This document shows positions 1 through 64,000 of a stretch of DNA of 64,000 nt, piece after piece. Each line of letters starts with the position of its first letter. Position 1 is the stretch's first letter. The position numbers and the translations under genes are program-made. The notes below the pieces were generated by a model that had not been told where the DNA came from, did no database searches, and saw only the letters and a program-made list of their open reading frames with translations. The stretch is from Echinicola sp. 20G (GTDB taxonomy: Bacteria; Bacteroidota; Bacteroidia; Cytophagales; Cyclobacteriaceae), in the NCBI RefSeq assembly GCF_015533855.1, contig NZ_AP024154.1, positions 4,532,501 through 4,596,500 on the forward strand, in the 5' to 3' direction.

Positions 1-662
1 AGATCTCATTAAGACCAAAGCAGGTAGTAAAGAAATATGTGGAAGTAACCAAAAATCGTCAGTTCTTGGTTTATATGTTGATTGGAGGCATTGCTGGTGC
101 TGCGCCTTTTGCCTACATCTCTGGCTCTGCAGATGTATTTATGAACATCTATCAAGTTTCGGAACAGCAGTACGGTTGGATCTTCGCTTTATTGGCTACG
201 GCCATGATTGGATCCACTCAGCTGAATCACATATTACTAAAGAAATTTAGCAGTGAGCAAATCATCAAAGTGGCTTTGACTTATCAAACCATCATTGGAT
301 TTATCATGATCCTTGGGGTTTGGAACAATTGGTTGAATGTCTATACTTTGATAACACTCATGTTTGTTTTCTTAACCGGACATGGTTTGTGTAACCCAAA
401 TGCTGCGGCCTTGACCCTGGCTCCATTTTCCAGAAATGCAGGAAGCGCTGCTGCCATGATGGGAAGTATGAGGATGGCAATGGGTGGTGTGGTTTCTGCA
501 GCCGTCAGTATATTCCATAATGATACTGCTAGCCCAATGGTCATCATGATGAGTTTCTGTGCAGTAGGTGGATTACTGACATTAATCGTGGATACTCATT
601 TAAAAAAAACAGAAAGAAAAAGAAAGGCCCTAGAAGAAGAGCAACATTCCATGGCCATGTAA
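1..662 (+). CDS. MFS drug-resistance transporter, Bcr/CflA type (3' part)
   Basis: C-terminal half of a major facilitator superfamily exporter. The frame is open to the window's left edge, so the true start lies upstream; the GTG at 39 is internal (preceded in frame by ...RPKQVVKKY). About six hydrophobic helices follow, including stretches such as MLIGGIAGAAPFAYIS and the Gly/Met-rich MMGSMRMAMGG, which resembles Bcr/CflA-family members. These inner-membrane proton antiporters export drugs or small metabolites. The basic, highly charged tail (KKTERKRKALEEEQ) is cytoplasmic. Family assignment is reasonable; substrate is unknown. A hairpin terminator follows. Confidence 0.8.
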   Translation, partial: ISLRPKQVVKKYVEVTKNRQFLVYMLIGGIAGAAPFAYISGSADVFMNIYQVSEQQYGWIFALLATAMIGSTQLNHILLKKFSSEQIIKVALTYQTIIGFIMILGVWNNWLNVYTLITLMFVFLTGHGLCNPNAAALTLAPFSRNAGSAAAMMGSMRMAMGGVVSAAVSIFHNDTASPMVIMMSFCAVGGLLTLIVDTHLKKTERKRKALEEEQHSMAM

Positions 663-691
663 ATATTGATTAACAGTCGATTGATACAATT

Positions 692-730
692 AATCCCGGT
701 GTTCTGATTTTCAGTTCCCGGGATTTTTTA
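692..730 (+). terminator. Rho-independent terminator after the MFS gene
   Basis: Inverted repeat AATCCCGG (692-699) and CCGGGATT (718-725) followed by a T run. It lies 30 bp after the MFS stop codon. Confidence 0.75.
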
Positions 731-807
731 CATCAGCACTCCCATAAAATCAAACAGTAGAAGCTTTCATCAAATAAAGGTACTTCTCTTTTGATTTAGC
801 AGCTAAT

Positions 808-841
808 TTGATTCCCAGCCCCAATAAAATTTGTATCTTTG
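808..841 (+). promoter_or_regulatory. Bacteroidota-type promoter of the ABC-F gene
   Basis: TATCTTTG at 834-841 matches the Bacteroidota -7 consensus TAnnTTTG. A TTG at 808-810 sits about 23 bp upstream, where the -33 TTTG/TTG element is expected. The start codon follows 30 bp downstream. Confidence 0.6.
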
Positions 842-868
842 GCACTTGTAAAAACAGAAGCGAAATAA

Positions 869-2491
<1,623 letters not shown>

Positions 2492-2515
2492 TCGCTTTTT
2501 TATACATAAACTGAT

Positions 2516-2566
2516 AAATCCCTTTTTGATTGGTGTATGAAGCCAAACACAAAAAGGGATTTTTAT
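2516..2566 (+). terminator. Terminator of the ABC-F gene
   Basis: Twelve-base inverted repeat AAATCCCTTTTT (2516-2527) / AAAAAGGGATTT (2551-2562) running into a T-rich stretch. It ends just before the next gene's start, so the next gene's promoter must overlap it; a TATCTTTA box at 2564-2571 is a candidate. Confidence 0.7.
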
Positions 2567-2577
2567 CTTTAAATATT

Positions 2578-3762
2578 ATGACATATTATCCCAAAATCAT
2601 ACTTAAAAAAGGCAAGGAAATATCCTTGAAGAGAAAGCACCACTGGGTTTTCTCCGGTGCCATTGCCAAGGCTGATGAAGGAATCACTAATGGCCAATTG
2701 GTAAGTGTCTATAGTAACCGCAATGAATTTTTGGGCATTGGACATTACCAGCAAGGTTCCATCACAGTAAGAATAATCTCATTCGAAGATCGGTTAATCA
2801 ATACAGATTTCTGGATAGAAAAAATCCAAGCAGCCTACTCTATGAGGTCAAAAATTGGCTTGGTAGACAGTGATCAAACGAATGTTTTTAGGTTGATACA
2901 TGGAGAAGGAGACAAATTACCGGGTTTGATCATTGATTATTATAATGGCACAGCTGTAATTCAAGCGCATACCATCGGTATGTATGCGCACAAAGACGAT
3001 ATCTCAATTGCCTTACAAAAAGTGTTGGGAGAAAAACTGGATGCTGTTTATGATAAAAGTGCCGAGACGCTTTCTAAAAGTCAAATGGCAGTGGATAACC
3101 AATTTTTGTATGGAATGCCTAAAACCAATATTGTGGTTGAAAATGGTAGTAAGTATGAAATCGACTGGGAAAAGGGCCAAAAGACTGGTTTTTTTATCGA
3201 TCAAAGAGAAAACAGGAAACTACTAGGGGCTTATAGCAAAGACAAAAAAGTATTGAACACCTTCTGTTACTCTGGTGGTTTTTCGATAGCAGCCCTAGAA
3301 GCTGGCGCCAAGGAAGTTCACTCTGTAGATATCTCAGCCAAGGCCATTGAGTTGACAGAAAAGAACTTAGTCCTCAACCCAGACTTAAAAGGCAAGCATG
3401 AATCTAAAATAGCGGATGTGGTAAAATACATCCGGGAAATCGAGCAGGATTATGATGTCATCGTACTGGACCCACCGGCCTTTGCCAAAAACATGAAATC
3501 TAGGCACAATGCTGTTCAAGCTTACAAAAGATTGAATGCAGAAGCACTGAGACACATCAAGCCGGGTGGAATCCTATTTACCTTCAGTTGCTCTCAGGTA
3601 GTGGACAAGCAACTATTTGCCCATACGATCACTGCAGCAGCCATTGAAGTTGGCAGAGAAGTAAAAATCCTTCAGTATCTCTCCCAGCCTGCCGACCATC
3701 CTATCAACATCTACCATACTGAAACGGAATATTTGAAAGGTTTGGTCCTTTATGTAGCCTAA
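2578..3762 (+). CDS. Class I SAM-dependent rRNA methyltransferase, RlmI-like
   Basis: About 394 aa. An N-terminal PUA-like RNA-binding domain (about 1-80) precedes a Rossmann methyltransferase. Visible motifs are the SAM loop NTFCYSGGFSIAALEAGA, the acidic VHSVDIS, the catalytic-type VLDPPAFAK, and FTFSCSQVV with the Cys expected of m5C enzymes. E. coli RlmI methylates C1962 of 23S rRNA; this one probably does the same or a neighbouring site. I place the start at the ATG at 2578 (MTYYPKIILKKGKE). The earlier in-frame TTG at 2530 lies inside the upstream terminator. Confidence 0.88.
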   Translation: MTYYPKIILKKGKEISLKRKHHWVFSGAIAKADEGITNGQLVSVYSNRNEFLGIGHYQQGSITVRIISFEDRLINTDFWIEKIQAAYSMRSKIGLVDSDQTNVFRLIHGEGDKLPGLIIDYYNGTAVIQAHTIGMYAHKDDISIALQKVLGEKLDAVYDKSAETLSKSQMAVDNQFLYGMPKTNIVVENGSKYEIDWEKGQKTGFFIDQRENRKLLGAYSKDKKVLNTFCYSGGFSIAALEAGAKEVHSVDISAKAIELTEKNLVLNPDLKGKHESKIADVVKYIREIEQDYDVIVLDPPAFAKNMKSRHNAVQAYKRLNAEALRHIKPGGILFTFSCSQVVDKQLFAHTITAAAIEVGREVKILQYLSQPADHPINIYHTETEYLKGLVLYVA

Positions 3763-3770
3763 AGATTGGA

Positions 3771-3800
3771 GCCTCTTCCTTAATTAGAAGAGGCTTTATT
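3771..3800. terminator. Bidirectional terminator between convergent genes
   Basis: GCCTCTTC (3771-3778) and GAAGAGGC (3787-3794) form a stem with an 8-base loop, followed by TTTATTATT. It separates the plus-strand methyltransferase from the minus-strand FNT gene, whose stop codon it abuts. Confidence 0.8.
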
Positions 3801-4656
3801 ATTTAATATCTATATTATAGACAAAAGCCCTGTACTTTAATAAAGCAACAAAAACTGCTCCCCCAACTGCATTGCCTAATAGTGCGAAAAACTGAAAGTT
3901 AAGGTACCTCAGTAAATTGATCTGATCAGAACTTATTAAACCAGAAAATACTTCTACGTTACCTACCACACTGTGATGCAAGCCTGTGAAGGACATCGTA
4001 GCTGTGATGATGAAAATGATGAATATTCTACTCAAAGTATCCCTAGAAGAAGTCATCAACCACGAAAGTAAGCCCATTAGCCAACCTGCAAGCACCGCAC
4101 TACTGAATATCACAATTGATTGATAGTCGGTTACATGCAAAGCTATTTTTTCTACCGTTTCCAAATCAAACATGCCGAGCCTAGGGCCTATCCAAATCAG
4201 CAACAATGCAATCAAATAGCCCCCTATCATATTTCCAAAAATGACCAAGCCCCAAATTTTCAATAAACTCAGGACACTCCTTTTCTTATTCAACACCGGC
4301 AAGGTCAACAAAGATGTCTGCTCGGTAAATAAAATGGACTGACCCAAGATCACCATTATGAACCCAACTGGATATACCAAGGAGATAAGTTTGTAGCAAT
4401 ATGCTTCGGAAAGAAAACCGGAACAAAAGAAGAAAACAGCGCAAATCAACAAATAGCTAAAACCTATTTCCAGCCCAGCAGTCACCGAACTTAACAATAG
4501 ACTACTTGGTTTACGGTCATAGGTCTCTAGCCCTTCGGTAATTTGTTGCTTTAGGATTTCACCATGCGATTTGGTCGAATCACTGGAGATAGAACCAGAT
4601 TTATTCAGTTCTGAGTCAATGCTCTTTTGTTTTTTCTCTTCTTCCGTGTTGGCCAT
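3799..4656 (-). CDS. Formate/nitrite transporter (FNT) family protein, YfdC-like
   Basis: 285 aa with a charged, Ser/Lys-rich cytoplasmic N-terminus (about 1-60) and roughly six transmembrane helices. The segment TGLHHSVVGNVEVFSGLI resembles the conserved half-helix with the central histidine that lines the pore in FNT channels, and GQSILFTEQT resembles the first pore loop. FNT proteins are pentameric channels for formate, nitrite, hydrosulfide or similar small monovalent anions. The long N-terminal extension points to the YfdC-like branch rather than FocA/NirC. The substrate cannot be told from the sequence. Confidence 0.8.
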   Translation of the reverse strand: MANTEEEKKQKSIDSELNKSGSISSDSTKSHGEILKQQITEGLETYDRKPSSLLLSSVTAGLEIGFSYLLICAVFFFCSGFLSEAYCYKLISLVYPVGFIMVILGQSILFTEQTSLLTLPVLNKKRSVLSLLKIWGLVIFGNMIGGYLIALLLIWIGPRLGMFDLETVEKIALHVTDYQSIVIFSSAVLAGWLMGLLSWLMTSSRDTLSRIFIIFIITATMSFTGLHHSVVGNVEVFSGLISSDQINLLRYLNFQFFALLGNAVGGAVFVALLKYRAFVYNIDIK

Positions 4657-4712
4657 AAAGCTGTTATTAAAAGCTCAATAGCACAAAATTCATTCCTGAA
4701 ATGGCGCAATAG

Positions 4713-5321
4713 TTACTTCTTTAGCAAAAACCCTACTTTATAGGTCAACATAGCATGCCAACCATAATAGCCATCATAGCCAGTCACAGAAAGATCAATA
4801 GATTGCTTGCGATTGGCTTGATTTCCTATCCAATCAAAAGACAGTTGAGTGAGAAGTCCAATTTGGCTTCTAGAGATTCTTTGGTACCCGTTTGATACCA
4901 ATACGTTATGCTCATCATTACCATAACCCCTAAAATAATTATCTACCCCATAATGATAGGAAGGTCCCGCTGCTAAGCCCACATCCAAGCCATTATTGGT
5001 ATTCAGGAGATCTGCTTGAAATGCAAAGTTCATTAAAAGCGCTGTGCTCTTATCAGCCAACTCTGGATAAGGGTTGGAAGCTGTTTTTCTCTCAGAAAAA
5101 TCTGTTGACTGGAAAAATATCAGCGAAGGATTTAGGGACAAGCTTTTGTTTAGGTAATAATTCAAATCATTGCTGATGTTGATTCCCGGAATACCCATAT
5201 TTCCTTCCACTCCTATCCCTCCTCCAATATTATAATATATATCAGATTTTGACTGGGCATGAACATTGGAAAGTGTGGCAATAACAATAACTAAGCTGGC
5301 TAAAAGCAGTTTAATTTTCAT
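4713..5321 (-). CDS. Exported beta-barrel-like outer membrane protein
   Basis: 202 aa with a clear Sec signal peptide (MKIKLLLASLVIVIATLSNVHAQ). The mature part has alternating hydrophobic and aromatic strands and Gly-rich turns (IYYNIGGGIGVEGN, GLDVGLAAGPSYHYG, DGYYGWHAMLTYKVGFLL) typical of small porin-like or OmpW/OmpA-type barrels in Bacteroidota. No specific family was recognised. It lies upstream of the FNT gene on the same strand with a 56 bp gap, so the two may be cotranscribed. Confidence 0.6.
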   Translation of the reverse strand: MKIKLLLASLVIVIATLSNVHAQSKSDIYYNIGGGIGVEGNMGIPGINISNDLNYYLNKSLSLNPSLIFFQSTDFSERKTASNPYPELADKSTALLMNFAFQADLLNTNNGLDVGLAAGPSYHYGVDNYFRGYGNDEHNVLVSNGYQRISRSQIGLLTQLSFDWIGNQANRKQSIDLSVTGYDGYYGWHAMLTYKVGFLLKK

Positions 5322-5507
5322 ATTCTGGTAGTTAAATTTTGTCCAAAACTAGTGATAATCATAGATATTAATACCCACACATTGACATATAAGTTAATAA
5401 ACCACTCTTACACGCTGATTTTCAACTAGTTTAACACTTTGTATTATTTTACATTCCATCAGCCCATGAATTGCTGTGGTAAGCTTTATCAATCTGACAT
5501 TGTAATG

Positions 5508-5515
5508 TATATTTG
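5508..5515 (+). promoter_or_regulatory. Candidate -7 element upstream of lhgO
   Basis: TATATTTG matches TAnnTTTG and lies 58 bp before the lhgO start. No convincing TTTG was seen at the -33 position. Confidence 0.45.
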
Positions 5516-5573
5516 TAATTGTTAATGAAAGTGCATTGATTAATTGCATGACTCTCCCTGACTAACCAATTAT

Positions 5574-6776
5574 ATGACATACGATATCACAATTGTTGGT
5601 GGCGGCATTGTAGGACTGGCCACTGGACTTAAAATAAAACAGCAAAACCCTTCCTTGAAAGTGGCTATTCTGGAAAAAGAAGGTGAATTGGCCAAACATC
5701 AAACGGGAAATAATTCTGGGGTAATCCACTCTGGATTATACTATAAGCCAGGTTCACTAAAAGCTACTAATTGCATCAATGGCTACCATGAATTGGTTCG
5801 CTTTTGCGAGGAAGAAAACATTCCATTTGAACTGACAGGAAAAGTAGTGGTGGCTACCAAAAGCGACCAAATTCCTTTGCTACAAAACCTACTACAAAGA
5901 GGGCTTCAAAATGGCTTGGAAGGTACCAGACAGATTTCTTTGGACGAGTTAAAACACTACGAACCCTATTGTGAAGGAGTGGCTGCTTTGCATGTTCCAC
6001 AAACTGGCATTGTGGATTATAAGAAGGTAGCTTTAGCGTATGGTGAAATATTCAAAACCATTGGTGGTGAAATATTTACAAAACATAAAGTTTTGAAAAT
6101 CAATCATAAAAATAATCTTATTGAAGTAATCACTTCAAGTAAAACATTAATCTCTAGATTGGTTATCAACTGTGCTGGATTGTACTCTGATAAGGTGGCT
6201 GATATGAATGGAGAACTGGATCTCGATGTCAAGATCATTCCTTTCCGCGGTGAATATTATAAGCTGAAGAAGGAAAGAGAATACTTGGTCAAAAACCTTA
6301 TTTACCCAGTTCCTGATCCCAACTTCCCGTTCCTTGGTGTTCACTTCACCAGAATGATGAAAGGAGGCGTAGAAGCTGGTCCCAATGCCGTCATGGCTTT
6401 CAAAAGAGAAGGTTACAAAAGAACAGACTTTAACTTAAAGGAATTCAAAGAATCCATCACTTGGCCAGGTCTACAAAAGGTGGCTGGTAAGTATTGGAAA
6501 ACAGGCTTAGGAGAATATTACCGTTCTTTTTCCAAAGCAGCATTCACTAAAGCGCTTCAGGAATTGATTCCGGACATCAAAGAAGATGATTTGGTGGATG
6601 GTGGAGCCGGTGTCCGAGCCCAAGCTTGTGATAGAACAGGAGGACTTTTGGACGATTTTGCCATTACAGAAAATGCACATGCCATCAATGTACTGAATGC
6701 ACCAAGTCCAGCAGCAACCAGTTCTTTATCCATAGGCGGGACTGTCGCTGAGTTGGCACTAAAAAGATTTTACTAA
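5574..6776 (+). CDS. lhgO: L-2-hydroxyglutarate oxidase
   Basis: 400 aa FAD-dependent oxidoreductase of the DAO superfamily. The FAD dinucleotide motif GGGIVGLATG is at about 8-17, and the family signature KHQTGNNSGVIHSGLYY follows at about 42-58, as in LhgO. C-terminal GAGVRAQACD and NAPSPAATSSLSIGG match the substrate/FAD-binding end of the family. It oxidises L-2-hydroxyglutarate to 2-oxoglutarate, passing electrons to the respiratory chain or to oxygen, and so removes a toxic by-product of dehydrogenase side reactions. Length is normal for the family. It is monocistronic with its own terminator. Confidence 0.92.
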   Translation: MTYDITIVGGGIVGLATGLKIKQQNPSLKVAILEKEGELAKHQTGNNSGVIHSGLYYKPGSLKATNCINGYHELVRFCEEENIPFELTGKVVVATKSDQIPLLQNLLQRGLQNGLEGTRQISLDELKHYEPYCEGVAALHVPQTGIVDYKKVALAYGEIFKTIGGEIFTKHKVLKINHKNNLIEVITSSKTLISRLVINCAGLYSDKVADMNGELDLDVKIIPFRGEYYKLKKEREYLVKNLIYPVPDPNFPFLGVHFTRMMKGGVEAGPNAVMAFKREGYKRTDFNLKEFKESITWPGLQKVAGKYWKTGLGEYYRSFSKAAFTKALQELIPDIKEDDLVDGGAGVRAQACDRTGGLLDDFAITENAHAINVLNAPSPAATSSLSIGGTVAELALKRFY

Positions 6777-6803
6777 AAAAGGAGGTCATTGACCTCCTTT
6801 TAT
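6775..6803. terminator. Bidirectional terminator after lhgO
   Basis: AAAAGGAGGTCA and TGACCTCCTTTT form a near-perfect stem with A and T runs on the two sides. It serves both the lhgO gene and the converging glutamate-synthase-like gene. Confidence 0.85.
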
Positions 6804-6806
6804 TTT

Positions 6807-8315
6807 TTAATCTACCCTATTCAATACGGAGTCTGGGAAATATTTATTGGTTAGGGCAACCATTTCATCCCCCTTGACAAACATGCTGATATCTATTTCA
6901 TTGGTATGTTTTACGCCACAAGCTCCCAATAATTCCAAAACAGCATGCATGGTATTTCGATGAAAATTATATACCCGTTCTGCCTTATCATCCACCACTA
7001 GCCCTTTTACCAACATCTTATTTTGGGTGGCCACACCAGTTGGACAATCATTGGTATTGCAACGTAAAGCCTGAATACAGCCTACACTGAACATAAAAGC
7101 CCTAGCAGAGTTACAAATATCCGCTCCCAAAGCCCGCATTCTCAATATTGAAAAAGCTGTCAGCACCTTTCCACTCGCAATTACCTTTACTTCTTGCCTC
7201 AGCCCAAACTTCTCCAAAGTCCTATTGACAAATATCAATGCCGGTTCCAAAGGAATTCCCACAGAATCTGAAAACTCCAAAGGGGCAGCCCCTGTGCCAC
7301 CTTCTGCGCCATCAACCGTAATAAAATCCGGAACGATTCCAGATTTTTTCATTTCGGCACAAAGGTCTATAAACTCTTCTGTCCGCCCAATACAAATCTT
7401 AAACCCAATAGGTTTCCCACCACTTAACTCTCTCAATTCTGAAATAAATGAAACCAACCCTTGAGGATTAGAAAATTTACGGTGACTGGGAGGGGAAATC
7501 ACAGTTGTATATGGCTTTAAACCTCTAATTTTTGCTATTTCAGGGGTGTTTTTTTCAGCTGGAAGTACACCTCCATGCCCGGGTTTTGCCCCTTGGGAAA
7601 TTTTGATTTCTATCATTTTCACCTGTTCATGGGCAGCTCTTTCCTTGAATTTATCAGGATCAAAATCTCCGTCTTCTGTTCTACATCCAAAATACCCTGT
7701 CCCAATCTGCCAAACCAAATCTCCTCCTCCATCCAAATGGTAAGTGGACAATCCACCTTCTCCAGTATTGTGATAAAAGTGGCCTTTCTTTGCACCTTTG
7801 TTCAAAGCCAAAATGGCATTCTTACTCAAAGACCCAAAACTCATGGCCGATACATTCAAAACTGAAGCGCTATAAGGTTTATGACATAATTTACTCCCTA
7901 CGATTACCCGTGGAATCTTGGTCACAGGAGGTGTGGCATAGATAGAGTGTCTAATCGCTTCATAATTTTCCCCGGTGATTTCCAATTGTGTTCCAAATGG
8001 ATGAGTATCATTCACGTTTTTTGCCCTTCGGTATACCAAAGCCCGATGGTTTCTGCTAAAAGGTTTTCCATCTGTACTTCTCTCAATAAAGTATTGCTGG
8101 ATCTCAGGAGCTATCATTTCAAACATATACCTGAAATAGCCTAGTAGAGGAAAATTTCTGAGGATAGTATGCTTTGTTTGAAAGCGATTATAAATTCCTA
8201 CGATGGTCAATGGAATTACTACAATAAATGCCCAAATCCACTGCTCATAATAATAAGATAAAACAGCTACTAGTAGGATGAGGATAATTGTTATATTATA
8301 AAAAAGATACCGCAT
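6807..8315 (-). CDS. FMN-binding glutamate synthase family protein, membrane-anchored
   Basis: 502 aa. Two hydrophobic segments at about 4-42 anchor the protein; the rest is the (beta/alpha)8 FMN domain of the glutamate synthase large subunit. Visible hallmarks are GEGGLSTYHL, ISQGAKPGHGGVLPAEK, DGAEGGTGAAP and the C-x5-C-x4-C cluster motif in CIQALRCNTNDCPTGVATQ, which matches the [3Fe-4S] ligands of GltB. The glutaminase domain is absent, so it is not a complete GOGAT. Stand-alone proteins of this family are widespread in Bacteroidota and their physiological reaction is poorly defined. Confidence 0.85.
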   Translation of the reverse strand: MRYLFYNITIILILLVAVLSYYYEQWIWAFIVVIPLTIVGIYNRFQTKHTILRNFPLLGYFRYMFEMIAPEIQQYFIERSTDGKPFSRNHRALVYRRAKNVNDTHPFGTQLEITGENYEAIRHSIYATPPVTKIPRVIVGSKLCHKPYSASVLNVSAMSFGSLSKNAILALNKGAKKGHFYHNTGEGGLSTYHLDGGGDLVWQIGTGYFGCRTEDGDFDPDKFKERAAHEQVKMIEIKISQGAKPGHGGVLPAEKNTPEIAKIRGLKPYTTVISPPSHRKFSNPQGLVSFISELRELSGGKPIGFKICIGRTEEFIDLCAEMKKSGIVPDFITVDGAEGGTGAAPLEFSDSVGIPLEPALIFVNRTLEKFGLRQEVKVIASGKVLTAFSILRMRALGADICNSARAFMFSVGCIQALRCNTNDCPTGVATQNKMLVKGLVVDDKAERVYNFHRNTMHAVLELLGACGVKHTNEIDISMFVKGDEMVALTNKYFPDSVLNRVD

Positions 8316-8409
8316 ATTTTTGAGTTTAATGATTAAATATAAGCTTTTTCGATTCTATGAAAAACTAATCATGTAGCTAAAAGTTTAGCTTAACAATTAA
8401 AAAACCATT

Positions 8410-9390
8410 TCAAACATCATGATTATCCTGAGAATTAATAAACTGGAACATCCGGTGTTCTACCCAAGTGAATTCCTCTCCTTTTAAAGCGAAACCTGTA
8501 TGCCCTCCCCGTTTGGGCATTTCCAAATAAATATTGGAATGTTTTTCAGCCAATTCTATTGGATAACACCTTCCTTCAAGCAAAGGGTCATTTAAAGCAT
8601 TTACAATCAGTGTAGGAGTAATAATATTGCTCATCCAATTGTCAGCACTAACGGAGTGATAAAAGTCATTGGCATCTTCAAACCCATGAAGTTTGGCTGT
8701 AAAATGAGTGTCAAAAGTGTCAAAATCCTTCACTCTCTCAAGTAACTCTAAATCTAATAGTCCAGGGAATTGATCGGCTTTTTGGGCCATTTTAACTTTT
8801 AACTTAGATAAAAATTTGTTTCTGTAGAAATAATTACTGGCATACTTGAGGGTGGCAGCGCTGTCTGATAAATTACATGGCGTACTGTATACCGCCGCTT
8901 TTCGAATCTGGGTCGGAATATTCACATTCTCCTCACCGAGGTACTTCAGCGTTTGGGCTCCTCCCATACTAATCCCCGACAAATAAATATGCTCATAAGG
9001 ATAAGCCTTGCAAACATAGTCCACCACAGTCTTTAAATCATATGAGGCTCCATGATGATACATCTTTTGACTCAAGTTCATTTCTCCACTGCAGGAGCGG
9101 TTATTCCATGCCAAAACATCAAAACCTCTTTGATTAAAAAGCTTGACCAAAGCAGTTACATAATGCCTTCCTGAACTACCTTCCAGACCATGCGATATAA
9201 TGAGTAAACTTTCACTACCCACATTGCTCCAGTCCAAATCCAGAAAATCCTGGTCTGGCGTAGTTATTCGCTCCCTTTGGTAGCTTACACCTTCTATCTT
9301 TCTGAAAATACTGGGGAATATAGTCTCAAAATGACCATTGAAATATAATGCTGGAGGCCCTGGGTAAGATGAGTTTGTTATTAAAGACAT
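8410..9390 (-). CDS. YheT-family alpha/beta hydrolase
   Basis: 326 aa cytoplasmic serine hydrolase. The oxyanion region is HGLEGSSGRHY, followed by WNNRSCSGE. The nucleophile elbow is GISMGG (about 140-145), the likely acid is the Asp in NALNDPLL, and the base is His in KRGGHTGF. This order and spacing match E. coli YheT/human ABHD1-3-like enzymes, which act on esters or lipids. The substrate here is unknown. It follows the HPt gene on the same strand with a 74 bp gap and may belong to the same transcription unit. Confidence 0.82.
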   Translation of the reverse strand: MSLITNSSYPGPPALYFNGHFETIFPSIFRKIEGVSYQRERITTPDQDFLDLDWSNVGSESLLIISHGLEGSSGRHYVTALVKLFNQRGFDVLAWNNRSCSGEMNLSQKMYHHGASYDLKTVVDYVCKAYPYEHIYLSGISMGGAQTLKYLGEENVNIPTQIRKAAVYSTPCNLSDSAATLKYASNYFYRNKFLSKLKVKMAQKADQFPGLLDLELLERVKDFDTFDTHFTAKLHGFEDANDFYHSVSADNWMSNIITPTLIVNALNDPLLEGRCYPIELAEKHSNIYLEMPKRGGHTGFALKGEEFTWVEHRMFQFINSQDNHDV

Positions 9391-9464
9391 GAGCTAATTT
9401 GTGCTAAATGAATTGAAGCACAAGTTAGACTATATTGAAAAATGAAAAAAATAAATTACTTAAA

Positions 9465-9842
9465 TCAATTAATTCCTAGATCACCTTCTTCTATATCTCG
9501 AAGCAAGTCATCGGTAGCTTTCAAAAATTCCTGAAAATGATTGTCAAAATTGGCATCCATACCAGCAGCAGCAATTAGTTTTCTGCCATCATCCAAAACC
9601 TCACTCAAATTTCTGAGTTCAAATATGGTAACTGTGGGCCGAACTTTATGACGAGCCTGATGGATAAGTTCTTCGTCTTTTCTATCAATGGCTTCTCGAT
9701 ACCTTTCTTTAAGTTCAGATACAGAATTGGAAATTGCGAGCAGAAGCTCCTTTTGAAATGCCAAATCTCCTTCAGACATTTCTTGAACTTTTTCCATGTT
9801 AATGTTCCTACTACTTACCATATATGTTGCCCCGTTGTTCAT
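9465..9842 (-). CDS. HPt (histidine phosphotransfer) domain protein
   Basis: 125 aa, mostly helical. The motif HQARHKVRPTVTIFEL places a likely phospho-acceptor at His65, resembling the HKxKPT helix of stand-alone HPt proteins. Such proteins shuttle phosphate between response-regulator receivers in phosphorelays; no kinase or receiver is encoded nearby. I set the start at the ATG at 9842, which overlaps the stop codon of the upstream flavoprotein (ATGA), implying translational coupling. A longer reading from 9887 would run inside the flavoprotein gene and is less likely. Confidence 0.65.
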   Translation of the reverse strand: MNNGATYMVSSRNINMEKVQEMSEGDLAFQKELLLAISNSVSELKERYREAIDRKDEELIHQARHKVRPTVTIFELRNLSEVLDDGRKLIAAAGMDANFDNHFQEFLKATDDLLRDIEEGDLGIN

Positions 9843-11053
9843 ATTTTCAAATTTGGAGAAACTCCTGCTATAAATCCGGTGGTCCAAGCCGCTTGAAAGT
9901 TAAAACCACCTGTAATCCCATCTAAATCTAATACCTCACCAGCAAAATATAAATGCTGTACCAAACGACTTTCCATCGTGGCAGGATCTACCTCACTTAG
10001 CCTTACTCCACCTGCCGTAACAAACTCCTCTTTGAAGGTAGTTTTCCCTCTTACATGCAATATATAGCAAAAAATTTGTTGTTCCAAACTATTTATTTGC
10101 TTTTTATTAATATTCATCCATGTATTTGAATTGGAAATATCCGATTTACCAATTAAATGTTCCCATAAGCGTTTTGGCAAATCAAACAGTTGATGTGATA
10201 CCACCTTTCTTTTAGGGTGCTTATGTTTATAAGTCTGCAGTTCGTTTCGAATTTCCTCTTCCTTCAACGCTGCATTCCATCTAATATGAGCATTGGCACG
10301 ATACGAATGATCATGTAACCAATGGGCACCAAATGCAGATAATTTTAGCACAGCGGGTCCACTTATCCCCCAATGGGTGATCAGTAGAGGTCCTTGATAT
10401 GCCAACTTGGTACCTTCCAATCTCACATAGGCATCTGGTACGGATATTCCGGGCAATTTTCTTAATTCAGCATCTGGTGAATTAAAAGTAAATAATGAAG
10501 GAATTGGAGCTTCAATGGTATGGCCTAAGTCAGCCAAAATTTTATAGGACTCCAGTTTTGGACTTCCCCCAGTAGTTACAATAAGTCGATCTACGTTGGT
10601 TGTTCTTTCATTTAAATGTAACAAAAAACCATCTCCTTCTTTTTCTATCCTAATAACAGGGCTTTTTAGCAAAACCTTCACGCCCAGAATTTCAGCTTCT
10701 CTCTTTAGGGCATCTATGATGCTTTGTGATTCGTCCGAAATGGGAAACATCCTACCGTCAGCTTCAATTTTCAACTTTACGCCACGGCTTTCAAACCATT
10801 CCACGGTATCTCTTACCTGAAACTGTTTGAAGGCTTTTTTGAGAAAGTTTGCCCCTCTGGGATAATTCTTAATGAGCTTAGAAACCTGAAATGCAGCATG
10901 GGTAAGATTACATCGCCCACCGCCGGATATCTTTACTTTTGAAAGTGTTTTGTTGGTCTTCTCGTAAATTGTAACATCAGCTCCATTTTTGGCTGCATGG
11001 ATTGCAGCAAAAAAACCAGCTGCACCACCGCCAATTACTCCTATTTTTAACAT
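9839..11053 (-). CDS. BaiN/HI0933-family NAD(P)/FAD-dependent oxidoreductase
   Basis: 404 aa flavoprotein. The N-terminal Rossmann motif is GVIGGGAAGFFAA (about 5-17), followed by KVKISGGGRCNLTH, the diagnostic HI0933-family signature. A central inserted domain carries GISGPAVL, and the C-terminal FAD motif is YFAGEVLDLDGITGGFNFQAA. Members include BaiN of bile-acid-transforming clostridia and YhiN of E. coli; most have no assigned substrate. The stop codon overlaps the start of the HPt gene by four bases. Confidence 0.9.
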   Translation of the reverse strand: MLKIGVIGGGAAGFFAAIHAAKNGADVTIYEKTNKTLSKVKISGGGRCNLTHAAFQVSKLIKNYPRGANFLKKAFKQFQVRDTVEWFESRGVKLKIEADGRMFPISDESQSIIDALKREAEILGVKVLLKSPVIRIEKEGDGFLLHLNERTTNVDRLIVTTGGSPKLESYKILADLGHTIEAPIPSLFTFNSPDAELRKLPGISVPDAYVRLEGTKLAYQGPLLITHWGISGPAVLKLSAFGAHWLHDHSYRANAHIRWNAALKEEEIRNELQTYKHKHPKRKVVSHQLFDLPKRLWEHLIGKSDISNSNTWMNINKKQINSLEQQIFCYILHVRGKTTFKEEFVTAGGVRLSEVDPATMESRLVQHLYFAGEVLDLDGITGGFNFQAAWTTGFIAGVSPNLKI

Positions 11054-11156
11054 AAGTGTAAAAATATTGAGACTTGATCAAAAATAAAAAAAGCAATTAT
11101 TGCATTTTTTACTCAAAATATTCTATAAATATTATACATCCTAATTTATTTAAAAT

Positions 11157-12695
11157 TTATCTCTTTTTTCCTGACAAAGTCCCCATAATACTTCTTGTCA
11201 ATTCTCTGAAAATCGTCCTTCCAATTTGTCTGACCATGGTATTTTTAGATATCTCTTCAAAAAAACTATCTTCTTCCTTTTTCCGGTTAGCTTTTCTGGA
11301 AGCTTGCTGAACAGCCTCTCCGGCTTCCTTTGCATTTTCTTCTGAATGGCTGATCTTTCTACCTAACATCTCATAAGCACTCTCTCTATCTATGTTTTGA
11401 TTGTACTTGAGAACCAACTGGGATCCGTCCACCAAGTCCTTAATTTCTGCTTCTGACAAGATATCCATCCTGCTGACAGGTGCCCGCATCAATGTATGCG
11501 CCAAAGGCGTGGGCATTCCCTTTTCGCTTAATGCAGTGACCAATGCTTCACCAATCCCCATAGCAGTGAGCACTTCCTCTGTATCATAAAACTCAGAAAT
11601 TGGGTAATTTTGCGCTGCCTTTTGAATTGCTTTTCTGTCTTTAGCCGTGAAAGCCCTTAAGGAATGCTGTACTTTTAAACCTAGTTGACCCAAAACACTT
11701 TCAGGAATATCTGTTGGGCTTTGGGTACAAAAATATACTCCTACCCCTTTTGAACGAATAAGCTTTACAATAGCTTCTATTTTTTCCACCAACTCATCTG
11801 AGGCATTGTCAAAGACCAAATGGGCTTCATCTATAAACAAACATAGTTTAGGCTTGTCTTGATCTCCCTGCTCGGGAAAAGTCTCATAAATTTCTGTCAA
11901 CAGACTTAACATAAAGGTAGAAAACAATTTTGGGCGGCTTTGAATATCAGTCAATCGTATGATTGAAATCACACCTCTGCCATCTTGTACTTTTACCAAA
12001 TCATCCACATCAAACGAAACCTCACCAAAAAACTGCTCTGCTCCCTGCTGCTCCAACTCTATGATCTTTCTCATAATCGTATTCACAGACGCCGATGACA
12101 CTGTTCCATATTCTTCCTTGATTTCTTCCTTGCCTTCATTGATGATGTACTGCAATACTTTTTTAAGGTCTTTCAAGTCCAAAAGTGGCAACTTCTTTAC
12201 ATCGCAATAGCGAAAAACCATGGCCATAATGCCTCTTTGGGTATTATTGAGTTCTAAAATCTGTGACATCAGTATGGGACCGAATTCCGTCACTGTAGCT
12301 TTCAGCCTCGCTCCTTTTTCTTGACTCAAAGTCAGTAATTCAACAGGAAGCCCCAGAGGCGTGTATTCCACACCGATCATATCACTTCTCCAAGTAATAT
12401 GGTCATTAATACTTCCAGCTTGGGCCAAACCTGACAAATCCCCTTTTAAATCCATCAGGACACTTGGAATACCTTTTAAAGACAGCTGCTCTGCAATTAC
12501 CTGTAAGGTTTTGGTCTTTCCAGTACCTGTGGCACCAGCAATTAATCCATGCCTGTTTAGGGTTTTCAATGGAACTTTTATACTCGCTCCCTTGATAGGT
12601 TCCTTTTCTAAAATACCTGTTCCCAAAACAATAAAGTCCTTCTTAGTTGCATAACCATCAACTATCTGTTGCTGAAATTTTTCTATGGAATTCAT
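11157..12695 (-). CDS. HerA-like ATPase, DUF853 (YjgR family)
   Basis: 512 aa P-loop ATPase of the HerA/FtsK type. Walker A is GATGTGKT at 54-61, Walker B is KLCLFIDEAHLVF, and STQSP-like sensor text follows (VYFCTQSPTDIP). The arrangement and the text TLMRAPVSRM near the C-terminus fit the DUF853/YjgR group. E. coli YjgR has no firmly established function; the fold suggests an oligomeric nucleic-acid or protein translocating motor. The C-terminus is Lys/Arg-rich and poorly conserved. It is preceded on the same strand by the DUF4332 gene, with a terminator between. Confidence 0.85.
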   Translation of the reverse strand: MNSIEKFQQQIVDGYATKKDFIVLGTGILEKEPIKGASIKVPLKTLNRHGLIAGATGTGKTKTLQVIAEQLSLKGIPSVLMDLKGDLSGLAQAGSINDHITWRSDMIGVEYTPLGLPVELLTLSQEKGARLKATVTEFGPILMSQILELNNTQRGIMAMVFRYCDVKKLPLLDLKDLKKVLQYIINEGKEEIKEEYGTVSSASVNTIMRKIIELEQQGAEQFFGEVSFDVDDLVKVQDGRGVISIIRLTDIQSRPKLFSTFMLSLLTEIYETFPEQGDQDKPKLCLFIDEAHLVFDNASDELVEKIEAIVKLIRSKGVGVYFCTQSPTDIPESVLGQLGLKVQHSLRAFTAKDRKAIQKAAQNYPISEFYDTEEVLTAMGIGEALVTALSEKGMPTPLAHTLMRAPVSRMDILSEAEIKDLVDGSQLVLKYNQNIDRESAYEMLGRKISHSEENAKEAGEAVQQASRKANRKKEEDSFFEEISKNTMVRQIGRTIFRELTRSIMGTLSGKKR

Positions 12696-12726
12696 ATCTA
12701 TAAAGTGATTGGCTGAAAGTAAAATA

Positions 12727-12766
12727 TAAAAAAATACCTTAACCGGATTATCCGATTAAGGTATAA
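12727..12766 (-). terminator. Terminator after the DUF4332 gene
   Basis: Long hairpin: ATACCTTAA (12734-12742) pairs with TTAAGGTAT (12756-12764), with an inner CGGA/TCCG stem. On the minus strand it is followed by a T-rich tract. Confidence 0.75.
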
Positions 12767-12782
12767 AATACACAAGGTTAGT

Positions 12783-13190
12783 CTAATAAGTGACCATAGG
12801 CTCAAGTTCTTTGGCCTTGTTGATAAAGTCCTCTATTTGGCTCAAAGCTGGAACTACCCTGGTCAATTTCTTTTCAGCATTGGTTTCAGTAAGTGCTTTA
12901 TGCAAGTTTTCAGCATTTCTATTTCTCAGTTCTTTGACGGTATCAACACCGGAAGCTTTCAATAGCTCGGCAAATTGACTGGCTATTCCAGAAATACGGA
13001 ACAAATCCGCCATATTCACAAAAGTCAGAATCTTATGTTCATCGATTCCAGTGACTTCAGCCAATTCCTTTCTGCCTTTTTTTGAGGCTCCTTTTTCTAA
13101 TAAAGCTTCTACAGTTTTAATTCCGGCTTTACCTAATTTTTCTTCATTTACCGGGCCGATTCCTTCAATACTTGTTATTGTTTTTGACAT
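12783..13190 (-). CDS. DUF4332 helix-hairpin-helix protein
   Basis: 135 aa, no signal peptide. Two helix-hairpin-helix-like units are visible: SIEGIGPVNEEKLGKAGIKTVEALL at the N-terminus (split here: key residues GIGP, KLGKAGI) and FRISGIASQFAELLKASGVDTVKEL in the middle (ISGI, LKASGV). This tandem arrangement is that of DUF4332, whose members are small putative DNA-binding proteins of unknown role. It is upstream of the HerA-like ATPase and downstream of a YidB-like gene on the same strand. Confidence 0.75.
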   Translation of the reverse strand: MSKTITSIEGIGPVNEEKLGKAGIKTVEALLEKGASKKGRKELAEVTGIDEHKILTFVNMADLFRISGIASQFAELLKASGVDTVKELRNRNAENLHKALTETNAEKKLTRVVPALSQIEDFINKAKELEPMVTY

Positions 13191-13216
13191 AATTGTTGTG
13201 ATTATTGTATAGTGAA

Positions 13217-13666
13217 TTATTTAAATAAGTTTCCCAATCCTCCCAGCATATCTCCTACCTTGCCTTTCAGTAAATCACCGGCACTCCCACCAATCAGTTT
13301 CATTAAATCTGCCTTTCCAGCATTTCCTCCAGTTTGGGCTGCTATTTTATCCAAAACCAAAGGCAAAACAAAACCGGTAACCTGTTTGGCAATAGTTGGA
13401 GAAATCCCCAATTTTGAAATATAGTCCCCCGCAAGGTTACTGGCAAATTTTTCGAAAGTACTGGTTCCTGCAGCACTACTTCCTTGATTTACTAAGGCAA
13501 GAAGTCCATCAAAATTGCCAGATCCAGCTTCTTTAGTAGCTGTTGTGGTTAAGGATTGCTTAGTGGTTTCCACTGCTTGGGATGCTTGGTCTTCCGTCAA
13601 ACCAAACTGGCTAGTGATATTAGAGATCACATCTGGCCCAATATTGCTTAGGATATCTTTGATCAT
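13217..13666 (-). CDS. YidB/DUF937-like small protein
   Basis: 149 aa. The helical N-terminus has FGLTEDQASQAVET, a Gly/Ser/Thr-rich middle follows, and the C-terminus ends in repeated Gly-Leu segments (GGSAGDLLKGKVGDMLGGLGNLF). This pattern is typical of the YidB/DUF937/DUF2780 group of small bacterial proteins of unknown function. No signal peptide is seen. It lies 26 bp upstream of the DUF4332 gene and is probably cotranscribed with it. Confidence 0.6.
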   Translation of the reverse strand: MIKDILSNIGPDVISNITSQFGLTEDQASQAVETTKQSLTTTATKEAGSGNFDGLLALVNQGSSAAGTSTFEKFASNLAGDYISKLGISPTIAKQVTGFVLPLVLDKIAAQTGGNAGKADLMKLIGGSAGDLLKGKVGDMLGGLGNLFK

Positions 13667-13977
13667 GATTAAAAATTATGGTTTTAAAAGATAAATGAGA
13701 TGATTTAGAAAGGTATTTAACAATAACCCTGCCTCAATTTTATTCAATTCATTATAATATACCAAAAATCTAAAAAATACGTAAATAAAAGTTTGATTTA
13801 TGTTGACATATTACCGAATTGTTATAATTAAACTTATTAAGAAATGCTTTATTTCGTTAATTAACCTTAAAATTTTCAAAAAAACCAAGGACATATCAAT
13901 CAAATTTGAGTTCTTTAAATTATCATTAAGAATACCCTGTTCCGAATATGCTAAAATGCAATAAACTACTTATCCTT

Positions 13978-14733
13978 ATGGGTAAGTTTCCAATACTCAA
14001 CAAAACCATCAAGCTTTCTTTTGTACTTCTTCTTTTCATGGCTTCAAGTGCCTTGAAAGCCCAAAACTCCCCCAATCTGGGCCAAACCAGTAAGTTGATG
14101 GAGTTAGCAAAGTCTTCCATTGAAAAAGAAGATTATGAACGGGCAAACCAATATTTTAGACAAATCATTGATAGTGGTGTCCCTATTCCTTCGGAAATGC
14201 CTTACTACTTTGCAGAGACGCTTTTCCAACTCAAGCAGTACGATAACAGCAGTAACTTTCTTCATAAATACTTAGAAATAAATGGCTTTCAAGCGGATCA
14301 TTATGAGGAAGCCAAGGGACTAGAAAAAAGGCTGGAAGCCCCCTTAAAAGCGATCAAAGACTGTGATCTCTGTGACCACAGAGGCTACAGGTATCATACC
14401 TGTTTTACCTGTGAGGGCAAAAAAGTTCTTGAACAGGATTGCCAGTATTGTCGCGGTAAGGGAATTGTGGGTTGCAGTCGTTGCCAAGGTTCTGGACTGG
14501 TGACAAAAAAGAATATTTTCAATATAACAGAATACTTTCAATGTGCGCGATGTAAGGGACAAGGAAGACTTACCTGTCCTAAATGTAAAGGGAGTTTGAA
14601 AGAAATCAGCGCTTGCAAAACTTGCTCCGGATTTGGACAACTTCATTCCGATGAACTTTGTGACCATAAGGAAAAAGAACCAAATCCAGCAAAGGAAGAA
14701 AAAGAACCAGAAATTGAGAATAATTTGTTTTGA
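13978..14733 (+). CDS. Exported TPR protein with DnaJ-type zinc-finger domain
   Basis: About 251 aa. From the ATG at 13978 there is a good signal peptide (hydrophobic LSFVLLLFMASSALKAQ); the upstream ATG at 13948 would give a poorer, longer one. A short TPR-like helical region (MELAKSSIEKEDYERANQYFRQII) comes next. After it are at least seven CxxC pairs, several of CxxCxGxG type (CQYCRGKGI, CSRCQGSGL, CARCKGQGR, CKTCSGFGQ), i.e. a DnaJ cysteine-rich zinc-binding module without J or substrate-binding domains. The export signal is odd for a DnaJ-type zinc finger. The C-terminal tail is Lys/Glu/Pro-rich. Function unknown; a periplasmic scaffold or redox role is speculation. Confidence 0.75.
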   Translation: MGKFPILNKTIKLSFVLLLFMASSALKAQNSPNLGQTSKLMELAKSSIEKEDYERANQYFRQIIDSGVPIPSEMPYYFAETLFQLKQYDNSSNFLHKYLEINGFQADHYEEAKGLEKRLEAPLKAIKDCDLCDHRGYRYHTCFTCEGKKVLEQDCQYCRGKGIVGCSRCQGSGLVTKKNIFNITEYFQCARCKGQGRLTCPKCKGSLKEISACKTCSGFGQLHSDELCDHKEKEPNPAKEEKEPEIENNLF

Positions 14734-14748
14734 ATTTAGGTCAAAACA

Positions 14749-14788
14749 AAAAAGCTGATCCAAATAAAATCGGATCAGCTTTTTTTAT
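14749..14788. terminator. Bidirectional terminator
   Basis: AAAGCTGATCC (14751-14761) pairs with GGATCAGCTTT (14772-14782) and is followed by a T run. It separates the zinc-finger gene from the converging TPR lipoprotein gene. Confidence 0.85.
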
Positions 14789-14802
14789 GCTCTTAATTTA
14801 AT

Positions 14803-15405
14803 CTATTGACAATATTTCTCTAAGGCAGTTTCAGCCGCTTTGTAGTTAAGAGAAGATGCTTTTCTAAAATCATCACAGGATCCCCTTTTTTTGGTCGCAT
14901 ACTTTAAGACACCTCTATAATAATAAGCTTGACCATAATTCTCATCCATTTTGATCGCATTACTGTATTCTTTCAAGGCTTCTTCCGTGTTTCCAATCTG
15001 ATGAAGCGCCCTTCCCTTCATGAAATAAGCTGTGGCAGGAGCTCCAGGCACTTCCACAGCATAATCTGCATATAACAAGGAACGTTCGAAGTTATCCTGT
15101 TTTTGATAGAGGTTGGACAAGGCAAGCAGCAACTTTACATTTTTAGGATTAATCTTATAACCCGCTTCAAAGTCCTTTTTTGCATTTTCAAGATCTCCAA
15201 GCTCTTCATAAGCCCTTCCCCTTCGATACAAAGTTTCTACATTTTTTGGCTTCGAAGCTAGTTCATCTGAATAAGAATCAATTGCTTCTTGGTATTGGCC
15301 CTGCTCAAATAAAGTATCTCCTTCAGATCCTCCTTTGCTTCCACATCCCCACATCAAACTTGTTCCCAAACACAAGGCTAAAACTGATCTTTTAAAATTC
15401 ATCAT
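14803..15405 (-). CDS. TPR-repeat lipoprotein
   Basis: 200 aa. The signal peptide ends in the lipobox LMWGC, so the protein is a lipoprotein. Four to five tetratricopeptide repeats follow (GDTLFEQGQYQEAIDSYSDEL, RGRAYEELGDLENAKKDFEAG, KGRALHQIGNTEEALKEYSNA and similar). TPRs mediate protein-protein contacts; the partner is unknown. It starts 8 bp after the dapD stop, so it is almost certainly cotranscribed with dapD, though a functional link is not evident. Confidence 0.82.
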   Translation of the reverse strand: MMNFKRSVLALCLGTSLMWGCGSKGGSEGDTLFEQGQYQEAIDSYSDELASKPKNVETLYRRGRAYEELGDLENAKKDFEAGYKINPKNVKLLLALSNLYQKQDNFERSLLYADYAVEVPGAPATAYFMKGRALHQIGNTEEALKEYSNAIKMDENYGQAYYYRGVLKYATKKRGSCDDFRKASSLNYKAAETALEKYCQ

Positions 15406-15413
15406 TTACATTT

Positions 15414-16229
15414 TTATACTGCGACATTGTTTTCACGCAAAGCATCATTTAAAGATGTTTTGCGATCCGTCGATGCCTTACGCTGACCGATGATCAAAGC
15501 ACATGGTACTTGATATTCACCTGCTGCAAATTTCTTGGTAATGGAACCAGGAATCACAACTGATCTTGGTGGTACATAACCTCTGTATTCCTTCGGTTCT
15601 TCACCTGTAACGTCGATTATTTTAGAGCTAGCAGTCAAAGTTACACCAGCGCCTATAACTGCTTCTTTACCTACGTGCACACCCTCTACGATAATTGCTC
15701 TTGATCCAATAAATGCACCATCTTCAATAATCACCGGAGCTGCCTGCACTGGCTCCAAAACACCACCAATACCAACACCACCACTCAAATGAACATCTTT
15801 GCCAATTTGGGCACAAGAGCCTACAGTAGCCCAAGTATCCACCATGGTACCACTATCCACATAAGCACCGATATTCACGTAAGAAGGCATCATTACTACC
15901 CCACTTGCAAGAAATGCGCCATATCTGGCTACTGCATGAGGAACCACCCTTACACCATGCTTGGCATAATTGCTTTTCAGTGCCATTTTATCATGGAATT
16001 CAAAAGGCCCTACTTCTATAGTTCTCATTTTTTGAATGGGGAAATAAAGGATCACCGCCTTTTTCACCCAGTCATTTACCTTCCATTCTCCTCCTTCTAC
16101 AGGCTCGGCCACCCTGATTTTCCCTGTGTCCAAATCATCAATAACCGTCTTGATGGATATTTGAACATCTTTTTCCTTTAACAACTCCCTGTTTTCCCAG
16201 GCCTTTTCAATGATAGTCTGTAATTCCAT
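15414..16229 (-). CDS. dapD: Tetrahydrodipicolinate N-succinyltransferase
   Basis: 271 aa, the usual length for DapD. It converts 2,3,4,5-tetrahydrodipicolinate plus succinyl-CoA to N-succinyl-2-amino-6-oxopimelate in lysine/meso-diaminopimelate synthesis, in the cytoplasm. The left-handed beta-helix hexapeptide repeats are plain (MMPSYVNIGAYVDSGTMVDTW..., GVGIGGVLEPVQAAPVIIED), as are the helical N-terminus and the short C-terminal extension. It is the first gene of a two-gene unit with the TPR lipoprotein and is divergent from the glycosyltransferase, 42 bp away. Confidence 0.95.
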   Translation of the reverse strand: MELQTIIEKAWENRELLKEKDVQISIKTVIDDLDTGKIRVAEPVEGGEWKVNDWVKKAVILYFPIQKMRTIEVGPFEFHDKMALKSNYAKHGVRVVPHAVARYGAFLASGVVMMPSYVNIGAYVDSGTMVDTWATVGSCAQIGKDVHLSGGVGIGGVLEPVQAAPVIIEDGAFIGSRAIIVEGVHVGKEAVIGAGVTLTASSKIIDVTGEEPKEYRGYVPPRSVVIPGSITKKFAAGEYQVPCALIIGQRKASTDRKTSLNDALRENNVAV

Positions 16230-16271
16230 AAATTTATATTAGATTCGCTCTGATAGTATCTCAAGTTTTAA

Positions 16272-17390
16272 ATGAAAAAAGCCAAAGTAGTCATTGCCTC
16301 AGTATTGAAACCAGTTACGGATACTAGGGCTTTTGGTAAACTTGCAATTTCACTTCGTGAAACAAATAAATACCACATTAACATCATAGGATTTTTAGAA
16401 AAAAAAACGCCCAAAATCGCAAATATTGAATATTCAACAATTTTTAGCAGACATCGACTCCATCCTTTTAGGTTTTTTGCACCATTAAATTTTGCATACC
16501 ACTTAGCCAAGTACAAACCAGACTTGGTAATTGTTACGACGTATGAGCTTTTACTCGCTGCTGCATTCATTAAAAAATTAATGGGCTTTAAATTGATTTA
16601 TGATATTCAGGAAAACTACACCAAAAACATTCAACACAACCATACCCTTCCTAATTGGCTTAAAACAGCACCGGTAAAGTATATACAGTTTGTGGAAAAA
16701 ATCACCAATTCATCCATTGATCAATACTTTTTTGCAGAGCAATGTTACGTCGATGAGTTCCCTTATATTTCCAATTTTACTGTTTTGGAAAACAAATATG
16801 CTGGAAAAATCATACCACAAGCTCCTTTTAAACTCAAGTCGAGCTCCCTCAAATTTGTTATTACAGGTACTATTTCTCCTGTGTACGGAAGCTTAGATGC
16901 ACTATACTGGTTTAAATATATCCAAGAAAAATTGCCTCAAGCTACCTTGGAAATCATAGGTCATGTACCATTGGATGGCTTTAAAAAGACCCTAGAAAAT
17001 ACAGCCAAAAACATCCCAAATGTATTGCTTAATATTAGTAAAAAACCAATTCCGCAGAGCCAGATTTATGAGCGAATGAAAGCCTCGGACATACTGCTGT
17101 TACCCTATCAAAAAACACCAAGCATTTGGCCCAAAATCCCAACAAAAATTTATGAAGCATTAGCACTTGGCCTACCTGTAATCATTCCAAAAAACAAGCT
17201 TTGGGAATCCCTCATTTCACCTTATCCTGCGGGTGTAGCTTTAGACTTTTTAAACCCGGAAAAGAGCTTGGATGAACTTAAAAAACTTCTTGAAACCGAA
17301 CTGTTCCTAACCACTGTTTCCAAGGAGGTATTATGGGAAGCCGAAAAGAAAAAATTACAGACACTGGTCGCAGAACTTTTAAATAATTAA
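16272..17390 (+). CDS. Glycosyltransferase (GT-B fold)
   Basis: 372 aa, no signal peptide. The N-terminal half has a Rossmann-type domain with KYKPDLVIVTTYELLLAAAF and KLIYDIQENYTKN; the C-terminal half has the GT4-like nucleotide-sugar site (FVITGTISPVYGSLDALYWF, KASDILLLPYQKTPSIWPKIPTKIYEALALGLPVI, where the E of IYEALALG is the conserved glutamate). It probably transfers a sugar from a nucleotide donor to a lipid or surface glycan at the inner membrane. No other glycan-assembly genes are nearby, so the acceptor cannot be inferred. Confidence 0.8.
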   Translation: MKKAKVVIASVLKPVTDTRAFGKLAISLRETNKYHINIIGFLEKKTPKIANIEYSTIFSRHRLHPFRFFAPLNFAYHLAKYKPDLVIVTTYELLLAAAFIKKLMGFKLIYDIQENYTKNIQHNHTLPNWLKTAPVKYIQFVEKITNSSIDQYFFAEQCYVDEFPYISNFTVLENKYAGKIIPQAPFKLKSSSLKFVITGTISPVYGSLDALYWFKYIQEKLPQATLEIIGHVPLDGFKKTLENTAKNIPNVLLNISKKPIPQSQIYERMKASDILLLPYQKTPSIWPKIPTKIYEALALGLPVIIPKNKLWESLISPYPAGVALDFLNPEKSLDELKKLLETELFLTTVSKEVLWEAEKKKLQTLVAELLNN

Positions 17391-17401
17391 GGACAAAATA
17401 A

Positions 17402-17416
17402 GCTATCCCGGATAGC
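17402..17416 (+). terminator. Possible weak terminator after the glycosyltransferase
   Basis: GCTATC/GATAGC six-base stem with a three-base loop, 11 bp after the stop codon. It is followed only distantly by TTTTTT, so it is weak. Confidence 0.35.
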
Positions 17417-17601
17417 CAAAGGACTTACATTTTTTACTCAAACAACTAAGGCTCCAAAAGCTTTTGTTCATGAACCATCCATTTCTTCAGGTAGTATCCA
17501 TGCTACCACATCTGCTCTATTTTAAAGTCTAAGCGAGCTTATCAATTCACATTTTTATAAAAGTTATCCACTTCTCCCCCTGTTAAAAAACTCTGTCCGG
17601 C

Positions 17602-17810
17602 TTTTAGGAAACTCGTTTAAAACTAATTCCCTAACGAAGACACGTTGGTTCAACGAATAGAAAAACCACTAACAAACAAATACTTACAAAATATTTAGTT
17701 TAAAACTAATTTATTTTTTAGCTAAGTCTAAAACAATAATCACAAAACAAATCGAGTTATCCACAAGCGATTTAGGTTTTATTGAAATATTTTTTTAGTA
17801 TTATCTAAAT
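17602..17810 (+). promoter_or_regulatory. Cluster of DtxR/MntR-type operator candidates in the metal-operon leader
   Basis: The 455 bp gene-free leader holds three inverted repeats with TTAG/CTAA arms: TTAG-N7-CTAA at 17695-17709 (a perfect odd palindrome), TTTAG-N6-CTAAA at 17717-17732 and TTTAG-N6-CTAAA at 17794-17809. A fourth, degenerate site at 17615-17628 repeats the 14-mer GTTTAAAACTAATT found at 17698-17711. DtxR/IdeR-family operators share TTAG...CTAA arms. The last site sits just upstream of the -7 box, where binding would block RNA polymerase. Operator function is inferred. Confidence 0.6.
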
Positions 17811-17813
17811 TAT

Positions 17814-17821
17814 TATATTTG
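17814..17821 (+). promoter_or_regulatory. -7 promoter element of the metal-uptake operon
   Basis: TATATTTG fits TAnnTTTG exactly and lies 25 bp before the regulator's ATG, giving a short leader. The TTTAG-N6-CTAAA repeat at 17794-17809 ends four bases upstream of it. Confidence 0.55.
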
Positions 17822-17846
17822 ACTTATCAACTTTAAAAATGACTTA

Positions 17847-18512
17847 ATGCCAAGCTTAACCTACGCAGAAGAAAATTATCTCAAGGCCATCTATCATTTG
17901 TCAGACGGTGGTAAACATAATGTCTCCACCAATGACCTATCAAAAGAGATGAAGACCAAGCCTGCTTCTGTAAGCGACATGCTCAGAAAATTATCCGACA
18001 AAGAAGTTATCAACTACAGGAAATATTACGGTGTGACCATTACTGAGGAAGGGAAAAAGTCCGCCCTACAAATCATCAGAAAGCACCGGCTGTGGGAAGT
18101 CTTCTTGGTGGAAAAATTAATGTTCAGCTGGGATGAGGTTCATGATGTTGCGGAGGAGTTGGAACACATCAAATCCACCATCCTCATCCAGCGTCTTGAT
18201 GACTTCTTGGGCAACCCAAAATACGACCCTCATGGTGATCCTATTCCTGATGAATTTGGTGATGTAAAAGCCCGTCCAAGGGTTCCACTAAACGACCTCG
18301 GATTAAATGATTCTGGGCAGATTGTAGCAGTAAAAGATAGCAGTGCCGCTTTCCTAAGATACCTCGATAAGGTGGGGGCTTATATAGGTGCTAGAATTAA
18401 AATTTTGGACAAGGTGGAATTCGATGGTTCATTGGAGATTCTTGTTGACAATAAAAAGACCTTGTTCATGTCTAAAGATGTGGCAGGGAATATTCTAATT
18501 ATACAATCATGA
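17847..18512 (+). CDS. DtxR/MntR-family metal-dependent transcriptional regulator
   Basis: 221 aa. The N-terminal winged helix (about 1-65; SLTYAEENYLKAIYHL, KPASVSDMLRKLSDKEVI) is followed by the dimerisation/metal-binding domain with HRLWEVFLVEKL and DEVHDVAEELEHI, which supply the His/Glu ligands seen in MntR/IdeR. DPHGDPIP closes that domain. A C-terminal FeoA/SH3-like domain (about 145-221) completes an IdeR-type three-domain layout. With Mn2+ or Fe2+ bound it should repress this operon. It heads the operon, and its stop codon overlaps the next start by four bases. Which metal it senses is not decidable here. Confidence 0.9.
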   Translation: MPSLTYAEENYLKAIYHLSDGGKHNVSTNDLSKEMKTKPASVSDMLRKLSDKEVINYRKYYGVTITEEGKKSALQIIRKHRLWEVFLVEKLMFSWDEVHDVAEELEHIKSTILIQRLDDFLGNPKYDPHGDPIPDEFGDVKARPRVPLNDLGLNDSGQIVAVKDSSAAFLRYLDKVGAYIGARIKILDKVEFDGSLEILVDNKKTLFMSKDVAGNILIIQS

Positions 18513-19435
18513 TGAAAACAAGACTGGTATTAATTACTACTCTTATTACCATCCTTCTTTCCTCATGTAAGTTTGACCGCAAAGGAGACCAAGGTAAATT
18601 TCGCATTACGGCCACTACCAATATCATGGCTGATGGTGTAAGGGCATTGGTGGGTGACAGTGCCATTGTCACTCCTTTGATGGCCGTGGGTGTTGACCCT
18701 CACCTTTACAAAGCCTCCCAACGGGACCTGGATTTACTGTTTGATGCAGACTTGGTCGTTTACCATGGCCTACATCTCGAGGGAAAAATGGTTGAAGTAC
18801 TGCATAAGTTTAGTAGAACCCATGAGGTCATTGATGTGGGGGCACTCCTCCCTCCCACCCTTTTGATCTCCAGCCCAGCATTTGCCAATACTGTAGATCC
18901 CCATATCTGGTTTGATGTAAAACTCTGGAGTTTGGCCATGGAACAATTAAAGGATGCTATCCTTGAAAAAAAACCAGAATGGGCTGATTATGTGAATGCT
19001 AATTGGGAAAGGTACCAGGCGCAATTGACCGTATTAGACCAATATGCTGGCGATGAAATCAAAAACATCACCAATCAAGGCCAGGTTCTAATCACGGCCC
19101 ATGATGCTTTCTCCTACTTTGGAAAGGCCTATCAGATCGATGTCAAAGGACTGCAAGGTCTTTCCACATTGAGTGAACCAGGGTTAAATGATGTGTCCAA
19201 GCTGGTGAACTTTATTATTGAGAGGAATATTAAGGCCATTTTCATAGAACAATCCATTTCTCCGAAAGCCATTAAAGCAGTAGTTGAAGGGTGCAAGAGA
19301 AAAGGCCATGATGTAATATTGGCCGGGCCACTTTACACTGACAGCCTTGGCGACCCTGAAGGACCAGCAGGAACTTATTTGGGCATGGTAAAAACCAATG
19401 TGGATGCCATCGTACAAAACTTGAAATCAAAATGA
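18509..19435 (+). CDS. Metal ABC transporter substrate-binding lipoprotein (TroA/ZnuA type)
   Basis: 308 aa cluster A-I solute-binding protein. The lipobox is LLSSC, so it is membrane-anchored in the periplasm. Expected metal ligands are visible: His in VGVDPHLYKAS, His in TVDPHIWFD, His in TAHDAFSYF and Asp near LYTDSLGDP. The third ligand being His rather than Glu resembles TroA/zinc binders more than strict Mn binders such as PsaA. It lacks a long His-rich loop. ATGATG at the start overlaps the regulator's stop; its own stop overlaps the ATPase start (ATGA). Confidence 0.9.
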   Translation: MMKTRLVLITTLITILLSSCKFDRKGDQGKFRITATTNIMADGVRALVGDSAIVTPLMAVGVDPHLYKASQRDLDLLFDADLVVYHGLHLEGKMVEVLHKFSRTHEVIDVGALLPPTLLISSPAFANTVDPHIWFDVKLWSLAMEQLKDAILEKKPEWADYVNANWERYQAQLTVLDQYAGDEIKNITNQGQVLITAHDAFSYFGKAYQIDVKGLQGLSTLSEPGLNDVSKLVNFIIERNIKAIFIEQSISPKAIKAVVEGCKRKGHDVILAGPLYTDSLGDPEGPAGTYLGMVKTNVDAIVQNLKSK

Positions 19436-20220
19436 TAGAACAAATAAACAATCCGGTAGTTGAAGTACATGACCTGATGGTCAGTTACGGCCAAAACCCA
19501 GTCCTTTGGAATATTGACCTTACTTTGCCAGCAGGAAACCTCATTGGAATTCTTGGTCCCAATGGTGCTGGTAAATCCACTTTGATTAAGGCAATTATGG
19601 GATTGATAGAAGCCAATAGCGGATATTCAAAGATTTTTGACCAAGATTTAAACCAGGTTAGAGACCGCGTAAGCTATGTACCACAGCGTGAGTCGGTAGA
19701 TTGGGACTTCCCTGCTTCTGCTTTGGATATCGTCATGATGGGAACCTACCACCACCTAGGGCTTTTTAAGCGGCCAGGCAAAAAGGAAAAAGAATTGGCT
19801 ATGGATTGCCTTGAAAAGGTCAATATGAAAGCCTTTGCCAAAAGACAGATCAGTGAGTTGTCCGGTGGTCAACAGCAGCGAGTCTTTATTGCCCGTGCAT
19901 TGGCCCAACAGGCTGATATCTATTTTATGGATGAACCTTTTGCAGGTGTGGACATGAGTACTGAGAAAGCTTTGGTGGGTTTATTTCAGGAAATGACTGC
20001 CACTGGAAAAACCGTGATCGTCGTTCACCATGATATCTATTCTGCAGGGAAGTATTTCAATTGGCTTATTATGCTCAATATGCACCTTATTGCTTCAGGG
20101 CCTACAGAAAAAGTCTTGACAGAAGACTTACTGACCAAAACTTATGGAGGCAAACTTTCCATGCTAACAGATATAGGTGAGCTGATCAAGAAAAGTGATT
20201 TCAATCCTTTGAAAAACTGA
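19432..20220 (+). CDS. Metal ABC transporter ATP-binding protein
   Basis: 262 aa. Walker A is GPNGAGKS/T (about 42-50), the Q-loop VPQRESVDWDFP is typical of MntB/ZnuC/TroB ATPases, the signature is LSGGQQQR, Walker B is DIYFMDEPFAGVD, and the switch His is in VVHHDIYSA. It powers import through the two downstream permeases. It overlaps the binding-protein gene by four bases and is one base away from the first permease gene. Confidence 0.93.
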   Translation: MIEQINNPVVEVHDLMVSYGQNPVLWNIDLTLPAGNLIGILGPNGAGKSTLIKAIMGLIEANSGYSKIFDQDLNQVRDRVSYVPQRESVDWDFPASALDIVMMGTYHHLGLFKRPGKKEKELAMDCLEKVNMKAFAKRQISELSGGQQQRVFIARALAQQADIYFMDEPFAGVDMSTEKALVGLFQEMTATGKTVIVVHHDIYSAGKYFNWLIMLNMHLIASGPTEKVLTEDLLTKTYGGKLSMLTDIGELIKKSDFNPLKN

Positions 20221-20221
20221 T

Positions 20222-21514
20222 ATGGAAGATTTCTTGTACTTCTTTTCTTTTCAAGATCCCAATGTGCTGATGGTTGTCATTGGCATTTCACTGCTGTCCA
20301 TCAGTGCGGCCATGGTAGGTACGTTTACCTTCTTAGACAAAAAGGCACTGGTGGGTGATGCCATTTCCCATGCAGTTTTGCCCGGGGTGTGTCTGGCATT
20401 TATGTTTTCCGGAAACAAAAACCCCTTCTGGATTGTCTCTGGAGCATTTTTTACTGGTGGCCTGTGTACCTATGCCATTACTTGGATTTCCAATTACACC
20501 AAACTCAAAGAAGATACGGTGATTGCATCCGTTCTCTCTATTTTCTTTGGTGTAGGGATAGTCATGATGACCCAGCTGCAACAAACTGGCAATGCTTCCC
20601 TATCTGGCTTGGATCATTTTATTTTTGGAAACGCCATATCCATAGTCAGAAAAGACCTTTGGGTTTATGGATTTCTTGCCTTGGCAATCATTCTATCAAT
20701 CCTATTCTTCTACAAGGAATTTAAAGTAATGGTCTTTAACCGATCCTTTGCAGAAAGTGTTGGCCTGCCTGTTAAACGTCTGGAATTTCTTTTCAATTCA
20801 TTGATGGTTTTGGCCGTGGTTACAGGTATTCAGGCTATAGGTGTGGTGTTGATGGCAGCACTTCTGATTACTCCAGCGGCGGCTGCCAAATTCTGGACAG
20901 ACCGATTGGACAAGATGCTTTGGATCGCTGTTTCCTTTTCTTTGGTATCCGGAATCACGGGTGCTTACATTTCGTTTGTACTCCCCCACATGCCCACCGG
21001 CCCTTGGGTAGTCATTGTACTTTCATTGATTGCTTTTCTATCTTTTTTCTTCTCCATCAAAAAAGGAATTCTCACCAAATGGATAGCCAGAAGAAACTAC
21101 CAAAGAAAGATCCATTCAGACCACATTCTTAAGGCACTGTTTGGCGCTCGGGAAAAAGGCAAAACAGACCTTTCCATTGAATCCATTTTCAATAATTTCC
21201 CTGGTAAATCTTTTAAAACACAGTATTCAATTAATAGATTAATAGACAAAAAATATATAATTGATAATCAAGGAAATATATCATTAACAAAAAAAGGATT
21301 AACAGAAGCCAAACGTATTGTTAGACTTCATAGGTTATGGGAGCTGTACATGACAGAATATATGAATATAGCTCCTGATCATGTACATGATAGTGCCGAA
21401 AAACTGGAGCACATTATTACGCCTGAATTGGAACAAAAGCTAGACAAAAACCTCAATTTCCCGCAAGCAGATCCCCATCAATCCATCATTCCTAGAGACC
21501 AAGATAAATCATGA
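20222..21514 (+). CDS. Metal ABC permease fused to a MntR-like C-terminal domain
   Basis: 430 aa, about 130 longer than a standard ZnuB/TroC permease. Residues about 1-285 are the permease (seven to nine hydrophobic segments; GDAISHAVLPGV, LLITPAAAAKFW). Residues about 290-430 are cytoplasmic and read like a DtxR-family protein: a winged-helix-like stretch (SINRLIDKKYIIDNQGNISLTKKGL) and then RIVRLHRLWELYMTEYM, DHVHDSAEKLEHI and ADPHQSIIP, paralleling HRLWEVFLVEKL, DEVHDVAEELEHI and DPHGDPIP of the operon's own regulator. The tail may sense metal and gate transport, or bind DNA or the regulator; this is inference. It overlaps the next permease by four bases. Confidence 0.9.
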   Translation: MEDFLYFFSFQDPNVLMVVIGISLLSISAAMVGTFTFLDKKALVGDAISHAVLPGVCLAFMFSGNKNPFWIVSGAFFTGGLCTYAITWISNYTKLKEDTVIASVLSIFFGVGIVMMTQLQQTGNASLSGLDHFIFGNAISIVRKDLWVYGFLALAIILSILFFYKEFKVMVFNRSFAESVGLPVKRLEFLFNSLMVLAVVTGIQAIGVVLMAALLITPAAAAKFWTDRLDKMLWIAVSFSLVSGITGAYISFVLPHMPTGPWVVIVLSLIAFLSFFFSIKKGILTKWIARRNYQRKIHSDHILKALFGAREKGKTDLSIESIFNNFPGKSFKTQYSINRLIDKKYIIDNQGNISLTKKGLTEAKRIVRLHRLWELYMTEYMNIAPDHVHDSAEKLEHIITPELEQKLDKNLNFPQADPHQSIIPRDQDKS

Positions 21515-22413
21515 GTTTTGACCCAAACGCATTTCTAATTATTAGTACAGGATCCATGATAGCCATATCATGTGGATTGTTGGGCGTGTTTCTGATGCTT
21601 CGCAAAATGGCCATGACCGGTGATGCCATTTCACACGCTGTCCTACCGGGAATCGTGATAGCTTTTATGATTTCAGGAAGCCGACATGGCTTGGCCATGG
21701 TCATTGGCGCAGGATTGGTTGGAATTATCGCTACAGTATTCATTGAATACCTCAGCAATAAGGTAAAACTCCAGTCGGATGCTTCTATTGGGATTACCTT
21801 TACTTCCCTTTTTGCCATCGGAATTATTATGATCACTTTCTTGGCCAATCAAATTGACCTGGACCAAGACTGTGTGTTGTATGGGGAAATTGCCTACGTG
21901 CCCATCGATCTGTGGATTACTGGATCAGGAACTATTATGGGACCAAGGGTAACCTACCTATCATTGATCAATCTGGCCTTGGTGAGCCTTTTTATTTATT
22001 TGTTTTTCAAGGAATTAAAGATCAGCACTTTTGACAAAGAGTTTGCTGCCACTATCGGCTTATCCACCGTTGGGGTTAATTATGGCTTAATGGGGATGGT
22101 GTCCTATACCACAGTAAGTTCCTTTGAGGCTGTTGGAGCCATTTTGGTTGTGGCATTGATGGTCGTTCCGCCAGCAACTGCTTTCCTTTGGACCAAAAAT
22201 CTTAAACGCTTGATCCAACTGACCATTATATTAGGGATATTATCCTCTTTACTAGGGTATTACTTGGCCTTCTTCCTCAATAGCTCTATTGCTGGTGCCA
22301 TGGCTACTGTCGCAGGGTTCTTTTTCTTTCTTAGTGTAATCTTAAACCGCAAACAAATTCCAGCCATCAAAAAGAAGCTTTCAAAAATAAAAGCTTCCAA
22401 TATTTCCATCTAA
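21511..22413 (+). CDS. Metal ABC transporter permease (second)
   Basis: 300 aa, standard length for the TroC/TroD/ZnuB family. It has about eight membrane segments and the same family signature as its neighbour (GDAISHAVLPGIVIAF, LVVALMVVPPATAFLW), but no C-terminal extension. The pair of non-identical permeases suggests a heterodimeric channel as in Tro/Mnt systems. The ATG overlaps the stop of the fused permease. Confidence 0.9.
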   Translation: MSFDPNAFLIISTGSMIAISCGLLGVFLMLRKMAMTGDAISHAVLPGIVIAFMISGSRHGLAMVIGAGLVGIIATVFIEYLSNKVKLQSDASIGITFTSLFAIGIIMITFLANQIDLDQDCVLYGEIAYVPIDLWITGSGTIMGPRVTYLSLINLALVSLFIYLFFKELKISTFDKEFAATIGLSTVGVNYGLMGMVSYTTVSSFEAVGAILVVALMVVPPATAFLWTKNLKRLIQLTIILGILSSLLGYYLAFFLNSSIAGAMATVAGFFFFLSVILNRKQIPAIKKKLSKIKASNISI

Positions 22414-22437
22414 AAAGTCCTTATAAGGACAATTTTG
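22412..22437. terminator. Short terminator between the metal operon and the AI-2E gene
   Basis: Perfect palindrome GTCCTTATAAGGAC (22417-22430) flanked by an A run and AATTTT, lying between converging genes. Confidence 0.55.
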
Positions 22438-22439
22438 AG

Positions 22440-23531
22440 CTAGTTTTTCTCCGGTGAATTTTCCTTTGACCTTTTCAAATGGCTTTGGTCTTCTCCTAGT
22501 AATTTGGCAAATGGCATGGTACCGCTATCCAATTCGAAAATCCTTCTTAAAATGGCTAAGGTGGGAATAATCAAGATCATCCCTGCTATTCCCCAAATAG
22601 CTCCTCCCACCAACAGTCCCAAAAAAGTGATAAAAGGGTTGAGGTTGACATTAGAGCCTACAATCTTTGGGGTAAGAAAGTTACTTTCAATTAATTGGAT
22701 AATGGCAAACAAGACAATAATGAAGAATGGAGACACCATTGAGTCTGATGTAAGAAACGAGTAGAAAAAAGGCAAAATAGCTCCCAAGAAAGGCCCTAAG
22801 TATGGAATTATATTAAGCAAAGCCGCAAAAAGACCAAAAAACAGGGCATGCTTAACCCCTAGAAAATACAAAGCAGTCGTGTTCAGCACTGCTAGAATCG
22901 CCATTACTTTCATTAATCCGATAATGTAACCCTGAACCATTCTTCTGATTCGAAAAATTTCCAGCCTTACCTTTCTTGGATTTTGATTTTTAAACAAATG
23001 GGCCATAAAATCAGCCAAATGGTGTCGGTAAATCAGCATAAAAAACACGAAAACAGGAGTAAGTATCAGGCCGCTTAGAGAGCCAATGGTATTGACCAAA
23101 ACCATGGGTAGGCTTTGATTGCCCTGTTGAAAAATCTTCAAAAACTGAGAAAGTTCAAAACCATCTTCTAAACCCAATTCATATCCTAGACTATCAGAAA
23201 AAAATATATCAACATCAGCCAACCACTCATTCATATGTTGGCTGACATTTTCCAAATCTTGACTTACTCCTTTTATTTGGATAACGATAAGCGCAATGAT
23301 TCCGCCCAGAAAAAGCATTCCTCCCAACCACGCCAGTAAAACACTCAATGTTCCGGGAACCTTTCTCCTTTCCAGCCAGGTACATATTGGTGTCAATAAG
23401 ATGGAAAGCATTCCTGCCATCATCAAGGGAACCAATAATTTTTTACCCAAAATCAGAATAAAAACTATAGTGATGATCAGCAGGAGTACAAAAAGTACCC
23501 TTATGAATGTGGGAATTATTATTTTTTGCAT
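22440..23531 (-). CDS. AI-2E family transporter (PerM/YdiK type)
   Basis: 363 aa with about eight membrane segments. Family-typical features are the N-terminal helical pair (LLIITIVFILILGKKLLVPLMMAG), a central extracytoplasmic loop, the re-entrant NIIPYLGPFLGAILPF segment and the C-terminal helices with ESNFLTPKIVGSNVNLNPF. Members include TqsA (autoinducer-2 export) and sodium/proton antiporters, so substrate is open. The C-terminal tail is charged. Confidence 0.85.
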   Translation of the reverse strand: MQKIIIPTFIRVLFVLLLIITIVFILILGKKLLVPLMMAGMLSILLTPICTWLERRKVPGTLSVLLAWLGGMLFLGGIIALIVIQIKGVSQDLENVSQHMNEWLADVDIFFSDSLGYELGLEDGFELSQFLKIFQQGNQSLPMVLVNTIGSLSGLILTPVFVFFMLIYRHHLADFMAHLFKNQNPRKVRLEIFRIRRMVQGYIIGLMKVMAILAVLNTTALYFLGVKHALFFGLFAALLNIIPYLGPFLGAILPFFYSFLTSDSMVSPFFIIVLFAIIQLIESNFLTPKIVGSNVNLNPFITFLGLLVGGAIWGIAGMILIIPTLAILRRIFELDSGTMPFAKLLGEDQSHLKRSKENSPEKN

Positions 23532-23706
23532 AGATACTTCATTACTTAATCTTATTACCTACTAATATTATGCAAAAGGTATGGAGATTCCGAATTTTAT
23601 GTCACTCCTTCATGCAAAAGAAAATTGCTGAAAATATTTCGATAAACTCTTCATGAAATTTTCCGTAATGAACTAAGACTGAAAATACGTAGTTTAGCAA
23701 GTAATT

Positions 23707-24168
23707 ATGAATAAAATGAAAAGAATACTTACACTGGTTTTTTTGATGATTGTAGGGTCGAGTGTATATGCCCAAAAGACTAAAATACAGTGGCTCAGCT
23801 TTGATGAGGCAACAACCATGAATCAAGATAATCCTAAAATGCTGATCATCGATGTCTATACAGACTGGTGTGGTTGGTGTAAAAAAATGGACAAGGAAAC
23901 TTTTACGGATGAAGGAGTCATCAAATACATTAATGAAAATTTCTATGCTGTCAAATTGGACGCAGAAAACAGTAAGAAAAAGTTTGAATTCAGGGGCAAA
24001 GAATATACTGAAGAAAGCATGGCCCGGGCTATGAGGGTAAGTTCCTACCCTAACTTTGTGATTATGGATGCAGCTATGGAAAACATTACCCAACTACCCG
24101 GCTATAGGGAGCCAGAAGCTTTTCTTAAAGATCTAGTAGCGACAATTGAAAAATTTACAGGGAAATAA
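23707..24168 (+). CDS. Exported thioredoxin-fold protein
   Basis: 153 aa with a signal peptide (MKRILTLVFLMIVGSSVYAQ, using the first or second ATG) and a thioredoxin-like domain. The active site is TDWCGWCKKMDKETF, like the DUF255/thioredoxin_7 group rather than classical WCGPC. The cis-proline region is SSYPNFVIMD. It probably reduces or isomerises disulfides, or acts in cytochrome c or envelope redox upkeep, in the periplasm; the partner is unknown. Apparently monocistronic. Confidence 0.82.
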   Translation: MNKMKRILTLVFLMIVGSSVYAQKTKIQWLSFDEATTMNQDNPKMLIIDVYTDWCGWCKKMDKETFTDEGVIKYINENFYAVKLDAENSKKKFEFRGKEYTEESMARAMRVSSYPNFVIMDAAMENITQLPGYREPEAFLKDLVATIEKFTGK

Positions 24169-24304
24169 GGATTCCATAATCTTGAGTAGAGAGTTTTGAA
24201 ATTCAATACTCATTGCTATATGATTAATATCAAGTCCTAAATTCCGATTATCTAGCGCCCATTTTTTATCTTGCATCTTATATTTAGAATTTAACCAATC
24301 AAAA

Positions 24305-25687
24305 ATGGCTTTTTCCATTACCGAAAAAGAAGATACAATCATTGCGCTGGCCACTCCCCAAGGAGTTGGCGCTATAGCGGTCATTAGACTTTCTGGCAAA
24401 GAGGCCATCAAGCTGACCAATGAGGTTTTTGCCGGAAAGGACCTTGAAAAACAGAATTCCCACACTATCCATTTTGGAACCATCCGTGATGGTGAAAAAG
24501 TCATTGATGAGGTATTGGTGTCTTTGTTTATTGCCCCAAAGTCCTTTACGAAAGAAAATGTGGTAGAAATCTCTACACACGGTTCCTCTTACATCATCAA
24601 TCAGGTGATCAAGCTTTTCATCAGAAAGGGAGCCAGACCTGCAAAGCCTGGAGAGTTTACCCAAAGGGCATTTCTCAATGGGCAATTTGACCTGGCCCAA
24701 GCAGAAGCTGTTGCTGATCTAATTCATTCTGACTCAGAAGCGTCTCACCAAGCAGCCCTACATCAAATGCGCGGTGGATTTAGTGGAGAAATTAAAGAGC
24801 TTCGGGATAAGCTGATCCACTTTGCCTCCATGATAGAGTTGGAACTGGACTTTGCAGAAGAAGATGTGGAATTTGCCAGCCGTGAAGATTTGCAAAATTT
24901 GGTAGAGAAATTACTACGAGTAGTAGAACAGCTGATCTCCAGTTTTGATTTGGGCAATGTAATTAAAAATGGTGTACCTACTGTAATTGCAGGTAAGCCA
25001 AATGCCGGAAAGTCCACCCTACTCAATGCCCTACTCAATGAGGAAAAAGCCATTGTATCTGACATTGCCGGTACCACCCGAGACTTTATCGAAGATGAAA
25101 TCAATATTGGTGGTGTAATTTTTAGGTTCATTGATACAGCCGGTTTGCGGGAAACCACTGACACCATTGAAGCCATTGGGGTAAGCCGCACCCAAGAGAA
25201 GATGAAAACAGCTTCATTGATTCTTTATTTGTTTGACCTATCAGATACGGACATGATTGAGATCAACAGAGATATCAATAAGCTTGAAAATCTCGGTGTC
25301 CCTTTTGTTAAAGTAGCCAATAAGATAGATAAATCCAATCAACAGTTTATCAGTGAGTTAAAAGAAAAACATCCTGACACTATTTTTATATCAGCTGGAC
25401 AGAAAGAGCATTTGGATATACTTCGCGACAAAATCCTAGAGCTTGTGAACCTGGACAAGTTCAAGACAGGAAATACCGTAGTAACCAATATCCGCCATTA
25501 CGACTCATTGGTAAAAACCCGTGAATCTTTGTTGGATGTCTTAAGCGGTATCGACAATCAAATCACCAATGACTTTATGGCCATGGATATCCGTCGATCC
25601 CTTCATTTCTTAGGAGAGATAACCGGTGAGATCACTACAGATGATTTGCTAGCGAATATTTTTAGTAAGTTTTGTATCGGAAAGTAA
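24305..25687 (+). CDS. mnmE: tRNA uridine-5-carboxymethylaminomethyl modification GTPase MnmE
   Basis: 460 aa. The N-terminal folate-binding domain (about 1-120) is followed by a helical domain interrupted by the G domain: P-loop AGKPNAGKS (about 226-234), switch DIAGTTRD, DTAGLRE and NKID. The C-terminus ends in CIGK, the conserved Cys motif of MnmE. With MnmG it installs the cmnm5/nm5 group at wobble U34 of several tRNAs. A near-consensus TATATTTA box sits at 24279-24286, 18 bp before the ATG. mnmG is not in the window. The terminator now nearest downstream lies beyond an IS insertion. Confidence 0.97.
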   Translation: MAFSITEKEDTIIALATPQGVGAIAVIRLSGKEAIKLTNEVFAGKDLEKQNSHTIHFGTIRDGEKVIDEVLVSLFIAPKSFTKENVVEISTHGSSYIINQVIKLFIRKGARPAKPGEFTQRAFLNGQFDLAQAEAVADLIHSDSEASHQAALHQMRGGFSGEIKELRDKLIHFASMIELELDFAEEDVEFASREDLQNLVEKLLRVVEQLISSFDLGNVIKNGVPTVIAGKPNAGKSTLLNALLNEEKAIVSDIAGTTRDFIEDEINIGGVIFRFIDTAGLRETTDTIEAIGVSRTQEKMKTASLILYLFDLSDTDMIEINRDINKLENLGVPFVKVANKIDKSNQQFISELKEKHPDTIFISAGQKEHLDILRDKILELVNLDKFKTGNTVVTNIRHYDSLVKTRESLLDVLSGIDNQITNDFMAMDIRRSLHFLGEITGEITTDDLLANIFSKFCIGK

Positions 25688-25714
25688 AAACAGAAAATAA
25701 ACCTAACTAAACCA

Positions 25715-25735
25715 CTATGCACTAGAAGTGCATAG
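25715..25735. repeat. IS end hairpin (right end)
   Basis: Eight-base stem CTATGCAC/GTGCATAG with loop TAGAA. The pairing extends outward to AAAC/GTTT with a small bulge. Confidence 0.7.
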
Positions 25736-25762
25736 GTTTGTTCAAGAATGAAATTCTGATAC

Positions 25763-26203
25763 TTACTCCAGGATAAAATTATCCTGATCGTCAGTATTCG
25801 AGATGTCTCGATGATGTTCTAAATACTCCTCAACCATCTTATCAGTTATATTGCCTGTACTCCAAGCACCATAACCAATAGCCCAAAAATGGCGACCCCA
25901 ATAGCGTTTGCTTAATTCTGGATAATCCGATTGAAGACGTCGTGAAGTTCGACCCTTCATACGCTTTACCAAGTCGCTAATGGAATGTTTCGGGCTATAT
26001 TCAATATGCATGTGAACATGATCATTACTTATTACGCCCTGAAGAATCCTAACATCTTCTGCATCACATATTTGTTTCAGCAAATCCCTACTGCGCCGTT
26101 GAACATCTCCTCGTAGTACCGGATAACGATACTTGGTAACCCAAACTATGTGGACTGTCAACCAACTGACTGTATGGTTTCCTCGACGATTGATTGATCC
26201 CAT
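25763..26203 (-). CDS. tnpA: IS200/IS605 family transposase TnpA
   Basis: 146 aa Y1-type HUH transposase. It has HIVWVTKYRYPVL near the N-terminus, the metal-binding HUH motif H62-V-H64 within NDHVHMHIEY, the helix SISDLVKRMKGRTSRRL, and the catalytic Tyr127 in MVEEYLEHH, at the same position as in the well-studied IS608 TnpA. It catalyses single-strand peel-and-paste transposition. No accessory tnpB or RNA-guided nuclease gene accompanies it. All catalytic residues are present, so it may be active. Confidence 0.92.
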   Translation of the reverse strand: MGSINRRGNHTVSWLTVHIVWVTKYRYPVLRGDVQRRSRDLLKQICDAEDVRILQGVISNDHVHMHIEYSPKHSISDLVKRMKGRTSRRLQSDYPELSKRYWGRHFWAIGYGAWSTGNITDKMVEEYLEHHRDISNTDDQDNFILE

Positions 26204-26241
26204 TTTCCAATATTGAAAAATTTATCCTAAACTGAAAGTCT

Positions 26242-26256
26242 TGCACTGAAAGTGCA
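26242..26256. repeat. IS end hairpin (left end)
   Basis: Six-base stem TGCACT/AGTGCA with a GAA loop, 39 bp upstream of the transposase start. Confidence 0.65.
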
Positions 26257-26303
26257 TAGTTTTCACTAGCGATTGAGACCAATAAATACAATAATACGAA
26301 ACA

Positions 26304-26340
26304 AAATGGCTGTAAATTTAATTTTTACAGCCATTTTTAT
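26304..26340. terminator. Strong hairpin terminator beyond the IS element
   Basis: AAATGGCTGTAAA (26304-26316) and TTTACAGCCATTT (26324-26336), then a T-rich tail on the plus strand; T-rich on the minus strand too. It may be the original mnmE terminator, separated by the IS insertion, or serve the converging locus A operon. Confidence 0.75.
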
Positions 26341-26526
26341 TTGTTATTGTTTCTTATTTTTTGATACTTTTGTACCCTATCAATCACTCATTTGTACCTA
26401 TTAGAACATTTACATATTGCGGTACAAAATGGTTGTGCAGAAGAAACTCCAAAATAATGATTCCTTCTGTAAACATGCATTAAAAATTCTTTAGATAGGA
26501 ACATATTTCATCTAGTTTGTGAAAGT

Positions 26527-28383
26527 TTATCTAAAAATTTTCGTAGAAAATCGATAAATATGTGAGGTAAACTTTGTTGTTCCGGGGTCATAATTACTTG
26601 ATGGATTATTAGCGATCAAAAATTCGCCATCAAGTGTAGCCATTAACCCTCCTAAATAATAAGGTGCATCAATACTTGTTTTCTTAGATAGACTAGAAAA
26701 ATCAATGACAACAACTTTCGACTCAGAGGTTTTGGTATATAAGACCATACTGCTGTTATCCTTATAACTAAAATCAGCAGACTCAGTTGACCGGCCATTG
26801 ATCTGGGATTTAATTTCAACTCCCGTTTCCGGATTTATTAAAGACAACTCAGATATAAAATAATTCAATATAAAGTTATCCCTTCTACTTGTAAAAAAGT
26901 CATCTGTACTAACCTCAACGTTAAAACTTTCAAAATTCAATGTATATGGATTAAACCATAATACATCATCAATATGCCTTCCGGCAAGGTATATTTTTGA
27001 AAGGTCGTAATTGGTTTCCAAACTTTCGACATCTTGGTTAATGTATTCTCTAAATCCGTTATAATATTCAAAAAATGACGGAGGATTATAAACCCTATCA
27101 TTATCTCTTGAATCAATAACTTTAATTGTATTCCCGCTCATTCCGGTAGCTACTGCAAGTATTATTCCTACTCCATTTTTTGAAAATTTTATTTCCCTTG
27201 GATTGATATGGGGATGCTGGGGATGATCCCAAGAGTTTTTGGGAACTGTTACTTTTTTAATTAATTGCCCACCATTGATAGCATAGATATAAATTTCTGG
27301 GCTATAACTACTATAAATATAGATACGATTATTATATGGATTAATAGAAAAACCGTTAAGATTGAAAGGGACATCTATAAACTGTTTAATTTTAAAAGTT
27401 TCAGTTGAAATTTGATAAACCCTATTTGGACTATCTGTAAAAACCCAATAACTTTTGTTTACCTCATCTATAAAGTGTTCATTAATATGTCCATCAATAG
27501 CCAAATCATCATCAAAAAAATCAACACTAAACTCATGATTGGTATTTCTACCCAATGAATCCTGTACGGTTACTGTAAAATCATACGTGGCTCCAAGTCT
27601 TGCGCAGCCATATGAAAATGAAACTTCATTCTTCAAATCATTGCTACTTGACTTCATCTCCGTTTGGCAATAGTCATAATGACTCTTTACACCAATAATC
27701 TTGATATTTTTGTCAAAATTAATTCTGACCGAATCAGGTATTTGGTTTACATGATTACCGGGAATACCCTTAGTACTTAATATTGTAGGATCATAGTCCT
27801 GAATCACTTTAATTGTTTTAGTCAAATTTCCAGCTTTCGCCAGTATTTTACCCTCCCTTATTTTGTCTAATGGGTTAGACTTCCACTTAACATAAACATC
27901 CCCATTTCCTCCTCCTTCAATAGTCGAGGCTTCTAACCACTCATTTTGTGATTTTAAAGCCCAGTCACTGTTGGATAGCAAACTGATTTTTATTGAATCT
28001 GCAGGCGCGCTGACATAAAATAATGAATCTGAAACTGCCATAGTTTGATTCCCTACTTTCATAACAATTTCAACATCCGTAACCAGATCTGTTTCTACGT
28101 TGACTTCTTCGATAGCTGTAATGTAATTCTCGGCCTCGACCATCAAAACATGAGAACCAATGGGTAATTTCCTAAAGTCAAAACTGCTTTGGGTTATTGT
28201 ATCAGGTAAAATGTCTCCATTTTCTGATTTAATAGATACCTTAAAATCATTTATATATTGATCGTATTCATTAAAAATGGTTCCACTTATGCTGCCTGTA
28301 AATTTAGGCTGGTCTTCCATTCCTGTATTACAAGAAAAAAATAATAAACTAGATAAAATTAAAATATAAATGTTCTTTATCAT
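26527..28383 (-). CDS. BACON-domain lipoprotein with beta-propeller
   Basis: 618 aa lipoprotein (lipobox FFSC). Order of parts: a carboxypeptidase-regulatory-like beta-sandwich (about 28-110; GSISGTIFNEYDQYI, GSHVLMVEAENY), a BACON-type domain (about 120-200; SDWALKSQNEWLEAS, then GNLTKTIKVIQ), an Ig-like stretch, and a C-terminal half of repeated six- to eight-strand blades resembling a YncE-like propeller (SPNRVYQIST, YNNRIYIYSSYSPEIYIYAI, NTIKVIDSRDND). It is the last gene of locus A, 138 bp after the GH97 gene, and probably a surface glycan-binding protein; binding is inferred from BACON and context. The locus may terminate at the hairpin near 26304. Confidence 0.7.
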   Translation of the reverse strand: MIKNIYILILSSLLFFSCNTGMEDQPKFTGSISGTIFNEYDQYINDFKVSIKSENGDILPDTITQSSFDFRKLPIGSHVLMVEAENYITAIEEVNVETDLVTDVEIVMKVGNQTMAVSDSLFYVSAPADSIKISLLSNSDWALKSQNEWLEASTIEGGGNGDVYVKWKSNPLDKIREGKILAKAGNLTKTIKVIQDYDPTILSTKGIPGNHVNQIPDSVRINFDKNIKIIGVKSHYDYCQTEMKSSSNDLKNEVSFSYGCARLGATYDFTVTVQDSLGRNTNHEFSVDFFDDDLAIDGHINEHFIDEVNKSYWVFTDSPNRVYQISTETFKIKQFIDVPFNLNGFSINPYNNRIYIYSSYSPEIYIYAINGGQLIKKVTVPKNSWDHPQHPHINPREIKFSKNGVGIILAVATGMSGNTIKVIDSRDNDRVYNPPSFFEYYNGFREYINQDVESLETNYDLSKIYLAGRHIDDVLWFNPYTLNFESFNVEVSTDDFFTSRRDNFILNYFISELSLINPETGVEIKSQINGRSTESADFSYKDNSSMVLYTKTSESKVVVIDFSSLSKKTSIDAPYYLGGLMATLDGEFLIANNPSSNYDPGTTKFTSHIYRFSTKIFR

Positions 28384-28521
28384 GACAATTTTAAAAATTC
28401 AATCCTAATTAATTTTCCCTCAAAAATAGAAAATAAAAATTTACAGAAACTAATAAATTAAGTGTTTCTGCCAATACGATAGTTTGATTCCTCTCCTCAA
28501 ATTATTCGTCCAATTTAACGT

Positions 28522-30429
28522 TTACTTGAATGGCCTGATCCACATGCAATGTCCTCCTCCTGGAGCCATTACCGCTTTTATGATATCGCCTTTTTTCACT
28601 GTACCCTTCCTCACCTGATAGGCTTCAGGATTGGTTTTGCAATGGGTTTCTTCTGTGTCCTCATAAAAAGTCACCTCATATTCCTGACCTGCTTCCAAGA
28701 AGTCAAGTATGATCTCCAGCGTTCCTCCCTGCTGGTTATAGACACTGCCGATAAACCACTCATTTCCCTGTCTCCTTGCAGTACTGATATACTCACCGAT
28801 ACTGGAATGAAGTACCCGACTTTCATCCCATTTACCCACAGGTAATTTTTGGATAAATTCAAACAGATCCGACTTAGCGTCATAGGCTTCCGGTGCATCT
28901 GGAATACAAACCAGGCCACTGAAAACAATCAAGGTACGGGCGGCTTCAGATGCTACCGTTGATAAATAAGAATGCTTTTCTCTGGGTCCTTTTTGGCGCA
29001 AGCCATTGTTGATACCTGTTAAATCAAAATTGCCGTTGTTCATATCCAACGGACCTGTAATGGCATTGATCAGCGCCATTTTGATAAAGGACTCAGGCGT
29101 AAAGGCACGGCGTGAATCCTGCTGTGCATGGCAATATTCCCGGGTAATCGCGTTGGGATAGGTACGTCGGATACCGGTAAAGGGCACCGGGCCATCATGA
29201 AAATCAATTAATAATTTGCTTTCTGCACTTTTTTGGATCGCTCCTCTAGTAAACTCCACATCACTGCCCATAAATCCGTACTTGATGCCTTTCATTCCCA
29301 AAGACTTGTAATAAGGGAAAAGGGCATCGTCCCCATACTCACCATGCCTTCTATCGTAATACAGCATTAGATCTACTTCCTTTTCTGCTGCGTAATCAAT
29401 CACTTTCTCCAGGTCCAGCTTATCCGACAACTCAAAATGACCAGCACTGGCGTGTTTGTACCAGGAATCATCAATAAGAAAATATTCTATCCCTTTTTCT
29501 GCAGCAAAATCAATAAAACGGAAATAGCTTTCGGTATTGATGTTGTAAACGAAACCATCTGGAGCAGTATAACCATGAACACGCCAGTCCCATAAAGTCT
29601 TACCTGGCTTTATCCAATCCGTATTTTCCAGTTTAGACGGTGTGGCCAGATTTACAGGAACTGTACTGGTCACCAAATCCCCTGCAGATGTACCCAAAAG
29701 GATTACCCTCCAGGGACTGGTCCACTCGTTTTCATTTAGTGCTACTTTGTTTACCGACTCAAACTTTCCTTTGGTGTCTGCTATCCCCAGATGCATAGGA
29801 TCTATGCCTTGAGATGCAAATAGATCAGATTCTAATAGAGCAATAAAGGATTTACCGGAAGATTCCACCACAAGTGGTACACTGATATTTTTTCCTTTTT
29901 TCTGTTCCAAAATATCATTCACCCCTTCAAAGTCCACTGGGCCCACAGGTTCTGTTTCCCCTTTTGGAAAAAAATAATTGCTTTCTAATGCAAAATTATA
30001 AGTAAGTTTAAATATTCCCTCTGTTGGTTTTTCTCCCTCATCTAAAACCACCCGAAAAGCCACTCCCTGGTCATAAACCCTGGCAAGCAGTTTACCTCTT
30101 ACTCCATCAAAATCAACAGCTAATTGAAGTTCCCTGAAATGATCCCGGATGTTGCTCTGCTGCCCCCAAACTGGATTCCATTTATCATCTTTTTCAATTT
30201 CCTCTGCCCCCAAGATGGACACATTCCCATTGGAAAAAATTTCTAATTCAGAAAACCCAATTCTTTCCTCCCCATTTTGGTCAATTCGGTAGTTCAGCTT
30301 ATTTTCAACCAACTTTATATCCAGTGACAGTTCTTTATTAGGGGAGACAATTCGGAAATTATCCATGGGTTTATTACATGAAACAAGTCCCCCAAAGAAC
30401 ATAAGAATCATTAATATTTTATGCAGCAT
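28522..30429 (-). CDS. Glycoside hydrolase family 97 lipoprotein
   Basis: 635 aa. The lipobox is GLVSC. The N-terminal GH97 beta-sandwich (about 25-280) is followed by the TIM barrel (FLIDDSWYKHASAGHFE, LMLYYDRRHGEYGDD, LLIDFHDGPVPFTGIRRTYPNAITREYCHAQQD) and a C-terminal beta domain. TYPNAITRE carries a conserved Ca/active-site Glu. GH97 contains inverting alpha-glucosidases (SusB) and retaining alpha-galactosidases; the Asp in YYDRRHG may correspond to the retaining nucleophile, which would favour alpha-galactosidase-like chemistry, but I cannot align it firmly. It acts in the periplasm or at the surface on oligosaccharides imported by locus A. Confidence 0.87.
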   Translation of the reverse strand: MLHKILMILMFFGGLVSCNKPMDNFRIVSPNKELSLDIKLVENKLNYRIDQNGEERIGFSELEIFSNGNVSILGAEEIEKDDKWNPVWGQQSNIRDHFRELQLAVDFDGVRGKLLARVYDQGVAFRVVLDEGEKPTEGIFKLTYNFALESNYFFPKGETEPVGPVDFEGVNDILEQKKGKNISVPLVVESSGKSFIALLESDLFASQGIDPMHLGIADTKGKFESVNKVALNENEWTSPWRVILLGTSAGDLVTSTVPVNLATPSKLENTDWIKPGKTLWDWRVHGYTAPDGFVYNINTESYFRFIDFAAEKGIEYFLIDDSWYKHASAGHFELSDKLDLEKVIDYAAEKEVDLMLYYDRRHGEYGDDALFPYYKSLGMKGIKYGFMGSDVEFTRGAIQKSAESKLLIDFHDGPVPFTGIRRTYPNAITREYCHAQQDSRRAFTPESFIKMALINAITGPLDMNNGNFDLTGINNGLRQKGPREKHSYLSTVASEAARTLIVFSGLVCIPDAPEAYDAKSDLFEFIQKLPVGKWDESRVLHSSIGEYISTARRQGNEWFIGSVYNQQGGTLEIILDFLEAGQEYEVTFYEDTEETHCKTNPEAYQVRKGTVKKGDIIKAVMAPGGGHCMWIRPFK

Positions 30430-30508
30430 TTTTTGGTTATTTTATTGATAAAGTGTATCAAAAAACTTTGGAACCATAAATAAACGATACCTTCAGCTTT
30501 CAAACACT

Positions 30509-31549
30509 TTACTCTTTTGATTTTAGGATATAACTTACCGTATAGTCTCCGCCAAACACATTAGTACCTGAGGGCAAATAAAGGTACTGTGGCTTCCCTT
30601 CAACCATCAGCAGCTGAGGACGCTCAAACTTGGCATATGGACGATTTTTGGGGCCATAGTGAACAGCCACTTTCGACATGTCTATTGGGAGATAGGCATT
30701 GATTCGATGAAATCCTTTTTCATATTTCTCGAAAGTAATCCCATCATCAGATAGCCACAACAGACCACCTCCTTCTTCGATTATCCCATGGTTATCCGTC
30801 GTCAGCAAGGCAAATTTACCTTCATGCATAAAAGCATAACCATCTTCAATATTCGATTCATTAGAGGTTACAGGAAAAGGAAGTTGAACATAAGGACCTT
30901 CCAAATTTTCCGATACTGCAAGTCCCATTCTGGCTTTCTCAGATTTAAAATATAAAAAATAGCCCCCATTGGGGTGCTTCAAAAGCGCGGGGTTGTTCAC
31001 CCCGTTTGTGGCTTTATGGTTCCAATAATCAGGATTTTTGGGGACGTCCAATATCAACCCATCCTTGTTCACTTTTTTCCAGGGTCCATAAGGACTTTCT
31101 GAAACTGCCATTCCTATCTTTTGGTTGGATGGATGTATGGGCGGTTTGGGATTATCATTGGCAATGTATAATAATACGTATTTACCATTTATAAAATGGA
31201 TGGCAGGGTTATGGGCACCAAACCTATCCCATGTATCCAGACCGGTTCCTGCAATAGCCACATCCGAAAAAACAAACGGCCCTTCCGGCCCCTCTCCTAC
31301 ATAATGGGCTATTTCACTTCCAGACCGCCATCCCGGCTCCACGGTAGTCCCTTTCCACCTGGCCACAAAAAGATGGACTTTTCCTTCCTGATCCATTACA
31401 GGAGAAGTTCCCCATACTGTATACTCGGGCTCACTGACAGCAATTCCAACATATTCCCACCCATCAGCAAACTGCTTACTCTGGGCTTTAAGTCCATTTG
31501 AAACAAACATTGTTGTGAGCCCTATCAACAATACTTTAAATAATTTCAT
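30509..31549 (-). CDS. Five-bladed-propeller glycoside hydrolase-like protein (GH43-like)
   Basis: 346 aa with signal peptide (ending NGLKAQ). Repeated blades begin with text such as EYTVWGTSPVMDQEGKVHLFVARW, DRFGAHNPAIHFINGKYVLLYIAN, GVNNPALLKHPNGGYFLYFKS and IEDGYAFMHEGKFALLTTDNHG. This is the five-bladed propeller of GH43/GH32/GH117-like enzymes; acidic residues near blade openings are present (TWDRFGAHNP, IEDGYAF). The exact family was not recognised. It likely cleaves a side-chain sugar of the locus A glycan. It sits between the DUF4127 and GH97 genes, all on the minus strand. Confidence 0.7.
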   Translation of the reverse strand: MKLFKVLLIGLTTMFVSNGLKAQSKQFADGWEYVGIAVSEPEYTVWGTSPVMDQEGKVHLFVARWKGTTVEPGWRSGSEIAHYVGEGPEGPFVFSDVAIAGTGLDTWDRFGAHNPAIHFINGKYVLLYIANDNPKPPIHPSNQKIGMAVSESPYGPWKKVNKDGLILDVPKNPDYWNHKATNGVNNPALLKHPNGGYFLYFKSEKARMGLAVSENLEGPYVQLPFPVTSNESNIEDGYAFMHEGKFALLTTDNHGIIEEGGGLLWLSDDGITFEKYEKGFHRINAYLPIDMSKVAVHYGPKNRPYAKFERPQLLMVEGKPQYLYLPSGTNVFGGDYTVSYILKSKE

Positions 31550-31759
31550 ACAATAAATATTAGGTCAATAAGATTTACATAGCAAAAGAAGAAATAGTCC
31601 TTTTGCACTATATTTAATCAAGGTAATTATTAGACTTCAATTAACCTAAGTGCAGTTAAAATTAACATCCATAACTCCTGTATACATTGTTAAGCAGAGC
31701 TTGACTATTAGTCAGTAATTTGCAGTTAGAGCCCAAACTATTAAAGGAAAACAAAATTT

Positions 31760-33367
31760 TTATTCTAGGTTCACGGTATTAGGCTGAACCAATTTGAAAT
31801 CTATATAAGCCTCAAAAGTTCTTTTCCAAGGAAGTGAAAATTCAATTTGTTGGATTGTGTAGGATAGATCCTTTCCAAAAAACACTTTTTCTAAATGCGC
31901 CAATTCATCCTCAATTGATTCTTTAGCCATTTCCTCCATTTTCCTGACGACTTCTTCAGTACCCAAAGTTGAGCTTTTTCCCTCTTGGTTAAAATACCTA
32001 TTTAAATCACTTCGAATAAGGTTATTATAGTAATAGTCATTGATCATGCGATGTAGGGTAAACCAATATTGGGACTTTTTAACCTTCATGGTTTCCTGCT
32101 TATCTGAATTGGCCAACTTTAATCCATTAAAGTACAAGATAGCCTGAGGCAGCGCTGTCCCAATGGTATTGCCCGGAGTATTCCATGATGCATAACCATA
32201 CACTTTATCCATACAACCCATTTCCTCTAGCATGCTCGTGAAACTCCCTGACCCTCCTTGCACATCTCCCACGGGATCAATATCAGCAATGATCAAACGC
32301 TTACCTTGTTGAAGTGCTTGATCTATTTCTTTTACAAATGCCTCCGATGCTCCATCTATTTTTCTAGAAGTATAAACATAATAAAACAAATCTGCCTCCT
32401 CTTCATCGCTTACCGGAACTCCTCCTACTGCTTTAATATGACTGGAAACCGTAATATTTAAAGGACGATCCTCAAAAGGCATGATTTCTTCCGACATACT
32501 TTGGGAAGAATAGACAGGTTTGATCTTTGGAAAAGTCCCAGTACTTTCATTGATCATTCTGGCCAAAAGCAACATAGCCACCTCATCTGTTCCAGCTTGG
32601 ACAATGATCTTATCTTCTAATTGAGCCTGCTTTATATCTGCTAAAAGGCCTTGCTTTTCCTTTACATGGACACCCTCAGGCTTTGCATCATCCTGAGATA
32701 GGATCATGTAATCTATGAGCCCATGTTTAACATAGTTAATCATTAATTTATTGACACTAAGATTCCTTTTCCTAGCTTCCTGATAGTCATTTAAGGCCTT
32801 CAAAGGGATGACCTTTTCCAATTCAGAAATATCTTTTTTTGAACTTTCATCCTCTTTTACAGAAATCTCAGCCCACTTGGCCAATGCTTCTCTATACCTT
32901 TCATTTTTTCCATCAGCAGTCGGGGCCAAACGCATGATGACACTTTGGACATAAACTGGTACAGTTGGTGCTAGTTTCTTTATTGCTTCCAGCACTTTGA
33001 GCCTTTCCAAAGCAATAGCTTGATCAACCTTCTGAACCCTACTCGCCACTAATCCGCCATATGCCACCATATCCGCTGCAATAATCACCGCTTTTACATC
33101 AGTATAATCTTGAGCTAATAGCCAGGAAATAATTTCGTCAGATTTACCAGGTGATTGCAAATTTCCCAACAAGCCCATAGGCGGAGTGATTAAAGTGGTG
33201 GATGCTATCTCTGCCATTCGTACTGGAAACTGCAAGCAAGGAGGCCTGTCATCCAAAGGAATAAAAATCACCTTTTGATCCGTGTCATTTTGCGCGTCTT
33301 GAGCAAGAACAGATTGACTTCCTAGCCCAATAAATACTCCTAGAAAAATTAAAAGAGTTATCTTCAT
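31760..33367 (-). CDS. DUF4127 family exported protein
   Basis: About 535 aa. The start at 33367 gives a clean signal peptide (MKITLLIFLGVFIGLG...VLAQ); the ATG at 33382 adds five residues. DUF4127 hallmarks are FIPLDDRPPCLQFPV near the N-terminus, then LITPPMGLLGN, DMVAYGGLVASR, MRLAPTADG, LSQDDAKPEG and GTDEVAMLLLAR. DUF4127 proteins are poorly characterised and often sit with glycosidases; a sugar-processing role is inferred from context. A hairpin separates it from susD. Confidence 0.75.
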   Translation of the reverse strand: MKITLLIFLGVFIGLGSQSVLAQDAQNDTDQKVIFIPLDDRPPCLQFPVRMAEIASTTLITPPMGLLGNLQSPGKSDEIISWLLAQDYTDVKAVIIAADMVAYGGLVASRVQKVDQAIALERLKVLEAIKKLAPTVPVYVQSVIMRLAPTADGKNERYREALAKWAEISVKEDESSKKDISELEKVIPLKALNDYQEARKRNLSVNKLMINYVKHGLIDYMILSQDDAKPEGVHVKEKQGLLADIKQAQLEDKIIVQAGTDEVAMLLLARMINESTGTFPKIKPVYSSQSMSEEIMPFEDRPLNITVSSHIKAVGGVPVSDEEEADLFYYVYTSRKIDGASEAFVKEIDQALQQGKRLIIADIDPVGDVQGGSGSFTSMLEEMGCMDKVYGYASWNTPGNTIGTALPQAILYFNGLKLANSDKQETMKVKKSQYWFTLHRMINDYYYNNLIRSDLNRYFNQEGKSSTLGTEEVVRKMEEMAKESIEDELAHLEKVFFGKDLSYTIQQIEFSLPWKRTFEAYIDFKLVQPNTVNLE

Positions 33368-33507
33368 TTTATAAATGAGCAATATTTGCTCTTTTTATGA
33401 ACTTTCTAAAATACCATTTTAAATCTACACCAAGCTACCTTACCAATTATTTTATAATGGAAGTAAATCTTTAAACTGAACCTTTCAATAATAAACTTGA
33501 AAAACAT

Positions 33508-33546
33508 AATCCCTCAGAAAAGGCCATTTGACTCTTCTGAGGGATT
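33508..33546 (-). terminator. Intercistronic terminator/attenuator after susD (locus A)
   Basis: AATCCCTCAGAA (33508-33519) and TTCTGAGGGATT (33535-33546). On the minus strand it is followed by ATGTTTTTC. It lies between susD and the DUF4127 gene, so it may lower enzyme expression relative to SusCD. Confidence 0.65.
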
Positions 33547-33588
33547 ATAGATATTGAATACAATTCAAACTCTTTTTCTATTCTCTAA

Positions 33589-35151
33589 TTAACTACCTGC
33601 TGGGCCGGGATATCCTGGGTTCTGAGGAGTAAGATTCGGATTGTTCTGCATTTCTGGTATTGGAAGAGGAAACAAGTAATGCTTCTCCTGCAAGGTCTGG
33701 TCTGAACTTAAATTGGTATGTCCTACAAAGTCATCAAACCCTTTAGTGGTTTCGTTGAATACTTTGCGGAGACGTACCATATCAAACCAAGTGATCCCTT
33801 CATAACAGAACTCATACCATCTTTCTCTCCACACAGCTTCGCGGAAACTATTCTGGTCAAAAGTTCCCATAGCAGCAGTTGTCAATTCCGCCCTATCCCT
33901 AATGGATTTCAAGGCATTATAAGCATCAACGTTTGGCCCATTTCCTATTTCATTTTGAGCCTCAGCATAAATTAGCAAAACTTCGGCATAACGTAACATC
34001 GGCACATTAAGGTTGTCCTTGGCTGTTCCAGCCACTCCCGGACTGCCATTGGCGGTAATGTTGAAGTGTTTGAAAATATAAGGTGCACCTAAATCAAAGG
34101 GTTCTCCATTGCCATTGGTATAATAGGTAGTATAGAAATAGCCTTCTTGATCGGTTGTCCTTTTGTCACCTGCTTCGTACGATTCGAAGAACGAACGAGT
34201 AGGCACGGTACTTCCTGTGCCAGATGGACCACGATAAGAAACTGGCTTAAAGTTAGGGAACATATTGCCCATTGGGTTACCTGCCACTAGGTCGTTATAT
34301 TGAATGCTGAACAGATGCTCTTTGGTGTTCCCAAGGCTTTCATCATGAACTTCGTAATAAGTATCAAAAAGCCCTATTTCACTCGGATTATCAATGATCT
34401 CCTTTGCTTTGCTAGCAGCCAACTGATAATATTCGCTACCCTTATTCAGTGGGTAACCAGCCATGGTTAGGTAAACCTTGGCAAGCAAACCTTTAGCTGC
34501 TGCAGTAGAGATCCTTCCACTGGAATTCATCCAACCCAAACCAGCACTTTCTGCTATTTTCAAATCTTCAATAATTTGAGCATAGACATTTTCCTGTGTT
34601 TCACGAATAGGGAAAAAGTCCTCTGAAGTGGCAGTTTGTGGAGTAAGCACCAATGGGACATCTCCCCAAAGTCTAACGGCATAGAAATAAGCCCAAGCCC
34701 TGAAGAACCTTGCCTCACCTAGGATTTTTGTCTTCTGTGCTTCATCCATTGGAGTAATTCCCGGAACCTTGTCCAAAACCAAGTTTGCCTGTGCAATCAA
34801 TCGATATATGCCTCTCCACCAGTTTTTGACATGACCAGTATTTCCATCCCAAGTAAGGGAATAGAGATTGTTCAAATCAGAGTTTTGGGCGGTTTCTGTA
34901 GTAGAAGTCCCTGTAGGTGCTTCCAATAATTGCCAGTTGGAAGAGAAGATACCAGCTCCATCTCCGTAAAACCTTGAGTTATCATACACGGAGGCTATCG
35001 CTGCTTCAGCATGGTCAGGAATGGTGTAAAAACTCTCAGGTGTCAAGTTGGATGGATCCTCTTCATCCAAAAATCCTGAACAGCCAGTCCCCATCACAAA
35101 CATACTGCTAAGAAGACCTGTATATATATATTTTTTCATGGTAAGTTTCAT
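33589..35151 (-). CDS. SusD/RagB family nutrient-binding lipoprotein (locus A)
   Basis: 520 aa (516 from the second ATG at 35139, which gives a neater signal peptide). The lipobox MGTGC is followed by SGFLDEEDPSNLTPESFYT, the standard SusD N-terminus. TPR-like helices include GEARFFRAWAYFYAVRLWGDVPLV and the RYAEVLLIYAEAQNE segment; the C-terminus has YEGITWFDMVRLR and YLFPLPIPEMQNNPNLTPQNPGY. It caps the SusC channel at the cell surface and captures glycan. It lies 30 bp after susC. Confidence 0.95.
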   Translation of the reverse strand: MKLTMKKYIYTGLLSSMFVMGTGCSGFLDEEDPSNLTPESFYTIPDHAEAAIASVYDNSRFYGDGAGIFSSNWQLLEAPTGTSTTETAQNSDLNNLYSLTWDGNTGHVKNWWRGIYRLIAQANLVLDKVPGITPMDEAQKTKILGEARFFRAWAYFYAVRLWGDVPLVLTPQTATSEDFFPIRETQENVYAQIIEDLKIAESAGLGWMNSSGRISTAAAKGLLAKVYLTMAGYPLNKGSEYYQLAASKAKEIIDNPSEIGLFDTYYEVHDESLGNTKEHLFSIQYNDLVAGNPMGNMFPNFKPVSYRGPSGTGSTVPTRSFFESYEAGDKRTTDQEGYFYTTYYTNGNGEPFDLGAPYIFKHFNITANGSPGVAGTAKDNLNVPMLRYAEVLLIYAEAQNEIGNGPNVDAYNALKSIRDRAELTTAAMGTFDQNSFREAVWRERWYEFCYEGITWFDMVRLRKVFNETTKGFDDFVGHTNLSSDQTLQEKHYLFPLPIPEMQNNPNLTPQNPGYPGPAGS

Positions 35152-35181
35152 GGTGATCTTTTTTTATTATGGTTAATAAAA

Positions 35182-38100
35182 TTAAAGTCCGATTTGCAGT
35201 CCCAATAGGAATACGGTAGGCTTTGGATATTCATGCCACTTCATTCCTTGAGAGAAAACGTTATTGCTATCATTTCCCCTAATTGGCGTAATCTCTGGGT
35301 CACCTATCACTTCATCATTGACTATCAAAAAGAAATTTTGGGTTGAAGCATAAAGTCTTAGGTTACTCAAACGCAATCGGTTGATCAATTCTTTTTGGAA
35401 GTTATATCCCACTACCAGGTTTCTACCACGGATAAAAGAACCATCCTGAACCCAGTGTGAATCCACATTGGTCACATAACCTGCACGGGTATCTCTCACT
35501 TGGGCAATCATGGTATTCTGATTTTCTGGAGTCCAAGCATTCAAGACAGTAGTATAACTATTTGCCAAAGACTGACGGTCTTCACTAGAGTGAAGGTTCA
35601 TGTCCATAATGTCATTACCATAGGTAAACTGTAGGTCAAGTGTCAGGTCAAAATTCCGGAATCTTACATTGTTTATAAAAGAACCCCAACCGTCAGGACT
35701 ACCATTTCCGATGATCATACGGTCAGCATCTGTGATCGCTTTATCACCATTCACATCTTCGTATTTAATATCACCAGGAAGAATGGTCAAGCCATTTCGA
35801 TAACTGGTATATTCAGCAGCTTCAGCCGCTTCGTCAATTCCCCAAACTCCTAATCGGTTTAAGCCCCAGAAGGCTCCTGCAGGTTCTCCTACCCTAATGA
35901 TACTTGTTTCATTGGTAATTCCTGGGCCACCCACTCCAAAAATATCAGCGGGAGTTGCTAAAGAAAGCACCTTGTTTCTGTTGAAGGAAATATTGAAAGC
36001 AGTACTCCAGGTAAAATTAGGTCTGTCTATGTTGATGGTATTGAGTGACAGTTCCAGCCCTTTGTTTTCCATGGAACCTACGTTTCTCCTAATGGTAGCA
36101 TAACCGCTCGTTTGCGGAACAGGAGCATCCAACAACATATCTGTGGTTTTTCTGTAGTATAAGTCCGCTTCAAATGATATTCTTCCTTTGAAAAGCTCCA
36201 ACTCCAATCCAAAATCATATTGGCTTGTTTTCTCCCATTTCAAATCTGGGTTGGCCAAACGGTTGATGCCTGTTCCGCCTACTCTAGATTCATTGATAAT
36301 TGCCGCATAGCCCGAGCCAAGCAGTGATAAAGAGGAATATGGAGGAATTTCGGAGTTACCGGTAAGTCCATAACTTGTTCTAAGCTTAAGGTTGGAGATG
36401 ACTTTATGGTCTTTCAAGAATTCCTCATCAGACAATCTCCAAGCCAATGCTGCTGATGGGAAAAAAGCGTACTTATTGTTATCACCAAACTTCGAAGAAC
36501 CATCCATCCTTCCAGTTAAAGTAAAGAGGTATTTGTTCATCAAAGTATAGTTGAATCGACCAAAATAGGAATTAAGTGCTTCTCTTCTATCATTTGATCC
36601 TACCCCCAAGTTATTACTTCCTGCGCCGATATTATTGTAAGAGAAATAATCGGTAGCATAAGTCCTGGCTTCCATATTCATATTGAATTCATTGGATTCC
36701 TGCCAAGAAATACCCAGCATCCCAGTGAAAGAATGTATTTCAGAGAAAGTCTTTTTATAGGTCAGGTAGTTTTCAAATGACCAAAAAGTTTCCCTTTCAT
36801 TGGCAAGCCAAGCCCTTCCTTGTGAACCAATCTGAATGGTTCTACCCTCGTACCTGTCTGTTTCCCGGGTAATCACATTAGAGCCCAAAACAGTTCTGAA
36901 CTCCAAGTCTTTTCCAAGGTTAATATTGGCAAAAACACTTCCCAAAAGCGTTTGGGTATTTAAAATAAAGGTTCTTTCCATCAAGTTATGAACCGAACTC
37001 ATGGTTCCTTCTGCATAGGGATAATCCCTGTTGTCTGCATAAGTTCCATCTTCATAGTACACCGGCAAAAAAGGAAAATCTTCTACCATCCTTCTTGGCA
37101 CTTGGTCATTGTAATCCACTACATTTTCTGATTGGTAGTTGTAGCTCAACGAAGTACCAACTGTCAGCCAATCTTTAACCTTGGTATCGACAGTTAACCT
37201 TCCAGAATACCGAGTAAGGAAGGAATTGATATAAAGACCTTCATCATTTCTATAACCTAGAGACAGTGAATAGGTTGTACGATCGCTTCCACCGCTGAAG
37301 TTTAGCTGATGGTTTTGGGAAAGCTTACTTTGGGTGGATTCCTTGATCCAATCCGTGTCATAATAAGGATTACCATTACTATCAAATATCCTAGGGTCTG
37401 TTCTCTTCAAAGCTGGATTTAAATAAGTCCACTTACCTGCTGCCCAACCCTCTGGATCAAATTTTTCCATGTTTTCCCAAGCTAGCTGCTCCACTTCCAT
37501 ATATTGTTGGGTATTTAATACCTCAGGTTTATTGGGACCATAAGTATTGGTGCTGAACTCCGCAGTGTAAGTGATTCTACCTTCACCGGATTTTCCTTTT
37601 TTCGTTGTGATCAAAATAACACCGTTAGCACCTCTTGCTCCATAGATGGCAGTTGAAGAAGCATCCTTAAGCACTTCTACAGAGATGATATCACTCGGGT
37701 TAATGTAGTCAATGGCATTACTTCGCTCAGCTTGATTGCCTACTGGCAATTGCACTCCATCGACTACAAACAGTGGGTTATTGGAAGAGTTGATGGAACT
37801 GAACCCCCTTACCCTAATGTTGGTTTTTCCGCCAGGACGACCGGAATTCACATTGACCTGAACTCCAGGAATTCTACCGGCAATGGATTGATTGATGGAA
37901 GTGGCAGGACGCTGTAGCAATTCATCGGTGGTAACCGAACCGACCGAACCGGTCAAATCTGATCTTTTCTGGGTACCGTAACCCACCACAACTACTTCAT
38001 CCAAATCCGAAAGGTTTTCACTTAGAATAACCCTCAGTTGATTCTGATTTCCAACTTCTACAACCTTGTCTTCATAACCTATAAAAGAAAATACCAATAC

Positions 38101-38637
38101 TCCTCCATCTGGAACATCGATTGAGAATTTACCGTCCACGTCTGTTACTGTTCCAACAGTGGTTCCTTGGATAACAACGGTAACACCCGGAAGCGGCTCT
38201 CCATTTTGATCCACTACAGTTCCGGTTACATCAGCTACCCTTTCTTCTTTCTTTATCAAAACAGGCGATGCACTATCATCCTCTTTGACATCAATGCTGT
38301 TGTTGACTTGTCTAAACCTTAATTTTGATTGTTTTGATACTTGAATTAAAAAACTCTCTACTGATCCTGTATTTTGAGTGAGGACCACCTTACTGTTTGT
38401 ATCGATTGATTTTCTGTCATATAGAAAGTTATAGGTCGTTTGACTTTCGATGGTTTTAAAAAACTGACCCAATGAAATCGATTCCTTTTCAATTTTCACC
38501 CAGACTTTATCTATTGGTTTATATTGGCCATTGACACTTGTCGCAGAAACCAAATTGATCAACATTAGTTGGGCAACAAATACACATAAGAAGTACCTTG
38601 ACAACATATATATTGTCTTTTGTAAGTTTAATTTCAT
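35182..38637 (-). CDS. SusC/RagA TonB-linked transporter with STN domain (locus A)
   Basis: 1151 aa outer-membrane transporter. Signal sequence, then an STN (secretin/TonB N-terminal) domain at about 50-115 (ISLGQFFKTIESQTTYNFLYD), a carboxypeptidase-regulatory-like domain (about 135-215; GEPLPGVTVVIQGTTVGT), the Ton box region LDEVVVVGYGTQ, the plug (GRIPGVQVNVNSGRPGG, IYGARGANGVILITTKKG) and a 22-strand barrel ending in hydrophobic FLLGLQIGL. The STN domain is the hallmark of transporters that signal through FecR to an ECF sigma; both lie directly upstream. It imports oligosaccharides with SusD using TonB energy. Confidence 0.95.
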   Translation of the reverse strand: MKLNLQKTIYMLSRYFLCVFVAQLMLINLVSATSVNGQYKPIDKVWVKIEKESISLGQFFKTIESQTTYNFLYDRKSIDTNSKVVLTQNTGSVESFLIQVSKQSKLRFRQVNNSIDVKEDDSASPVLIKKEERVADVTGTVVDQNGEPLPGVTVVIQGTTVGTVTDVDGKFSIDVPDGGVLVFSFIGYEDKVVEVGNQNQLRVILSENLSDLDEVVVVGYGTQKRSDLTGSVGSVTTDELLQRPATSINQSIAGRIPGVQVNVNSGRPGGKTNIRVRGFSSINSSNNPLFVVDGVQLPVGNQAERSNAIDYINPSDIISVEVLKDASSTAIYGARGANGVILITTKKGKSGEGRITYTAEFSTNTYGPNKPEVLNTQQYMEVEQLAWENMEKFDPEGWAAGKWTYLNPALKRTDPRIFDSNGNPYYDTDWIKESTQSKLSQNHQLNFSGGSDRTTYSLSLGYRNDEGLYINSFLTRYSGRLTVDTKVKDWLTVGTSLSYNYQSENVVDYNDQVPRRMVEDFPFLPVYYEDGTYADNRDYPYAEGTMSSVHNLMERTFILNTQTLLGSVFANINLGKDLEFRTVLGSNVITRETDRYEGRTIQIGSQGRAWLANERETFWSFENYLTYKKTFSEIHSFTGMLGISWQESNEFNMNMEARTYATDYFSYNNIGAGSNNLGVGSNDRREALNSYFGRFNYTLMNKYLFTLTGRMDGSSKFGDNNKYAFFPSAALAWRLSDEEFLKDHKVISNLKLRTSYGLTGNSEIPPYSSLSLLGSGYAAIINESRVGGTGINRLANPDLKWEKTSQYDFGLELELFKGRISFEADLYYRKTTDMLLDAPVPQTSGYATIRRNVGSMENKGLELSLNTINIDRPNFTWSTAFNISFNRNKVLSLATPADIFGVGGPGITNETSIIRVGEPAGAFWGLNRLGVWGIDEAAEAAEYTSYRNGLTILPGDIKYEDVNGDKAITDADRMIIGNGSPDGWGSFINNVRFRNFDLTLDLQFTYGNDIMDMNLHSSEDRQSLANSYTTVLNAWTPENQNTMIAQVRDTRAGYVTNVDSHWVQDGSFIRGRNLVVGYNFQKELINRLRLSNLRLYASTQNFFLIVNDEVIGDPEITPIRGNDSNNVFSQGMKWHEYPKPTVFLLGLQIGL

Positions 38638-38647
38638 ATTTTTAAAC

Positions 38648-38660
38648 GGTTTATTGAAAA
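38648..38660 (-). promoter_or_regulatory. Conserved leader motif before susC (locus A)
   Basis: Plus-strand GGTTTATTGAAAA ends 10 bases before the susC ATG on the minus strand. Locus B has GGTTAATTGAAAA at the same distance. Possibly a translational or regulatory element. Confidence 0.35.
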
Positions 38661-38733
38661 TTTCATTAAACTAGGTCTCAAGGGGCATCCTATTCCCCAA
38701 TAGATTTAAACACCCTTCAGACCGTCAACATGT

Positions 38734-38770
38734 GCCAACTGACCATATTATCAGTTGGCCTTTTTTTAAG
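38734..38770 (+). other. Hairpin between fecR and susC (locus A)
   Basis: GCCAACTGA (38734-38742) pairs with TCAGTTGGC (38751-38759), followed by seven T residues on the plus strand. The T run is on the opposite strand to the genes, so it is not a classical terminator for fecR. It may block antisense reading or serve as a regulatory inverted repeat upstream of susC. Confidence 0.5.
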
Positions 38771-38800
38771 AATCATTGAAATACATCATACTTTTTTGGA

Positions 38801-39871
38801 TTAAAATTTTAACACGACATGCTTATTGCTAAGTTGGTAGCTAAAGTTTTCAATATTGGACATGCTAATGAGTACATTTTCTAGGGTTTGGTTTTCAAAC
38901 TTTCCATTGAATTCCCAATCGCTTTTAGGCGCTCCAACAACGTCGATATCCACCCCATACCATTTCTGAAGTTTTTTGGTAACTTGTCTAAATGAGGCAT
39001 TATTAAAAATGAGTTTTCCAGATTTCCATCCTACTTCTGTGTCAAGATCAAAAACATTAATTTCTGCTTGGTGTTTGGCATTTTGATATGCCAGGGCGAG
39101 CCCTGGTTTTAAGAGGTATGAAATACTGTCCTTTTGATGCTGCACAGCAACTTTTCCTGAGACCAAAGCTATTTTTACTGTTTCCCGGCTGGCATGATTA
39201 ATATTAAAAGATGTTCCTAAAGCAGTGGTCAACAGCCCATTTGTCAAAACCTGAAATGGTTGCCTGGTATTTTCAGATACTTCAAAAAAACCTTCTCCCT
39301 CCAATTCCACTAACCTGACAGTGGAATCAAAACTCTCTGGATACCTCAAGCTACTTCCTGAGTTTAGCCAAACTATTGTTTGATCTGGAAGTCTAAAACT
39401 TAATTTTTCACCTTTATTGATAGATTTTGTCAGCCATTTGGTTTTGTCTTGATGCTGTCCATTAGAATCCTCCCCTCTTAAGCTTAAAAAAAGAACAGCA
39501 AGTAATGCAACTACCACTAAAACGGCAGCTATCTTTCCCAAAAGTCTGTTGGCATACCAACTTTGATTATGGGAAGAAATTAACTCTTGATGCCCCCCTA
39601 TTTCAGGTATATCATTTTCCTTGAGCAAATTGGTAAAAACTTCTTGTCTGAGTTCTTTTGAAGGAAGCCTGGAAGGAAATTGAAGTCCTAAAATTATTTC
39701 CCTTGCTAGCATCACATCCTTGATCCTTTCGGGATTAGCTTCCATCCAGCTCTTCCAATAATTATCCAATTCCCTATTAGGAAATTTTACCCATCGGACA
39801 AACTCTAAATCTTCTAAAAGCTCAGAAGCCTTACTCATTTTCTTGCTAAATTGTTTTACTAAGTAAAGCAA
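38801..39871 (-). CDS. FecR-family anti-sigma factor (locus A)
   Basis: 356 aa single-pass inner-membrane protein. A cytoplasmic N-terminal domain (about 1-110) binds the sigma factor. One membrane helix follows (about 115-135; IAAVLVVVALLAVLFLSL). The periplasmic FecR domain is next (about 150-260; LSFRLPDQTIVWLNSGSSLRYPESF, RLVELEGEGFFEV, PFQVLTNGLLTTALGTSFNI). A C-terminal DUF4974/STN-like domain ends it (about 285-355; SFRQVTKKLQKWYGVDIDV). It relays the SusC STN signal to the ECF sigma 96 bp upstream. Confidence 0.93.
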   Translation of the reverse strand: MLYLVKQFSKKMSKASELLEDLEFVRWVKFPNRELDNYWKSWMEANPERIKDVMLAREIILGLQFPSRLPSKELRQEVFTNLLKENDIPEIGGHQELISSHNQSWYANRLLGKIAAVLVVVALLAVLFLSLRGEDSNGQHQDKTKWLTKSINKGEKLSFRLPDQTIVWLNSGSSLRYPESFDSTVRLVELEGEGFFEVSENTRQPFQVLTNGLLTTALGTSFNINHASRETVKIALVSGKVAVQHQKDSISYLLKPGLALAYQNAKHQAEINVFDLDTEVGWKSGKLIFNNASFRQVTKKLQKWYGVDIDVVGAPKSDWEFNGKFENQTLENVLISMSNIENFSYQLSNKHVVLKF

Positions 39872-39967
39872 GAAAGAAGTAAAACAACGCCAAAAAAAAT
39901 TACTTTTTTTATCTAATTAACATTATTAAAATATTACCGTAACATTAAATATCAGAATAAAAGCAAC

Positions 39968-40615
39968 TTATAAGAGCCCATTCAAAGAAAAAAATACTGG
40001 AACAAAACCTGCAGAATTTCTCAGACATCTCAATGCTTTATAGACCAAATCCCTAGCTGATTTAGCGTCACAAAGTTCCATTAGTTCAGACACTTGCTGA
40101 TAAGACATTCCTTCGTAAAACACATAGTAAATGGCTTCTCTTTTCCGAGGGCTGAGTTGCTGAATAGCACCATCAATCAACTTGGCCTTTTCAAGATCTA
40201 TCTGCTTATTAATCAGGGTTTGCTCATGTGAAAAAGTAATGCCAAAACTATCTTGAAGGACCAATTCTTCCCTTTGGCCTTCCCAAACCTTGAACTGCTT
40301 GAATATTTTTCTTTTTAGGCATTTGAAAAGATAAAACTTGATGGAGTCAGTATTGCCTAATCCTCTACAGTTTCTTTTTAAATCTAAAAACACATCCTGA
40401 ATGGCGTCTTTAACCAAGTCTTCATTATCCTTTATTCTGATTCCATAACTAAACAAACTATTAAAATACTTTTTGTAAATGTTCAAAAAAGCAGCGTTAC
40501 TTCCGTCTTTAAAGGCTTGCCACAGCTCAGTATCATTTGAATACGAAATCAGAAGATTATTCCGAGAAACCTTTCTTTCCAGAATAGGAATCGGGGTTGT
40601 TAGGTGGTTTTTCAT
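39968..40615 (-). CDS. ECF sigma factor (locus A)
   Basis: 215 aa sigma-70 family protein of the Bacteroidota FecI-like type. Region 2 contains AFLNIYKKYFNSLFSYGIRI and DAIQDVFLDL; region 4 contains LSPRKREAIYYVFYEGMSYQQVSELM followed by SARDLVYKALRCLR. It drives transcription of the linked SusC operon when released by FecR. The gene is 353 nt or more from any upstream coding sequence on this strand and probably has its own promoter. Confidence 0.93.
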   Translation of the reverse strand: MKNHLTTPIPILERKVSRNNLLISYSNDTELWQAFKDGSNAAFLNIYKKYFNSLFSYGIRIKDNEDLVKDAIQDVFLDLKRNCRGLGNTDSIKFYLFKCLKRKIFKQFKVWEGQREELVLQDSFGITFSHEQTLINKQIDLEKAKLIDGAIQQLSPRKREAIYYVFYEGMSYQQVSELMELCDAKSARDLVYKALRCLRNSAGFVPVFFSLNGLL

Positions 40616-41071
40616 TTGGGTTTGGGTTTAATGTCATTTAAATTAAAGAATATTTCCGCTCATTTAAAACCTTATCGCTTTAAATGAATGTTACTTATAG
40701 AAAAAAACAAACTATTTGATTCTGCTAATACGATTTTCCAAGTAACCTCATTGGTTTCAAGGATTAAGTTTTATATATACAGAATAGGTGATTTTATAAC
40801 ACAAAAACAAGATTTTTTCCACTATCGATTATCCAAATAATACAGCTTAAAAGTCAACGCCTTTACAAAATAAAATGCTGTAAAATATAATTTTACAGCA
40901 TTTTTATCCATTAATCTACAGATGATTGTTATTGCTATTAATTTTTATTTTATGTATCAGAACAATCGCCCCAAAAATTTAAATCTTCATTTCTTGAGGT
41001 AACGTTAGATGATTAAAGATTTGTCCATTTTCGGTAGACCCATTTAAAATTTGGTTTTTAGTTCATTCAAT
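40616..41071. other. Gene-free spacer between the two PULs
   Basis: 456 bp, AT-rich, with no supported ORF. It contains the terminator of the GH95 operon and, nearer 40616, the presumed promoter of the locus A sigma factor. No clear TAnnTTTG box could be assigned. Confidence 0.5.
40872..40904 (-). terminator. Terminator of the locus B operon
   Basis: AAAATGCTGTAAAA (40872-40885) and TTTTACAGCATTTT (40891-40904), a 14-base perfect stem with a TATAA loop. It lies 168 bp downstream of the GH95 stop on the minus strand and has T-rich tails in both directions. Confidence 0.7.
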
Positions 41072-43543
41072 TTACTGCAGTCTATAAGTTTGGCTTGTAA
41101 CTGTTTCAAAAGAAACAACTTGATCCTCACTACTGGAATTTTTTGAAATGAGCTTACCTAGCTGATCATAAACCGCCATTTGGGCAGGTAACAAAACAGA
41201 TGCATTTCCTCCTTTTTGGGAGGTTATTGTTGCTGACTGTAATTGCCCTTTTTCCCATTCAAAATCTACTGAAAAGCCACCTCTTGCCTTCATTCCAGCT
41301 ACTTTTCCTTTTTGCCAGCCTTCGTCACTTGGTAAAGCAGGTAAAAAGCGTATGACTTCTTCATCACCATGACTTTGGAAAATCATTTCTACTATCCCTG
41401 CTGTTCCACCAAAATTACCATCAATCTGAAATGGAGGATGGGCACAAAATAAATTAGGGTAAGTTCCACCGTTACTCATTATGATTTTCTTTCCGTCTCC
41501 ACCTGCAGGTTGAAGTAACTTTTTCAACAACAGTAAAGCATGGTCTCCGTCTCCCAATCGCGCCCAAAAGTTAATCTTCCATGCCCTGCTCCAACCTGTT
41601 CCATCATCGCCTCTCTGGATTAAGGTCTCCTTTACAGCTTTAGCCAAGTCAGGAGTTCCCCAAGGCGTGATTTCATCATATGGATGAAGACCGTATAAAT
41701 GCGAAACATGACGGTGATGTGGATCGGCATCTTCCCAATCATGTAGCCACTCATTCAAATCTCCTTTGGCTCCTTTTTGGTTTGGAGCTAGGCGACCTCT
41801 GACTTCTGAGAGCTGCTCTGTAAACTTCTTATCCACTCCCAAAATGTGAGCAGCCTCAATTGTATTTCCAAATACCTCTCTACAGATCTGCATATCCATA
41901 GTAGGCCCCATCACGGTATGTCCGCGATAGCCATTTGGTTTGACATAAGTGTTTTCTGGCGAGTTGGAAGGTGCGGTGACCAAATAATTATTTTCTGGCT
42001 CTTCTATCAAAATGGAGGACAAAAATTCCGAAGCTCCTTTCAGTACAGGATAATATTGCTTCAAAAAAGCGGTATCTCTAGAATAGCTAAAATGCTCCCA
42101 AATATGTTCTGTTAACCAAGCTCCTCCGCTCATCGTAGAACCCCAACTCGCTCCCTCTCCAGGAGAAGTAAAGTACCACGGATTACTTATCACATGTGCC
42201 ACCCAACCTGAAGCATCGTAGTAGGACTTGGCAGACTTCTCTCCATTTTTCACCAAGTTTGCTGTAAAATGGTGCAAAGGCTCGGTAAGATCACCCAATC
42301 CAACTGGTTCTGCTGGCCAATAATTCATCTGGACATTGATATCCAAATGATAATCACCATTCCATGGTGCTTGATACTCTGTAGCCCATATTCCCTGGAG
42401 ATTAGCAGGCAATTGGCCCGGCTGTGAGGAAGATATCAAAAGGTAACGGCCATAATTATAATAAAGTACAGGAAGCTGGGGATCTCTTTCTCCTTGTGCA
42501 TACCGCTGGAGACGCTCTGGAGTAGATAAGTTTGTGTTATACTGCTCTGTAAGCAATTCAAAGCTATTCCTATTGTAATATTCCTGATAGGACTGAAGCT
42601 GTCTTGCTTCAATTTTTCCCAAATCAAGGGCATCTAAATGTTCCCTTACGCTTATGGTTGGGTCTTTTCCTCTTTTGGCAGGATCATCAATCAAGTAGTC
42701 CGTAGAAGTAGTCAGAATGATCATGCATTCATCAGCATCCTTCACTTTTATTTGATTATCTACCGCTTCGGTACTTCCTCCTTTATTGATTATTCTGACT
42801 TCAGAAGAAAACCTCATGCCTTCTTTTTCACCATTTGGAAGTTGTCCCTCCAATAATAGACTTTTATCACCTACACTCTTGGTGCTGGCATTTTCTTTTC
42901 GATCCAATCCAATTTTAATATTGATTGACTTGGATTGGGAAGCGCTCAGCTTGACCACGATCACATTATCAGCGATACTCGCTATTACTTCTTCTGTAAA
43001 TTTTTTCCCATTTCTAGTCCAGGTAGTGCTAGCTTTTGCCTTCGACAAATCCAACACTCGGGAATAATTTTCGAAAGCCTTTAAGGTATCTGACCAAGTA
43101 ATCCAGAGATCCCCAAGGGTCTGATAACTTCCATAAGCCACATTGGCTCCATTTCCATGTCCTGATCCATCTCCAGCACTTACAAAGTGTTGGGAAAGCA
43201 GTTTTTCTGCTGCTTGGTTATTTCCTTCCAGTAATAGCTGTTGTATCTGTTCCAAATACTGGTGGGCATTTTCTCGGTCCGCTTCCTGAACTCCTCCTGA
43301 CCAAAGTGACTTGTCATTGATCACGACACGTTCCTTATTTGGGTTTCCAAAGACCATCCCACCAATCTGACCAGTACCGACCGGAAGAGATTCTATATAG
43401 CTATTTGCAGGTGCCTTAAACAGTAAATGCTCCGCTTGATTTTGAGCTATAGAAAGGTTGGTTTGACAAAGAATAATGGCCGTTAAAATAGCCAGTTTAA
43501 TTGTTGATGTTTTCAAGGTTGATTTGATTTTTAATGAATCCAA
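41072..43543 (-). CDS. Glycoside hydrolase family 95 (alpha-L-fucosidase type)
   Basis: 823 aa exported enzyme with a signal peptide ending NLSIAQ. GH95 architecture: N-terminal beta-sandwich (AEHLLFKAPANSYIESLPVGTGQIGGMVFG), helical (alpha/alpha)6 barrel and C-terminal beta domain. Catalytic text includes YHLDINVQMNYWPAEP, GDLNEWLHDWEDADPHHRHVSHL (general-acid Glu) and HPPFQIDGNFGGTAGI (Asp). Known GH95 members are inverting alpha-1,2-L-fucosidases and alpha-L-galactosidases. In the Asn-X-Asn pair described for the fucosidase AfcA, the first position seems to be Asp here (DIN). It is the only enzyme of locus B and follows susD. Confidence 0.9.
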   Translation of the reverse strand: MDSLKIKSTLKTSTIKLAILTAIILCQTNLSIAQNQAEHLLFKAPANSYIESLPVGTGQIGGMVFGNPNKERVVINDKSLWSGGVQEADRENAHQYLEQIQQLLLEGNNQAAEKLLSQHFVSAGDGSGHGNGANVAYGSYQTLGDLWITWSDTLKAFENYSRVLDLSKAKASTTWTRNGKKFTEEVIASIADNVIVVKLSASQSKSINIKIGLDRKENASTKSVGDKSLLLEGQLPNGEKEGMRFSSEVRIINKGGSTEAVDNQIKVKDADECMIILTTSTDYLIDDPAKRGKDPTISVREHLDALDLGKIEARQLQSYQEYYNRNSFELLTEQYNTNLSTPERLQRYAQGERDPQLPVLYYNYGRYLLISSSQPGQLPANLQGIWATEYQAPWNGDYHLDINVQMNYWPAEPVGLGDLTEPLHHFTANLVKNGEKSAKSYYDASGWVAHVISNPWYFTSPGEGASWGSTMSGGAWLTEHIWEHFSYSRDTAFLKQYYPVLKGASEFLSSILIEEPENNYLVTAPSNSPENTYVKPNGYRGHTVMGPTMDMQICREVFGNTIEAAHILGVDKKFTEQLSEVRGRLAPNQKGAKGDLNEWLHDWEDADPHHRHVSHLYGLHPYDEITPWGTPDLAKAVKETLIQRGDDGTGWSRAWKINFWARLGDGDHALLLLKKLLQPAGGDGKKIIMSNGGTYPNLFCAHPPFQIDGNFGGTAGIVEMIFQSHGDEEVIRFLPALPSDEGWQKGKVAGMKARGGFSVDFEWEKGQLQSATITSQKGGNASVLLPAQMAVYDQLGKLISKNSSSEDQVVSFETVTSQTYRLQ

Positions 43544-43547
43544 AAAT

Positions 43548-43582
43548 AGGAAAGCCCATGACTTATATCAAAAGGCTTTCCT
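43548..43582 (-). terminator. Intercistronic terminator/attenuator after susD (locus B)
   Basis: AGGAAAGCC (43548-43556) and GGCTTTCCT (43574-43582). On the minus strand the stem is followed by ATTTTTGG. Same position as the hairpin after susD in locus A. Confidence 0.6.
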
Positions 43583-43606
43583 AAATTAATTATCCTTTAT
43601 TACAGG

Positions 43607-45133
43607 TCAATAATCAGGGTTTTGCTCCAATACCCCATTGCTTTTATCAACTTCAGATTGAGGTAATGGCCATTGATAAAATCGCTCCTCAAAATGGTAT
43701 GGAATAACCCCATCATCAACATTGTTCAGAACTTCCTCGGCTATTTTCCAACGCTTAAGGTCATAGTATCTTAGTCCTTCAAATGCTAACTCTATCCTAC
43801 GTTCATGCCGGATGCTCTCCCTCATTTCTTCTTGGGAAATTCCAGCTGGAATATTTGGCATATTAGACCTTTCACGAACTTCATTGATTGCATTATAAAC
43901 ATTTGTAGTGGGACCAGAGAGCTCATTTTCCAGTTCAGCATACATCAAAAGAACATCTGCATACCGTAACATTACCCAGTCCTGTTCACTTCTGGTAGAA
44001 TACCCATAAGGAATTAGCTCTGGGGTCAGGAATTTCTTCACTCCAAATCCAGTTGGTCGATTATTGGAAGGCCTGTGCTCATTGCCTCCTCCCCAATCCA
44101 CATAATCCACAAAGATGGTTTGAAGCAATCTTGGGTCCCTGTTTTCATAAGGATTATCAAGGTCGGTCATTGGAGACTCTCCAAAGGCCATCCCATCCTC
44201 GTATTCAAAATCATCAACCAAATTCTGCAAAGGGCTCACCACTAGCCAATCACCAAACCATTGGTCCATGGCTGTTGCATTGTCAGGAGCTAGGAATTTT
44301 ACGGAGAAAATAATTTCTTCATTCCCTTCCTGTGATCCCGTTCTAAATACGCTTTCCACATCATCGACCAAACTGTACTGTCCATCCATTAAATCGGTGG
44401 CCAACAGTTTTGCCTCTTCCAAAACACTTATTACAGCTTCTCCTGAATTATCATAAGCATTGTACATCAAAGCCCTCAACAATAAGGCTTGGGCAGAAGA
44501 CTTCACTGAATGGCCTCCAGAATTATAATAAGGATCATCCTGCAATTGTGAGATTGCTTCTGTAAGGTCTGATTTCACCTGTTCAAAAACCTCTTCTGAA
44601 GTGTTCTTGGCCTGGAACTGGTCTTCAAGGTTCAATGGTTGTGTCACCAAAGGAACGGAACCATAAGCCATATAAAGTTGAAAATAGAAGAAGCCCCTGA
44701 TGAACTTTGCTTCTCCTTGATACTGGCTTTTGGTTGTTGCATCTATATCAGTGCCTTCATAGGTTTCCAATTTGTCCAGAAAGATATTGACCCTGGCGAT
44801 TCCCTGATAGGCTGTCGAATAAATGGAAGAAATATAGCCCCCCGAAGATGGGAAGATATTTCCTTGTACTATTCCATTGCTTCCCCAATAGTTATGTTGC
44901 CCGTAGCCATTGTCTGTCAGTGCGTCCCAGTTGGGAGCACCAAAGGTATATAAATCTCCTTGCAGCGAACCATATGCAGCTGTCAGTGCATTGTCAAAGT
45001 CACTCTTTGTTTGCCAAAATACATCAGCAGAAAGTTGATCAGTTGGGTTTCTATCCAAATAGCCATCACAGCCGCTAATGCTCAATGCCCCAACCAAAGC
45101 AAGATATATTGGTAATTTTTTCATGGTTATCAA
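43607..45133 (-). CDS. SusD/RagB family lipoprotein (locus B)
   Basis: 508 aa; the second ATG (45124) gives a standard lipoprotein signal (MKKLPIYLALVGALSISGC). DGYLDRNPTDQLSADVFWQT is the typical SusD N-terminus. Helical TPR-like text GEAKFIRGFFYFQLYMAYGSVPLV, the RYADVLLMYAELENE segment, FEGLRYYDLKRWK and FYQWPLPQSEVD follow. It is a surface glycan-binding partner of the adjacent SusC, 14 bp upstream. Confidence 0.95.
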   Translation of the reverse strand: MITMKKLPIYLALVGALSISGCDGYLDRNPTDQLSADVFWQTKSDFDNALTAAYGSLQGDLYTFGAPNWDALTDNGYGQHNYWGSNGIVQGNIFPSSGGYISSIYSTAYQGIARVNIFLDKLETYEGTDIDATTKSQYQGEAKFIRGFFYFQLYMAYGSVPLVTQPLNLEDQFQAKNTSEEVFEQVKSDLTEAISQLQDDPYYNSGGHSVKSSAQALLLRALMYNAYDNSGEAVISVLEEAKLLATDLMDGQYSLVDDVESVFRTGSQEGNEEIIFSVKFLAPDNATAMDQWFGDWLVVSPLQNLVDDFEYEDGMAFGESPMTDLDNPYENRDPRLLQTIFVDYVDWGGGNEHRPSNNRPTGFGVKKFLTPELIPYGYSTRSEQDWVMLRYADVLLMYAELENELSGPTTNVYNAINEVRERSNMPNIPAGISQEEMRESIRHERRIELAFEGLRYYDLKRWKIAEEVLNNVDDGVIPYHFEERFYQWPLPQSEVDKSNGVLEQNPDY

Positions 45134-45147
45134 ATTTGGGTTTGTAA

Positions 45148-48100
45148 TTATAGTTGTACTTGTAATCCAAAAGAATAGATTCTATTCTGTGGATAGTTAA
45201 CGAAATTACCATTACCTCCGCGCTCTGGATCAAGTCCAGGGTATTGGGTAAAGGTGGCCAAATTGTCTCCAGAAAAGTAAACTCTCAATTTATTGATATT
45301 CAACCTTTCCAAAACAGCTTCTGAAAAGCTATAGCCTAGCACAAGGTTCTTCAACCTTAAGTAAGAAGCGTCTTCCAAATAATATGAGGAAGTTCTACTG
45401 ATCTTTCCAGAGTCATTCCAACCCCAGTACATCCTAGGCATGGTTGTAGATGGGTTTTCAGGTGTCCATCGATCTCTCCATTCCACAGTGGGAGGTGCTC
45501 CTTGAATAAAAGGAATCGTCCCCCAGTTATTGACATAAATGTCTCGGTCATGAACCCCTTGGAAAAAGGCAGAGAGGTCAAACCCTTTCCAAGAAGCATT
45601 GAAGTTAAATGAATATTCAAATTTTGGAAAAGGATTACCAAGTACTACCCGGTCATCATTATCAATGACTCCATCATTATTCAGGTCTTTATAGCGAATA
45701 TCGCCCGGAACAGTGTTATCGTTAAACTGTTTTGGAGCATTATTAACCTCCTCTTCAGTTTGAAAGATTCCCTCCATTTCCAACATATAGAAACTTCCCC
45801 ATGGTAAACCTTCCCGGTATATCTGATAGCCACTGATTTCCTCCGCTCCAAACTCCACCAACTCATTTCTAAATCGATCAATAAAGAAACCTACTTCATA
45901 ATTAAGCCCCTCAAGACTGCCTCCTTTGATAAAATTCCTATAATTAAAATTAACTTCTAAACCGGTATTTTGCATCACACCGTCATTGATAGTAGGTGGT
46001 GAGAGTCCAACCACTCCTGTCAATTGGGAACTTCGCAGGATATCAGAAGTCGTTTTTCTATACCAATCCACGGTTACATTTAACCCATCAAACAACATTA
46101 AATCCATTCCTATATCCGTTATCTTGGTGGTTTCCCATTTAATGGCAGGATTGGACAGTCTCGTTTGGGCCACACCAGTAGCTAAATCACTATTGTCATA
46201 TGGATAAGCACCTGTAAAAACCAGTATATCTTGGTACGGATAGATTCCTATATTTTGGTTGCCCAATTCTCCATATGAGGCTCTGATCTTCAAATCATTT
46301 AACCAGTTGACATTTCCATCTGCTATAAAAGATTCTTCAGAAACTCTCCAGCCCGCTGACACAGAAGGAAAAACACCCCATCGGTTATCTGGGTTCAAGC
46401 GGCTCGTTCCATCATATCTAAGATTGGCTTCAATCAAATATCTTTCATCAAAATTATACCCCAATCTTCCAAAGAACGATTGGATGGCCCATTCTTCACT
46501 TGATCCAAATGCATTTTGGACTGCTGGGCTTCCTGCATTCAGCTCTTGCAAAAGGTTACTTGAAAACCTTTCCCTATATCCGGTCAAGAATTCGTACTTA
46601 TTGTATTCTTGACTGTAACCTGCCTGAAAGTTAAAATGATGCACATCTGCAATGGACTTTTCATAAGCCAAATAAGAAAATAGATTGGCATAGATATTTT
46701 CATTGGAATTGACGTTTAGTCCTCTTCCGCCGACATCCAAATCAGTCATAAAGTCTCCAGTAAGGTAGTTGTATAAGGGCACTTCGGGTCTCCAGTCTTT
46801 TGACTTGTTGAAATCAGCAATGATAGCTCCTTTGGTATACCATTTTAGGCCAGGGGCTAACTCAAACTCTGTCCATGCCTGAGCATTGATAGAATGATCC
46901 ACCAACCTGTTCAAAACACCATTTTCGACTATTGCTACAGGGTTTTTATTGTTACTCTCAAAATCAAAAGCCTTGTAGGTATATCTACCGGATCCATCTG
47001 GTAAAACTGGTCCATAAGTAGGGGCTTGGCTCAATGTGCTCAAAAAAGTATCCACTGCTCCTTGTCTTGGATTTTCTCTCTCTCCCCTTTGTAAGGATAG
47101 GTTGGTGCCAAATCGAATCTTTTCATTTAAACCCGAACTGAGGTTAATTCTAAAGTTATAACGCTCGTAATTAAATCCTTTCATCACCCCTTCTTGGTTT
47201 ACATAACCGAGAGAAACATTGTACGTCGTCAAGTTCTCTCCCCCATTAAAGGACAAATAATGATTTTGGGTAGCAGCAGGATTAAATATTATATCCAACC
47301 AGTCGGTATTAGGATATTGCTGCCTATCTGTGGCATTCCTATATAAATCAATTTGTTCTTGGGTATATAGTCCTGAACTTATTCCACTATTGGTTTTAGC
47401 TTCATTCCAAAGCTCCATGTACTCGGCTGAATTGGTAATAAATTCGGGCATTCTTGAAGGAGTGTAAATCCCAACATTTCCATGGTAGTCAATTTTCAAA
47501 CCTCCTTTTGATCCTTTCTTAGTGGTTACCAATATCACTCCATTGGCAGCTCTTGATCCATAAATAGAGGCTGAAGCCGCATCTTTCAATACAGAAACAT
47601 TCTCAATATCATTGGGGTTAATATCTGACAAGTTGCCCTCTACCCCATCAATAAGTACCAATGGGTTTGAGCCAGCCCCACTAAAAGTGCCTTGTCCTCT
47701 GATTTGTATACCAAGGCCTTCATCACCTGGTTGACCTGAGTTTTGTACGACCCTGACCCCCGGCATTCTCCCTTGAAGCATCGACGCAGCATTGGTCACC
47801 GGCCTTTTCGCCAGAACTTCCCCATCCACATCTGCTACAGCTCCAGTTACATTCACTTTCTTCTGTGTCCCATATCCCACTACCACTACTTCATCAAGCC
47901 CTTGCAAATCTTCCTCCAAGCTAACGGAGATTGTAGTCTGATTACCAACTACTATTTCCTGGTCTTTGTAGCCCACAAAGGAAATAACCAAGACTGCATC
48001 ATTATCCGGTACATCGATGGTGAATTTCCCATCAATGTCGGTCGCTGTTCCGCGACTGGTTCCCTTGATACTAACAGTAGCTCCTGGAATTGCCTGGTTG

Positions 48101-48534
48101 TCGACAGCAGAAATAACTGTACCCCTGACAGTTTTGTCTACCACTATTTCTATCCTTTCACTGCTGTCCTTTTGTTTGGAAACATGGATAGTATTGTTGA
48201 TACTTTTAAATTTTAACTTGGCCTTTAATGAAAGTTCCTCTAATACTGACAGCAAAGTTCCATTATTGTAGTCCAAACTCTGTGGAGTCAAATCTCCAAG
48301 TTGACTTCGCTCATATGAGAAACCGTAGCCCGTCTTTTCTTCTATCTCATCGAAGATGGTGTACACGGACTTATCCTTGACATGAATACTTAAAAAAACC
48401 TGGTCTAAGTCTTTTCGCTGCCAGTTATCGGAACGGGCTAAAGCAAATTGGAAGGAACTTCCAAGAAATGATAAAAAGAACATAAAAAGCATCAGCTTAC
48501 GTCCTTCTTTTTTGATGGGTATTTTCTGTTCCAT
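45148..48534 (-). CDS. SusC/RagA TonB-linked transporter with STN domain (locus B)
   Basis: 1128 aa. Signal region, STN domain (about 45-110; VFLSIHVKDKSVYTIFDEI, GYGFSYERSQL), carboxypeptidase-regulatory-like domain (about 135-215; AIPGATVSIKGTSRGTATD), Ton box area LDEVVVVGYGTQ, plug (GRMPGVRVVQNSGQPGD, IYGSRAANGVILVTTKKG) and a large barrel ending IYSFGLQVQL. It imports the locus B oligosaccharide and signals to FecR. It is distinct in sequence from the locus A transporter outside the conserved boxes, implying a different ligand. Confidence 0.95.
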   Translation of the reverse strand: MEQKIPIKKEGRKLMLFMFFLSFLGSSFQFALARSDNWQRKDLDQVFLSIHVKDKSVYTIFDEIEEKTGYGFSYERSQLGDLTPQSLDYNNGTLLSVLEELSLKAKLKFKSINNTIHVSKQKDSSERIEIVVDKTVRGTVISAVDNQAIPGATVSIKGTSRGTATDIDGKFTIDVPDNDAVLVISFVGYKDQEIVVGNQTTISVSLEEDLQGLDEVVVVGYGTQKKVNVTGAVADVDGEVLAKRPVTNAASMLQGRMPGVRVVQNSGQPGDEGLGIQIRGQGTFSGAGSNPLVLIDGVEGNLSDINPNDIENVSVLKDAASASIYGSRAANGVILVTTKKGSKGGLKIDYHGNVGIYTPSRMPEFITNSAEYMELWNEAKTNSGISSGLYTQEQIDLYRNATDRQQYPNTDWLDIIFNPAATQNHYLSFNGGENLTTYNVSLGYVNQEGVMKGFNYERYNFRINLSSGLNEKIRFGTNLSLQRGERENPRQGAVDTFLSTLSQAPTYGPVLPDGSGRYTYKAFDFESNNKNPVAIVENGVLNRLVDHSINAQAWTEFELAPGLKWYTKGAIIADFNKSKDWRPEVPLYNYLTGDFMTDLDVGGRGLNVNSNENIYANLFSYLAYEKSIADVHHFNFQAGYSQEYNKYEFLTGYRERFSSNLLQELNAGSPAVQNAFGSSEEWAIQSFFGRLGYNFDERYLIEANLRYDGTSRLNPDNRWGVFPSVSAGWRVSEESFIADGNVNWLNDLKIRASYGELGNQNIGIYPYQDILVFTGAYPYDNSDLATGVAQTRLSNPAIKWETTKITDIGMDLMLFDGLNVTVDWYRKTTSDILRSSQLTGVVGLSPPTINDGVMQNTGLEVNFNYRNFIKGGSLEGLNYEVGFFIDRFRNELVEFGAEEISGYQIYREGLPWGSFYMLEMEGIFQTEEEVNNAPKQFNDNTVPGDIRYKDLNNDGVIDNDDRVVLGNPFPKFEYSFNFNASWKGFDLSAFFQGVHDRDIYVNNWGTIPFIQGAPPTVEWRDRWTPENPSTTMPRMYWGWNDSGKISRTSSYYLEDASYLRLKNLVLGYSFSEAVLERLNINKLRVYFSGDNLATFTQYPGLDPERGGNGNFVNYPQNRIYSFGLQVQL

Positions 48535-48543
48535 AATCTATCG

Positions 48544-48556
48544 GGTTAATTGAAAA
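48544..48556 (-). promoter_or_regulatory. Conserved leader motif before susC (locus B)
   Basis: Plus-strand GGTTAATTGAAAA, 12 of 13 bases identical to the locus A motif and equally close to the start codon. GCCAACTGA at 48584-48592 also recurs from locus A. Confidence 0.35.
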
Positions 48557-48602
48557 TTGTTTTATTACAATGTAAACCAGCTGGCCAACTGAATTTATTT
48601 CA

Positions 48603-49649
48603 TTAAGGGAGGCTTACTACTACTTCCCTTCCTTTGATCTCAAAATGCATTTTGGTGGTATACTCCATTCCTTTGAGTACATTCTCCAATGATTGGTTCT
48701 CAAACCTACCAGTAAAGTCCCCCTTTAAAATCATTCCTTCAGGAAGAATCACTTGTACATCATACCAATAGGATAGTTCCCGGAAGACTTCGTGGTAAGT
48801 GGCACGGTTAAACTTTAGAATTTTGTCTTTCCAACCTACAAGCGTCTCATAATCGTAATGCTGTTTACTAAGGGATTTAGATGATTTATGGTAAAAGGAA
48901 GCCTCTGTTGGAGTTATATTTGTTTCAATACCATCATCTGTACGAACATTTACTTTGCCTGTCACCACCGCCACATGAAATACCTCTAGTTCATCATAGG
49001 CTTTCACATCAAAAGAAGTCCCTAAGACCTTGGTTTGTATTTCTCCACTTTTTACAATAAATGGATGAAGGGTATCTCGTTCAACGTCAAAAAAGGCTTG
49101 TCCTTTCAAGTGCACCACACGTTGATCTCCGAAAACAGCTGGATAGGTAATTTCACTACCTGAATTCAAGGTAACTCTACTGCTATCGGGAAGAATAATG
49201 CTTTTTTTCACACCCTTTGGAGCAGTTTTAACAACCATAGGAATCTCCGCCAAAACGGGATCATAAATTTCCTCATGTGACCAAACCCAAATAACCATGG
49301 CAATGCCCATCAAAACAATAGAAGCCGCTATAGATCCTCCTAGCGTCAAAAATCGATGTTGAGATTTTCTTTGCGGCTTTGACCTATCTTGATCCTTGTC
49401 ATTCGAATTATTAGCTGCAATAATACGATCCAACCCCAGTTGGTATTGATCAGCAGAAAGCTGGTTTGATTCCTTTGGTTGAAGTCCTTTTGCTATTTGA
49501 ATAGCTTCCAGAAATATGGCCTGTTTTTCAGAATTCTCTGTGTTCCAGTTTTCCCAATAGCGATCAGTATGTCTATTAGGATGCTTAACCCATTTGATGA
49601 AAAATGGATTTTCTAAAAAGTCTGATGTTTTGTTGGGATTGAATTCCAT
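48603..49649 (-). CDS. FecR-family anti-sigma factor (locus B)
   Basis: 348 aa. Cytoplasmic N-terminal domain (about 1-95), one membrane helix (about 100-125; GGSIAASIVLMGIAMVIWVW), periplasmic FecR domain (KKSIILPDSSRVTLNSGSEITYPAVF, RVVHLKGQAFFDV, PFIVKSGEIQTKVLGTSFDV) and C-terminal DUF4974-like domain (LKFNRATYHEVFRELSYWYDV). It holds the locus B sigma factor until SusC signals. It lies between the sigma gene (130 bp upstream) and susC (68 bp downstream). Confidence 0.93.
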   Translation of the reverse strand: MEFNPNKTSDFLENPFFIKWVKHPNRHTDRYWENWNTENSEKQAIFLEAIQIAKGLQPKESNQLSADQYQLGLDRIIAANNSNDKDQDRSKPQRKSQHRFLTLGGSIAASIVLMGIAMVIWVWSHEEIYDPVLAEIPMVVKTAPKGVKKSIILPDSSRVTLNSGSEITYPAVFGDQRVVHLKGQAFFDVERDTLHPFIVKSGEIQTKVLGTSFDVKAYDELEVFHVAVVTGKVNVRTDDGIETNITPTEASFYHKSSKSLSKQHYDYETLVGWKDKILKFNRATYHEVFRELSYWYDVQVILPEGMILKGDFTGRFENQSLENVLKGMEYTTKMHFEIKGREVVVSLP

Positions 49650-49779
49650 CTGTATCTTATTCTACCTAATCTTTCTTTTAGATTATAAGAGACACAGCAT
49701 GAAAAAATGACATCGGTTAGAGGTGTATTTATTTTATTTAACTCGAATTTATTTCTCACTGGCCAATCATTTGGCAAGT

Positions 49780-50463
49780 CTATTGGTGAAGGGGGAAAAC
49801 CAAAGAAAGCGCAAAAATAAGGTCTTCCTTTCCCTTTAAGGCCTTTTGCATATTGGCAATGGCTTTGTATAATAAGTTTCTGGCAGATCTGACATGTGAC
49901 ATGTCCATGATTTCGGCTACTTCCTGATAGGATAGCTCTTCGAAAAAATAAAGTGTGATTACTTCTCTTTGCCTAACGGGCAAATCATTACAAATCTTTT
50001 CCAACATCTTTTTCACATCTATGGTCAATGGGGTAGACAAAGCATAAAAAGATTCATCCATTTCAACCATAAAACCATCACTTCTATGATATTCACCATT
50101 TAGTTGGATTTTGCGGTTCCTCTTCATTAACCTTAACAATCTTCTTCTGTAAGAAGCATAGAGGTAATTTTTGATGGACTCTATTTTTTTTAACCCAAGC
50201 TTTTTTGAAACGATGTACATAAAAACATCCTGAACCACATCAAAAGCCAAATCCTTGTCCAATGTAATCTGGGTACCATAGTTATAGAGCTTATTGGCAT
50301 ACCTACTGTACAAAGAAGCTAACGCTTCATCACTACCCTTAAGTATACTTTCCCAAAGTTGATTGTCTGTGGGCTCTTCCACTCTCTGGGTCAATTCAAA
50401 TTCATTTACCGGAGCAGTATCATGGTTAATGACAACACATTTATTGGCAATGGGTTTATTCAT
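49780..50463 (-). CDS. ECF sigma factor (locus B)
   Basis: 227 aa FecI-like sigma factor. Region 2: ALASLYSRYANKLYNYGTQI and DVVQDVFMYIV. Region 4: LPVRQREVITLYFFEELSYQEVAEIM, then SARNLLYKAIANMQKA. It is preceded by a 40-residue extension that the locus A paralogue mostly lacks. It is expected to activate the locus B susC promoter. Confidence 0.92.
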   Translation of the reverse strand: MNKPIANKCVVINHDTAPVNEFELTQRVEEPTDNQLWESILKGSDEALASLYSRYANKLYNYGTQITLDKDLAFDVVQDVFMYIVSKKLGLKKIESIKNYLYASYRRRLLRLMKRNRKIQLNGEYHRSDGFMVEMDESFYALSTPLTIDVKKMLEKICNDLPVRQREVITLYFFEELSYQEVAEIMDMSHVRSARNLLYKAIANMQKALKGKEDLIFALSLVFPLHQ

Positions 50464-50602
50464 GTTCTAATAGTGATCATTTCAGGTTAGGATATGAAAA
50501 AAGACATATTAAAATGATTCTCAAAACATTAGAACACAAATTAAAAGCAATCGCAAATATTGTATTGATATTAGAAAATATAGTAGCTATTCAACCCATC
50601 AC

Positions 50603-52780
50603 CTACCTATAATCCCTAACTACATTGATCACTTTTTCTTGATTTCCCTTCCTGTAACTTATTTTAAGGGCTGGTTCTATTTCTTCATCCTGGCGGATGA
50701 TCCGGGCATAATGAAACATCAAAAAACCAAGTACTTTTACCCTGTAGATATTATTATGGAATTGATTAAAACCCCTGATAATTTTTTTCACGGTTTCCGG
50801 TGCACAACTCTCTCCCCCTCTGCTTACCAATATATCAATGGCACTGTTTAGGTGGTTAATATGGTTCATACTGATTTGACTGCCATAAGCTTTGATTGTG
50901 GGATGATCCAAATGAGGGTTTTTAAGGTAGAGTAAAAAATTTTGACCATGGGTAGCTATACGTTGCTCCACTGTACTATTACCGGAAAACATACAGGCAG
51001 CCAAAGCATGGGAAAGAATCGAATAATAATTGTCCATACTTCTCCGCTTTACTTCATCAATGGCCCTAATAATTGATTTGAACGCATCGTCTGGAATCTC
51101 AATTTTTAAATCAACATGAATGTCTGTTGCACTCTTGTTCTTCAGTTCATTGGTTAATTTATCAATCAACAAATCCCTTCTATAATCTTTGATCAATCCC
51201 CAAAGCACTGCGGTATCGGCTATTTTCTTAATTTCACCCTTTTCCAATTTCTTATTTTCACTCCATTCAAAGCCCAAGTGAAGTTGGCAACTGAGGTCAC
51301 TAATCTTAGGACTAAAAACAAAACCTTTTGTTTCAGCTTGTAAACCTGCTGTCCATTTAAAAGTTTCTCCAAAAAACTCACCTTCATAAGATTTATCCGA
51401 CTTGGTAACAAGATGAAGAAAGCCTATTTGCTCATTGTATCGCTCAATGATTTCAATACTTGAATCATGGTCAATACCTATTCCTTTTTGGGCTACTTTC
51501 AGATCAAAGCCAAAACCTCGTTTGCGCTGATACCCTTTTTCCTGCAAAAACTTCTTGATGACCACTCCATCACTTTTATCTTTTAGAAGCTCCCTAAGCT
51601 TAAACTTAATCAAGTCAGCATGGTAATTTTCTAAAGCAGATTCAGAAAGTGTCCCTACCAAAAAGCAGTTTTCAGTCCTTATTTGACTATACTCATAACT
51701 TACTCCCAGTTCAATCTTAGCTTTAACAAATTGGGCGATTGTATTTCTCAGTCTTTCTAGAAAAGACTCCCAACGCTGCTTGACTTCCATAAATTTATTT
51801 GCAACAGGCCCCAAGCCAACCATTTCAGCCATTTTTTCTACGGTTTCCAATTGCTCTGCATTCAAATCCTGCATATTGGCTTTGGCCAATACCTTATTGA
51901 TTTCTGCTTTTGCCTTTTGAAGATATTGTTCGAGCAATCCATCCAAAACCTTCTCCAGTACACCTTGGTCTTTTTCTGCCAAAGAAGCTGATATGCCTAT
52001 CTGGGCACTAGCTCCTAGAGACTGCTTTTTGTTCTTTTTGACCCCAAAGTGAAACTCACTTCCTGAAACCCGCTTAATGACCAAAACAAAGTTGTCTTGA
52101 ATGCCAAAATTAAATTGGATTGTTGCACCTGCATCTACTTCCAAAGCAATTGGAGAGGCTGATTTCATGATTTTGGAAACTCCCATCAAACTTCCTGAGT
52201 ATAGGTCACTCCAACTTACCTCGAGAGATGAGTTCAGTTCTCCCGCAAACTCCAGTGTACAAACTTCATTGTTTTTCAAATTCTTCAGCTCATCGAGACT
52301 AAATATCCAAGGAAATTTTTTCAGGTCTTGCGTAGCTGCCTTAAGTAGCGAATGTTCCCTTGGATGGAGTTTGTAGGTACAGGCACGCACCTTTGCACTA
52401 CCCGAAAGAGAAAAACCCAACTGTTCCAGAGGTGCACCAGCTTTTATAGAAACCCCTATTCCATATTGGATGATAGCATGGGAATCATAATTGGGCACCA
52501 CCAGGACCTCCTCCTCTGTAGCTTTATTCTGGACTATATCGTGTTCATCCACCTCCTCATCCCGTGTATTATCTTCTGGGTCATTGAATACAAAAATCCT
52601 CGGCCCAATATTCAAACTACCTATCAGTTGAATAGACTTTCCCCCAATATTTAGGCTTTCATTAATGTCCAATACATCAAGTTTATAAGCCTCATTGGGA
52701 ATATCTGACAAGGGCTTTTGGAATGGAGGCAATGTCTCCAATTTTGCGAGATAATTCTCGAGGTTGTTGATTAACGGCAT
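50603..52780 (-). CDS. Uncharacterised 725-aa protein
   Basis: I do not recognise this protein. There is no signal peptide or membrane helix, so it is probably cytoplasmic unless exported by another route. The N-terminal third looks beta-rich with a repeated SLNIG element (SLNIGGKSIQLIGSLNIG) and an acidic stretch (PEDNTRDEEVDEHD). A middle section is a long Lys/Glu/Ala-rich helix, possibly coiled coil (about 275-350; LEQYLQKAKAEINKVLAKANM). The last 150 residues are helical with several His/Asn (HALAACMFSG, ISMNHINHLNSAIDIL). It lies 125 bp downstream of the LuxR-type regulator on the same strand and may be its target or partner. Confidence 0.6.
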   Translation of the reverse strand: MPLINNLENYLAKLETLPPFQKPLSDIPNEAYKLDVLDINESLNIGGKSIQLIGSLNIGPRIFVFNDPEDNTRDEEVDEHDIVQNKATEEEVLVVPNYDSHAIIQYGIGVSIKAGAPLEQLGFSLSGSAKVRACTYKLHPREHSLLKAATQDLKKFPWIFSLDELKNLKNNEVCTLEFAGELNSSLEVSWSDLYSGSLMGVSKIMKSASPIALEVDAGATIQFNFGIQDNFVLVIKRVSGSEFHFGVKKNKKQSLGASAQIGISASLAEKDQGVLEKVLDGLLEQYLQKAKAEINKVLAKANMQDLNAEQLETVEKMAEMVGLGPVANKFMEVKQRWESFLERLRNTIAQFVKAKIELGVSYEYSQIRTENCFLVGTLSESALENYHADLIKFKLRELLKDKSDGVVIKKFLQEKGYQRKRGFGFDLKVAQKGIGIDHDSSIEIIERYNEQIGFLHLVTKSDKSYEGEFFGETFKWTAGLQAETKGFVFSPKISDLSCQLHLGFEWSENKKLEKGEIKKIADTAVLWGLIKDYRRDLLIDKLTNELKNKSATDIHVDLKIEIPDDAFKSIIRAIDEVKRRSMDNYYSILSHALAACMFSGNSTVEQRIATHGQNFLLYLKNPHLDHPTIKAYGSQISMNHINHLNSAIDILVSRGGESCAPETVKKIIRGFNQFHNNIYRVKVLGFLMFHYARIIRQDEEIEPALKISYRKGNQEKVINVVRDYR

Positions 52781-52905
52781 TGTCTAAAATTTTGGGTTTG
52801 ATTCTTATTTCTATTCTTATCAAAATTTCTTGGATGAACATGATCCAATCACCATTTAAAGGAGCTGCCAATAATTTAATCAAAAAAGTCTATCTATACA
52901 TTGTT

Positions 52906-53700
52906 TCAAATCACCCCTTCCAACAAACACCTGCTAATCAGTTCTTCAGTGTTGGAGCACTTGGTTTTCTTTAGAATATTTCTTCTGTGCGTACAGGTAG
53001 TGTTGAAGGAGATAAATAGCCGATTGGAAATTTCCTTTGCGTTTAATCCTTTTTGAATTAAGCGTACTATTTCAATTTCGCGTTTGGTCAAAGTATTAAC
53101 CATTAAATGTTGTTCTTTAGTGCAAAAGTCCGGGTCAAAACAGCCTTGTTCAACAGGTAAATTATAATAAGACTTTTTTCCATTTAAACTGATAAAAGAC
53201 AGTCTATCAGTGGGAAGAGGCCCCAAATAAGTAATGTCTGTATGAATGATAAAGGCATGTTGAAATGAGTTATTATCGGTTATGTTAATGGGAGTTCCCT
53301 GTACCAGCATTGTTTTCCTACCTAGAACCGGATGCATAAAACAATATGCATATGTGACTTTATAATACAATTGATCCTCATTGGAAAGGTAATTGATAAA
53401 GAAATCATTTACCACCTCTTCTTTCTTCCTGACCAGATACAATTCATCCTTATCCAAAATACTGACAAGTTTTTCAATGTCAGCTTCCTCCGGTGGTATT
53501 CCCAAAATCTTCATGACATTTGGGTGAATATAATCTATCTCTAAATTATGGTAGTTAATGATATAGTAGTAAAAATCGCCAGGACTGCACATTCCAGCTA
53601 TTTGATGGAATTGAGTAATTGCTTCGAACTTTGAATATTCCTTAATACTTCCGGTATAAGCACGTTTCCATAATTCTATTACTTGGTTGTCAGGCTCCAT
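52906..53700 (-). CDS. PAS-like/LuxR-type transcriptional regulator
   Basis: 264 aa. The N-terminal 190 residues contain a PAS-like sensor segment (FYYYIINYHNLEIDYIHPNVMKILGIPPEEAD is PAS-like in layout; key text HPNVMKILGIPPEE). The C-terminal 60 residues are a GerE/LuxR helix-turn-helix (LTKREIEIVRLIQKGLNAKEISNRLFIS, then HRRNILKKTKCSNTEEL). No receiver domain is present. It may sense a cytoplasmic ligand. It is divergent from the tandem lipoprotein array and upstream of the 725-aa gene, so it could control either. Confidence 0.8.
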   Translation of the reverse strand: MEPDNQVIELWKRAYTGSIKEYSKFEAITQFHQIAGMCSPGDFYYYIINYHNLEIDYIHPNVMKILGIPPEEADIEKLVSILDKDELYLVRKKEEVVNDFFINYLSNEDQLYYKVTYAYCFMHPVLGRKTMLVQGTPINITDNNSFQHAFIIHTDITYLGPLPTDRLSFISLNGKKSYYNLPVEQGCFDPDFCTKEQHLMVNTLTKREIEIVRLIQKGLNAKEISNRLFISFNTTCTHRRNILKKTKCSNTEELISRCLLEGVI

Positions 53701-54259
53701 TATAAAAATAATTAGGTAATGACTATAGACTCACACTTACTCAAACAATTAATAAGATGTATTACAAGAAGGATACACCTATTTGCTTATAAGATGCCTT
53801 TTAACCTAATAGCATCCGCCAAAATACAATTCATTATTAAGGAAATGCATAAAAATTAAACAACAAAATATTATAGACAAACTTCATAAAACATAGTAAA
53901 AAAATCACTCTTATTCATATATTTTGATAAAAAAATTCAAACTACAATTATAAAATAAACTTAAATTATAATATGAAAAAAAATAAAAACATTTAATATT
54001 TAAATAATATTATTAAAGCTATCGTCTCAGATTTGAAGTGTAAAATCAAAATGAGGTTCTATTTGAATTATTTACTGCTATTCCAATTATTTGATCAAGC
54101 TTGAAGATTTCTTTTTCCCAATCAACAAACATCACAAAAAGCATTTAAACTCGTTTTATTATAGTTTATCTACATAATTTAATACACTAAAGGTTTTACC
54201 TAATCTTTTAGCTAACTTCCTGTAGATCAATTTTTTTAAATATTTACTTTTCAGGAGTC
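53701..54259. other. Gene-free AT-rich divergent region
   Basis: 559 bp with no supported ORF, very AT-rich between about 53860 and 54060. It should contain promoters for the LuxR-type gene and the lipoprotein array. No hairpin terminator, operator or RNA gene was found by eye. Confidence 0.5.
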
Positions 54260-55618
54260 ATGAATAAACCTAACCTTCTACTGTTACTAATCCTTTTAGT
54301 AACAAGTTGCTTACAGGAAAACCTTGAGGCGCCCAAAATGGGAATGGTCAGCTTTTCAGCCATATCATTTAGCCACTTTGGCAATCTATCTCCCAATGCC
54401 CGGATGCTTGAAGATTCCGAGTGGAAACATATCTTTAAGGAATCCGCTAACCTGACCATTACCCACAAACAAACAGGCGCCGAATATTCCCTCCAGTACA
54501 ACCCCAATGACTTTACAGAAGCTTATCAAATCCAACTGCCCTATGGGGAATACACCTTATTTTCTGAAGTAGCTGGAGGCGATTTTGAAAAGTTCTTGCC
54601 CTTCACCATCTCAGGGGAATTTATCCTGGGAGAAACTAGCTTAGATATCAGCCTGCAGGGAAGCACCGAATACGGCCTGGTTACCGTCAAAAAGGAATTT
54701 GTGCTCTCTGCCAATCTGGACGGGGAACACGAGCTGGAGATCTGCGATCAGGGATTTACACTTTATGCCTATGTCAAGGATGGACTTACCCCTACCCTGA
54801 CCATCTACGAGAACTTCAATGGACAAGCACTACAAAAGGAACTGGATATTGCGGCCTACAACCATTACCACTTCTACCTTAAGCTGACCGAAGTTCAGGG
54901 AACCGTCAACCTGATCGAGCTGGCCATTGGGCCATTTGAGTACCATGAAGAGTTTTTTGAAGTAGGGTATTTGGGATGCGGTGATAAAGATGGCTATGTC
55001 TATGATATCAATGGCAATCAATACCCTGTCGTACAAATTGGGGATCAAACATGGATGGCCAAAGATCTAAAAGCAACCTATTACAATAACGGGGATCGCA
55101 TCGCACTCAATACAGAGCAAACAAGCCTCTATACACCAGCTTTGAGGATCAATACTGATAATGGTATTATGTACAACTTTTATGCAGGTACTGACCCTCG
55201 AAAACTTTGTCCATGTGGTTATCATTTACCATCCGATGAAGAATGGAAAACAATGGAGCAATTTCTCGGAGTGGACATATCCGATGATGTTAATGATGAT
55301 ATAAACCTTTCCATCACGCGTGGTAGTGAAGAAAATGTTGGTGGCAAATTAAAGTCCATAGAAGGTTGGGAAACTCCTAATGTAGGAGCCACCAATGAGT
55401 CAGGCTTTTCAGCGCTACCCTATAAGCGAACAAATGAAAGTCAACTTACATCTGCCTACTATATGACATCTACCATTCATCATGATAATAGAGATGAATG
55501 CGAATGTGAGGAGGAAGTTGAGATTCTATGGAGATGGCTAAGTAATTACAGTTCTGGAATTGCGATAGAAATAGACCACCCCTCGACTTATGGTCAGGTA
55601 AGATGTGTCAAAGACTAA
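54260..55618 (+). CDS. Fib_succ_major-type lipoprotein, copy 1 of a tandem array
   Basis: 452 aa lipoprotein (lipobox LVTSC, Cys17). Residues about 20-235 form a beta-rich domain nearly identical in the next two genes (EAPKMGMVSFS, GAEYSLQYNPNDFTEAYQIQ, LPYGEYTLFSEVAGGDFEKF). The C-terminal part (about 245-452) resembles the Fibrobacter succinogenes major paralogous domain: VVQIGDQTWMAKDL, LCPCGYHLPSDEEWKTMEQFL, GGKLKSIEGW, GATNESGFSALP, VRCVKD. A CGDKDGYVYDINGNQY linker replaces the EITSVTDADGNEY of copies 2 and 3. Surface exposure and ligand binding are plausible, unproven. Confidence 0.75.
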   Translation: MNKPNLLLLLILLVTSCLQENLEAPKMGMVSFSAISFSHFGNLSPNARMLEDSEWKHIFKESANLTITHKQTGAEYSLQYNPNDFTEAYQIQLPYGEYTLFSEVAGGDFEKFLPFTISGEFILGETSLDISLQGSTEYGLVTVKKEFVLSANLDGEHELEICDQGFTLYAYVKDGLTPTLTIYENFNGQALQKELDIAAYNHYHFYLKLTEVQGTVNLIELAIGPFEYHEEFFEVGYLGCGDKDGYVYDINGNQYPVVQIGDQTWMAKDLKATYYNNGDRIALNTEQTSLYTPALRINTDNGIMYNFYAGTDPRKLCPCGYHLPSDEEWKTMEQFLGVDISDDVNDDINLSITRGSEENVGGKLKSIEGWETPNVGATNESGFSALPYKRTNESQLTSAYYMTSTIHHDNRDECECEEEVEILWRWLSNYSSGIAIEIDHPSTYGQVRCVKD

Positions 55619-55642
55619 AACATCAATATAACCGCTACTCCT

Positions 55643-57007
55643 ATGAAAAATTCAATCTATTACCTATCCCTTCTCTTCCTGTTGACCACCAGCTGTGTGC
55701 AGGAAAACCTTGAGGCGCCCAAAATGGGAATGGTCAGCTTCTCTAAAGTAACGTTCGAACACTTTGGAGGCCTATCTCCCAGTGCCCGGGTGCTTGAAAA
55801 ATCCGAGTGGAAACATATCTTTAAGGAATCCGCTACCCTGATCATTACCCATAAAGAAACAGGCGCAGAATATTCCCTCCAATACAACCCCAATGACTTT
55901 ACAGAAGCTTATCAAATCCAACTGCCTTATGGGGAATACACCGTATTTTCTGAAGTAGCTGGAGGCGATTTTGAAAAGTTCCTGCCCTTTACCATTACAG
56001 GGGAATTTACCCTGGCAGAAACCAGCCTGGAGATCAGCCTGCAGGGAAGCACCGAATACGGCCTGGTTACCGTCAAAAAGGAATTTGTGCTCTCTGCCAA
56101 TCTGGACGGGGAACACGAGCTGGAGATCTGCGATCAGGGCTTTACCCTTTATGCCTATGTCAAGGATGGACTGAACCCTACCCTGACCATCTACGAGAAC
56201 TTCAATGGACAAGCCCTACTAAAGGAACTGGATATTGCGGCCTACAACCATTACCACTTCTACCTCAAACTGACCGAAGTTCAGGGAACAGTCAACCTGA
56301 TCGAACTGGCCATCGGGCCATTTGAATACCATGAGGAGTTTTTTGAGATCGAGGGTGAGCAAGAGATCACCAGCGTGACCGATGCCGATGGCAACGAATA
56401 CAAGGTGGTTAAAATCGGTGAACAATATTGGATGGCTGAAGACCTCCAAACAACTAGTTCCTGTGAAGGACATTCTTTATTATTATATGATCCTGAGGAA
56501 TTTACAGGGAATTATCCACCAGATCACCTACCTGCTTATACAAAGAGAAATGATAAAATATATTATAATTTTAGAAGTACTAACTCCCCTGGTAGACAAG
56601 TCTGCCCATGCGGATGGCATGTTCCTTCTGATGAAGAGTGGACCATTTTAGAAAGATTCTTGGGACTTACTCTTGATGAAGGTGTGTATGGGTATGAAAG
56701 AGGAAGAAATGAAAATATTGGAGGTAAACTAAAAAGCATTTCAGGTTGGAGAGATCCAAATATTGGAGCAACCAATGAAGTTGGGTTCAATGCCAAACCA
56801 AGTTTCCCTGGTGTACCATCAAATGAAGATTCCTATGCACAATTTTGGAGTTCAACACAATATGGAGATTGGCTACTGGATGACAATCGTCAAGAATATA
56901 CTCCATTAGGATTTGGAAGAGAGCTCACTTATAATTCTCAAGGGATTTACAGAAGAAGAGATTTACTTGGCATTTATTTTACAAGTATCCGCTGTGTCAA
57001 AGACTAA
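55643..57007 (+). CDS. Fib_succ_major-type lipoprotein, copy 2
   Basis: 454 aa, lipobox LTTSC (Cys18). The N-terminal domain to about residue 235 is almost the same as in copies 1 and 3 (small changes such as FSKVTFEHFGGLSPSARVLEKS). The C-terminal domain begins EITSVTDADGNEYKVVKIGEQYWMAEDL and then diverges: QVCPCGWHVPSDEEWTILERFL, NIGGKLKSISGW, GATNEVGFNAKP, FWSSTQYGDWLL, SIRCVKD. FWSST is a typical motif of this domain. It is likely cotranscribed with copies 1 and 3 (24 bp spacers). Confidence 0.75.
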   Translation: MKNSIYYLSLLFLLTTSCVQENLEAPKMGMVSFSKVTFEHFGGLSPSARVLEKSEWKHIFKESATLIITHKETGAEYSLQYNPNDFTEAYQIQLPYGEYTVFSEVAGGDFEKFLPFTITGEFTLAETSLEISLQGSTEYGLVTVKKEFVLSANLDGEHELEICDQGFTLYAYVKDGLNPTLTIYENFNGQALLKELDIAAYNHYHFYLKLTEVQGTVNLIELAIGPFEYHEEFFEIEGEQEITSVTDADGNEYKVVKIGEQYWMAEDLQTTSSCEGHSLLLYDPEEFTGNYPPDHLPAYTKRNDKIYYNFRSTNSPGRQVCPCGWHVPSDEEWTILERFLGLTLDEGVYGYERGRNENIGGKLKSISGWRDPNIGATNEVGFNAKPSFPGVPSNEDSYAQFWSSTQYGDWLLDDNRQEYTPLGFGRELTYNSQGIYRRRDLLGIYFTSIRCVKD

Positions 57008-57031
57008 AACATCAATATAACCGCTACTTCT

Positions 57032-58429
57032 ATGAAATATTCAATCTATTACCTATCCCTTCTCTTTCTGCTGGCCACCAGCTGTGTGCAGGAAAACCTT
57101 GAGGCGCCCAAAATGGGCATGGTCAGCTTTTCAGCCATATCATTTACCCATTTTGGAGGCCTATCTCCCAATGCCCGCGTGCTTGAAGAATCCGAGTGGA
57201 AACATATTTTTAAGGAATCCGCTACCCTGACCATTACCCACAAACAAACGGGTGCAGAATATTCCCTTCAATACAACCCCAATGACTTTACAGAAGCTTA
57301 TCAAATCCAACTGCCCTATGGGGAATATACTCTGTTCTCTGAAGTGACCGGTGGGGATTTTGAAAAGTTCCTGCCCTTTACCATTTCAGGGGAATTTACC
57401 CTGTCAGAAACCAGTCTTGACATCAGCCTGCAGGGAAGCACCGAATACGGTCTGGTTACCGTCAAAAAAGAGTTTGTACGCTCTGCCAATCTGGACGGGG
57501 AACACGAGCTTGAGACCTGCGATCAGGGCTTTACCCTTTATGCCTACGTAAAGGCAGGACTGACCCCTACCCTGACCATCTATGAAAACTTCAATGGACA
57601 AGCCCTGCAAAAGGAACTGGACATTTCGGCTTACAACCATTACCACTTCTACCTCAAGCTGACCGAAGTTCAAGGAACCGTCAACCTGATCGAGCTGGCC
57701 ATTGGGCCATTTGAATACCATGAGGAGTTTTTTGAGATCGATGCTGAGGAAGAGATCACCAGCGTGACCGATGCTGACGGAAATGAATATAAAGTGGTCA
57801 AGATTGGTGAGCAGTATTGGATGGCCGAAGACCTGAACACAACCAAATTCTGTAATGGTGAGGATATCCTGACACTTAGGACTGAACAAATATTTGAAAA
57901 CATTACTGAACCCAATATGAGCTTTGCCGTACAAAATCGGTCAACTATGCTCTATTACAGTGAGGCCGCCATTTACGATGAAAGGAACATTTGCCCCTGC
58001 AACTGGCATGTGTCTACAGATGAAGATTGGCGTAGCTTAGAAACATATTTAGGTTTACCGGAGAATCAATTCGAGAGTGGCTTGTACACCAGAGGTGCTT
58101 CACAAAACATCGGGGGAAAACTTAAAGCAGTTGAAGAATGGCCTTTTCCAGATGACAACTTCAATTATATAAATACGGGTGCCACCAACGAATACGGTCT
58201 TACAATTTTACCATACGGTTATGTATATCCTGATGATCAATTTGATGGAGTTACTTATTATTCCACATTCGAGGATGAATATGAAGCTGCATATATATGG
58301 ACACCTCTTGAAGGCAGCAATATAGAAGATAACGCTTTATACATCCGTGAATTCCGCTACTCTATTGCTGGAATAAGACGATCTCGGTTCAATCCTACAG
58401 CAGCTTCTGTTCGCTGTGTAAAAGATTAA
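57032..58429 (+). CDS. Fib_succ_major-type lipoprotein, copy 3
   Basis: 465 aa, lipobox LATSC (Cys18). Conserved N-terminal domain as in copies 1 and 2, then the shared EITSVTDADGNEYKVVKIGEQYWMAEDL, then a third, different C-terminal sequence (NICPCNWHVSTDEDWRSLETYL, NIGGKLKAVEEW, GATNEYGLTILPYGY, ASVRCVKD). It lacks the FWSST box (reads YYSTFEDEYEAAYIW). It is the longest variant and is followed by a strong terminator. Confidence 0.75.
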   Translation: MKYSIYYLSLLFLLATSCVQENLEAPKMGMVSFSAISFTHFGGLSPNARVLEESEWKHIFKESATLTITHKQTGAEYSLQYNPNDFTEAYQIQLPYGEYTLFSEVTGGDFEKFLPFTISGEFTLSETSLDISLQGSTEYGLVTVKKEFVRSANLDGEHELETCDQGFTLYAYVKAGLTPTLTIYENFNGQALQKELDISAYNHYHFYLKLTEVQGTVNLIELAIGPFEYHEEFFEIDAEEEITSVTDADGNEYKVVKIGEQYWMAEDLNTTKFCNGEDILTLRTEQIFENITEPNMSFAVQNRSTMLYYSEAAIYDERNICPCNWHVSTDEDWRSLETYLGLPENQFESGLYTRGASQNIGGKLKAVEEWPFPDDNFNYINTGATNEYGLTILPYGYVYPDDQFDGVTYYSTFEDEYEAAYIWTPLEGSNIEDNALYIREFRYSIAGIRRSRFNPTAASVRCVKD

Positions 58430-58456
58430 CCAAAATAATTACCATTATAAGATAAA

Positions 58457-58497
58457 AAGAAGAGCCAGCGCAAATAATACGCTGGCTCTTCTCTCTT
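58457..58497. terminator. Bidirectional terminator after the lipoprotein array
   Basis: AGAAGAGCCAGCG (58458-58470) pairs with CGCTGGCTCTTCT (58480-58492) around a 9-base loop, between converging genes, with A- and T-rich flanks. Confidence 0.85.
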
Positions 58498-58514
58498 AAA
58501 TTATCCAATTCTTA

Positions 58515-59075
58515 TTATACCATTTGTCTGCTGTGGGTGCCTTCTCTGACTTCTTCCACCAATTTTCTATTGAAATCGGGAAGGTCATCAGGGGTTCTGG
58601 AAGTAACCAAACCATGATCCACCACTACAGCTTCATCAAACCATTTGGCACCTGCATTCATCAGGTCGGTTTTGATGGAATGGAAAGAAGTCAATTTTCT
58701 ACCATTGACCACATCCGCTTCCACCAAGACTTGTGGTCCATGACAAATAGCCGCTACCGGTTTGTGGTTTTTAAAGAAAGCCCTGACAAACTGAATGGCT
58801 TTCTCACTCCTCCTGAGTTGGTCGGGATTGATCACTCCACCTGGTAGCACCAAGGCATCGTAATCTTCTTCATAAACTTCTTCCAGTGTTTTGTCCACTC
58901 GCACACTATTGCTCCAGTTGCCATTCTTCCATCCTTTGATCGATCCTGTTTCTATGGAAACGACATCTACTTTAGCTCCACTGTCCTCCAAAGCCTGTTT
59001 GGGACTGGTCAATTCTGATTCTTCAAATCCATTAGTGGCTAAAATGGCTACTCTTTTATTTTGTAAGTTTTCCAT
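58515..59075 (-). CDS. DJ-1/PfpI family protein (YhbO/YfkM-like)
   Basis: 186 aa, full length for the PfpI branch. RVAILATNGFEESEL at the N-terminus carries the conserved Glu; YDALVLPGG and the nucleophile elbow AICHGPQ (Cys about 115, His next) complete the active site. Related proteins act as proteases, glyoxalases/deglycases or general stress proteins; the chemistry of this one is not certain. Monocistronic, no signal peptide. Confidence 0.88.
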   Translation of the reverse strand: MENLQNKRVAILATNGFEESELTSPKQALEDSGAKVDVVSIETGSIKGWKNGNWSNSVRVDKTLEEVYEEDYDALVLPGGVINPDQLRRSEKAIQFVRAFFKNHKPVAAICHGPQVLVEADVVNGRKLTSFHSIKTDLMNAGAKWFDEAVVVDHGLVTSRTPDDLPDFNRKLVEEVREGTHSRQMV

Positions 59076-59517
59076 GGTTGTTAAAATTTTGGTTAGCGAT
59101 TAATTTATCATTATTCGTTACCCAAAAAGGTGCAATCACTATGCCAACACCACTATATTTAATTACAAATTGATACTACAAAAACAAATTAACCATATAT
59201 ATAATTAATTTAATTATATAATATAACAATCCTCAAAAGTAACAAAAACTTCAAATCCATTACTCAAAAGGTCAGAAGCCAGAAATCTGGAGGCAAAACC
59301 ATAAAATTCTCCAATAATACAATCATCCAACACGCTTTTAACCTTTGAAGTAATTTGGCAGGTATTCAAATGATTGATTACTCACAACTTAGTCAACATG
59401 ATGTACCACGCTTTGGGGAAATAGGGAACAGTTTTACACTGGAACCTTCTTTGCCTTTTCAAACCAAAAAATGTTACCTTAAAGGTTTAAATTCCAAAGT
59501 CAAAACCTGAAGCTACA
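59076..59517. other. Gene-free AT-rich divergent region
   Basis: 442 bp between divergent genes without a supported ORF. It contains an AT-only inverted repeat around 59197-59219 (TATATAATTAA / TTAATTATATA). Promoters for both neighbours are expected here, but no clear TAnnTTTG box was assigned. Confidence 0.45.
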
Positions 59518-59961
59518 ATGAAGGAACAAAAAACTTATCCACGCTTTTTTTCAGCCTTTGTATTGATAATGATCATCTTGCTTTCATTTCAGTCTGCTGA
59601 ACCTTGGACGGCCAAACAAATGGTCTCCCCCTACGACCTGAGCCAAAGAATGCAAAAAAGTAAAGAAAAGCTCCCCTTGATCTTAAGCATAGGTCCTCAA
59701 GCGGTGATCAAAGGCTCAAAAGACATTGGGCCGGGTCAAGATCCTGACAATATCAAAAAGCTAAAAATGGTCGTCAACCAACTGCCCAAGGATACCGAAA
59801 TCATTTTGTATTGTGGTTGCTGTCCCCTACAAAAATGTCCCAACGTAAGGCCAGCTTTCAAAACTCTCAACGATCTGGGCTTTAAGAACCATAAGCTTTT
59901 GGCCATCCTGAATAATGTCAAAACGGATTGGATCAACAAAGGCTACCCAGTCCAGGATTAG
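59518..59961 (+). CDS. Exported rhodanese-like protein
   Basis: 147 aa with one N-terminal hydrophobic segment (SAFVLIMIILLSFQSAEP), likely a signal or anchor. The rest is a small rhodanese-type domain with an unusual cysteine-rich active loop, YCGCCPLQKCPNVRPAF (Cys about 101, 103, 104 and 109), followed by LGFKNHKLLAI and WINKGYPV. The classical loop is CxxGxR-like; this CGCC version may handle sulfur, metals or thiols in the periplasm. The function is unknown. Confidence 0.7.
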   Translation: MKEQKTYPRFFSAFVLIMIILLSFQSAEPWTAKQMVSPYDLSQRMQKSKEKLPLILSIGPQAVIKGSKDIGPGQDPDNIKKLKMVVNQLPKDTEIILYCGCCPLQKCPNVRPAFKTLNDLGFKNHKLLAILNNVKTDWINKGYPVQD

Positions 59962-59983
59962 AACAGTTCATCAAAAACACTCC

Positions 59984-60036
59984 AAAAAGGCTGTCCCATC
60001 AAGAATCTATATTGACGGGACAGCCTTTTGTTTTTA
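59984..60036. terminator. Bidirectional terminator after the rhodanese gene
   Basis: AAAAGGCTGTCCC (59985-59997) and GGGACAGCCTTTT (60017-60029), then GTTTTT. It separates the converging rhodanese and NPCBM-glycosidase genes. Confidence 0.8.
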
Positions 60037-60055
60037 ATTGCAAGCTAATTGAACA

Positions 60056-62848
60056 CTATTCAATTACATACCAAGTATAGGAATTGGCTGGAATAATGAC
60101 TTTTAGATGGATATTGTACTCCCTGTCCAAAGTGTAATTAACGCTCTTTCCTTCTTTTTCACGAACTTTTGCCTCATCTGTCAAGCCAGTGTAGTATAGG
60201 GGAAGCTTGATTTCCCTGACCATTTCCTTATCCGTTGGGTTAAAGAACATGGCCAGCCCCTTTTCTTTCAAGGCCGGATTAGCGTGCATAAAGCCATCCC
60301 AATCTTTTCCTGATGGCCTTCTCAGGTGAATAATATCACTGTTCAGAATATTTCTGTACTCCTTGTACCAACCAATCACTTCCTTGACCAATTCTTTGGT
60401 CTCTGGAGCATCGTATAACCTCGGCCCCCTATAACAAGCCTGAACGCCAGAACCATAATTTTGCATCATATGATTTTCATAATCTTTCAAATGGTCCTTT
60501 AGTGGCTCCAAAGTAGCGGCTGCTCCACCACCATGATATTGAGTCAGTGGCACAAACGTCCAGCACATGCTCGGTATCCTGTCCCATAGCCCATCATAAA
60601 TGTTCAAGCGTCCATGCATCAGGTGCCTTTCTCTAGGCAAGGACCAGTTGACTTCTCGGTAGCCAATTCCTGTTTTATTAGTACCTGAATTGATATAGAA
60701 GTCCGGTACATTCATGTAAATGCCTTCAGCCCGCATCCATTGATACAGCCCTTGGATCTGGGCATATTGCTTCCACTGAGAATCTCCCAATCCATTATGA
60801 TGAGCGTGGCTGGTAGACGCACAGACATTGCCCGGATAAGAACCATCATTCTCAAATACTTGCATCCCGGTTTGATCAAAAAACTTCTTGATCTTTATGA
60901 AATAATCATAGCCCCACTCACTGCTGAGACAAGGGGAAGAACCAAAGATCATCCCTCCTCTTTTGCCTGTCTCAGGATTGATCACATCCACTTCCTCACT
61001 GATCCAACGACTGGAAAGCAAAGAATAACCGCCCAATTCTATGCCCTTAGAATTGGCATATTCCCTTAACTCACGGAACTTGGCATAGTTTTCCGGTGAT
61101 TCGTCTTCCATATCCATTCCACTACCGAAGCTCAAGATGATCATTTCATATCCAACTTCAGCACATTGGTCTACAGCTGTTTTGACCACCTTAGGATCCG
61201 TAGAGGTCAGGTGAAGGAAGATGGGATTTTCTGTGGTCCATGGCGAAATGGTCCGATACATCTTCCGGATAAACAAGCCATTTCTTTCTTCATCGCGAGA
61301 ATCCATTGGCAACTCCCACACCCTGAATGTGCTGAGTGTATCCCCTACTGCTATGGCTGTTTCTGGCCCTAAAGGTGGCTTGACTTCAAGCAAACAAGGT
61401 AAGTTCAAAGGATAGTTGGTCTGCGTGGTGTACCTAGGATCTTTCTCCCAAAAGACGGTCTCTTGAGAGGTTTTCTGTTGCATCCCTCCAAAAGCATAGT
61501 CTGTTTGGACATGGATATTGGGCTTCACCCAATTTTCAGGAGTCCCCACCAGATTTTCTCCTTCCACCATGGCCAATTGCTCCAATTTAAAGCTGTTCAA
61601 CTGCACAATCAAATCACTGTCATTGATTACTTCTATCCACTTGGAAAGCGTCGGGATGCCATCATACAGCGCAAAGTGAACCTTGACCAAAACACCCTCT
61701 TTTTCAAGCGTAAAGACCACTTCCTTTCCACTTGGCATTTCCTTGTTCATGGCCCAACGAACCCTTTTCCACGCCAGTCTATCCGTAATTTCCTTCACTT
61801 CAAAATCCTGGATCTGGAAACTGTTTTGGGTAGCCATCAGTTCCTCTGTCCATTTCATCAAAGTGTAGCCATACTCCGATTGGGGACTTAATCCACCGAT
61901 ATCATAACTCCGACCATCAATGGTCAGCACTCCTTCACTGGACACAGCACGGAGCAAGGTTTCTCCCGTCATCAAGTTGGTAAAATCAATGGTTGCCAAG
62001 TTAGGGCTTAGCTTAAAAGTTCTTGCAATCAGCCCATTGCTAAGCACAAGATTATCTTCTCCATTTTTAAACACTTCAGCCTTGGCGCTAGAATGATCAA
62101 TTAGCCAATCATAGTTCGGCTGGGCAAGTGGCAGTTCCACCGCTTTTAGTTTACTTAATTTTCCAAGTAAGTATTCCCTAACTTCACTTTTCTGTTCAGC
62201 CTTCTCTCCTACAAAATCACCTGGTTTGATCACTGGGGCTATTTCAAAAAATTCAATTTTTGGCTCTGCCCAAACTGCATGGTCACCACTCGGCCCATCT
62301 CCTGCATCCTCAACAATAAGCTCCAGTACACCACCCTTGACATCTAAATCAATCGTTTTGGCGGCATCACCTTTTCGCATAATTCCACTCTGATAAATCT
62401 CCTCTCCATTATGGACCAGTTTGAAAATGACGGATCCTTGATCCACCATACCATCCTGACCTTCCACACCAACAAACTGCTTTTTACTGGGTGTTACTTC
62501 ATAAAAAATACGCTTCCCATCTGTCAATGGTATTGTTTTTATATTTTCTGACTCATAGTCAATCTTCGAATCATTCACTCCAATCTTGGCAGAAAAGTGA
62601 CTTCCATTGTTCATTTTAATCTTAATGACCGAGTTGGAATGTACTCCTATGCCATCTGAAAAAGACTCCCCACCAATAGATAGCTCCTCTCCTGTTACTG
62701 AACGGTTTTTCACAGGAGCAGCATAAGTTTGCTCACTCAGTGAAATATTCAAGTCCTGCAACGCCGTGTAAGTCTGGGCCTGAATGGTAAAACTCCCACC
62801 AAACACCACAGCCAATAGCAGCAATGTCTGGAACAATTTCATTTTCAT
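60056..62848 (-). CDS. NPCBM-domain putative glycoside hydrolase
   Basis: 930 aa from the ATG at 62848, which gives a clean signal peptide (MKMKLFQTLLLLAVVFGGSFTIQAQ). The longer frame to 62938 would overlap the sulfatase gene. The N-terminal NPCBM/NEW2 carbohydrate-binding module spans about 30-205 (SIGGESFSDGIGVHSNSVIKI, LELIVEDAGDG). A beta-sandwich and then a TIM-barrel-like region follow (EMIILSFGSGMDMED, GIELGGYSLLSSRW, QVFENDGSYPGNVC, GIYMNVPDFYINSG), recalling GH36/GH27-like alpha-galactosidases. Candidate acids are Asp in FENDGSYP and Asp in MNVPDFY. The family is not certain. It follows the sulfatase by 28 bp. Confidence 0.7.
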   Translation of the reverse strand: MKMKLFQTLLLLAVVFGGSFTIQAQTYTALQDLNISLSEQTYAAPVKNRSVTGEELSIGGESFSDGIGVHSNSVIKIKMNNGSHFSAKIGVNDSKIDYESENIKTIPLTDGKRIFYEVTPSKKQFVGVEGQDGMVDQGSVIFKLVHNGEEIYQSGIMRKGDAAKTIDLDVKGGVLELIVEDAGDGPSGDHAVWAEPKIEFFEIAPVIKPGDFVGEKAEQKSEVREYLLGKLSKLKAVELPLAQPNYDWLIDHSSAKAEVFKNGEDNLVLSNGLIARTFKLSPNLATIDFTNLMTGETLLRAVSSEGVLTIDGRSYDIGGLSPQSEYGYTLMKWTEELMATQNSFQIQDFEVKEITDRLAWKRVRWAMNKEMPSGKEVVFTLEKEGVLVKVHFALYDGIPTLSKWIEVINDSDLIVQLNSFKLEQLAMVEGENLVGTPENWVKPNIHVQTDYAFGGMQQKTSQETVFWEKDPRYTTQTNYPLNLPCLLEVKPPLGPETAIAVGDTLSTFRVWELPMDSRDEERNGLFIRKMYRTISPWTTENPIFLHLTSTDPKVVKTAVDQCAEVGYEMIILSFGSGMDMEDESPENYAKFRELREYANSKGIELGGYSLLSSRWISEEVDVINPETGKRGGMIFGSSPCLSSEWGYDYFIKIKKFFDQTGMQVFENDGSYPGNVCASTSHAHHNGLGDSQWKQYAQIQGLYQWMRAEGIYMNVPDFYINSGTNKTGIGYREVNWSLPRERHLMHGRLNIYDGLWDRIPSMCWTFVPLTQYHGGGAAATLEPLKDHLKDYENHMMQNYGSGVQACYRGPRLYDAPETKELVKEVIGWYKEYRNILNSDIIHLRRPSGKDWDGFMHANPALKEKGLAMFFNPTDKEMVREIKLPLYYTGLTDEAKVREKEGKSVNYTLDREYNIHLKVIIPANSYTWYVIE

Positions 62849-62876
62849 ATTATTCAAATTTATCTTATTCTTTATT

Positions 62877-64000
62877 TTAAAGCTCATTGGGATAGGGAAC
62901 CGGTTTTCCAGTGGCTTTGATGGTCGGCATTTGTGCATCAGTATTCTTAAGGAGCTTGGTCATCAGCTGGGCCATTTCCATTGTTTTATCCAATTCCGTT
63001 TCACTTAAATCGGTGGATTCACTGATATCATTGCTTATGTTGAACAACTCCAGTTTTTGATCTACATGGTGATAGATCAATTTCCAGTCACCTTTTCTTA
63101 CCACACTATAAGGGGGATTATAATAAGTGTTGGGATAATGCCAAAGCAATGGTCTCTCTTGGGATGAAGTTTCACCTTTCAGCTTGTTGACAAAACTCTT
63201 TCCATCTATGCTTCCCTTTGCCGCTTTATTCATTCCAGCCATTTCAAGAAAGGTGGGAAAAATGTCTTCAATAATGACATATGCATCATTTACCATAGCT
63301 TGTTGTATCACTCCTGGCCACTTCACCAGAAGCGGTACCCGAATACCTCCCTCATATGGGCTGAGCTTATAGCCCCTCAAAGGTTTGTTCTGGGCCACCT
63401 GTTTGTGGGCGCCATTATCGGACATAAATACAATAATGGTGTTATCCGAAACCCCTAACTTTTCCAAATGATCCATAATGTCTCCCAGCGATTTGTCCAT
63501 TCCTTCAATCATGGTGGCATATGTCGCTTCTTGTTCACTAAGCCCTTGTTCGATGTATTTTTGATAGTAACGTTGGTCCTTTTCCCAAGGAGCATGAATC
63601 GCATAGTGGGACATATATAAGTAAAATGGCTGTGCTTCTTCCACTGACTTGCTGACTTCTTTCAAGGCCTCACGAGTCAAAGCTTCCGTCAAATAGATTT
63701 CTTGCCCATGGTATTTTTCCAAGTCAGGAATATCCCAAATGTGGTTTCCAGCATCTCTCCAATCAGCACTAAAATCATGGATTCCCAAATAACTCCCTGG
63801 ACCACCTGCGGCATGGCCACCAATATTTACCTGAAAACCTAAATTTAAAGGATCCTCCCCAGGGGTGCCCTCAGCGCCAAAATGCGCTTTGCCCACATGG
63901 ATTGTTTGGTATCCCCCTTCACTAAGGAGTGTGGGTAAAGTTTTGGCACTAATGGTATAAGGAACCGATGAATCAGGACTGAGTCCATTGACATTCCATT
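62877..64000 (-). CDS. Sulfatase (type I, arylsulfatase-like), 5' part missing
   Basis: C-terminal 374 or so residues of a family S1 sulfatase; the gene runs off the right edge. The frame continues past the GTG at 63896 as ...LSEGGYQTIHVGKAHFG. Visible features are FYLYMSHYAIHAPW, IIVFMSDNGAHK (metal-binding Asp-Asn), LRGYKLSPYEGGIRVPLLVKWPG (Lys/Arg of the active site) and the C-terminal WKLIYHH domain. The CxPSR site for formylglycine formation lies outside the window. It removes sulfate esters from glycans in the periplasm, probably together with the downstream glycosidase. Confidence 0.92.
   Translation of the reverse strand, partial: WNVNGLSPDSSVPYTISAKTLPTLLSEGGYQTIHVGKAHFGAEGTPGEDPLNLGFQVNIGGHAAGGPGSYLGIHDFSADWRDAGNHIWDIPDLEKYHGQEIYLTEALTREALKEVSKSVEEAQPFYLYMSHYAIHAPWEKDQRYYQKYIEQGLSEQEATYATMIEGMDKSLGDIMDHLEKLGVSDNTIIVFMSDNGAHKQVAQNKPLRGYKLSPYEGGIRVPLLVKWPGVIQQAMVNDAYVIIEDIFPTFLEMAGMNKAAKGSIDGKSFVNKLKGETSSQERPLLWHYPNTYYNPPYSVVRKGDWKLIYHHVDQKLELFNISNDISESTDLSETELDKTMEMAQLMTKLLKNTDAQMPTIKATGKPVPYPNEL

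What the first reader, a model, noticed from the sequence alone, without database searches (positions are those of the whole stretch)
54260..58429. Tandem surface-lipoprotein array with invariant N-terminal and hypervariable C-terminal halves
Three adjacent lipoprotein genes share almost identical 5' ~650 bp and near-identical 24-bp spacers, but their C-terminal Fib_succ_major-type domains differ strongly between fixed landmarks (WMA[EK]DL ... CPC..H....DE.W ... GGKLK ... RCVKD). Seen: the sharp change from near-identity to divergence inside the genes. Inferred: the C-terminal half is swapped or diversified while the N-terminal half is kept uniform by gene conversion, which could generate alternative binding specificities. 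The divergent PAS-like/LuxR gene could regulate it.
Basis: partly seen in the sequence, partly recalled or inferred. Interest (0 to 1): 0.7.

Follow-up and report, generated by a model that had tools for sequence, protein, structure and literature searches.

The report
Lipoprotein array with swappable end domains
Three neighbouring genes in an Echinicola bacterium make lipid-anchored proteins that share one recombining base but carry different, well-conserved end domains of a kind that related species appear to swap, a likely way of changing what the cell surface binds.

Summary
Three co-directional lipoprotein genes share a ~217-aa N-domain (90-92% nt) and 24-bp spacers (23/24 identical), then break sharply into PF09603 C-domains at 48-53% nt. 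The break holds on third codon positions (0 of 5000 permutations).

Ten congeneric genomes help decide. N-domains are mosaic and group by lineage; C-domains group by type across species. C-type D occurs in four species with less synonymous divergence (pS 0.26-0.41) than the one core gene tested (0.75-0.84), while five of six N-domain pairs are at 0.66-0.79. At one array position sister species E. arenosa carries a different C-domain between similar flanks. Swapping and N-domain recombination are therefore supported.

"Hypervariable" is not: within types A, D and E the C-domain is under purifying selection (dN/dS 0.08-0.16), and no reverse transcriptase or template copy was found. In related genera the same N-domain, without a Pfam match, carries other ends, e.g. 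laminin-G-like or DUF285.

Surface display and ligand binding are inferred. No structure was obtained: the machine was busy at all 27 attempts.

The parts
54260..55618 (+). gene 1: lipoprotein, N-platform + FISUMP C-domain type A (452 aa); its leader (MNKP...) differs from genes 2 and 3
   Evidence: type A also in E. arenosa G007_7730, C-domain 93% aa
55643..57007 (+). gene 2: same N-platform + C-domain type B (454 aa); no close counterpart of type B found
   Evidence: best 48% aa among the 25 other genus C-domains compared, 46% or less outside the window genome in the 390 order genomes
57032..58429 (+). gene 3: same N-platform + C-domain type E (465 aa)
   Evidence: type E also in E. arenosa G007_11987, C-domain 96% aa
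54308..54958 (+). N-platform of gene 1 from the lipobox cysteine
   Evidence: no Pfam or NCBIfam match over this part, no PDB match to the profile at E <= 1
55694..56344 (+). N-platform of gene 2
57083..57733 (+). N-platform of gene 3
54959..55618 (+). C-domain type A (FISUMP) of gene 1
   Evidence: PF09603 5e-28; dN/dS 0.16 against E. arenosa
56345..57007 (+). C-domain type B (FISUMP) of gene 2; E. arenosa has a different C-type at the place that follows type A
   Evidence: PF09603 6e-27; 31-63% nt over nt 780-1380 between 78-96% before and 90-91% after
57734..58429 (+). C-domain type E (FISUMP) of gene 3
   Evidence: PF09603 2e-35; dN/dS 0.11 against E. arenosa
56345..56446 (+). linker and first conserved block of the C-domain in gene 2 (matching 57734-57835 in gene 3): 5' edge of the exchangeable part
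55619..55642 (+). 24-bp spacer 1; with the RCVKD-stop codons it forms the 3' edge of the exchangeable part
   Evidence: similar spacers in the E. arenosa array
57008..57031 (+). 24-bp spacer 2
54156..54270 (+). array leader: upstream DNA and first codons of gene 1, matching the leader of an eroded first gene in E. arenosa
   Evidence: 80.5% over a 118-column match, E 4e-19; relict N-domain in L035 from 5996
52906..53700 (-). divergent LuxR-type regulator gene (possible regulator; untested)
   Evidence: PF00196 4e-13; 89% orthologue beside the E. arenosa array, 35-42% best match in the other nine species

Best explanation
The array is a set of co-directional lipoproteins built on one shared N-terminal platform, each ending in a different FISUMP head. 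Shown by sequence: platforms exchange sequence with each other (mosaic, grouped by lineage), while heads keep their own, older ancestry and are conserved within a type. Inferred: homologous recombination between the repeated stretches on both sides of each head (platform plus linker; RCVKD-stop-spacer-signal peptide) converts platforms, adds or deletes genes and replaces heads, sometimes with heads from related species. Inferred with less certainty: the heads are ligand-binding domains displayed at the cell envelope, so that a change of head changes what the cell binds; the genes are probably one operon.
For: Step at third codon positions. N pS 0.21-0.34 against C pS 0.71-0.85 between the three genes. 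N tree: window genes plus four of five E. arenosa genes one clade (100/100), type-D clade rejected, p-AU 4e-4; C tree: type-D clade of four species (99/97), window-plus-arenosa clade rejected, p-AU 1e-5. Quartet sites ortholog/within-genome/cross: C 258/1/1, N 5/10/9. Type-D heads pS 0.26-0.41 in six species pairs against MnmE 0.75-0.84. Different head between similar flanks in G007_9116 and gene 2. Two adjacent G095 genes with 89% identical platforms and ends of different families, FISUMP and Laminin_G_3. In genus g99 the platform diverges faster than the head, so it is not intrinsically slow.
Against: The background rate for type D rests on one core gene, MnmE. For the G006-G010 pair a flank gene (PHO4, pS 0.25) is as similar as the head (0.29), another G004-G010 flank ORF has pS 0.28, and for G004-G006 the platform is also close (pS 0.37), so some of the exchange may be whole-locus. 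Between the window and E. arenosa, heads (pS 0.15-0.22) are no more alike than some flank genes (0.19-0.33), so no transfer is shown there. The three window platforms as one clade is neither found nor rejected (p-AU 0.10), and clustering of N site patterns is weak (p 0.039). Groups for AU tests were chosen after seeing identities. Gene 2 and G007_9116 are anchored as the same place only on the upstream side; the downstream match is expected from any array gene. Surface display, binding and co-transcription were not tested; no structure.
Confidence: 0.65

Rival explanations
1. Old whole-gene duplicates whose heads simply diverged in place while platforms were homogenised by gene conversion; heads were never swapped.
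For: All heads in the window are one family; heads A and E stay in the same order in both species; platform homogenisation is seen.
Against: Type D on platforms at pS 0.66-0.79 in five of six species pairs, with heads at 0.29-0.41 in those five; different head at the place after type A in sister species; unlike families on near-identical platforms in G095.
Confidence: 0.18
2. Programmed variation: the array is a store of alternative ends used in turn by one expression site (silent cassettes or an invertible shufflon), giving phase or antigenic variation within a culture.
For: Direct repeats of 300 nt at 1386- and 1389-nt spacing around variable ends.
Against: All three genes are complete with their own signal peptides, in one direction. 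No inverted repeats of 20 nt or more in 53700-58520. No further copies found elsewhere in the genome.
Confidence: 0.05
3. A diversity-generating retroelement (DGR) diversifies the C-domains, as reported for some other Fib_succ_major proteins.
For: Fib_succ_major is a reported DGR target domain (PMC4159848, passages).
Against: No PF00078 match at E 0.001 in the genome, while the same search rang in 3 of 14 control genomes. No second copy of any part of the array above 35 nt. Differences span the whole domain with indels, and types are conserved between species.
Confidence: 0.01
4. N-domains look alike only because of strong functional constraint and C-domains differ because constraint is weak; no recombination is needed.
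For: N-domain dN/dS is low, 0.05-0.21 where it could be computed.
Against: The step is present at third codon positions and in pS; the C-domain is constrained too; in genus g99 the N-domain is the less conserved half in two orthologue pairs.
Confidence: 0.03
5. A conflict system resembling polymorphic toxins: a constant N-half with exchangeable effector ends.
For: Constant N-half and exchangeable C-half; in G140 the end has a weak alpha/beta-hydrolase match below Pfam's cut-off.
Against: No room for immunity genes in the 24-bp spacers; ends in the window are FISUMP, reported as a DGR target domain, not a toxin family.
Confidence: 0.04

Closest known systems
Variable proteins of DGRs with Fib_succ_major or DUF1566 C-domains
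   Same: A lipoprotein with a C-terminal Fib_succ_major domain, and HHsearch similarity of Fib_succ_major to DUF1566, are reported there (PMC4159848, passages). A C-type-lectin fold as the DGR scaffold is stated in PMC6328139 (start of abstract in a listing).
   Different: No reverse transcriptase match and no template repeat in this genome; diversity lies between old types.
Large variable sets of PF09603 genes in Ornithobacterium hominis
   Same: Up to 17 PF09603 genes per genome and no two samples with an identical complement (PMC6421346, passage).
   Different: That passage describes no shared platform, tandem array or domain swapping.
Recombining surface-lipoprotein families: Borrelia vls, Mycoplasma vlhA (abstracts in listing; details recalled)
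   Same: Lipoprotein paralogues that exchange sequence by recombination.
   Different: No silent copies or single expression site seen here; exchange is inferred between species over evolutionary time.
Polymorphic toxins of the Rhs/CDI kind (recalled)
   Same: Constant N-half, exchangeable C-half.
   Different: No immunity genes and no toxin-family ends in the window.

Membership tests
FISUMP / Fib_succ_major domain proteins (PF09603, TIGR02145) | profile match above the curated cut-off | tested here: met
   Pfam 95.5-123.2 bits against 33.9; NCBIfam 76.3-81.9 against 41.65, all three proteins
C-type-lectin-like fold | predicted or solved structure with that fold | not tested
   Structure prediction answered busy in 27 of 27 attempts; only chance-level PDB sequence matches to the C profile
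Bacterial lipoprotein | hydrophobic signal peptide ending in a lipobox cysteine | tested here: met
   Read by eye and by a script pattern; the cysteine is invariant in the 27 aligned proteins; no dedicated signal-peptide program was run
Surface-exposed lipoprotein | outer face of the outer membrane | not testable with these tools
   needs localisation experiments
DGR target system | reverse transcriptase gene in the genome | tested here: not met
   0 matches to PF00078 at E 0.001; 3 of 14 controls rang
DGR target system | template repeat similar to the variable 3' end | tested here: not met
   apart from the array itself, 29 matches at E <= 10, none above 35 nt, best E 0.14
Invertible shufflon | inverted repeats around exchangeable ends | tested here: not met
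   0 inverted repeats of 20 nt or more in 53700-58520
Gene family under gene conversion | paralogous part alike or mosaic against orthology in the rest of the gene | tested here: met
   C sites 258 orthologous of 260, N sites 5 of 24; N clades W_g1+G007_7730 and W_g3+G007_11987 rejected, p-AU 1e-42 and 0.015; a clade of the three window N-domains not rejected, 0.10

The most novel reading that the evidence does not exclude
The N-domain is an undescribed lipoprotein display platform of Cyclobacteriaceae that serves as an exchange site for unrelated C-terminal heads (FISUMP, laminin-G-like, DUF285, DUF6929-like, perhaps a hydrolase). In Echinicola, heads move between species by homologous recombination through the platform and the shared head edges: a recombination-based counterpart of what DGRs do to the same head domain.
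Probability: 0.4. Interest if true: 0.65.

Novelty: new variant of a known kind. Interest (0 to 1): 0.5.

Why it matters
Large, variable FISUMP families have been reported without a mechanism in the passages I saw. This locus separates two histories inside one gene and gives a concrete route by which a bacterium could renew what its envelope proteins bind without a retroelement. It also points to a platform domain without a Pfam match, which makes the question of what the heads bind testable head by head on a constant base.

Tried and rejected
DGR: no reverse transcriptase match and no template copy. Shufflon: no inverted repeats. Known structural RNA: no Rfam match at gathering threshold in 52000-60000. 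Promoters and terminators: 16 promoter-like sites against 13.4 (sd 3.0) in shuffles and 1 terminator-like site against 4.3 (sd 2.3), uninformative. Phage or viral source of the heads: 28% identical matches in 3 of 50,697 phage records with head B, and 4 loci at 27-48% in viral contigs with the head alignment. Source of head B: no close match in the 390 order genomes. PDB: the N profile gave nothing at E <= 1; gene 3 alone gave one weak match over N residues 113-216, 4hfs at E 0.09, not pursued; the C profile gave two interferon chains at E 0.29 and 0.58, taken as chance. Head transfer between the window genome and E. arenosa: not claimed, flanks are similar. Papers: Fib_succ_major in 4, FISUMP in 0. 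Searches (15 of 441 listed; 12 of 32 listed) showed no title or abstract start that describes this platform; only held open-access papers are searched.

Rows left out: of 34 gene pieces, 8 were dropped before the N/C tables and trees: two pieces each of broken genes in G002 and G010, the N-only G003_6696, and three genes of G030/G031 with other or short ends. From I quote the LacI and PHO4 flanks (identified by Pfam in G006 only; orthologues in the other three); that list also holds antisense ORFs with low pS that I take as not genes, and a G004a-G010a flank pair at pS 0.28.

The names DJ-1-like and MnmE: MnmE rests on Pfam; DJ-1-like is recalled, that protein was not scanned.
Full report
WHAT IS THERE. 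The window lies in a single-contig 5.79-Mb genome that I place in the genus Echinicola, family Cyclobacteriaceae, from its relatives: contig C14 of G007 and E. arenosa contig NZ_JACYTQ010000003.1 have the same length, 774,817 bases, and encode an N-domain 93% identical to gene 3's. At 54260-58429 three genes run head to tail with 24-bp spacers that differ at one base. Each protein has a lipoprotein-type signal, a ~217-aa N-domain and a FISUMP (PF09603) C-domain. They are the only PF09603 matches in the genome at E 0.001.

THE BREAK. N-domains are 89.9-91.7% identical in DNA (pS 0.21-0.34), C-domains 48.4-53.1% (pS 0.71-0.85). On third codon positions alone the best breakpoint falls after aligned codon 233, 233 and 247 in the three pairs, and 0 of 5000 permutations reached the observed value in each. 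Genes 2 and 3 stay alike up to WMAEDL, further than gene 1 does. Gene 1 differs in its first ~60 nt and upstream, as a first gene of an array would.

RELATIVES. Of 11 genus genomes, the window's own included, 8 have PF09603 genes over the cut-off and 3 (G001, G008, G009) have none. E. arenosa (G007) has five genes at the same locus, between the LuxR-type gene and the DJ-1-like gene. G003, G004, G006 and G010 have 2-3 adjacent genes at another locus, between a LacI-type regulator and a PHO4 gene, and three of these also have solo genes. G002 and G005 have one gene each.

SEPARATE HISTORIES. In a tree of 26 N-domains the three window genes and four of five E. arenosa genes form one clade (100/100), and a clade of the four type-D genes is rejected (p-AU 0.0004). 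In the C-domain tree the type-D genes form a clade (99/97), and the window-plus-arenosa clade is rejected (p-AU 1e-5). These groups were chosen after I had seen the identity table, so the p-values are indicative. For genes 1 and 3 and their E. arenosa counterparts, C-domain sites are 258 orthologous, 1 within-genome, 1 crossed; N-domain sites are 5, 10 and 9, weakly clustered (12 of 23 neighbours alike, 7.6 expected, p 0.039). In a DNA tree of 13 N-domains the clade of the three window genes is neither found nor rejected (p-AU 0.10). A second quartet (G004 and G006 arrays) gave N 10 orthologous, 9 within-genome, 6 crossed and C 46, 7, 6, but one of its two gene pairs has different head types.

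TYPE D. Its heads differ by pS 0.26-0.41 in the six pairs of G004, G006, G007 and G010. Their N-domains differ by 0.66-0.79 in five pairs and 0.37 in G004-G006, and MnmE by 0.75-0.84 in all six. Flanks of the other locus: LacI 0.69, 0.65, 0.52 and PHO4 0.60, 0.57, 0.25 for G004-G006, G004-G010 and G006-G010, against heads at 0.26, 0.29 and 0.29. So G006-G010 adds nothing, while the three G007 pairs carry most weight.

ARRAY CHANGE BETWEEN SISTER SPECIES. By head, E. arenosa reads X, A, Y, D, E and the window A, B, E. Gene 2 and G007_9116, both just after the type-A gene, match at 85-96% upstream and 78-96% in 60-nt blocks up to nt 780, at 31-63% over nt 780-1380 and at 90-91% after. The upstream side anchors the position; the downstream match would be expected of any array gene. 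The window's leader (54156-54270) matches at 80.5% a place in E. arenosa that precedes an eroded N-domain. A simple reading, an inference, is that gene 1 joins the old first-gene leader to the type-A gene by recombination between N-domains, with loss of gene X.

SELECTION. Between species, heads of one type have dN/dS 0.16 (A), 0.11 (E) and 0.08-0.14 (D, six pairs). Between types synonymous sites are at or near saturation, so no dN/dS should be read there. In the window, heads have lower G+C than platforms (39.1-41.1 against 46.5-47.6%; the window is 39.3%), so the platform is the odd part here; in some relatives the order is reversed.

THE PLATFORM BEYOND THE GENUS. An N-domain profile matched 51 of 390 sampled family genomes, in 13 of 84 genera. 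In the 18 stretches fetched plus G030 and G031, Pfam named the ends as FISUMP (G095, G158, G163), Laminin_G_3 (G095) and DUF285 (G151, G281), with sub-cutoff matches to Abhydrolase_1 (G140) and DUF6929 (G071), and none in G374; 10 of the proteins were scanned. G109 looks FISUMP, and several others look like G071, by eye. In G095 two neighbouring genes have platforms 89% identical in protein (pS 0.46) with FISUMP and Laminin_G_3 ends. In genus g99 arrays exist, but platforms within G158 are only 28-40% identical, and in two orthologue pairs with G109 the head is better conserved (84 against 57%, 83 against 50%). So the platform is not intrinsically slow, and its uniformity in Echinicola arrays calls for recombination or recent duplication.

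MECHANISM. Most likely the repeated stretches on both sides of each head let ordinary homologous recombination convert platforms, add or delete genes and replace heads, including with DNA of related species. No reverse transcriptase match, template copy, inverted repeat or further copy was found. What the heads do is inferred: FISUMP domains are reported as DGR targets related to DUF1566 (PMC4159848, passages), in large variable sets (PMC6421346, passage) and in a cell-envelope proteome (PMC4619616, passage). That fits envelope-located binding. No structure could be obtained.

VERDICT. Binding specificity and LuxR control remain open.

Noticed in passing
L048:2448-3955 (G010) and L049:3611-5287 (G002): Members of the family split into two reading frames, apparently decayed genes.
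   Followed up: no
L035:5996-6379 (E. arenosa): An eroded N-domain that has lost the lipobox cysteine, open in frame with the next gene, at the head of the array.
   Followed up: partly
L045:5317-7851 (G010): Two neighbouring genes with diverged platforms (62% aa) but the same head type (83% aa), at 95-100% DNA identity only over roughly nt 660-900: a likely conversion tract at the other half.
   Followed up: partly
L127:8258-9802 (G158): A member whose N-domain is interrupted before its last stretch by a long Asp/Pro-rich insert.
   Followed up: no
window 50603-52780 (-): A 725-aa protein without a Pfam match, 93% identical in DNA in E. arenosa at the same place.
   Followed up: no
window 20222-21514 (+): An ABC-3 metal-transport permease and an iron-dependent repressor C-terminal domain in one 430-aa frame.
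   Followed up: no
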